Assembly (NCBI GenBank): GCA_031278635.1 | Contig: JAITKA010000130.1 | Span: 1-33,451 of the forward strand | Direction: 5' to 3' | Source of the DNA: Deltaproteobacteria bacterium | GTDB taxonomy: Bacteria > Desulfobacterota > Desulfarculia > Adiutricales > Adiutricaceae | DNA length: 33,451 bases | Shown: positions 1 through 33,451 of the stretch, piece by piece | Layout: each line of letters starts with the position of its first letter | Position numbering within the stretch: position 1 is the stretch's first letter | Position numbers and translations under genes: made by a program | The notes under the pieces: generated by a model | Told to the model about the DNA's origin: nothing | Seen by the model: the letters and a program-made list of their open reading frames with translations, nothing else | The model's database searches: none

Positions 1-183
1 GGGCATTGCGCCTTTAGTCCCGACTGTGGTATATTTACGCTATTGCTTGGGGAACTTTTGACCGAAACTAACGGCAAGCGACTACGTTTAAGGGCCCTGG
101 GTGGCGTTTGGGCGGTCGAATCGGGGCAAGTTCCGCCTAAAGTGACGGTGTTGGTAGGGAAAAGACAGGCCAGCCGAATATAG
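1..183 (+). other. Possible 3' end of a gene cut by the window edge
   Basis: The frame that begins at base 1 stays open for 60 codons and stops with TAG at 181-183, 27 bases before a perfect terminator hairpin. The peptide ends in VGKRQASRI and matches no family I recognise. Third codon positions are much less GC-rich than in the clear genes of the window, so this is either a foreign gene tail or simply non-coding DNA. The terminator behind it is the only support. Confidence 0.22.
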
Positions 184-210
184 CCGAGAGGTTTCCACAT
201 GGGAAACAAA

Positions 211-240
211 AAAACCGGCCCCATTGAAGGCCGGTTTTCT
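211..240 (+). terminator. Intrinsic terminator (bidirectional form)
   Basis: A perfect 10-bp stem AAAACCGGCC (211-220) and GGCCGGTTTT (229-238) closes an 8-base loop. The A-run on one side and T-run on the other let it act in both directions. It would end whatever enters from the left edge and could also stop the leftward tRNA-Arg transcript. Confidence 0.75.
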
Positions 241-333
241 TTGGTTCAAAAAATATATTTCGATTCAGGTTAGACATGGGTTAGACATTGGGAAACGCTT
301 GAGTAAGCATTTCATGTAAACCCTTGAAATTAT

Positions 334-410
<77 letters not shown>

Positions 411-509
411 GAAGGGGTTTTTTTGCTTGCGTTTGCGGGGCCGGCGGATAAATCGTAACCGATATGAAGTTGGCCGGCCGGTTGCCGTGAAATCGGCACG
501 CAAAAGATA

Positions 510-538
510 AGAGTAACAAATTGATTGTGTTTTGTCAA
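510..538 (-). promoter_or_regulatory. Sigma-70 promoter for tRNA-Arg
   Basis: The minus strand reads TTGACA (538-533), a 17-base spacer, then TACTCT (515-510). The -35 box is perfect and the -10 box is weak. Transcription would begin near 503, about 90 bases before the tRNA. A weaker rightward pair, TTGATT (521-526) and TATTTT (543-548), overlaps it and could serve the gene at 608. Confidence 0.6.
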
Positions 539-607
539 GGGTTATTTTAAGGGCCAGGGCTGGCCCTAGGGCCTTAACTGGGCTGAATCATTGAGAATTA
601 TCTAAAC

Positions 608-1309
608 ATGCCAGACAGTTCATTCATTAAAACGAAGCCGAAGCGGGTGATGATGAAAACGCCATTGGGGCCCATGGAAGCCAGGGCCGAGGATGGGGTT
701 TTGGTTTATCTGGGCTTCACCCCGAATGTCCCCTTGGGGGAGGAACCGCCTGGGCCGAATTTGAGGTATACCGAGCCGTTCAGGGGTTTGGGGCACTGGC
801 TGGATGATTATTTTGCCGGGCGGATCCCGGAAGTGCCCGTGAAGTATGTCTTAAGGGGCACCCCCTTCCAGCAATTGGTCTGGAGGAGGATACTGAAGGT
901 ACCTTACGGCCAGGTGACCAATTTCAAGGAGCTGGGCCGGGAGGTCTATGACTTGATGGGCAGGACCATGAACTCGCCCAGGACCGTGGGCCAGGCCGTG
1001 GACGGGAACCCCTTGTCCATTATAGTCCCCAGCCACAGGGTCTTGGCCTTGACGGGCGAGGTGGGCGGCTATGTCTCGGGCGTGGAGAAAAAAATCGCCC
1101 TTTTGAGGATAGAGGGGATTACCCCGAGGCCGCCGGACGCGCCGGGGGCCTCGGGGTCGGTGGAAACCGTGGCCGGGGGGGCGCCGCCGGCGAAAACCAG
1201 GGCCCGGCCGGCCAGGATGCGTGAGGGGACGGCCCGGGATCGCCCGGAAGCGGGGGCCAGGCGCGGGGGGGCTTTGCCGGGGCCCGACGAAACGGGGGGG
1301 CCGGGCTAA
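608..1309 (+). CDS. Alkyltransferase-like (Ogt/MGMT-family) protein with Ser in place of the catalytic Cys
   Basis: The protein has the O6-alkylguanine-DNA alkyltransferase fold, 233 residues. Residues 85-170 carry the family signatures: TPFQQLVWRRILKVPYGQVT, the arginine-finger region PRTVGQAV (124-131), the NP hinge (134-135) and the active-site block IIVPSHRV (138-145). The family motif is PCHR; here residue 142 is Ser (codon AGC), so the self-methylating cysteine is missing. Alkyltransferase-like proteins replace this Cys, usually with Trp or Ala, and bind alkylated guanine to flag it for nucleotide excision repair. A similar flagging role is inferred here. Residues 174-233 form a Pro/Gly/Arg-rich tail outside the family. 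The start has no clear ribosome site; Met15 or Met16 are alternatives. The stop overlaps the convergent polyferredoxin gene by four bases. Confidence 0.85.
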   Translation: MPDSSFIKTKPKRVMMKTPLGPMEARAEDGVLVYLGFTPNVPLGEEPPGPNLRYTEPFRGLGHWLDDYFAGRIPEVPVKYVLRGTPFQQLVWRRILKVPYGQVTNFKELGREVYDLMGRTMNSPRTVGQAVDGNPLSIIVPSHRVLALTGEVGGYVSGVEKKIALLRIEGITPRPPDAPGASGSVETVAGGAPPAKTRARPARMREGTARDRPEAGARRGGALPGPDETGGPG

Positions 1310-2703
1310 AAGGGGAAATCCTCGGTGGGGATCAGGTCCTCGGATATCACCACCCTGGGGGCCTTGGCCGTCTGTTGGATGGAGAGGCCCGTGACCACGA
1401 TGGCCGAGACGGGGCGGACGGGGCAGGCCTTTTGGCAGGCCCCGCAGCCGATGCAGTAATCCGTGTCCAGGGTGGGCTCGTCCTGGCCGGAGGGGCCGGG
1501 GGCCATGCGGACGGCGCCGGTGGGGCACAGCTCGGCGCAGGCGCCGCAGCTGGTGGAGTTTTTTATCACCACGCACTCGGGCCTGTCGAATCTGGCGAGG
1601 CCCAGCCTGGTCAGGCGTTTGGCCTCCACGGTGAGGGGCGAGAGGGCCCCGGTGGGGCAGGCCTCGCCGCAGACGACGCAATCGTACTGGCAGAAGCCCA
1701 TGTAGGGGTCGAGGAACGGCTTGGCCGTGAGGATGGGGGTCCCGGAGTGGCTCGGCTGGATGGCCCCGTTGGGGCAAACGGCTATGCAGGTATGGCAAAG
1801 GGTGCAGTGGGCGTTCAGGTGGGCGAGGGAGAGGGCCCCCGGCGGCATGATGGGCTGGGAGTCGGGCTGGGCGAAGGTCCGGGCCCGTAGGTTCTCGCCG
1901 GTCAGGTAGGCCCCGGCGGCCATGGCCCCGGCCCCGGCCAGTCTCAGAAACCTGCGGCGGCCGGGGTTGGGAGTGGCCGGGCTGGCCAGGCCGTAGCGCA
2001 GGGAGCCGTTGGGGCAGACGGTGGCGCATTCCAGGCAGACCAGGCAGCGGCCGCGGTCGAGGCTTTTGTCGCGGACGTTTAGGCAAAAGGCCGGGCAGGC
2101 CTTTTGGCAGGCCCCGCAGTTTAGGCAGGTCGCGGGGTCGAGCTTAAAGCCGAGGAGGCTTTGGCCGGCGAGGAGCCGGAGGGCCAGGCCGGTGGGGCAG
2201 AGGTAGGCGCAAAAGGCCCGGCCGGCGAAGATGGCCAGGAGCATGACGAGGAGCAGGAAGGCGTGGCCGGAGACGAAAAGGCTGTAGGGCTCAAGCTGGC
2301 CGAAGGGGAAGGGGTAGCCTACCCAAAAGGATATTAGGAGGAGCGAGGGGAAGATTAGCCAGTGGGGGCGGCCGGTCGAGAATGAAAAGGGCCGTTTTTT
2401 TATTTTCGAGCGCACGAAAAAGGCGAAATCCATGAAGGCCCCCAGGGGGCAGAGGAAGCCGCAGAAAAAGCGCCCGAGGATGACGGCCAGGACGGAGAGG
2501 GTCAGAAAGGTCAGGACCGCGGTCATGGAGCCGCGGGAAAAAAAGCCGGCCAGGCTTTGGCCGAATTGGATTTTCGGCAGGTATTTGATGACCCAGTGGA
2601 AGGCGTCGGGCTTATGGAAGGAGACTATGAGGAGAACGAATATGCCCCAGGCTATTATGCGCCGGATTAGTTTTATCGTTTTCATCCTTTCGTTGGGCTT
2701 CAT
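1306..2703 (-). CDS. Membrane polyferredoxin, NapH-like domain fused to a NapG/MauM-like ferredoxin domain
   Basis: A 465-residue iron-sulfur electron-transfer protein. Residues 10-180 hold hydrophobic membrane segments with two CxxxCP motifs (C81/C85 and C165/C169), as in NapH, which passes quinol electrons to periplasmic partners. Two 4Fe-4S motifs follow (C193-C203 and C220-C230). Residues 249-267 then read like a twin-arginine signal (RRRFLRLAG plus an Ala-rich hydrophobic stretch). Four more 4Fe-4S motifs follow (C300-C310, C338-C349, C377 with C386-C393, C417-C427), the pattern of NapG/MauM ferredoxins. No nitrate reductase genes are nearby, so the electron acceptor is unknown. It lies 191 bases downstream of the DUF362 gene on the same strand and is probably co-transcribed. 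The ribosome site is weak (GGAT), so Met7 is a possible start. Confidence 0.85.
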   Translation of the reverse strand: MKPNERMKTIKLIRRIIAWGIFVLLIVSFHKPDAFHWVIKYLPKIQFGQSLAGFFSRGSMTAVLTFLTLSVLAVILGRFFCGFLCPLGAFMDFAFFVRSKIKKRPFSFSTGRPHWLIFPSLLLISFWVGYPFPFGQLEPYSLFVSGHAFLLLVMLLAIFAGRAFCAYLCPTGLALRLLAGQSLLGFKLDPATCLNCGACQKACPAFCLNVRDKSLDRGRCLVCLECATVCPNGSLRYGLASPATPNPGRRRFLRLAGAGAMAAGAYLTGENLRARTFAQPDSQPIMPPGALSLAHLNAHCTLCHTCIAVCPNGAIQPSHSGTPILTAKPFLDPYMGFCQYDCVVCGEACPTGALSPLTVEAKRLTRLGLARFDRPECVVIKNSTSCGACAELCPTGAVRMAPGPSGQDEPTLDTDYCIGCGACQKACPVRPVSAIVVTGLSIQQTAKAPRVVISEDLIPTEDFPF

Positions 2704-2768
2704 TCAATCGATCCATTCGCTTTTGGGTTTACGTTTAGGGAAATCGGGGACGAATTTTGGGCGCGACC

Positions 2769-2810
2769 AGGCCCCGGGGCCCGGCTTGGGTTAAGCCTGG
2801 GGCCCGGGGT
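2769..2810 (-). repeat. GC-rich imperfect hairpin between the DUF362 and polyferredoxin genes
   Basis: Arms CCCCGGGGCCCGGCTT and AAGCCTGGGGCCCGGGG pair with one bulged T and one G-G mismatch around a short loop. No T-run follows on either strand. It may stabilise the upstream message or lower expression of the second gene. Confidence 0.45.
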
Positions 2811-2894
2811 GGTGGCCTCTGGGTTGGGAGGGGCTCTGGCGGTCTGAAAGGCCGGAGGGGGTAGCCAGCCGTTTAGATCGCGAGGCCCGTGAGG

Positions 2895-3812
2895 CTAGAC
2901 GGTCAGGCGCTGCACGTTCAGGCGGCTTAGGTCGTTTTGCCCCAAACCGATGGAGGCGGCATGGGCGATGTAGCCGGGCTCGGTGATGCCCGATTCGGCC
3001 ATGATCCTGTAGGCGGCCGAGTCGATGGCCACGGGGTCGGTCGAGGCCAGGAGCATGTTCGCGGCCAGGTACTTGGAATCGGCGTGGCCACGGGGCCCGT
3101 TGGTGAGGAGCACCCTTTGGGCCTCCACGATGTTCAGGGTCGGCTTTTTGTAGAGCATGAGCTCGGGGATGCACCTGTCCAGCCCGCCCCAGTGCAGATC
3201 GGAGCGATCCCAGATGGCGCCCATCATGTTTTTAAGGGCCGCGGTCATCTTGGCCCCGCCGTGGTGCTTGAGGACCGGGACGTTGATGATGACGTCGGCC
3301 TCGAGGTAGAGCTCGTGGTAGGAGGTCTCGCCCAGTTTCGTGTCCCCGGGGATGGTCACTTTCTGGAAATATCTTTCGCTGTTGGCCGGGGCGACCTCGG
3401 CCCCGGCGGCGTTGGCCGCCTCCTCCAGGCCCGATTCGCCGTAGGCGCTCCTCCAGTTGTCGCAGGTGTTGTCGAAAACGCTTATCTTGGCGGCCCCCAG
3501 GGCCTTGGCGTTTTTGATGATATGGGCAAGGAGCTCGGGGCTGGTGTTGGCGGCCCTTTTGGGTTCCACGGCCCAGCCCATGTTGGGCTTGATCAGCACC
3601 TTCTGGCCTTTGCCGACGAAGCGCCCCAGGCCGCCAATGGCCTCCAGGGCCCGGTCATACATGGCGGCCACGTCCGTTCCCTTGACGGCCACAAGGTCGG
3701 GGAACCCCTGGGCCAGGGCCATGGGGGCGCCCGGGCCCCGCGGGATCACGTTACCGAGGCCCAGGACGGCGGCCCCGCCGAGCAGGGTTTTGATAAACGA
3801 TCTTCTGTCCAT
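2895..3812 (-). CDS. Tat-exported DUF362 domain protein
   Basis: A 305-residue protein beginning MDRRSFIKTLLGGAAVLGLG, a twin-arginine signal peptide with cleavage likely near ALAQG. The mature part matches the DUF362 family: VLIKPNMGW, the NVPVLKHHGGAKMTAALKNMMG block and the ASTDPVAIDSAAYRI block. DUF362 proteins often sit beside ferredoxin genes, and some are fused to ferredoxin domains; the reaction is unknown. The ATG at 3812 is chosen because GGAG lies seven bases upstream and the Tat motif follows at once; a longer frame to 3905 has neither. The next gene downstream is the polyferredoxin, which suggests a shared periplasmic redox function. An extended -10 promoter lies near 4030. Confidence 0.85.
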   Translation of the reverse strand: MDRRSFIKTLLGGAAVLGLGNVIPRGPGAPMALAQGFPDLVAVKGTDVAAMYDRALEAIGGLGRFVGKGQKVLIKPNMGWAVEPKRAANTSPELLAHIIKNAKALGAAKISVFDNTCDNWRSAYGESGLEEAANAAGAEVAPANSERYFQKVTIPGDTKLGETSYHELYLEADVIINVPVLKHHGGAKMTAALKNMMGAIWDRSDLHWGGLDRCIPELMLYKKPTLNIVEAQRVLLTNGPRGHADSKYLAANMLLASTDPVAIDSAAYRIMAESGITEPGYIAHAASIGLGQNDLSRLNVQRLTV

Positions 3813-4026
3813 AATCGCTCCGTTAAAGGGCGCCCTTACGGCGCCGCTTGGTTGAAAGCCCGTGGGTGGGCTTGCCGGTGATTGGTTTGGGAGGCCCAAA
3901 GCCATGGGCCGGGGAGGGTGGGAGGCCCGGGCGGGCCCGGGCGGGCCTGGGCGCCCTGGGCGCCCTGGGGGCGCGGGATCGGCGGGTTTGGGCTGCGGCC
4001 AGGTGCTCGGTCCATTGTTTGTGCAA

Positions 4027-4034
4027 ATTATACC
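4027..4034 (-). promoter_or_regulatory. Extended -10 promoter for the DUF362-polyferredoxin unit
   Basis: The minus strand reads ATGGTATAAT, a consensus TATAAT (4032-4027) with the TGn extension. The -35 position (TTACTC, 4055-4050) is poor, as is common for extended -10 promoters. Transcription would begin near 4020 and give a ~208-base leader. GTCCAT and ATGGAC flank the box as a short inverted repeat that could be an operator. Confidence 0.5.
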
Positions 4035-4253
4035 ATGGACAATCGGGCAGAGTAAGGAATATTTTCAACATTTTGCGCTTTTCGGAACGTTGGGAAGGTA
4101 GGCCGGGGCCCTTGATTTTTATATCGCTTATGGTCAAGATTTGCCCTAATTTTTTATATGACTATGTTTATTTAAGCATAAATATAAGGCTGAAAGCAAT
4201 ATTTTAGCTATTTTTTGATGATGGGTTCGTCACTTGAAGTGAAGAGGAAAAAA

Positions 4254-4337
4254 ATGTTACGATCCGTTGCGTACGAGGCGGCGGCCAGGGTGAGGGCGCC
4301 TCGGGTAGGGCCATTATGGCGGACGGAAAACGGATAG
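4254..4337 (+). CDS. Small upstream ORF (27 codons) before trxB
   Basis: ATG at 4254 follows AGAGG with a spacing of seven bases, a better ribosome site than many real genes here have. The 27-residue product (start MLRSVAYEAAARV, end WRTENG) resembles nothing I know. It ends 114 bases before the trxB start. A perfect palindrome CACTTGAAGTG lies just in front of its ribosome site. It may be a translated leader or chance. Confidence 0.3.
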   Translation: MLRSVAYEAAARVRAPRVGPLWRTENG

Positions 4338-4451
4338 GCGTGGGAGTCTGGTAAAATTTAGGTAAAACCGTACCGGCAGGCTTATCGGCCGGGAACCCTG
4401 GAAGGTATGACCTTAGCCCGCCTTAATGGGGGGGCAAGCGAGGACGCGAGG

Positions 4452-5381
4452 ATGACGGAGCGCGAGTTGATTATTATCGGGGCCGGGCCGGCCGGCCTGA
4501 CGGCGGCCATGTACGCGAGGCGGGCGGGCATATCGGTCCTGGTCCTGGAGAGGACCATCGCCGGGGGCCAGATGCGCCTGACCGGGGAGATCGAGAACTG
4601 GCCCGGTTTGGGCGTCACCACCGGGGAGGAGCTCTCGGAGTCCATGCACAACCAGGCCATGGGTTTCGGGGCCGAGTTCATGGACACCATGGTCACCGGG
4701 CTCATCCCGGCCTCCAAGGGTAGCGGCCCATTCCACACGCTTAAGACCATCGGGGAGGATTTGTCGGCCAAGGCCGTCATCGTGGCCACGGGCGCCTACC
4801 ACAAAAACTTGGACAGCCGGAAGGCCCAAAAGCTGGCAGGTAGGGGCATAAGCTTCTGCGCCATCTGCGACGGCGGCTTTTACCGGGGCAAGGAGGTGGC
4901 CGTGATAGGGGGCGGCAACGCGGCCCTGGAGCAGGCCATGTACCTGACCAACCACGCCTCGAGGGTCCACCTGATCCACCGCAGGGACGAGTTTAGGGCC
5001 CACAAGGTGGTGGCCGAGCGCCTGCTAAGGGACCCCAAAATAGTGACCCACCTAAACAAGGAAATACTGGACATCCTGGGCGAGGACGACGTGGAGGGCA
5101 TAAGGCTTAGGGACAAAAAAACCGGGGAGGTAACCGATCTGATGGTCCCGGGGATTTTCATGTTCATCGGCAGCGCCCCCCACTCGGGGTTTTTGCCGGC
5201 GGAGATCGAGAGGGCCGAGGGCGGCTGGATAGTCACCGACAGGACGCTCCAAACCACCGTCCCGGGCATTTTCGCCGCGGGCGACGTGAGGGACACGGAG
5301 CTTAGGCAAATCGTGACCGCCGCGGCCGACGGGGCCCTGGCGGCCATGGGCGCCTACGCCTACCTGGAGGGCCTCAGGTAG
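4452..5381 (+). CDS. trxB: Thioredoxin reductase (NADPH)
   Basis: A 309-residue flavoprotein that passes electrons from NADPH to thioredoxin in the cytoplasm. Visible motifs: FAD-binding GAGPAG (10-15), ERTIAGGQM, the redox-active CAIC followed by DGGFYRGK (136-146; most relatives have CATC), NADPH-binding GGGNAALEQA (153-162) with HRRDEFRA (176-183), whose basic residues favour NADPH over NADH, and the second FAD motif GIFAAGDVRD. The start at 4452 is preferred over the ATG at 4407 because GAGG lies eight bases upstream and the FAD motif then sits at the usual distance from the N-terminus. No thioredoxin gene is adjacent. It converges on pheA, with a shared terminator between. Confidence 0.95.
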   Translation: MTERELIIIGAGPAGLTAAMYARRAGISVLVLERTIAGGQMRLTGEIENWPGLGVTTGEELSESMHNQAMGFGAEFMDTMVTGLIPASKGSGPFHTLKTIGEDLSAKAVIVATGAYHKNLDSRKAQKLAGRGISFCAICDGGFYRGKEVAVIGGGNAALEQAMYLTNHASRVHLIHRRDEFRAHKVVAERLLRDPKIVTHLNKEILDILGEDDVEGIRLRDKKTGEVTDLMVPGIFMFIGSAPHSGFLPAEIERAEGGWIVTDRTLQTTVPGIFAAGDVRDTELRQIVTAAADGALAAMGAYAYLEGLR

Positions 5382-5404
5382 CCGCCGCCCGGCCAAAAAA
5401 AGAA

Positions 5405-5437
5405 AAGCCGCGCCAAATCGGCGCGGCTTCGTTTTTT
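5405..5437 (+). terminator. Bidirectional terminator between trxB and pheA
   Basis: A 10-bp perfect stem AAGCCGCGCC (5405-5414) and GGCGCGGCTT (5420-5429) with a 5-base loop. It is followed by CGTTTTTT on the plus strand and TTTTCTTTTTTT on the minus strand, so it can end both convergent transcripts. Confidence 0.9.
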
Positions 5438-5446
5438 GGGGGGGGG

Positions 5447-6598
5447 TCAGTAGGGGTTCGGCTGGGCCTTGGGGGCGGCGGACAGTTTCGAGTCCTCGAC
5501 CATGTGGTATGAGCCCACGACGTGGCACTCCTCGGTCTCGGCCTCAAGGGCCTTCAGGGCCCCGATTACCTTGGGGTCCTGGAAGTGGCCGTCCAGCTCA
5601 AGGAAAAAGAGGTACTCCCACGGGGAATCGACGTTGGGCCTGCTGTGGAGGCGGGTCAGGTTGACCCCGGCCTCGGCCAGGGGTTGGAGGCATTTGTACA
5701 GGCTGCCGGAATTGTGGGGGGCGCTGAACCATATCAGGGTCCGGTCGTTGGTGTTGGGCATGGCGTCTTCGCGGCTGAAGACCAAAAAGCAGGTTTGGTT
5801 GTGCTGGAAGTCCTGGAGGTCCCCGCTCATGACCGTAAGGTTGTAGAAGGTGGCCAGGGACGGGTGGCCGATAACGGCGCAGCTGTCGTCGGAGAGGGCC
5901 ATCGTGGCCCCGGCGGCGCTGGAGACCGTGGGCCGGAGCTCGACCCCGGGCATGTTCAGGGCCAGCCAGTTGCGGCACTGGGCCAGGGCCTGGGGGTGGG
6001 AGCTGATGACCTTGATCTTGCCGAGGTCGCCGTGGGCGCTCATCAGGGTCAGGCTGACCTTCAGGTTAAGCATGGCCTGGACCCTTAGGTCGGTTTTGGA
6101 TATAAGGTCCAGGGTCTGGCCGACTATGCCCTCGGTGGTGTTCTCGAAGGGGACCAGGGCGAACTCGGCCTCACCGGACTCGGCCACGGCGAAGACCTGG
6201 GCCAGGTCGTCGCAGGGGATGAACTGGGCCAGGCGGCCGAATTGCTGGAGGGCCGCCGCGTGGCTGAAGGTGCCGGCCGGCCCCAGGAAGGAGACCTTGG
6301 TCGGGGCCTGGGCCGCCCGGCAGGCCTTTATTATTTCCGTGAAGATGCCCATGACGGCTTCCGGGCCCAGGCCCTCCCCGGGTTCCGTGGGATTGGCGGT
6401 GATCCTGGTTATGACCTGGCGCTCGCGGGACAGATCCATGATGGGGAACGAGCTCTTCTTTTTGAGTTTGCCAAGCTCGATGGCCCTTTTGGCCCTACTT
6501 TGGATAAGATCCAATATCTTCACGTCAAGATCGTCTATCTCTTGGCGAAGAGGCCCCAAAACGGCGTCCATATCCGAACGTTTGGGAAGCTCGGTCAT
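5447..6598 (-). CDS. pheA: Bifunctional chorismate mutase / prephenate dehydratase (P-protein)
   Basis: A 383-residue enzyme making phenylpyruvate from chorismate. Residues 10-95 are an AroQ chorismate mutase with the expected catalytic set R18, R35, K44, D55, R58, E59. Residues 101-275 are the prephenate dehydratase ([29 protein letters not shown]). Residues 285-368 are an ACT domain for phenylalanine feedback. Two motifs depart from the norm: the dehydratase TRF reads TCF (269-271), and the ACT motifs GALV/ESRP read GSLY (298-301) and HSRP (318-321). The catalytic Thr is kept. A strong ribosome site (AAGGAGG) lies inside the end of aroF, and the genes overlap by ATGA, so translation is coupled. 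The unit is under the leader attenuator at 7679-7877. Confidence 0.95.
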
Positions 6599-7527
6599 CT
6601 TTGCCCTCCTTGATCGGCCAGTTTGATATCCGGGTTTTTAATCGTGCTGATCCTTCGGCCAAAGTGCGGGGCCAGCTCGGCCAGCTCGGCCATCAGCTCC
6701 CTGAAGGTTTCCGGGACGAGCGATTCCTCGCCGTCGCACAGGGCCAGTTCCGGGGCGCAGTGGACCTCGATCATGAGGCCGTCGGCCCCCACGGCCAGGG
6801 CGGCCTTGGAGAGTGGGGCCACGTAATGGGCCTTGCCGCTGGCGTGGCTGGGGTCGATGATGACCGGGAGATGGCTCCGCTCCTTGATGGCCAGCACCGA
6901 GGAGATGTCCAGGGTGTTGCGGGTGGAGGTCTCGAAGGTCCTGATGCCGCGCTCGCAGAGGATGACGCTCTCGTTGCCGCCGGCCAGGAGGTACTCGGCG
7001 GAGCAAAGGAGCTCCTCGACGGTGTTCATGAGGCCCCGCTTGAGCAGGATGGGCTTGCGGCTCTTGCTGAGGCGCTTGAGGAGCGAGAAGTTCTGGGAGT
7101 TGCGGGCCCCGACCTGGAGGATGTCGGCGTAGGCCTCGACCAGGTCCACGTCCGAGGAGTCCATGACCTCGGTGACTATGCCCAGGCCGGTCAGTTCCCT
7201 GGCCTTGGCCAGCATCTTCAGGCCCTCCTCGGCCAGGCCCTGGAAGCTGTAGGGCGAGCTCCTGGGCTTGAAGGCCCCGCCCCTGATGATGTGGGCCCCG
7301 GCCATCTTCACGTCCCAGGCCGTGCCCAGCATCTGGGGATCGGCCTCCACCGAGCAGGGGCCGGCCATGACCACGAATTCCGTGCCGCCCACGGACTGGG
7401 AGCCCACCTTGACGATGGAGTTCTCGGGGTGGGTCAGGCGGCTGGCCTGCTTGTAAGCCGGAAGCTTTTTGGCCGGCGGGGCTGGCGCCGCCGGGGCGAT
7501 TGGTTGGTTTTCCGTGTTGGTTGTCAT
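6595..7527 (-). CDS. aroF: 3-deoxy-7-phosphoheptulonate (DAHP) synthase, type I-beta
   Basis: A 310-residue enzyme joining phosphoenolpyruvate and erythrose 4-phosphate, the first step of the shikimate pathway. Motifs: AGPCS (55-59), [16 protein letters not shown] (82-97), LLKRG (162-166), [11 protein letters not shown] (189-199) and DPSHASG (225-231). The class I-beta barrel is complete. The ~70-residue ferredoxin-like regulatory domain of the Thermotoga type and any fused chorismate mutase are absent; instead there is a ~30-residue Ala/Pro-rich N-terminus. The enzyme is therefore probably not directly feedback-inhibited, so control falls to the leader attenuator and to PheA. It overlaps pheA by four bases. 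The ribosome site AGAGGAG is 10-13 bases from the ATG, slightly far. Confidence 0.94.
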
Positions 7528-7678
7528 TTTTAAGTGGCTCCTCTAAATCTGACGGTTTGAGACTTTATGTGATACAAAAGTCAAGATAATAACTATATTT
7601 TTAAACTTTAAAAGCAATAATGGTCGATAGATTTTCCGTTAATTTCCAAGGCATGTTAAACGCCCGTACCGCTTGGCC

Positions 7679-7821
7679 AAAAAAAGAGCCGCTGGCGGGT
7701 ATCGTCAGCGGCTCCAAAGTGATCTTCTCACGTCGCGGCTTAGGCGATACCCCCTGAAAAGTCTTTAAAATAAAAATAAAAAAACGCGAAGCGGGGACGG
7801 ATCGGTAGGGCGGGGCTATCG
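7679..7821 (-). promoter_or_regulatory. Phenylalanine attenuator of the aroF-pheA operon
   Basis: The minus strand holds a 9-bp terminator stem GAGCCGCTG (7714-7706) and CAGCGGCTC (7694-7686) followed by seven U (7685-7679). Its loop contains CGATACCC (7704-7697), which is perfectly complementary to GGGTATCG in the end of the leader reading frame (7752-7745). That same segment, GGGGGTATCG (7754-7745), can alternatively pair with CGATAGCCCC (7821-7812) upstream of the Phe codons, with one mismatch. So segments 1:2, 2:3 and terminator 3:4 compete, as in classical Phe and Trp attenuators. A ribosome stalled on the Phe run would cover the bases between segments 1 and 2 and favour 2:3, giving read-through into aroF. 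Confidence 0.85.
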
Positions 7822-7877
7822 GTTTGCCAGTTCGCGGAGGGGGTGGCCATGGCGGCCGTTGTGGGATCTTGTTTCAT
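7740..7877 (-). CDS. Phe/Tyr-rich leader peptide of the aroF-pheA operon
   Basis: A 45-codon frame from ATG (7877-7875) to TAA (7742-7740). Residues 30-40 read FAFFYFYFKDF: six Phe and two Tyr codons in eleven. This is the signature of a pheL-type leader peptide, here followed within ~26 bases by the attenuator terminator stem. No Shine-Dalgarno sequence precedes the ATG: the promoter -10 box ends only eight bases upstream, so the message may begin at or within a few bases of the start codon (leaderless translation). An internal ATG (codon 10) also lacks a ribosome site. The peptide is longer than the usual 15-20 residues. Confidence 0.82.
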   Translation of the reverse strand: MKQDPTTAAMATPSANWQTDSPALPIRPRFAFFYFYFKDFSGGIA

Positions 7878-7885
7878 GGGGAGAG

Positions 7886-7915
7886 ATTATACGCCCGGGG
7901 CCGGGGTTTTGTCAA
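7886..7915 (-). promoter_or_regulatory. Consensus sigma-70 promoter of the aroF-pheA operon
   Basis: The minus strand reads TTGACA (7915-7910), an 18-base spacer, then TATAAT (7891-7886). Both boxes are perfect. The start point is expected at 7880-7877, which coincides with the leader-peptide ATG. A strong constitutive promoter ahead of an attenuator is the usual arrangement. Confidence 0.9.
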
Positions 7916-7936
7916 GGGAAAAATTACGGGTCGCTA

Positions 7937-7977
7937 ACCCCATGGCCCCATCGGGCAAACCGATGGGGCCATGGGGT
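7937..7977 (-). terminator. Perfect 18-bp hairpin at the stop of the OmpA-domain gene
   Basis: Arms of 18 bases (7937-7954 and 7960-7977) pair perfectly around a 5-base loop; the first base of the arm is part of the TGA stop. A short T-run comes only about 13 bases after the stem, so it is an imperfect intrinsic terminator or an mRNA 3'-end stabiliser. It insulates the OmpA-domain gene from the aroF promoter, whose -35 box begins 22 bases beyond it. Confidence 0.6.
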
Positions 7978-8972
7978 CAGTTGCCGGTGTTCCGGGTGAT
8001 GGCGTAATCGGTGCCGGACAGGTTGACCACCTCCACGCGCCGGTTGCGGCCGTCCTCGGGATCGACGTTGGGCAGGGGCCGGGACTCGCCCAGGCCCTCG
8101 ATGGGCAGCTGGGAGGAGGCGATGCCGAAACGCTCGGTGAGGTAGCGCTGGACGGAGACGGCCCTGCGCCTCGAGAGGTCGAGGTTGTACTCGTAAGTCC
8201 CCCTGGCGTCGGTGTGGCCCTCGAGCCTGAAGCTGGAGCCGGCCAGTTCCGGGGAGGTCATGGCCCGGCCCAGGGTGTTGAGGACGTCCCTGGCCTCGGG
8301 GGTCAGCTCGTCCTTGTCGAACTCGAAGAGGACGTTCAGGGCCAGCCTCGGGCGGTCGTCGCCCTGGGGCTCGTTCAGGTACTCCTCGGGCGGGGGCGTC
8401 CCGCCCCGGGCGATGGTCAGGGCCGCCCTCTGCTCGGGGGTGTAGGCCCGGCGCCTGGGCCGGCCGCCCGGGCTCAGGGCGTCTATCATCTGGCCCATGG
8501 AGGGATCGTCCACCCCGGTCAGGTCGGTGAGCCTGCGGCGGTTCACGTACTGGAATGGGTAATTGATGAAGGTCCAGCGGGGCAGGGGAAAGTCGGAAAA
8601 GGGCGGCTCCTTGCTCTCGAAGGCCCCGCTCCCGTCGTAATCGACCACCTGGTAGTCCCAGGGGTCCTCGAGGTCGTGGTCGGCCACGTAGCAAAAGACC
8701 CGGCCGTTATGGCTGAGGCGCAGGGCCCGGCCCTCGCCGTCCCTTAGGATGAATTCCTCGCGCCTCGTCTCCTCGCCCTCGACGGTTATGTCGAAATCGA
8801 TCATCTCGTCGGAGGTGCGGAGGGCCCCGTACAGGGCCGGTTTTTCCCAGCCGTAGGGGAAATAGTCATGGTGGTTGGTCATGGCCTGGAGGTAGGCCGG
8901 GCCTTCCAAGAGTAGCCACAAAGAGCTTAAGACGGCAATCAGAGCCATTGTTATGATATATTTTTTACGCAT
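7977..8972 (-). CDS. OmpA-family peptidoglycan-binding envelope protein
   Basis: A 331-residue protein. Residues 1-23 are a basic start plus hydrophobic segment (signal peptide or anchor). Residues 40-150 are an unrecognised region rich in aromatic and acidic residues (DYFPYGWEKP, DPWDYQVVDYDG). Residues 208-325 are an OmpA C-terminal domain: VLFEFDKDELTPEA, LEGHTDARGTYEYNLDLSRRRA with the Asp and Arg that hold diaminopimelate of peptidoglycan, and GLGESRPL...NRRVEV. It probably ties an envelope structure to the cell wall. A beta-barrel is not evident, so this is a periplasmic or anchored OmpA-like protein, not a porin. The ribosome site is weak (GTGAAG). It stands alone, upstream of the aroF promoter. 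Confidence 0.85.
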   Translation of the reverse strand: MRKKYIITMALIAVLSSLWLLLEGPAYLQAMTNHHDYFPYGWEKPALYGALRTSDEMIDFDITVEGEETRREEFILRDGEGRALRLSHNGRVFCYVADHDLEDPWDYQVVDYDGSGAFESKEPPFSDFPLPRWTFINYPFQYVNRRRLTDLTGVDDPSMGQMIDALSPGGRPRRRAYTPEQRAALTIARGGTPPPEEYLNEPQGDDRPRLALNVLFEFDKDELTPEARDVLNTLGRAMTSPELAGSSFRLEGHTDARGTYEYNLDLSRRRAVSVQRYLTERFGIASSQLPIEGLGESRPLPNVDPEDGRNRRVEVVNLSGTDYAITRNTGN

Positions 8973-9416
8973 ATGGCTTCACTTGGTTTGGCTAAATCCC
9001 CCCAAAGGCCATGCCAAGGCCCTGGCCCAGGGCCTTGGCCTTGCGGGGCTCCTAAATCACTTATCGGCAGGATGGGCCGGGGGGAAAATAATTATTGTCC
9101 CCGGGGGCGAAAGCCATGGGTGAAAGCCATGGGGTTTTTGGGCGCCCCCGGGACTTTGGCAATCGATCGTGAAAAAATTTGGCCTGGGCCCTTGATTTTC
9201 GCCCCGGAATGATTATCTTGAATGGAACGACCCCGATCACCGCCTGGGCCTCGCCGGAAACGGCGCCCGCGGGCGGGATAGCCCCCGATTTACGCCCACC
9301 TTGGAATGAACCCCCATGAACCCGCGGGGCTTGGCCGGGGCCGCGGGACGGTTGGCCCCTGGCCTTTTCGCCGGACGGGGGCCCGTCGAGGCCGTCATCC
9401 CATTAGACCTTAAAGG
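8973..9416. other. Intergenic region between the OmpA-domain gene and dnaG
   Basis: No gene is supported here. It contains a near-perfect palindrome with 12-bp arms CCAAGGCCCTGG (9014-9025) and CCAGGGCCTTGG (9027-9038) around one base. A possible dnaG promoter is TTGATT (9192-9197) with TATCTT (9214-9219) after 16 bases, which would leave a ~190-base leader. An AT-rich AATAATTATT near 9089-9098 may belong to the leftward OmpA-gene promoter, but I see no clear -35. Confidence 0.45.
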
Positions 9417-11168
9417 ATGGGAAAACCGTTGAGGTACCCAAATCACGTGATAGAGGACGTCTGCCGCCAGGTGGATTTCGTGGCCTACGTCCGGGGCTTC
9501 GTGGATCTAAAGCCCGGCGGGAGGACCTGGAGGGGGCTGTGCCCCTTCCATTCCGAGAAGACCCCGTCTTTCCATGTCGACCCGGTCAAGAACCTTTACT
9601 ACTGCTTCGGTTGCGGCAAGGGCGGCGGGCCGATCACCTTCATGATGGAGATAACCGGGCAACCGTTCCTCGAGTGCCTGCGCGAGATGGCCGAGAGGGC
9701 CAACTATACCCTCCCGACCCTGGACCATGGCCAACGCGAGACCAAGGGGCCCAACAGGGCCGGGCTCTACGAGGTCATGAAAACGGCCCAGGAGTTTTAC
9801 GTCTCCTGCCTCGCCGGCCGGGACGGCCGGGAGGCCGTGGACTACCTGCGGGAAAGGGGCGTGTCCAGGGACTCGGTCACCGCCTTCGGGCTGGGCCTCG
9901 CGCCCAAGGAATGGGACAGGCTGACCCGCTTTCTGGACGGGAAGCGCTTCTCCAAGGACATCCAGCTCGAGGCGGGCCTCATAAAGAAGGCCAAGACCGG
10001 CGACAGGCATTTCGACACCTTCAGGAACAGGATCACCTTCCCGATACACGACGGCTTCCCCCGGGTCCTGGCCTTCGCCGCCCGGACCTACGCCCCGGGC
10101 GACGAGGGGGCCAAGTACATAAATTCCCCGACCACCCCCATTTACGAAAAGGGCCGCCAACTCTACGGCTTTAACCTGGCCAGGCCCTACGTGAAGTCCG
10201 GGGGCGTGGCCTTCCTGGTGGAGGGCTACCTGGACGTCATATCCATGTTCGCGGGCGGGGTCAAGGCCACCGTGGCCGCCATGGGCACGGCCCTGACCCA
10301 GCACCAGGTAAACTCCCTCAAGGGCACGGCCAAGGAGGTCCAGCTGGTCTTCGATGCCGACAACGCCGGGATGGAGGCGGCCAAAAGGGCCTTGCCCCTC
10401 CTTTACAACGCCGACCTCGACGGGCGGGTGATACGCCTGCCCGCCGGCCACGATCCCGACTCCTTCATCCGGGAGTACGGGAGCCAGGCCTTTTACGACC
10501 TGGCCGACAAGGCCCTGGACCTCTCGGAGTTTTTCCTGGGCCGCCTCCTTGAGACCAACGCCAAGACCGTCACCGGCCAGGGCCGGATAATCTCCGAGAT
10601 GCAGGACATCCTGCGCCAGGTGCCCGACGCGGTCAGGGGCCAGTTCCTTAGGAACAAACTGGCCGAGCGCCTGGGGCTCTCGCCCGAGCTCCTGAGGCTA
10701 AAGACCGTGGAGCGGTCCCGGATGGCCGCCGTGGCCCCCAAGGCCTTGCCCGGCGCCGACTACAGCCTCCTGGCCGGCAAGCTCCTTAAACTGATCATAA
10801 CCCACAGGGAGTGCCTGCGGCTGGTCGGCGATGACCTTCTGGCCATCTGGCCCCGGGACCGCACCGCCCGCGTCCTGACCGAGCTCCTCGCCCAGGTAAA
10901 GGAAAACCCCGACAGCCCCGACATCCGCCCCGAAAGCCTCCGCCTTGAGGACGATCCCCTGATGTCCTCGCTGGTAACGGAGGCCATGATACGCCCCAGG
11001 GAATACCCGGCCGCCAAAAGCCTCGAGACGGCCAAGCTCATGATCGCCAAGCTCTCGAGCCTGGCCGCCCAGAAAGTCAACGAGGAATACACCATGGCCA
11101 TCAAGCGGGCCGAGGCCATGGGCGACACCGAGACGGTCACCAAACTCATGGCCGCCAAGCAGCGCTAA
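9417..11168 (+). CDS. dnaG: DNA primase
   Basis: A 583-residue primase that makes RNA primers at the replication fork. Residues 40-70 form the CHC2 zinc finger (C42, H45, C63, C66 in [15 protein letters not shown]...[10 protein letters not shown]). The catalytic core follows, with the TOPRIM metal residues in EGYLDV (E269) and FDADNAG (D313, D315), and [19 protein letters not shown] (234-252). The C-terminal ~150 residues are the helicase-binding part and diverge as usual. AAAGG directly abuts the ATG, which is poor spacing; a TTG at 9429 in the same frame would be better placed. It precedes rpoD, the normal dnaG-rpoD order, but a strong terminator separates them. Confidence 0.96.
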
Positions 11169-11210
11169 ACCGAGGGGCCCCTGGCCAGGCCAGGGGCCCT
11201 TCGGTTTTAA
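11167..11210 (+). terminator. Terminator of dnaG
   Basis: A ~20-bp stem (11167-11186 with 11188-11207), GC-rich in the middle and A/T at the base, ends in GGTTTTAATTT. The loop is nominally one base, so the real loop is opened by unpaired inner bases. The A-tract on the left arm overlaps the dnaG stop codon. Confidence 0.85.
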
Positions 11211-11558
11211 TTTGAAAAATGTCTGAATCGGCGGTAAGATATTGCCGTCAACGCTTCCGGGGGGATACCCCGGTTTGGCTCGCGGGTTAGCCCGGATACC
11301 CGATGGGGTCCCGTCAAGCCCCCGCCGCGTAAGGCCATGAACGAATCATCCAGCGATAAGTTTCCATGTGATTGAGCGGTTTTTTTATCCCCTTCCAACG
11401 CCGTCCGTCGTAAATCAAGATTACCCACTGTTTCGTTCGAGCCCACAAACGGCGACCGGGCCGGCCCGATGCCAGAAAATAAAGCGCCCAAACCGTTTGG
11501 CGACGCCGGGTTGGGGTCGCCTTCGGGAAAGACACCCGCGAAGCCCAAGGAGGTAACG
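11211..11558. other. Intergenic region upstream of rpoD
   Basis: No gene is supported. Two small hairpins are visible: CCGGGG/CCCCGG near 11258-11274 and CGGG/CCCG near 11283-11294. The open frame of rpoD extends back to an ATG at 11469, but without a ribosome site. I could not place a convincing sigma-70 promoter; AT-rich stretches near 11365-11395 are the likeliest area. Confidence 0.4.
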
Positions 11559-13340
11559 GTGGCCAAGGATAGCCGCATGAAAGGCAAAAAGCCCGATTAC
11601 GCGCCCACCAAAAGGCCTTTGAAGAGGCCCAGGTCCCCGGAAGACCTCGATTATTCCGGGCTGGCCGAGGCCATGGACCCCGACGCGGACGGGCCCGACA
11701 ACATCGACGCGGTGATCGCCGTCTTCGATGAGCTCAGCCTCCATTTGGTGGAGGACCTGGACGTCCATAAGCCCGTCAAGAAATTCGAGGGCCCGACCAT
11801 AGATTTCGCCGAGCCGGACCTGAGCGTCGAGCCCGAGGAGGGCCACGCCGGTTTCGTCGACCCCGTCAAGCTCTACCTGAAGGAGATGGGCCAGGTCAGC
11901 CTCCTGTCGAGGGAGGCCGAGGTCGAGATCGCCAAGAGGATCGAGGAGGGCGAGCGGGCGATCGTCTCCACCCTGGTCAGGGCCGGGGTGGGCCTGGACT
12001 GGGTCCTGGAGGCCAAGGAGCGGCTCCGGGGCGGCGAGATTCGCCTCAAGGACATCGTCAGCGACGGCGAGGACTGGACCGAGGCCCACGCCGTCAAGGG
12101 CCTTGAGAAGTTCATAAAGGACATCGACCGGATCTCCGCCCTCTCCGACAAGCTCTACCGCTACGGCCGCAAGACCCATGGCGAGCTGGCCGGGGCCAGC
12201 CTCGGCCGGCTGGCCAAGATCGGGGCCCACCAGGGCAAGTACGCCGACGAGATAGAGAGCCTTTTCAGTGGCCTGAACCTGGGCAAGCCCCAGTACGACG
12301 CCATGGTCGGCCGCCTGAGGGAATGGGACCGCCATTACGCCCTGATGCAGTCCGAGATAGACGCCCGCCGGGGCATCCTGGGCCTCCCGTCCCAGGCCGA
12401 CCTTGACAAGTTTTGCCAGAAGGCCAGGAAGAACGCCAACTGGGCCCCCAGGATGGCCAAGGCCCTGAAACTCTCCCAGACCAAGGTCGAGGAGACGGGC
12501 ATGGAGATCCTGGCCCTCCTGGGGAACCTTGAGTCCCTTGAGAGCCAGATCGGCCTGGGGCCACAGGAGGTCAGGCAGCACCTTTCCGACATCGCCGCCG
12601 CCGAGCACAAAATCTCCGAGTCCAAAAACAACCTGGTCGAGGCCAACCTGCGGCTGGTCGTCTCGATAGCCAAAAAGTTCACCAACCGGGGCCTCCAGTT
12701 CCTGGACCTCATCCAGGAGGGCAACATCGGGCTCATGAAGGCCGTGGACAAGTTCGAGTACCGGAGGGGCTACAAGTTCTCCACCTACGCCACCTGGTGG
12801 ATCCGCCAGGCCATCACCAGGGCCATAGCCGACCAGGCCAGGACCATCCGCATCCCGGTCCACATGATCGAGACCATAAACAAGCTCATCCGAGTCTCCA
12901 GGTACCTGATCCAGGAACTGGGCCGCGAGGCCACGCCCGAGGAGATCGCCGAGAAGATGGAGCTCCCCCTCGAGAAGGTCAGGCGGGTCCTGAAAATAGC
13001 CAAGGAGCCCATCAGCCTGGAGACGCCCATCGGCGAGGACGGCGACAGCTTCCTGGGCGACTTCATCGAGGACAACGTGGGCCAGACGCCCACCGAGAAG
13101 GTCATAGTCAGTAACCTCATCGAGCAGGCCAGCGAGGTCCTGGCCACCCTCAGCAAGCGCGAGGAAAAGGTCGTCCGCATGCGCTTCGGCATCGGCGAGA
13201 GCACCGATCACACCCTCGAGGAGGTCGGCCAGGAATTCAAGGTCACAAGGGAGCGCATACGCCAGATCGAGGCCAAGGCCATAAAGAAACTGCGCCACCC
13301 CAGCCGCAGCCGCAAACTCAAGCCCTTTCTGGATAACTGA
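11559..13340 (+). CDS. rpoD: Primary sigma factor (RpoD, sigma-70)
   Basis: The housekeeping sigma factor, 593 residues from the chosen start. Region 1.2 ([21 protein letters not shown]), a long non-conserved region, regions 2.1-2.4 ([64 protein letters not shown] split across the core), region 3 and region 4.2 ([24 protein letters not shown]) are all intact. The GTG at 11559 is chosen because a perfect AAGGAGG ends five bases before it, while the ATG at 11469 has no ribosome site. The acidic N-terminal part (region 1.1) is divergent. It follows dnaG but is transcribed separately, because a terminator lies between them. Confidence 0.95.
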
Positions 13341-13427
13341 ACCCCCCTCCCCCAAGGCCCGGCCTGGCCCAGGCTTGGCCCATGCCGAATCCCGCTCCCA
13401 CCCGAACCAAACGATACCCACCCGCAA

Positions 13428-13513
13428 CCGGCCCCCAGAGGGGGGGCCGGCGCGGGCATTTGGGGGGTCGAAAAAGGCCCGTCCGTCGGCGGAAGGCCCC
13501 GAAAGGGGTTTTT
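13428..13513 (+). terminator. Tandem terminator hairpins after rpoD
   Basis: The first hairpin is CCGGCCCCC (13428-13436) with GGGGGCCGG (13442-13450). The second is AAGGCCCC-GAAA-GGGGTTTT (13493-13512) with a GNRA tetraloop and a five-T run, which fits an intrinsic terminator when two G-U pairs are allowed. Confidence 0.55.
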
Positions 13514-14260
13514 CCTGAACCTACCTTTTGGGGTTAAGTTCCGAATATTGTTCGATTATTTATTTTTGGCTATGTTGCTCCCATTTTATGGTTGTTTTTT
13601 TCTTAAAATTGGTGTAATTTCAAGGCTCCCGATACCAGCCCCCAGTATATTAGGCGCCAGTAGCGAGGTCCCCCAAAAGGCTCCCGCTGGCCCAAAAGGT
13701 CCCGGAAAGGCCTTGGGGGGGTGCCGGCGCCGATCCAAAAGCCTGGGCGAGAGTTTATAGCCCTGATGGCATAAAAAATACGTTAAATAATTATTTTGAG
13801 CTGAATGACTAAATAATTAACTGGATTGGCGAATCTTGGAAGGGTTTGGGGCGCATCGCCGGCCACAAAGGCCGCCGGCCTTTGCGGGCGGCAATGGCAG
13901 GGGCTTGGGTAATTTCATTAGGCAAATCTGAAGTTATCAAAATAATGCCCATAATGCCCCGCTTTGGGCCATTGCGAAAAGAAAATTTTGCCCAATAAAT
14001 ACCATCAGGTTTGAACGTTCGTTCGTTTGCAATATTTCTACCTTCCACGCTGGGTGCTCTCAAGCGGAATGTTTAAATATTTTTTCGGACTAAATAGTAC
14101 GGCAGACGATAATTTAGTTTGTTTACGATGGAGATGGAAAAGTTAGGAAAAATTGGGCGTCTTTGGGCAATGGTGGCAATAAGGGGAAGCCATTCAATAT
14201 GATGAATGCCATTAATTTGACTAATTGGTTAACTTTCCGCATTCGACTGAAAAAGATAGC

Positions 14261-14290
14261 TTGACTTGTTAAGGGCAAGCGATCTATAGT
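14261..14290 (+). promoter_or_regulatory. Sigma-70 promoter of rpsA with a long leader
   Basis: TTGACT (14261-14266), an 18-base spacer and TATAGT (14285-14290) match consensus at five of six positions each. Transcription would begin near 14297, giving a leader of about 324 bases. In the leader, AAGTATT (14417-14423) pairs with AATACTT (14435-14441), and CTGGGC (14578-14583) with GCCCAG (14590-14595), the latter ending 25 bases before the start codon. Confidence 0.7.
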
Positions 14291-14620
14291 ATTTATTGAG
14301 AATTTGGTAAGCGTCCTTAGTTTGAGCCTTCTTTGGGTAATCGAACAAGTGATCTCATTTTCATAACGATTCTGACATCTTACGCCTTGAAATCAGCCTC
14401 TGCCTCTCTCCTTGGTAAGTATTCCTCGCGGAAAAATACTTATTGAAATTACGCAAAGACAACTTTTAAGTTTATGTATCAAGGCTAATTAAAATTGGAG
14501 TCAGAATAATAATTGCGAAAAATCGATCAAACTATGGTATGCTTCAAAAGTTAAGGCTCATACTTTAGTGGCCGAAACTGGGCTCAACCGCCCAGGGGAA
14601 TCTTACAGTTCGGGGATATC

Positions 14621-16477
14621 ATGCAATACAGTTCCTTCAACAATCAATCTAACCCTTACCCTCGCTCGGATGAGAACGATGAGTACTTTGACTCAGACGA
14701 GACCCTCACCGACGAGTCTTTAATCGACAACTTCTCGGACCAGGACGACGCCATGTCGGCCGAGGCCGAGTCCATGGATCGCCTTTACGATGAGAGCTTC
14801 AAATGCCCCACCGAAGGCGAGGTGCTCAAGGGCGTGGTCGTCCAGATAACCAAAGAGCACGTCATGCTCGACGTCGGGTCCAAGTCCGAGGGCCGCATCT
14901 CCATACAGGAGTTCATGGTCGACGGCAACCTCACCGTCCAGATAGGCGACCAGGTCGACGCCCTCGTGGTCCGTTTGGAGGACGAGGACGGCGAGATAAT
15001 CCTTTCCAAGGACAAGGCCGCCAAGATGAAAATCTGGGAGGAGATCGCCAAGGTCCACAACGAGGAGGGCATCCTGACCGGCACCATCACGAGCCGGGTC
15101 AAAGGCGGCCTTTCCGTGGACATCGGTGTCCCGGCCTTCCTTCCCGGCTCCCAGGTGGACACGAGGCCCCTCAAGAACCTCGACAGCCTGATCGGGAAGA
15201 CCTACGATTTTAAGGTCCTCAAGTATAACAAGCGGCGGGGCAACGTGGTCCTCAGCCGGCGGGTCATACTGGAGGCCGAGCGCGAGCTGGTCAAATCCAA
15301 GACCATGTCCACCCTCCAGGTCGGTAACGTCGTGGAAGGTTCCGTTAAGAACCTTACCGATTACGGCGCCTTCATCGAGCTGGGCGGCCTGGACGGCCTT
15401 CTGCACGTGACCGACATGTCCTGGGGCCGCCTCAGCACCCCCGGCGACCTGTTCAAGGTCGGCGACAAGGTGACCGTCAAGGTCCTTTCCTTCGATCGCG
15501 ACCGCGGCCGCGTTTCTTTGGGCCTCAAGCAGATGACCGATGACCCCTGGCTGACCGCCTCGGAGAAATACGCCGAGGGCCAAAGGGTCTCCGGCAAGGT
15601 CGTCTCCCTCACCGACTACGGCGCCTTCGTGGAGCTGCAGACCGGCCTTGAGGGCCTGATTCACGTCTCCGAGATGAGCTGGACCCGCAAGGTCCGGAAC
15701 CCCGGCACGGTCCTCAAGGTGGGCGACGTGGTCGAGACCATCATCCTTAAGATGGAGCTCCCGGCCAAGCGCATCTCCCTGGGCCTCAAGCAGATCGAGC
15801 CCAACCCCTGGAACGCGGTGGCCGATCGCTACCCCATCGGGACCATCATCGAGGGCAAGATCAAGAACATCACCGACTTCGGCGCCTTTATCGGCATCGA
15901 CGAGGGCATCGATGGCTTGGTCCACATCTCGGACATCTCCTGGACCCGCCGCTTCAAGCACCCATCGGAGGTTTTCAAGAAGGGCGACCAGGTCCGGGCC
16001 GTCATCCTGGCCATCGATCGCGACCAGGAGCGCTTCTCGCTTGGCATCAAGCAGCTCGAGGAGGATCCCTGGGTCGTGGCCTTTAACCGCTTCCCGGTCG
16101 GCGAGACCGTCAGCGGCAAGGTGACCAACGTGACCGACTTCGGCGTTTTCATCGAGCTGGCCGAGGGCGTGGAGGGACTTATCCACGTCTCCGAGTCGGG
16201 CCTCCCGAAGGGCAAGCCCCTCTCCGAGGCCTTCTCGGTGGGCGACGAGGTCACGGCCAAGGTCGTCTCGGTTTCGACCACCGATCACAAGATCGGCCTG
16301 TCGGTCAAGCGCAAGGCCAAGGACGAGGAGGAGGGGACCTACAAGGAGTACCTCTCCGACAACGGCAAATCCACCGGCACCAATGGCGCCGCGGCCCCCT
16401 CCTTCGGGGCCGCCTTCGGTAACCTTGATAAGCTTCTGGCGGAAAAGAAGCAATCCAACGACGAGGCGGGCAACTAA
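14621..16477 (+). CDS. rpsA: 30S ribosomal protein S1
   Basis: A 618-residue protein with six S1 (OB-fold) RNA-binding domains, the full-length proteobacterial form. Domains begin near residues 64, 149, 228, 316, 402 and 489, the last four marked by repeated NLTDYGAFIEL / NITDFGAFIGI type strands and GLIHVSEMSW. The first ~60 residues are very acidic and Asn/Ser-rich. It binds mRNA leaders on the 30S subunit and helps start translation. GGGG lies five bases before the ATG. The long structured leader is the natural place for autoregulation by S1 (inference). sppA follows after 12 bases, so it is likely co-transcribed. Confidence 0.96.
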   Translation: MQYSSFNNQSNPYPRSDENDEYFDSDETLTDESLIDNFSDQDDAMSAEAESMDRLYDESFKCPTEGEVLKGVVVQITKEHVMLDVGSKSEGRISIQEFMVDGNLTVQIGDQVDALVVRLEDEDGEIILSKDKAAKMKIWEEIAKVHNEEGILTGTITSRVKGGLSVDIGVPAFLPGSQVDTRPLKNLDSLIGKTYDFKVLKYNKRRGNVVLSRRVILEAERELVKSKTMSTLQVGNVVEGSVKNLTDYGAFIELGGLDGLLHVTDMSWGRLSTPGDLFKVGDKVTVKVLSFDRDRGRVSLGLKQMTDDPWLTASEKYAEGQRVSGKVVSLTDYGAFVELQTGLEGLIHVSEMSWTRKVRNPGTVLKVGDVVETIILKMELPAKRISLGLKQIEPNPWNAVADRYPIGTIIEGKIKNITDFGAFIGIDEGIDGLVHISDISWTRRFKHPSEVFKKGDQVRAVILAIDRDQERFSLGIKQLEEDPWVVAFNRFPVGETVSGKVTNVTDFGVFIELAEGVEGLIHVSESGLPKGKPLSEAFSVGDEVTAKVVSVSTTDHKIGLSVKRKAKDEEEGTYKEYLSDNGKSTGTNGAAAPSFGAAFGNLDKLLAEKKQSNDEAGN

Positions 16478-16489
16478 ACAGGAAGCCAT

Positions 16490-17791
16490 ATGTCCCAAAA
16501 CGACGACGGGGGGTGGGGATCTTTCGGTCACCCCCGCTCGGGGGGGGATCAGGTCCCCCCCCAGCCGGGCAACCCCCAAGGCCCCACCCAACCAACCTCT
16601 CCCACGGACGCCCAGAACCAACCAAACGACCAGCCGCAGGGGCCCCCACCGGGGCCCCGGCCCGGCGGGCCGCATCCGGATCCCGCCTGGCGGGGGCCAC
16701 AGCCGCCCTGGCCGCCCCAGCCCGGCCAGCCCTTCTGGCCGCCGCCGCCCGACCCCGCCTTCCAGGGCGGGGGCCCGCCCCCGGGCCAGCCGCCCTGGCC
16801 GCCGGCCAGGGGTGCCCCAGGGGCGCCCGGCGGCCATCCCGTCAACCGGTTCATACCGCCGCCCAAAGCCCCCGCCAAAAAGCCCTCCTTTATGAGCTGG
16901 CCGATGGTCATACTCATCCTGGGCCTCGTCGCCATAGGCAGCTGTAGCTACAACATGTCGACGCTGTCGGATTTTTCCGTCGCCAGGCGCTCGGGCGTAT
17001 CGACCATGATCAAGCCGGGGGTGGCCGTCCTGGTCATCGAGGGCGAGATATTCGACACAAGCTGGGCCGTGGAGGCCCTCAGGTCCTTCGAGGACTCCGA
17101 CAAGGTCAAGGCCCTGGTCCTCAGGATCAATTCCCCGGGCGGGGCCGTGTCCCCTTGCCAGGAGCTCTACCGGGCCATCAGGGAATTCACCAAGCCGGTG
17201 GTCGTCTCCATGGGCTCCGTGGCCGCCTCGGGCGGGCTGTATCTGGCCGTGGCCGGTAACCACATCCTGGCCAACCCCGGGACCATCACCGGCTCCATCG
17301 GCGTCATCATGGAGACCATCGAGTTCGACGAGGCCATGGACAAGCTGGGCATCAAGGCCCAGGTCATAAAAAGCGGCCAGTTCAAGGACATGGGCTCGCC
17401 CTTCAGGCCCATGAGGCCCGAGGAGCGGGAGCTTCTGCAGAACATGGTCCTTGAGGTCTACGAGCAGTTCGTGGCCGACGTGGCCGCCGGGCGGCCGAAG
17501 CTCAAGGTCGAGCAGATCCGGGCCATAGCCGACGGCCGGGTCTTCACCGGCGAGGAGGCCCTTAAGCAGGGCCTGATCGACGGCTACGGCGGCCTCAACG
17601 ACGCGGTCCTCAAGGCCGCCGAGCTGGGTAAGATCGCCAAGCCGGCGGACGCGGAGATAGTCTACGAGGACGGCCGCTCCAGCCTGGTCGAGGAGCTCCT
17701 GGGGACGCGCCTCGGCTTCCTGGACAAGGTCGACTCGGGCATCCAGGGCGGCACCACGATGAAGTTCATCTACCGCCCCGGCCTTTTTTGA
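16490..17791 (+). CDS. sppA: Signal peptide peptidase SppA (S49 family), with a Pro-rich N-terminal extension
   Basis: A 433-residue membrane serine protease that degrades cleaved signal peptides. Residues 1-130 are a Pro/Gly/Gln-rich, Trp-containing low-complexity region not found in typical SppA. Residues 134-152 are the single membrane helix. The S49 domain follows: LVLRINSPGGAV (210-220), catalytic Ser247 in VAASGGLYLA, ITGSIGVIM, and general-base Lys299 in SGQFKDMGSP. This is the short single-domain form. The cytoplasmic extension resembles protein-interaction tails of membrane proteins. The gene sits 12 bases after rpsA and eight bases before the HU-like gene, so the three probably form one operon. 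Confidence 0.92.
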   Translation: MSQNDDGGWGSFGHPRSGGDQVPPQPGNPQGPTQPTSPTDAQNQPNDQPQGPPPGPRPGGPHPDPAWRGPQPPWPPQPGQPFWPPPPDPAFQGGGPPPGQPPWPPARGAPGAPGGHPVNRFIPPPKAPAKKPSFMSWPMVILILGLVAIGSCSYNMSTLSDFSVARRSGVSTMIKPGVAVLVIEGEIFDTSWAVEALRSFEDSDKVKALVLRINSPGGAVSPCQELYRAIREFTKPVVVSMGSVAASGGLYLAVAGNHILANPGTITGSIGVIMETIEFDEAMDKLGIKAQVIKSGQFKDMGSPFRPMRPEERELLQNMVLEVYEQFVADVAAGRPKLKVEQIRAIADGRVFTGEEALKQGLIDGYGGLNDAVLKAAELGKIAKPADAEIVYEDGRSSLVEELLGTRLGFLDKVDSGIQGGTTMKFIYRPGLF

Positions 17792-17799
17792 GGGATCCC

Positions 17800-18093
17800 A
17801 TGCCGCCAAGCAAAGGACTCGACGAAGCCACCATCCTAAGCCGGTTGCTAAGTCTCTGCCCGGATTACCCCCAGGCCGTGACCTCCACGGCCATGGAGCT
17901 CATCCTGGCCAGCGCCCGGGAGTCCCTGGCCCAGGGCCGCGCGGTGACCCTGCGGAGTTTCGGCCGGCTGATCCCCCGCCGCTACCATTCCTCGGGCCCC
18001 AAGAAATTCGGCCTGGTCTTCCGGGCCAGCCCCAAACTGAACAGGCGGCTGAACCCGGCGACCCCCAAGGCGCCGGACGAGCCCGGTTTCTGA
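17800..18093 (+). CDS. HU/IHF-family DNA-binding protein with a shortened arm
   Basis: A 97-residue protein. The N-terminal helical half (ATILSRLLSLCPDYPQAV...ILASARESLAQGRAVTLRSFGRL) matches the HU/IHF dimerisation body. The C-terminal half reads RRYHSSGPKKFGLVFRASPKLNRRLN. It lacks the RxGRNPxTG beta-arm tip, whose Pro intercalates into DNA, and the arm is about ten residues shorter. It may bind DNA without strong bending, or be a sub-family with a different arm. The ATG at 17800 has GAGGG six bases upstream; a TTG twelve bases earlier overlaps the sppA stop and is less likely. It is the last gene of the rpsA-sppA group and ends at a strong terminator. Confidence 0.85.
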   Translation: MPPSKGLDEATILSRLLSLCPDYPQAVTSTAMELILASARESLAQGRAVTLRSFGRLIPRRYHSSGPKKFGLVFRASPKLNRRLNPATPKAPDEPGF

Positions 18094-18104
18094 GGCCCCG
18101 AGAT

Positions 18105-18137
18105 AACGAAAGCCCCTCTAGGAGGGGCTTTCGTTTT
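18105..18137 (+). terminator. Bidirectional terminator between the HU-like gene and the ModC-like gene
   Basis: A perfect 14-bp stem AACGAAAGCCCCTC (18105-18118) and GAGGGGCTTTCGTT (18122-18135), loop TAG, followed by TT. It serves the rightward rpsA group and, less well, the leftward ModC-like gene, whose stop is at its edge. Confidence 0.9.
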
Positions 18138-18849
18138 ACGGCTGCCTTCGGTCGGTGAAGAGGCGGCCCTCGGCGAACCGGGCCTTGGCCTTGATGGGCA
18201 GCCCCGGGCCCTCGATGAGGATTATCGTCCCGGCCAGGTGGTCTATCTCGTCCTGGGAGTGGCAGACGTAGACTATGGGCAGGTCCAGGCTCTTGAGGCT
18301 TTTCAGGTAAGGCATGATCTCGTTTTTGCGCTCCTGGTCCAGGGCGCTCAGGGGCTCGTCCAGAAAGAGGATCTCGGGCCTGGAGGCCAGGGCCCTGGCC
18401 AGGGCGGCCCTCTGGCGCTCGCCCCCGGAAAGGTTGTCGGGCTTGCGGTCCATGAGGTGGCCGATGCCCAGGATTTCGATGAACTTGTCCATGTCGACCA
18501 GGCGGGGGTTGTCGGTCCTTTTGCCGGCCCGCTTGGCCCCGTACTCGAGGTTTTTCCTGACCGTCAGGTGGGGGAACAGGGCCCCGTCCTGGAAGACGTA
18601 GCCTAAGGGGCGGCGATGGGTGGGGACGAAATGCTGGCCGTCCTGCCAGACGTTGCCGTTAACCGAGACGTAACCCTCGGCCCTGGTCAGCCCGGCCAGG
18701 CACCGCAAAAAGGTCGTCTTCCCGGCCCCGGAGGGCCCCGTGATCACGGTGATGCCCTGGCCGGGGAGGGAGACCTCGAATTTAAAGTTCAGGCGCTCCC
18801 CCTTGTTGGGGGTGGCGAAACTGAGTTCCAGGTTGGATTCTATGGTCAT
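18136..18849 (-). CDS. ModC-like ABC transporter ATP-binding protein (orphan, no TOBE domain)
   Basis: A 237-residue ATPase with Walker A GPSGAGKTT (38-46), Q-loop VFQDG (85-89), signature LSGGERQ (140-146), Walker B ILFLDEP (160-166), D-loop and switch His197. LFPHLTVRKNLEYG, DRKPDNLSGGERQRAALARAL and RKNEIMPYLKSL resemble ModC of molybdate importers more than other importer ATPases. The C-terminal TOBE (molybdate-binding) domain is missing: ModC is usually ~350 residues. No permease or binding protein is adjacent. The Met at 18849 is chosen because the Walker A then sits at the usual place; the upstream 40 codons have no family similarity, though neither start has a good ribosome site. It lies 91 bases after the O-antigen ligase gene on the same strand. 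Confidence 0.85.
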   Translation of the reverse strand: MTIESNLELSFATPNKGERLNFKFEVSLPGQGITVITGPSGAGKTTFLRCLAGLTRAEGYVSVNGNVWQDGQHFVPTHRRPLGYVFQDGALFPHLTVRKNLEYGAKRAGKRTDNPRLVDMDKFIEILGIGHLMDRKPDNLSGGERQRAALARALASRPEILFLDEPLSALDQERKNEIMPYLKSLKSLDLPIVYVCHSQDEIDHLAGTIILIEGPGLPIKAKARFAEGRLFTDRRQP

Positions 18850-18940
18850 TGGGGTAGCTCGCGAGGCCGATCCGGGTACAAGGGCCCAAGGTGGGGCGTG
18901 AAACGTGACGGAACGTGACCCGAGAGGGGTCGCCCACTCA

Positions 18941-20266
18941 CTATAGACCATTTCGGGTCGATTTGCCAACCAAGGAGACCGCGCGGAGCCTTCTGGGCCT
19001 CTTTGGCCATGCCGGGGGATCCCGGCCCACGGCCACCCACATGGCCGCGCCCACCACGGTGAACTGGAGGATCATCATGGGTTTGTTGCCGAAGACGTGG
19101 TCGGTTATGCCGTTCAGGAAGAGGTGGGACACGACCATGAAGGCCGACCAGACCCAAAAGAAGGTCAGTTTGTCCGGGCTTCGCCGGTGCGGCCAGAGGA
19201 CCTTGATGGGCCTGGTCACGAAGAACAGGAAGGCGGCGAGGCCCACAATGCCCATCTCGGCCATGACGGTCAGGAAAACGTTGTGGGCGTGCTGGTAGGC
19301 GAAGCTCTTGCGCCTGATCATTTTCTCGGGCGGCAGGCCCGGCTTGTTCGAGGGGCCGATGCCGAAGACGGGGTGGTCCAAAAAGACCTCGAGGCCGTGC
19401 TCCCAGTAGTTGAAACGCTCGGCGTTGTTCCTGCTGCCCGAGGCCGGGGTGGCTATGTCCCTGAAGCGGTCCAGGACCTGGGCGTTCCGGGCGATCTGAA
19501 AGGCCCCGGCCAGGGCCGCCAGGACCAGGACGACGCCGACCAGGTTTTTGAACGAGCGGAAATTGACGACGAACATGACGGCGCAGAGAAAGGGCAGGCA
19601 CAGGAGGGTGATGCGGGTGCAGTTGGTCATCATGGCCACGAAGGAGGCGCCCAGGGCGGCCAGGAAGAACAGGCTTTTGGCCACCCGTTTCTTGCCGGTG
19701 TCGGACTGGGCCATGGCCAGGGCCCCGACCATGATGGGGGCGAGCTGGATCAGAAGGCCGCCCATGTCGATCGTGCCCAGGAAGCCCCTGGCCCTGACGC
19801 AGCCGAGGCAGTGCTTGGCCTGCCCGAAGGTCACGTACCCGGTCGCCATCAGGCCCAGCCCGTAGGCGTAGGGCAGGAAGTGGATAAGCCTCGGCCAGCT
19901 TGAGAGGGCCAGCCAGGCTATGGGCGCGGCAAAGATGACGTACAGGTCGATAAGGAGATAGGTGAGGCTGCGGACGATACCGGCCCCGATGAAGGCCGTT
20001 AGGAGGTAAACCGCCAGGTATATCGCGAGGCCCCGTCGCCACTGCCTGGGGAAGTCGCCCACCCTGAACGGCCATGCCCTTCTCCCGTAAAACAGCCAGA
20101 CGAGGGCCCAGGCGAACAATAGCGGGTAGCTAATGTTCGTGAGGGCCCGGGAATAGCCCTGGCCGAGGCTCAGGAGGCCCAAAAATACGGGCCCCAGGAT
20201 CGCCCCGGGTATTTTTAGCCCGAGAATCGACGCCCCCAGGGCCTTTACTTGTTTGAAATCTACCAT
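18941..20266 (-). CDS. O-antigen ligase family (WaaL/Wzy_C) membrane protein
   Basis: A 441-residue protein with about ten to twelve membrane segments. The Wzy_C region is visible as NAERFNYWEHGLEVFLDHPVFGIG (281-304) followed by a periplasmic loop with QHAHNVFLTVMAEMGIVG (325-342), where the conserved His of ligases lies, and TRIT (217-220) at the end of an earlier helix. Proteins of this family join O-antigen to lipid A-core, or polymerise O-antigen or exopolysaccharide; which applies here cannot be told from sequence. No glycosyltransferases are adjacent. It starts 25 bases after the C_GCAxxG_C_C gene and probably shares its transcript. No clear ribosome site precedes the ATG. Confidence 0.88.
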   Translation of the reverse strand: MVDFKQVKALGASILGLKIPGAILGPVFLGLLSLGQGYSRALTNISYPLLFAWALVWLFYGRRAWPFRVGDFPRQWRRGLAIYLAVYLLTAFIGAGIVRSLTYLLIDLYVIFAAPIAWLALSSWPRLIHFLPYAYGLGLMATGYVTFGQAKHCLGCVRARGFLGTIDMGGLLIQLAPIMVGALAMAQSDTGKKRVAKSLFFLAALGASFVAMMTNCTRITLLCLPFLCAVMFVVNFRSFKNLVGVVLVLAALAGAFQIARNAQVLDRFRDIATPASGSRNNAERFNYWEHGLEVFLDHPVFGIGPSNKPGLPPEKMIRRKSFAYQHAHNVFLTVMAEMGIVGLAAFLFFVTRPIKVLWPHRRSPDKLTFFWVWSAFMVVSHLFLNGITDHVFGNKPMMILQFTVVGAAMWVAVGRDPPAWPKRPRRLRAVSLVGKSTRNGL

Positions 20267-20291
20267 GATTATGCGTTAACCGACCCCTAAG

Positions 20292-20708
20292 TTACGAGCC
20301 TTTGGGCCCAAAGGCTTGCGGCAGGACGGCCATGAGGCACTCCACGGCGGAGCGGACGTATTGGCCGCAACGCGGGCGGTGGTCCCCCAATCCCATCCCG
20401 GAGGTCAGGAATCGGCAGGCCGTGCCCTTGTGCCTGATGGCGAAAAGCTTTTCCAGCTCCCGGCTGGCGGCCGGGAGGCCAGGGTCGCCGCCCATGGCCT
20501 CGGCCAGGACCAGCTTGGCCCCGGCGAGGGCCCCGCAGGCGTCATAAAGGCCCTTGCCGGCGGGCCCGCCCTGGGCCTTCGTGCCCAGGTAATCGTTCAG
20601 GGCGGTCAGGACGGCGGCCTCGCAGTCCAGGCCCTGGCGGAACGAGAGGGCGGCCTTCCCGGCCAGGTCGCTAACCGCCCCGCCGTCGGGGCCCTTTTTC
20701 CCGGTCAT
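20292..20708 (-). CDS. C_GCAxxG_C_C family protein (putative redox protein)
   Basis: A 138-residue protein with the family's cysteine pattern: DCEAAVLTALNDYLG near the start, ACGALAGAKLVLAEA (the GCAxxG element), then GTACRFL and RPRCGQYVRSAVECLM. Members are small helical proteins of anaerobes, thought to bind a metal or act in redox chemistry; no reaction is established. The ATG at 20708 is used; a TTG two codons upstream is also open. There is no evident ribosome site. The upstream neighbour is tRNA-Gly on the same strand, with a structured segment (20747-20793) between, so the gene may be read from the tRNA promoter. Confidence 0.8.
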   Translation of the reverse strand: MTGKKGPDGGAVSDLAGKAALSFRQGLDCEAAVLTALNDYLGTKAQGGPAGKGLYDACGALAGAKLVLAEAMGGDPGLPAASRELEKLFAIRHKGTACRFLTSGMGLGDHRPRCGQYVRSAVECLMAVLPQAFGPKGS

Positions 20709-20746
20709 GGTCAAAACCGCGCCTTACCCCGTTTCGGTGGGGTATC

Positions 20747-20793
20747 AAGCGAAAGGCCCTCAGGGAAATCCCTGAAGGCCTTACGTATCGCTT
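20747..20793 (-). terminator. Structured element between tRNA-Gly and the C_GCAxxG_C_C gene
   Basis: Nested arms AAGCGA/TCGCTT, AAGGCC/GGCCTT and CAGGG/CCCTG form one long interrupted hairpin. On the minus strand it is followed by only short T content, so it may be a weak tRNA terminator or an RNA-processing site. Confidence 0.45.
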
Positions 20794-20885
20794 TATCGGT
20801 ATGGGGTATCGTTTTGGGCCGCGAGCGGGCCGTTATCCGGTGGTTCCAGGGGACCCGATGGCGGTCCGTTCGCTTTGATTGTCTT

Positions 20886-20960
20886 TGGAGCGGGAAACGG
20901 GATTTGAACCCGCGACTTCGACCTTGGCAAGGTCGCACTCTACCGCTGAGTTATTCCCGC
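20886..20960 (-). tRNA. tRNA-Gly (anticodon GCC)
   Basis: Read on the minus strand: acceptor arms GCGGGAA and TTCCCGC, D-arm with ACTCAGCGGTAGAGT, anticodon stem CGACC/GGTCG around loop TTGCCAA (anticodon GCC), T-arm GCGGG-TTCAAAT-CCCGT. The discriminator base is T and CCA is encoded (20886-20888). Length 75 bases. Confidence 0.97.
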
Positions 20961-21032
20961 GCCATTTCGAGACGTAAGGCCGCAAACCTAAGCGTTGGCG
21001 TTTCGGCCAAACCCAGTCGCGACGATTTGAAC

Positions 21033-21061
21033 GTTATAACCCAGCTTTGATCCCTTGTCAA
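21033..21061 (-). promoter_or_regulatory. Sigma-70 promoter of tRNA-Gly
   Basis: The minus strand reads TTGACA (21061-21056), a 17-base spacer and TATAAC (21038-21033). Transcription would begin near 21026, about 65 bases before the tRNA. Confidence 0.85.
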
Positions 21062-21251
21062 CCCCAAAAAGAAATCGGCCAAAAATCGGCCCGGCCCGGC
21101 ATGGCCAGCCCCCGACCCCACAAAAGCCATAAATTAGCCAAATTCTCACAAAATAAAATTAATCGTATTGGTATTATGGGACAAAAATTTTAACGAGAAA
21201 TTTTAGTCCTCTCCCATTCAAAGCCTAAACCGAACGTGTTTCTGGGTTAAT

Positions 21252-21281
21252 TTAAAAGACCGAAAAAGTGCCACTTATAAT
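21252..21281 (+). promoter_or_regulatory. Sigma-70-like promoter before the hypothetical gene at 21380
   Basis: TTAAAA (21252-21257), an 18-base spacer and a perfect TATAAT (21276-21281). Expected start near 21288, leader ~92 bases. Confidence 0.5.
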
Positions 21282-21379
21282 GTCAGAATTACTCTTGCCC
21301 GGTTGACTGGGGAGCGTATTTTTGCTAAGATTTTGGTCGCGAGCGAGTAAAATGGCCTTTCAGCGCCAGGGTTGGTCTA

Positions 21380-21718
21380 ATGGATTTGGCGGCATTCTTG
21401 GCACCTGGTGTCCATCCGGTATACAGGGTTGGCAACCCGTCCGAGGACGGGCCATGGGGGCACCTTCTGTGCCGTCCCGACGGCAGGGTCTCCTGGGTGG
21501 CCAGGGAACCGGCCCCGACCGGGGACCGCCTGGTGCTGACCCTCAAGGTGCCCGGCTACAGGCTCGACGTCGACGGGGCCCTGGCCGAGGCCATGGGGCC
21601 CGGTCCCGACCCGGGGGCCTGGGTGGTGCTGACGGGCGAGGTCAGGGGCTGTCGCCTTTTTCAGGATCGGCACTACCTTTTGCGCCTGGCCGGCCTCGTC
21701 AGGATACTGGACCCCTGA
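21380..21718 (+). CDS. Hypothetical protein, 112 residues
   Basis: I do not recognise this protein. The frame has the strongly GC-rich third positions of the real genes around it, starts with ATG after AGGG (weak spacing of about eight bases) and has a consensus-like promoter upstream. The product has no signal peptide or membrane segment. It is mixed beta-strand in character (VSWVAREPAPTGDRLVLTLKVPGYRLDV, WVVLTGEVRGCRLFQDRHYLLRLAGLVRIL split by loops), with two Cys. It lies ~380 bases upstream of cheZ on the same strand. Confidence 0.7.
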   Translation: MDLAAFLAPGVHPVYRVGNPSEDGPWGHLLCRPDGRVSWVAREPAPTGDRLVLTLKVPGYRLDVDGALAEAMGPGPDPGAWVVLTGEVRGCRLFQDRHYLLRLAGLVRILDP

Positions 21719-22102
21719 CGGGACCCCCGGCCAAGGGTTTTGGCTGGCCCGCCGGGAATCGCTTTCGGGGCGGGGACGGAACGGAACATAACGCCGGAAC
21801 GCGACAGTTCATGGTCGGCGGCGCGTTAACCAACTATTGCCGAGAGAAATCGAAACACGAAAAAGAGCCTACCCTGGCGCGTCCCGCAGGCGCGGCCCGA
21901 GGGGGCGGTTTTTTGCCAAGCCCCCCGGCCCCGGGGGGCGGGCTTGGCGGGGATTTTAACGAGAGGCGGCAATCGGGACGGTTTACCGCGCGGATTGCCG
22001 TTCGCTTCACCACAACGACGGGTACGGCTATCGGCTTGAGAGGGCCGGTCCGGGCCCAGTTCCTCCCCGCGGCCGAGGCCGGGGGTTCCTTGGGAGTACT
22101 TG
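21719..22102. other. Intergenic region before cheZ
   Basis: It contains a large GC hairpin, GCCAAGCCC and GGGCTTGGC as 9-bp arms around a C/G-rich loop (about 21915-21949), just after a GGGCGGTTTTTT stretch. No gene is supported; I could not place a promoter for cheZ. Confidence 0.4.
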
Positions 22103-23731
22103 ATGAGTGACAACCCCCCGGTAATCGGATTTGAGCTGGGTGTTGGAGAGTTCCGCATCGTCACCCCCGAGGCCATTTACCAAATCAGGGTCCTGCCCGA
22201 GTTGATAACGGCCAACACCAACCTGGGCGTGATCGCCTACCAGACCCCAGGGGCCACGCCGGCCCCGCAGGCCCAGGCCGCCGCGGCGCCCCAATCGGCC
22301 GAACCGCAAGCCGCCGACCCCGGCCCGGCCCAGGCCGAGCGCAACTTTTTCCAGGAAATATCCCAGGAGCTTTTCGATTCCGTGGGTCAGCTGGCCCGCC
22401 AGCTCTCGGTTTCGGTGACGGAACTGCCGGACGTGGCCCAGGGGGCCGATCTGACCAAGACCGGGGCCGATCTCGAGGACGCCAAGGGCCAGCTCGAGGA
22501 AGTGGTCGAGCTGACCGAGAAGGCCTCCATGACCATCATGGACCTGGCCGACCAGATCCAGGCCGACATGAACGACCTGAACGGCCAGATGTCGGCCCTC
22601 AATAACCTCGAGTCCCTCCTGGGGGCCACGCCCGGCGAGGCCGGGCCCGAGCCCCTGGCCGGCGGGGGCCAGCCGGCCGTGCCCAAGGCCTTCATGGACA
22701 AATTCGTCGAGATCCAGGCCTTCATCGACAGCTTCGGCGCCCCGGCCGGGGAAGCCCCGGCCGGGGAGCCCCCGGCCGATGAGGTCGCGCCGACGGTCGA
22801 GCCCGAGCCCGAGGCCGCCGAACCCCAGACCATCGTGGCCTTCGATCTGGACGTGGTCTTCCAGACCCTGTACGAGTTTTGCACCAACGAGTCGGTCAAG
22901 GATCACATAAAATCCATGCGGGAAGGCAACCAGGCCGGCCAGTTCAAGACCGACGCCGTCGAGCGGGAATTATCCATCCAGGCCGAGAGCCTCACCCCGG
23001 ACGAGGGCTTTTACAATTTCCCCATCCAGGGCCTTTTAAAACTCCTTTACGCCAACACGGCGGTCACCGGGTTCAAAGATACCCTCAAAAAGATGAACCA
23101 GACCGTGGACAGCATTTTCCTGGAAAACAACCTGCCCGTGGAGGGTCGCGAGGAGACCATCGCCCCGACGCCGCCCGAGCCAGTGGCGGCCCCGGAGCCC
23201 GCCCCGGCGCCGGCCGCCGGGCCCGCCCCCGCGGTCACGGCCGAGGACATGCGGGAGCTGGGGGCCATGTTCCACGAGCTCGAGGATCTCTTGCCCAGGG
23301 AGGGCACGGGGGAGGGCGTCGCCATGGGCTACGCCTCCATACCCCTGGCCGACCGGGACGCCATCATCCACACGATCTCCACCTCTGACGCTTTGATTAA
23401 AAATACCTCCACCCATCTGACCCACATCATGGAGGCCCTGTCCTTCCAGGATCTTTCCGGCCAGAGGATCAAGAAGATCGTGAACCTCATAAGCGAGATC
23501 CAGGTCCAACTCCTGACGCTCCTGGTCTCGGTCAATTCCAAGATCAAGGCCCACCACGAGACGCCCACGGTCATCAGGCCCAAGGAGGAGCGCGAGAAGG
23601 TGGCCCAGGCCGAGGTCGACAAGATGCTGGAGAAACTCTCCGGCGAGCCCTCGGACCTCAAGGGCCCCGGGGCCGAGGGCAGGCTCGACCAGGGGGCGGT
23701 CAACGACCTCCTGGCCCAGCTTGGTTTTTAG
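22103..23731 (+). CDS. cheZ: Chemotaxis phosphatase CheZ, enlarged by a ~270-residue insertion
   Basis: A 542-residue protein; E. coli CheZ has 214. CheZ removes phosphate from CheY-P to end the motor signal. Residues ~82-175 match the first half of CheZ (FFQEISQELFDSVGQLARQL, LEEVVELTEKASMTIMDLADQI). Residues ~430-475 match the second half, with FQDLSGQ holding the catalytic Asp and Gln (about 450 and 454). The last residues LDQGAVNDLLAQLGF are the CheY-binding tail. Between the halves are Pro/Ala/Glu-rich linkers and a helical section (~245-345) that is not part of CheZ. The first 80 residues are also extra. The ATG at 22103 follows GGGAG with six-base spacing. Identity rests on the motif pairs and the tail; the role of the insertion is unknown. 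Confidence 0.85.
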   Translation: MSDNPPVIGFELGVGEFRIVTPEAIYQIRVLPELITANTNLGVIAYQTPGATPAPQAQAAAAPQSAEPQAADPGPAQAERNFFQEISQELFDSVGQLARQLSVSVTELPDVAQGADLTKTGADLEDAKGQLEEVVELTEKASMTIMDLADQIQADMNDLNGQMSALNNLESLLGATPGEAGPEPLAGGGQPAVPKAFMDKFVEIQAFIDSFGAPAGEAPAGEPPADEVAPTVEPEPEAAEPQTIVAFDLDVVFQTLYEFCTNESVKDHIKSMREGNQAGQFKTDAVERELSIQAESLTPDEGFYNFPIQGLLKLLYANTAVTGFKDTLKKMNQTVDSIFLENNLPVEGREETIAPTPPEPVAAPEPAPAPAAGPAPAVTAEDMRELGAMFHELEDLLPREGTGEGVAMGYASIPLADRDAIIHTISTSDALIKNTSTHLTHIMEALSFQDLSGQRIKKIVNLISEIQVQLLTLLVSVNSKIKAHHETPTVIRPKEEREKVAQAEVDKMLEKLSGEPSDLKGPGAEGRLDQGAVNDLLAQLGF

Positions 23732-23745
23732 CCAGGCCGAAAGCC

Positions 23746-23766
23746 AAGCCGTCCCGGGGCTTTTTT
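23746..23766 (+). terminator. Probable terminator after cheZ
   Basis: AAGCC (23746-23750) pairs with GGCTT (23758-23762) around a 7-base loop and runs into six T. The stem is short, so it may be weak. Confidence 0.45.
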
Positions 23767-23790
23767 ACCGTTATTTTTTTTGAATATGGC

Positions 23791-23818
23791 TTGCCAAGGG
23801 ATTGGCGAGATATATATA
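23791..23818 (+). promoter_or_regulatory. Possible promoter of the LpoA-like gene
   Basis: TTGCCA (23791-23796), a 16-base spacer and TATATA (23813-23818) in a run of alternating T and A. It would start transcription near 23825, only about nine bases before the chosen start codon and at its ribosome site, which counts against it. Confidence 0.3.
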
Positions 23819-23833
23819 TACGCCGAGGCTCAA

Positions 23834-25819
23834 ATGTTTCAAACCCGCCTTACCAAACTGCTTGGCTTTTACGGCCTTCTGACGTCGCTGGTATTTTTGG
23901 TCGCCTGCGTCCCCATGTTCGAGGGGATGGGCCCCGGAAGTTCCCAGGTACCCGTGGCCGCCTCCAGCGAGGCCGACAAGGCTTACGACAGGGGCGATTA
24001 CCGGGCGGCCGCGGCCGGCTACAAAAGGCTCGTGGAGAGCGAGCCAGCGGGCCCCAGAAGGGAGACCCTTTTGGGCATGTACGGCCTTTCCAGCGAAAGG
24101 GCCGGCAATTACCTTCAGGCCGCCACGGCCTACCAGACGTTGATCGCCGAGTTCCCCTCCGGCGAGTACTCCAGGACCGTGAGGCTCAGGATACCCGATC
24201 TCTACATCCTGGCCAACAGGCCGGCCGAGGCCGTGAGCCTGGCCGAGGGCATGTACGCCTCGGAGACGGTCCCGGCCTCCAAGGCGGCGCTCAAGCTTTC
24301 CGAGGGCAGGGCCCAGTACCTGCAGGGCAAGTTCAGGGACGCCCTGATCTCGTTCATCCTGGCCCTGGGCGGGTCCGGCCAGAGGGAGGCCGCCCGGGCC
24401 GGCCTGGAGGCGAGCATGCTGCGCCTCAGCGAGTCCGAGCTCACCGAGGTCCAGCGCCAGTACGGCCAGAACTATCCCGGCCCCGAGGCCAGCTGGTTTT
24501 TGGCCGCGCAGGCGGCCCAGGCCGGGAACCTCGCCCTCTTCACCGAGCGGGTCGATTATTTCAAGCGCTATTTCGGCTCCCACCCCTGGGGCCCGAGACT
24601 CGAGGCCATCAGGATTGACCCCAAATCGCCGGAGGCCAAGGCCCCCGGGACCGACTACGACCCCATGCCCGTCCTGGCCAGCGTGGGGGCCCCCAGGGGG
24701 CCCGGGACGCCCGCCCTGGGGTCCATGGGCGGCCTCAGGGGCCAGGCGGTCATAGGGGCGCTCCTGCCCCTCTCCGACCCGCAGAGCTCCAGGTTCAGCC
24801 AGGACATCCTGGCCGGCCTTAGGATGGCCACGGCCCATCTCAGCCCCAGGGTCACGATCGAGGCCATGGATTCCGGCACCGACGCCTCCACCGTCGTAAG
24901 GCTGGTGAGCGAGGCCGCGGCCAGGCCCGAGGTCCTGGCCCTGGTCGGTCCCCTGACCAGCCGGGAGGCCCTGGCCGCCGCCCAGACGGCCCAGGCCTCG
25001 GGCATCCCGCTCATCACCATCTCCCAGCGGCTGGGCATCACCACCGGCCGGCCCCTGGTCTTCAGGGTTTTTTTGACCCCCAAGCACCAGGCCGAGGCCG
25101 TGGCCCGCTACGCCGTCAGGGAGCTGGGCCTCAGGGACCTGGGCGTCCTCTACCCGGCCGACTCCTACGGCCAGGCCATGCACGGGTTTTTCCTGGCCGA
25201 GGCCCAGCGCCTGGGCGCCCGGGTGGCCGCCACCGATAGCTACGACCCGGCCCAGCGGAACTACGCCGATCCCGTGAACCGCCTCTCCGGCGGCCGATCC
25301 GTCCGGCGGGCCTCGACCTCCTACCAGGCCTCCGTGGGTTTCCAGGCCCTGTTCGTCCCCGACACCGCGGCGTCCATAGCCCAGATCCTGCCGCTGATGG
25401 CCTATAACGACGTGACCCGCATGGTCTACCTGGGGAGCTCCATCTGGCTGACCCCGGACCTGGCCAAAAACTCCGGCCGCTACCTCAAGGGCGCGGTCAT
25501 CCCGGACGCCTTCAATAACCTGAGCAAAAGGCGCGTGGCCATAGCCTTCGGCGAGGCCTTCACCAAGGCCAGCGGCCGGAACGCCGACCAGTTCGCGGCC
25601 TACGGCTACGACGCGGGCGTGGCCCTGTCCGCGGCCTTCGCCGCCGGGGCGGGCTCGAGGACCGAGCTGGTAAACGCCCTCCTGGCCATCAAGCCCTTCG
25701 AGGGGGTCACCGGGCCCTTCGGCTTCGGCCCGGACGGGGACTACCAGGTCGAGCCGCTCATGGTCACCGTGGACGGGACCAGCTTCGAGCTCCTGTCGGA
25801 GCCCTCCCAGTACAGGTGA
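23834..25819 (+). CDS. LpoA/LppC-like outer-membrane lipoprotein (penicillin-binding protein activator family)
   Basis: A 661-residue lipoprotein. Residues 1-25 are a signal peptide with lipobox LVAC (lipidated Cys25). Residues ~45-240 are TPR-like helices (YDRGDYRAAAAGYKRL, GNYLQAATAYQTLI). Residues ~300-655 have the type 1 periplasmic-binding-protein fold (VIGALLPLSDPQSSRFSQDILAGLRMA, ALVGPLTSREALAAAQTAQASGIPLITIS). This layout is that of LpoA, which activates the cell-wall synthase PBP1A from the outer membrane, and the length is close to its 678. The specific partner is inferred. The ATG at 23834 is chosen for GAGG five bases upstream and the lipobox; an upstream frame to 23780 lacks both. 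No aspartate follows the lipidated Cys at +2, consistent with outer-membrane sorting. Confidence 0.88.
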   Translation: MFQTRLTKLLGFYGLLTSLVFLVACVPMFEGMGPGSSQVPVAASSEADKAYDRGDYRAAAAGYKRLVESEPAGPRRETLLGMYGLSSERAGNYLQAATAYQTLIAEFPSGEYSRTVRLRIPDLYILANRPAEAVSLAEGMYASETVPASKAALKLSEGRAQYLQGKFRDALISFILALGGSGQREAARAGLEASMLRLSESELTEVQRQYGQNYPGPEASWFLAAQAAQAGNLALFTERVDYFKRYFGSHPWGPRLEAIRIDPKSPEAKAPGTDYDPMPVLASVGAPRGPGTPALGSMGGLRGQAVIGALLPLSDPQSSRFSQDILAGLRMATAHLSPRVTIEAMDSGTDASTVVRLVSEAAARPEVLALVGPLTSREALAAAQTAQASGIPLITISQRLGITTGRPLVFRVFLTPKHQAEAVARYAVRELGLRDLGVLYPADSYGQAMHGFFLAEAQRLGARVAATDSYDPAQRNYADPVNRLSGGRSVRRASTSYQASVGFQALFVPDTAASIAQILPLMAYNDVTRMVYLGSSIWLTPDLAKNSGRYLKGAVIPDAFNNLSKRRVAIAFGEAFTKASGRNADQFAAYGYDAGVALSAAFAAGAGSRTELVNALLAIKPFEGVTGPFGFGPDGDYQVEPLMVTVDGTSFELLSEPSQYR

Positions 25820-27396
<1,577 letters not shown>

Positions 27397-27413
27397 ACGC
27401 CCCTCACCCCAAC

Positions 27414-27454
27414 AAGGAAAGCCCGGCCGAACGAGCCGGGCTTTCCTTTTTTTT
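27414..27454 (+). terminator. Bidirectional terminator between eno and the MotE-like gene
   Basis: A perfect 14-bp stem AAGGAAAGCCCGGC (27414-27427) and GCCGGGCTTTCCTT (27435-27448), 7-base loop, then six more T. The A residues at the left end give a weaker T-run for the leftward fliJ unit. Confidence 0.93.
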
Positions 27455-27474
27455 CCCCCCGTGGCCACGGGGGC

Positions 27475-28641
27475 TCAGGTGTTCGGCACCTGGGGGGCGG
27501 CCTCCAGGATGGCCTTGGGGTCGATGCGCTGCTCGGATATCGACTTGACCAGCCGCGCCGCCTTGTCCGGGGTGACCATGGCCAAAATCTTCCCGGCGTT
27601 GCTCCCGGGCATGGCCGAGAGGATCGAGACGGCCACGGTGTCGTCCATGCTGCTTATGAGGGTCCCGGCCTGCTCGGGCTTCATGCCCTTGAAGGCGGCC
27701 ACGAGGTGCTGTATCCTCGCGTCCTTGAGCTCCTCGTCTTCCTTCTGTTGCTGCTCCCTTAGGGCCTTCTGCTCGTCCAGGATGGCTTGGTTCCTCGCGA
27801 TCAGGGTGGTCAGCTCGGCGCTGGCCCGCTCCGAGGAGGACAGCTTGGCGTTCACGTCGGCCTCGAGGTTTCTCAGGGCCTCCTCCCTCGCGTTAAGCTG
27901 GGCCTCCCTGCGGTTTAACTCGAATTCCTTGCGCGACAGCTCCTCGGCCTTGGCCGCGTTTTGGGTCGAGGCCTGGCTCGGCAGGTTGGGCGGCAGCGGG
28001 GTGGCTTGCCCACCCGCGGCCGTCCCCGCGGCGCCGGCCGCCTGGGGCGGCGCGCCAACAGGCCTCTGGGCCGGCGTCTGGGCGGGCCTTTGGGCCGAGG
28101 GCGGCCTCTGGGGGTTCCTGAGGTCCTCCTCGCCCGGGGGCAGGGGTATGACCGCGTCGGCGGCGGCCAGGGCCATCAAGGGGGCCGAGGCCGAGGCGAG
28201 GACGGCGGCCCCGGAGGCCATGGAGCCGGTGGTCAGGTAACCCAGGGCCGCGGGCCCGGCCGCCGAGGCGGCGACCGTCGGCGGGGCGGCCGCGGCCGGC
28301 CTGGCCTTGGCCTCGGCCGGGCTGGGCCCGACCGGCAATGGGCCGCCCGCCGACTTAAGGTACAGGCCCGAGACGATGAGCCTTGCCACCAGGCCGAACA
28401 GGGCCACCAACAAAAGGACCCGCAGGAGCGTGAGGCTCAGGCCCTTTTTCCTGGGCTTGGCCACGATCTCGGCGGGCAGGGGCGGGGCCGGCTCAAGGCC
28501 GGGGAGGTAGGTATCGGCCTCAACCTTGCCGGGGGGGTTTCGCCTGGGCGGGGCCGGCTTGGGCGGGGCCGCCGCGGGCCTGCCCAGGGGCGCCCTAGCT
28601 GGTTTGGCGTAGGTTCTGGTCGTCCTTGTCTGGGTCAGCAT
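27475..28641 (-). CDS. MotE-like flagellar protein (MgtE-N-type C-terminal domain)
   Basis: A 388-residue protein. Residues 1-65 are Pro/Arg-rich and cytoplasmic. A membrane helix lies at ~68-92 (LSLTLLRVLLLVALFGLVARLIV minus edges). Ala/Pro-rich linkers reach ~230, a coiled coil rich in Glu, Arg and Ala spans ~233-320, and residues ~325-385 (AAFKGMKPEQAGTLISSMDD, AVSILSAMPGSNAGKILAMV) match the MgtE N-terminal-like domain of MotE, a periplasmic chaperone of the motility stator MotC in some alphaproteobacteria. A stator role here is inferred from the fold and from the fliJ neighbour. A strong GGAGG precedes the ATG by six bases. The start overlaps the end of fliJ by 47 bases, so they are translated together. 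Confidence 0.8.
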   Translation of the reverse strand: MLTQTRTTRTYAKPARAPLGRPAAAPPKPAPPRRNPPGKVEADTYLPGLEPAPPLPAEIVAKPRKKGLSLTLLRVLLLVALFGLVARLIVSGLYLKSAGGPLPVGPSPAEAKARPAAAAPPTVAASAAGPAALGYLTTGSMASGAAVLASASAPLMALAAADAVIPLPPGEEDLRNPQRPPSAQRPAQTPAQRPVGAPPQAAGAAGTAAGGQATPLPPNLPSQASTQNAAKAEELSRKEFELNRREAQLNAREEALRNLEADVNAKLSSSERASAELTTLIARNQAILDEQKALREQQQKEDEELKDARIQHLVAAFKGMKPEQAGTLISSMDDTVAVSILSAMPGSNAGKILAMVTPDKAARLVKSISEQRIDPKAILEAAPQVPNT

Positions 28642-29098
28642 CCGGCTCCTCCAAATCTTTCCTGGCCCTCGAAAGCGCGGCCAACTCTTCCATCTGGTCC
28701 TGCTCGCTTTTAAGCTCGTCCGCCCTCCAGGCCAGTTTTTTGTTTTCCTTGAATTTTTCCATGATACGGCGGTCGGTCACGGCCTTTCTCAGGGCCAGCC
28801 TTTCCTTGGCTTCCTCGCGGCGGCTCAGGGCCAACAGCTCCAACAGCCTTTTGATCTCTTTCCTAAGTTTTTCCTGGTACCCGCTATACATCAGAAGGAG
28901 CGGTCCCGTTATCCGGCCCTGGGCCGTAAGTTCCGATATCTCGTCGGCCATCTCGGCCAGCTTAAGGTGACAGGCGTTTATCTGGTCCTCCAGCTCCCTT
29001 ATGCTGGAGAGCCTCTTGGCCAGCTTGACCGCCGCCTCTTCCTCCCTGCGCTTCCTCAGGCTTATCATGAACTCGAGCCTGAACCTGAACCGGGCCAT
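28595..29098 (-). CDS. fliJ: Flagellar export chaperone FliJ
   Basis: A 167-residue, almost entirely alpha-helical coiled-coil protein with the FliJ start MARFRFRLEFMISLRKRREEEAAVKLAKR and a highly charged body (EELxxLSRR, KEN KKLAWRADELKSEQDQMEELAALSR). FliJ is the stalk-like part of the flagellar type III export ATPase FliI and helps couple ATP to export. The second of two close ATGs (29098) is preferred because GGAAGG is six bases before it. It overlaps the MotE-like gene. A perfect sigma-54 promoter lies 66 bases upstream, so the pair belongs to the sigma-54 flagellar class. fliI is not in the window. Confidence 0.88.
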   Translation of the reverse strand: MARFRFRLEFMISLRKRREEEAAVKLAKRLSSIRELEDQINACHLKLAEMADEISELTAQGRITGPLLLMYSGYQEKLRKEIKRLLELLALSRREEAKERLALRKAVTDRRIMEKFKENKKLAWRADELKSEQDQMEELAALSRARKDLEEPDADPDKDDQNLRQTS

Positions 29099-29163
29099 GG
29101 CCATCCTTCCGCTCCGGCCCCGCCCCCCATGGGGGGCCCGGCCCCTGACTTGACCCTGGAAGC

Positions 29164-29179
29164 AGCAAGTTCCGTGCCA
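29164..29179 (-). promoter_or_regulatory. Sigma-54 promoter of the fliJ-motE unit
   Basis: The minus strand reads TGGCACG-GAAC-TTGCT (29179-29164). This is an exact match to the RpoN consensus, with GG and GC ten bases apart. Transcription would begin near 29153, 55 bases before fliJ. An enhancer-binding regulator of the FlgR/FleQ type is expected; its gene is not here. Confidence 0.9.
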
Positions 29180-29200
29180 TAAAATGGCGCGCCCCCGGGC

Positions 29201-29647
29201 TCACTCCTCGGTATATTCCTTGCCGATTTCCTTGAGCTCGTCGTTTCGCCTATCGGTCGCCCCGGCCACGTCCCTGGCCCTGTTGATGGTCCTGGCCGGG
29301 TTGAGGGCCGGGGACTGGGTCCTGATCTCCTCCACGGTCATGGGGCCGCCCCCGACGTTCCCGCCGGCCGGCGGGGGGGGCGCCGCGTCTTCCCGCCCCC
29401 CGCGGGACAGGAAGAATATGACGAAGGCCAAAACGATGACCACCGCCGCCCCGCCGGCCAAAAGCGCGAGCCGGTTGCGGCCCGTGCCGGAATCCGGGCC
29501 CGAAACCGTCCCGGCCAAGGCGGGCCCTGGCTTTTGCCCGGTCCTGAAATTATAGGCGCAAGCCGGGCACGTCTCGGCGGGCAGGGCCACGCCTTGCCCG
29601 CAGCCTGGGCAGCGGATGCTGGGTACGTTGGGGTTATTCTCTGCCAT
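29201..29647 (-). CDS. Zinc-ribbon membrane protein of unknown function
   Basis: A 148-residue protein. Residues 13-30 form a zinc ribbon (CPGC ... CPAC). A Pro/Gly linker leads to a membrane helix at ~60-80 (LALLAGGAAVVIVLAFVIFF), then a Pro/Gly-rich segment and an acidic, helical C-terminus (RRNDELKEIGKEYTEE). Zinc ribbon plus one helix is a common bacterial layout with no fixed role. GGAGG precedes the start. It lies 30 bases downstream of the binding-protein gene, so they are likely one operon, separate from fliJ, whose sigma-54 promoter starts 22 bases beyond its stop. Confidence 0.75.
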   Translation of the reverse strand: MAENNPNVPSIRCPGCGQGVALPAETCPACAYNFRTGQKPGPALAGTVSGPDSGTGRNRLALLAGGAAVVIVLAFVIFFLSRGGREDAAPPPPAGGNVGGGPMTVEEIRTQSPALNPARTINRARDVAGATDRRNDELKEIGKEYTEE

Positions 29648-29677
29648 GGTTTTCCTCCAGGCGTTGGGCTGGCCGCC

Positions 29678-30805
29678 TCAATTGTCGGCCGGCACCCAGC
29701 CCCAGTTGGCCGTGGCCACGGCCAGATAGGCGGAGCCCTTGGGGGATGGGCCGGTCCTGAAGCCCCGGGCGAAAAGGAGGGTCCCGCCCGTGTCGACCGC
29801 CTCGATGGCCTGCCTAAGCTCCTTGGCCCGCCCGCCCGGCGGGGCGCTCACCAAGGCCCGGATCAGCACCTGGGCCTGGGCCAGCCCCATGTAGGCCTGG
29901 TAGTCCAGGGTCAGGCCCCTGGGCCCGTATTTGTAGAGGACGGCGTCGTAGGACTGGGTCAGGGGCGACTTGGGGTACAGGACCGAGGGGAACACCATGC
30001 CCTCCCATAGGCCCCCGGTCATCTCGGTCACCTCAAGGCCCGGCGAGTTGAGCGAGTTGGTCATCCACAGCACGTCATCGGGCAGCCTGTTTTTTATGGT
30101 CCTGACTATGGCCGCCGCCGGCCCGGTCGGGAGCCACAAAATGATCCCGCCTATGCCCATGGCCTGCCGCTCCAGCTCCCCCCAGTTGCGGAAATTGGTG
30201 GGGAGGGGGACCGGGATGAGGCCGATGCCCTCGGAACTGGCCAGCTTCGCGGCGTATTCGCGCTCCTTCTCCCCGGCCGGGGTCCGGTAGTGGATGAACA
30301 GAAGCGAGCCCTCGGGGCCCAGCCTTTTCCTGGCGAAGGCTATCAGCAGATCCAGCTCGTGCTCGGCCGTCGGGAGGATGCCTATCGGGTCGTCCTCCCG
30401 GCCCTGGTATATGTCGGATCTGTTGGTCCAGGGCCCGAACCAGGTCATCCCCGTGCGCCTGAAATAATCGGCCGTGGCCCCCGACTTGGAACTGGCCGCC
30501 CCGCCCACGGCCAGGTCCGGCTGGATTTGCCGCATGACCGTGTTGAGGCGGGCGGGAAAGTCGACTATCCCGTCGTCGATCTCCTGGGAGTAAATGTCAA
30601 TGGGTACCCCGTCCGCGCCCTCGTACAGATTGATGAAACTAAGCATGGCCTTTAAGCCACACAAGTAGTCGTATGAGAGCGCTTGGGGGCCTAACGGGGA
30701 AGCCCAGGATATGATTTTCCAGTGCTTGTCATCTGCGGGGAGCGGGGAAGTCGTGAAACCGAAAAGAACAAGGGCCATCAACGTGGCCAAAATCCCTTTA
30801 GCCAA
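29678..30805 (-). CDS. Periplasmic ligand-binding protein, type 1 fold (branched-chain amino-acid receptor-like)
   Basis: A 375-residue exported protein. From the chosen TTG start the N-terminus is a standard signal peptide (AKGILATLMALVLFGFTTSPLPA). The mature part has the Leu/Ile/Val-receptor layout: a first lobe with YDYLCGLKAMLSFINLY, AVGGAASSKS and YFRRTGMTWFGPW, then a second lobe with RNWGELERQAMGIGGIILWLP, and TQSYDAVLYKYGPRG. The ligand is unknown. The ABC permeases and ATPases usual for uptake are absent, so it may instead be a sensor input or an orphan. The TTG at 30805 has GGAGGG eight bases upstream, while the ATGs at 30829 and 30820 put acidic residues into the signal peptide; those starts remain possible. 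Confidence 0.8.
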   Translation of the reverse strand: MAKGILATLMALVLFGFTTSPLPADDKHWKIISWASPLGPQALSYDYLCGLKAMLSFINLYEGADGVPIDIYSQEIDDGIVDFPARLNTVMRQIQPDLAVGGAASSKSGATADYFRRTGMTWFGPWTNRSDIYQGREDDPIGILPTAEHELDLLIAFARKRLGPEGSLLFIHYRTPAGEKEREYAAKLASSEGIGLIPVPLPTNFRNWGELERQAMGIGGIILWLPTGPAAAIVRTIKNRLPDDVLWMTNSLNSPGLEVTEMTGGLWEGMVFPSVLYPKSPLTQSYDAVLYKYGPRGLTLDYQAYMGLAQAQVLIRALVSAPPGGRAKELRQAIEAVDTGGTLLFARGFRTGPSPKGSAYLAVATANWGWVPADN

Positions 30806-31405
30806 ATCATGTCCCTCCATTTTTATCATTGAACCCCATAGGGGGATGGAATAATTTAGCCAGAACCCGGATTAGTCTACTCATACTATGATACCAAAAA
30901 CATGAAAAATTTTCAAATTTTACTTATTTAGGCTTATTATTTGGCGACAAATTATCGATTGACCAGCCAAAAGGCCATTATTTTTCGCGCCCCCGTCACG
31001 GCCTAGCCAACACCTGGTTTTGCCTAAGCCGTGACGGGGGAGGAAATTCGCATCTTTTCAACCATATTTTGCCACCCTATCGGTATCGAATATCACTTAC
31101 GAATTACCGCCGGCCAATAAAACGATGGACGATTACATAACGATATTAAAAATTTAACCGTTATGCCAACCCGATAGGGCGCGAAAAAAATATAGTGGGG
31201 AAACGTTACCTCGTGGCCATTAAATTATAGTAAGCCAAGGGCCAAAAAACAAGTATCCCCGCCAATCCGCCATTTCGCCCGCGGCCCTTGACAAGCGCCT
31301 GGCCGGTGATTATCTTCATAAGTGTTTTTTATGGTCTTGGCGTCCAAGGGCCCCCGTCCCGGCCCCCCGTTAGCCGCCTTTATGCCTCTATAATGGGTAA
31401 CTATC
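30806..31405. other. Divergent intergenic region with two inverted repeats
   Basis: A 13-base inverted pair CCCCCGTCACGGC (30990-31002) and GCCGTGACGGGGG (31028-31040), 25 bases apart, and a second pair CCCTATCGG (31075-31083) and CCGATAGGG (31170-31178). The surrounding bases are AT-rich. The rightward promoter at 31288 lies at its end. No gene is supported; the 95-codon frames in the right part lie antisense or out of phase to the secreted-protein gene. Confidence 0.5.
31288..31316 (+). promoter_or_regulatory. Sigma-70 promoter of the secreted LprI-like gene
   Basis: TTGACA (31288-31293), a 17-base spacer and TATCTT (31311-31316). The start point would be near 31323, with a leader of ~83 bases. 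A second TATAAT (31389-31394) lies too near the start codon and has no -35. Confidence 0.7.
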
Positions 31406-32257
31406 ATGAAGAAGGCCAGTTCGTTTTTGCTATTTGCCTTGCTCGCCGTGGCCCTTTGCCTCCCGCCCGGCCAGGCGGCCATGGCCCAGTCATCTTTCAA
31501 GCCCCTGAGCAACGACGAGTACGAGTTCTACGTCTCCCGCTACCCCCATTACGCGGCGGCCGAGGAGAGGCTTAACCGGGCCTGGAAGAACCTGAAACTG
31601 GCCTCGCCCCAAGACCGCCAGGACGCCTACCTAAAAGATCAGCGCAACTGGGTCAAAAACGGCCGCCACCTCCGGGCCGGCCAGCTCCACGGGCAATCCC
31701 ATTCCAGGGTGGACGCCTTCACCCTCGCGACCGAGGAGCGGGCCGACTACCTCGAGGAGGCGGTGGCCAGGGAGTCCGGTAACCTCAGAACCCCCCCGCC
31801 CAGGGTCCCCATACAGGTCCACCCCAGCCCCTTCATCGGGACCTGGAACAGGACGGGCGTGCCCCGGTGGTATCAGGGGACCATCGAGATCGACCGCGTG
31901 ACCGACGACCATTTGGTCTTTTCCTTTTTCGGCATGAGAGAGCAAAATACCGGCGAGCTGCGGGAAAGCGCCTACTTCGAATCCCCCAACGTGGCCGTCT
32001 ACCGGGAGCGCGACAGCCAAGGCGCAATCCACGAGGTTCGCTTCACCCTCAGGAACCAAACCCTCTCGGTCAGTGGCGACCCGCCCTTCGGCACCTTCGG
32101 CCTCGGCGTTTCCATGGAGGGCCGGTACGTCCAGGGGCCGCCCCGCTACGATGACCCCGAGCCCGGGCCCGGGCCCGCGCCCGCGCCCGCCCCCGAGCCG
32201 GAATCGCGCCGCAAAGCCCTCAACATGACCCTGCCCGGGGTCCTGAATAAATTTTAG
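31406..32257 (+). CDS. Secreted protein with an LprI-like N-terminal domain
   Basis: A 283-residue exported protein. The first ~27 residues are a clear signal peptide (KKASSFLLFALLAVALCLPPGQAAMA). Residues ~36-120 resemble the LprI / DUF1311 family (AAEERLNRAWKNLKLASPQDRQDAYLKDQRNWVKN ... TEERADYLEEA), proteins linked to lysozyme inhibition, but the two usual Cys are missing, so this is a weak match. Residues ~142-245 look like a beta-sandwich or barrel (GTWNRTGVPRWYQGTIEI). A Pro/Glu tract follows (PGPGPAPAPAPEPE) before a short basic end. The ribosome site is weak (GGGT). It is followed 139 bases later by the SCP2-domain gene. Confidence 0.72.
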   Translation: MKKASSFLLFALLAVALCLPPGQAAMAQSSFKPLSNDEYEFYVSRYPHYAAAEERLNRAWKNLKLASPQDRQDAYLKDQRNWVKNGRHLRAGQLHGQSHSRVDAFTLATEERADYLEEAVARESGNLRTPPPRVPIQVHPSPFIGTWNRTGVPRWYQGTIEIDRVTDDHLVFSFFGMREQNTGELRESAYFESPNVAVYRERDSQGAIHEVRFTLRNQTLSVSGDPPFGTFGLGVSMEGRYVQGPPRYDDPEPGPGPAPAPAPEPESRRKALNMTLPGVLNKF

Positions 32258-32396
32258 GCCGCTCCCCCCGGCCCCGGCCAGGGGCCCCCCGGGGCATTTC
32301 GCATAAACGACGGGCCCAAGACCCTGCCGGCCTCCCGGCAACCGAGGCCCATTACCTCCCCGCGACCACGGCCGGGGTTCCCTTGGGGTTATTTCC

Positions 32397-32726
32397 ATGA
32401 CCTTGGATGAGCTTTACGAAACGATGCTGGGAAAAGCCAGCGAGATAGAGTTAACGCAACCGGCCTCGGCGGCCATAGTGGTGGAGATCACCGGCGACGA
32501 TCCAAGGGTATGGCAAGTGGACGTCGTGGGTACCAAGCTCGCCGTCAAGGAGGGCCAGACGGAGGGCCAAGATCCGTCCCTTAAAATCGTCACCAGCGGC
32601 GACGTGCTCCTGAAGGTGGCCTCCAACAAAATGAAACCGGCCACGGCCTTTTTTACCGGCAAGATAAAGGTCAAGGGTGACATGGCCCTGCTCTCCCACC
32701 TAAAAACCCTCTGGCCCCAAACCTAA
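32397..32726 (+). CDS. SCP2 sterol-carrier domain protein
   Basis: A 109-residue single-domain protein of the SCP2 family. The core pattern is visible: AAIVVEITGDDPRVWQVDVVG, then PSLKIVTSGDVLLKVASNKM, then PATAFFTGKIKVKGDMALLSHL, which is the most conserved segment. These small cytosolic proteins hold hydrophobic ligands such as fatty acyl chains in a tunnel; the ligand is unknown. The ribosome site is unclear (GGGG about eleven bases upstream). It ends 40 bases before the repeat array. Confidence 0.87.
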   Translation: MTLDELYETMLGKASEIELTQPASAAIVVEITGDDPRVWQVDVVGTKLAVKEGQTEGQDPSLKIVTSGDVLLKVASNKMKPATAFFTGKIKVKGDMALLSHLKTLWPQT

Positions 32727-32766
32727 TCCCCCTTCCGCCGGACGGGCATGACCCTGGCCATACCCG

Positions 32767-33451
32767 TCTGGCCCACCCACCCTATACCCCCGCCCAAACG
32801 CCACCGATATGCCCCATTCCCACCGCATCCGTTATCACCGTGAACCATGCCGCCTAACCGTGACGAATATAGGCCGCTCTTTGCCAAAACGCGACTTGAT
32901 TGGCTGGAAATAACCGGCCGTTTAGCCTCAGGGAAGGCTCGATTGACCATAATCCGCCCGCATGATGCGCCCAGCCCGCCCGAAATTAGCGCCCAATCCC
33001 ATAGCATCCGTTATCACCGTGAATCATGCGGCCCGAAATTAGCGCCCAATCCCATAGCATCCCTTATCACCGTGAATCATGCGGCCTAACTGTGACGAAA
33101 TTAGGACGCGGTTGGGCTAAACGCGATTTAATTGGCTGGAAATGATTGGCCGTTTAGCCTCAGGGAAGGCTCGATTGGCCGTCTGGGCCACCCACCGTTA
33201 GCCCCCCGCCCAAACTCCACCAATATGGCACAATCCCATAGCATCCGTTATCACCGTGAGTCATGCCGCCTAACTGTGACGAAATTAGGACGCGGTTGGG
33301 CTAAAGGCGATTTAATTGGCTGGAAATGATTGGCCGTTTAGCCTCAGGGAAGGCTCGATTGGCCATAATCCGCCCGCATGATGCGTCCAGCCCGCCCGAA
33401 ATTAGCGGTCAATCCCATAGCATCCGTTATCACCGTGAATCAGGCCGCCTA
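32767..33451. repeat. Degenerate tandem array of ~180-bp units with alternating spacers
   Basis: Five copies of GCATCC(G/C)TTATCACCGTGA begin at 32825, 33004, 33057, 33241 and 33420, giving periods of 179, 53, 184 and 179. Each full unit is a ~130-base core running to GATTGGCC, with a stem AGCCT-CAGGGA-AGGCT (copies near 32923, 33155, 33339). Cores are separated by one of two spacers: type a (CCACCCACC...CCGCCCAAAC, near 32771 and 33187) or type b (ATAATCCGCCCGCATGATGCG, near 32950 and 33365). The second core is truncated after ~40 bases. The array runs off the window. Short frames within it are not conserved, so it is not coding. No family is recognised. Confidence 0.85.

Follow-up and report, generated by a model that had tools for sequence, protein, structure and literature searches.

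The window (the whole stretch of 33,451 nucleotides analyzed here) carries on its minus strand a leader region bounded on one side by the stop codon (7977) of an OmpA-like gene and on the other by the start (7527) of aroF. The product of aroF (6595-7527) is a type I beta DAHP synthase of the AroF type (NCBIfam PRK08673, 8.6e-129), and the end of the gene is overlapped by pheA (5447-6598), which encodes a chorismate mutase/prephenate dehydratase (NCBIfam PRK11898, 1.9e-65, plus a chorismate mutase domain); these are the first and second genes of the putatively regulated operon. Upstream is a sigma-70 promoter, TTGACA-18-TATAAT (7886-7915, with the -35 box at 7915-7910 and the -10 box at 7891-7886), that the initial annotation had called perfect and that does match the consensus at 12 of 12 positions; promoter-like sites number three in 5 kb vs. 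0.8 expected. It precedes a frame of 45 codons, MKQDPTTAAMATPSANWQTDSPALPIRPRFAFFYFYFKDFSGGIA, with an ATG at 7877 and a TAA at 7740, that contains the residues FAFFYFYFKDF (control codons TTC GCG TTT TTT TAT TTT TAT TTT AAA GAC TTT, 7758-7790). Directly 5' of the leader stop is GGGTATCG (7745-7752), henceforth segment 2, the candidate 5' strand of an antiterminator. Further downstream is a terminator stem-loop, GAGCCGCTG-ACGATACCCGC-CAGCGGCTC (segments 3 and 4, 7686-7714), that ends in a U-tract (TTTTTTT, 7679-7685), and the core of segment 3 in the terminator loop, CGATACCC (7697-7704), is complementary to GGGTATCG at 8 of 8 positions. Frame, U-tailed terminator and this perfect complementarity were all found at the places and in the order before aroF-pheA originally proposed. 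A small hairpin, GTGA-GAAGA-TCAC (7719-7731, statistically weak), lies within the loop that pairing of segments 2 and 3 (2:3) would enclose. The leader region as a whole folds somewhat better than its shuffles (z -2.26). On the far side of the promoter, at 7931-7976 and right after the OmpA-like stop, there is also an inverted repeat, long and almost perfect (CCCCATGGCCCCATCG / CGATGGGGCCATGGGG), that lacks an obvious U-tract.

By its AroF relatives, the window genome belongs to a family of Deltaproteobacteria, whose isolates we take, from record names and the genus literature, to originate from termite guts. The family includes a record of Candidatus Adiutrix, a member of the Desulfarculia, Thermodesulfobacteriota, in the NCBI taxonomy. 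Searching 37 family genomes identified this AroF in 30, and once one locus truncated at a contig edge (L029) and one that was left out (L114) had been set aside, 28 loci with readable upstream DNA remained. In all 28 a frame rich in Phe and Tyr codons and then a terminator precede aroF, at a leader-to-aroF distance of several hundred bases in some genomes, and a TTGACA-type promoter lies 5' of nearly all of the relatives' leaders. A leader and terminator also precede aroF in one Desulfarculales genome (L030), and this locus together with the 28 family loci makes up the 29-locus set used below. The operon is conserved as well, with pheA adjoining aroF in 26 of the 28 family loci, the exceptions (L016 and L028) being short loci that end soon past aroF. 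Tyrosine is present in every one of the 29 leaders, by either codon, and some also contain Trp. The leaders prefer TTT and TAT, codons that the genes of the window avoid (TTT:TTC is 125:40 in the leaders and 40:135 in the window genes; TAT:TAC is 36:36 and 14:94, respectively). Given this recurrence in 28 of 28 family genomes, the covariation described next and a scan for leader plus terminator that passed 0 of 174 shuffled controls, we consider the architecture to be more than a product of chance.

Throughout the family, segment 2 occupies the last part of the leader frame, before the stop, segment 3 spans the terminator's 5' arm and its loop, and segment 4 is the 3' arm. The alignment used for covariation analysis contains 25 relatives and omits four loci whose pairing region is more diverged (L006, L017, L021, and L030), such that its figures describe the more regular members; the cells counted are sequences that share ancestry and not independent events. 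In this alignment 87.5% of the cells of the 2:3 helix are paired, 18 cells have two-sided changes and the covariation score is 0.343 vs. 0.182 when shuffled, while 95.6% of the cells of the 3:4 helix are paired and two-sided changes occur at 8 of its 10 pairs. For both helices, the observed pairing, the count of two-sided cells and the covariation score were reached by 0 of 500 shuffles. Registers slid along either helix were paired in at most 55% of cells (never more than 48% for 2:3). A duplex test of 2:3 on single sequences gave p <0.05 in only 16 of the 29 loci, in part because the GC-rich terminator arm readily pairs with shuffled sequence. The pairing partners themselves differ, being GGGTATCG:CGATACCC in the genus of the window, GGTTTCGCC:GGCGAAACC in L009, GGCGTC:GACGCC in L005 and GGGTTGCC:GGTAACCC in L025. 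In four loci (L012, L019, L023, and L024) the RNA of segment 2 is retained in another reading frame; for instance, GGTTTCGCC is read as ..GFA followed by the stop in L009 and as ..EVSP.. in L012 and L019. That segment 2 is kept across different frames shows selection on the RNA and not on the end of the peptide.

Folding of the nascent RNA without the 3' terminator arm produced the 2:3 antiterminator together with the inner hairpin (-23.8 kcal/mol), and deletion of segment 2 allowed the terminator to form. The inner hairpin is found again, with altered sequence, in many relatives, although the statistics are weak (mean p 0.27, below 0.05 in 5 of 29 loci); it may serve to shorten the 2:3 loop or to pause the polymerase. 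The Phe, Tyr and Trp codons of the family peak 15-40 nt 5' of the base at which segment 2 begins to pair, and the core FFYFYF run of the window is about 17-32 nt 5' of that segment. Given the usual ribosome footprint, segment 2 is accessible during a stall in FFYFYF but hidden once the ribosome has reached the stop. As the control codons are mostly 15-40 nt before segment 2, a stalled ribosome should leave that segment free.

The locus therefore combines a series of codons for its operon's end product with an intrinsic terminator between leader and first gene and an antiterminator that is mutually exclusive with it; the sequence and its comparison with relatives show the leader, the position of its control codons, the two covarying helices and the operon, which makes the amino acid that would be sensed. 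We consider it very probable that the element is a ribosome-mediated transcription attenuator of aroF-pheA with a Phe/Tyr leader, as originally annotated. RNA polymerase would start at about 7879, and a ribosome would load immediately on the leader. Under a shortage of charged tRNA-Phe, and possibly also of charged tRNA-Tyr, translation would stall in the FFYFYF run, leaving GGGTATCG free to pair with CGATACCC before the 3' arm of the terminator exists, with the result that no terminator would form and aroF-pheA would be transcribed. When Phe is plentiful, the ribosome would reach the stop just behind segment 2 and cover that segment, segment 3 would pair with segment 4, and transcription would end in the U-tract. 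We infer the stalling itself, the identity of the amino acid(s) sensed and the efficiency of termination from this arrangement.

The initial annotation had gone a step further in proposing a three-way competition, in which CGATAGCCCC (7812-7821) acts as a segment 1 that pairs with segment 2. The pairing exists as it was described: CGATAGCCCC pairs with GGGGGTATCG with a single mismatch (9/10), at -14.4 kcal/mol with segment 2. However, CGATAGCCCC is absent from all six congeners, and when the sequence upstream of segment 2 was searched for a partner in all 29 loci, the best one did no better than in shuffles (mean p 0.40, below 0.05 in 2 of 29), so that of the three stems proposed, 2:3 and 3:4 held up and 1:2 did not. 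A second candidate, CGATCCGTCCCC (7804-7793), lies beside the Phe codons, pairs with segment 2 at -11.9 kcal/mol and has counterparts in three congeners (L003, L028, and L002); it would be masked by a ribosome positioned on the first of these codons. It is unlikely, in our estimation, that the element is a classical four-segment attenuator in which either of these sequences provides a working 1:2 protector/pause hairpin, and CGATAGCCCC is probably not a functional arm. We treated such a hairpin as a feature of the classical trp/phe subtype and not as essential to attenuators, and dropped the 1:2 pairings, both the one first proposed and its alternatives. Judged by these comparisons, a two-state design is likelier than three-way competition. 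One consequence of there being no supported 1:2 helix is that an untranslated leader should read through and not terminate.

Three further readings were weighed against, or alongside, the attenuator. In the gap between terminator and aroF there is a promoter-like site with a 9/12 match (TTAACA-17-GAAAAT, minus strand 7659-7631), which could supply basal expression. That this site drives aroF behind a constitutive terminator, the leader being a chance or structural frame, is very improbable, as it leaves the conserved Phe/Tyr run, the spacing of that run to segment 2 and the covarying antiterminator unexplained. We find it scarcely credible that the element is a T-box or a metabolite riboswitch: such elements are generally known to lie likewise between promoter and terminator of aromatic genes in other bacteria, but the covarying structure here consists of two simple helices only, and Rfam gave no match to these or other classes for the window element, either at gathering score or at E up to 10. 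The T-box covariance model had no match at E up to 10 in 7600-7980, nor was anything matched by Rfam at E up to 0.5 in 20 related loci. The third reading is a refinement of the attenuator and not an exclusive alternative to it, namely that it is a true dual sensor in which starvation for Phe and for Tyr (in relatives also for Trp) each relieve termination. The multivalent ilv leaders offer a parallel. The Tyr found in 29 of 29 leaders is no mere by-product of a preference for TTT, given its 36:36 division between TAT and TAC, and aroF supplies all three aromatic amino acids; in the classes of the phylum other than Desulfarculia, 19 of 21 leaders have Trp in the run, vs. 2 of 17 in other Desulfarculia and 12 in the 29-locus set. 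Conversely, Tyr may persist for the sake of U-rich RNA or for slow decoding beside Phe, and the Phe-Tyr-Phe leader aroR of Corynebacterium glutamicum is reported to respond to limitation for Phe and not for Tyr (PMC11802643). On balance we regard dual sensing, which the initial annotation had read from the Tyr codons, as quite possible, if somewhat short of probable.

In the window genome the leader ATG is 8 nt after the -10 box, so that translation of the leader is probably leaderless, and as this leader has no Shine-Dalgarno sequence, its translation would depend on leaderless initiation. An in-frame ATG at +8 is also present in four of six congeners (L002, L004, L005, and L006). Of the other two, L028 has an ATG at the same position that opens a separate mini-frame, MDMMSQPRSWLATPMR followed by a stop, its Phe leader beginning about 60 nt downstream, and L003 has a related stretch without an ATG at +8. 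Two loci of another genus (L012 and L019) have an in-frame ATG 8-9 nt past the -10 box, and L030 has in-frame ATGs at +6 and +9; among the remaining members, 5' leaders mostly measure about 60-130 nt. A leaderless leader peptide is known from Sinorhizobium meliloti, where the trpL transcript begins directly with the ATG of its attenuator peptide (PMC7298713), although that case concerns a Trp operon in an alphaproteobacterium, and leaderlessness in the window is deduced from promoter spacing.

The mechanism is textbook. The classical case of a phenylalanine attenuator is E. coli pheL, and the likeness of pheL-pheA to the present element extends to the Phe-rich leader peptide, the choice between antiterminator and terminator and the control of the P-protein gene pheA. 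The window family differs in having no Rfam match (the Phe_leader model of gammaproteobacterial pheL did not match the window at E up to 10), no conserved 1:2 arm, Tyr in every leader and a DAHP synthase gene in first place. Phe/Tyr leaders before DAHP synthase genes are already known, too. In C. glutamicum, the aroR leader (Phe-Tyr-Phe; Neshat et al., 2014) precedes the DAHP synthase gene aroF and is associated with ribosome-mediated attenuation (PMC11802643, PMC4046766). The likeness, a mixed Phe/Tyr leader directly 5' of a DAHP synthase gene, is one of description and not of RNA homology, and the C. glutamicum system belongs to another phylum, has a shorter aromatic motif and does not have pheA named in its operon in those descriptions. 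The uORFC-13-1 motif, a Phe-containing uORF with a terminator 5' of aroF in Acholeplasma (PMC8632094), is similar by description in an unrelated taxon. In view of these two precedents, the original assessment of the arrangement as uncommon was too strong (PMC4046766, PMC11802643, PMC8632094).

Elsewhere in the same genome, the operons checked for leaders were those of trpE and pheS only. The region of trpE (L139; G000:C74:4400-5600, reverse strand) has an attenuator-like leader, MPKVTNHNLNGPRIVSRGWWWPLSSAWLSGDTA followed by a stop, and a terminator, AACCACGG..TCGTGGTTTTTTTTT, and in the leader CGTGGTTGT is complementary to ACAACCACG; a mini-frame, MEPVSRERRFF and a stop, is located near the promoter, 5' of the trpE leader. 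No attenuator was seen by eye 5' of pheS.

Beyond the family, the leader-plus-terminator scan was passed by 16 of 18 regions 5' of aroF in other Desulfarculia. Of the two that failed, L121 is evident on visual inspection, and L130 is the region of a paralog 3' of a trpG-like gene. Of 40 regions from classes of the phylum other than Desulfarculia, 21 passed; two of these passes (L156 and L157) are doubtful, and two regions below threshold (L141 and L147) were positive by eye. The thresholds of the scan were set after the Desulfarculia leaders had been seen, and for most genomes it covered the best AroF match only. Pairing outside the family is between GTCTGCCC in the leader and GGGCAGAC in the terminator, with variants that include GTCCGCCC:GGGCGGAC and GTCTACCC:GGGTAGAC; the duplex test gave p <0.05 in 23 of 38, a loose result in that the downstream region was not confined to the terminator arm. 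Across these loci (L115-L132 and L141-L169), Phe, Tyr and Trp codons occur together in the leaders of other classes, and the leaders of other Desulfarculia have mostly Phe and Tyr; the codon mix may track the end products served by the controlled DAHP synthase. Three loci of other Desulfarculia (L130, L133, and L134) have a second DAHP synthase paralog 3' of a trpG-like gene and without an aromatic leader. Viral contigs yielded three distant DAHP synthases only.

The attenuator is apparently conserved across the class Desulfarculia and present in roughly half of the genomes sampled in the other classes of the phylum, a distribution that seems not to have been described. We found no detailed description of such an attenuator in the phylum; it may have been predicted earlier by Lopatovskaya et al. 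in 2010, reportedly a comparative study of bacterial attenuators (cited in PMC4833913). A predicted attenuator before the aromatic supraoperon of Desulfovibrio vulgaris was listed in 2005 without description (PMC1173090). Taking these observations together, we tentatively suggest an old and widespread DAHP synthase attenuator in Thermodesulfobacteriota that reads Phe and Tyr, and outside Desulfarculia also Trp, with a mix that shifts by lineage, without a 1:2 arm in Ca. Adiutricaceae and leaderless in one genus, although we think this picture as a whole rather more likely to be revised than to stand.

These findings place leader-peptide control of the first aromatic step in Thermodesulfobacteriota. 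The regulatory logic has held its position while the pairing changed, with GTCTGCCC:GGGCAGAC predominating among the phylum members seen and GGTTTCGCC:GGCGAAACC or GGGTATCG:CGATACCC in the family, and the spread of Phe/Tyr/Trp mixes offers natural variants with which the specificity of leaders for several amino acids becomes testable.
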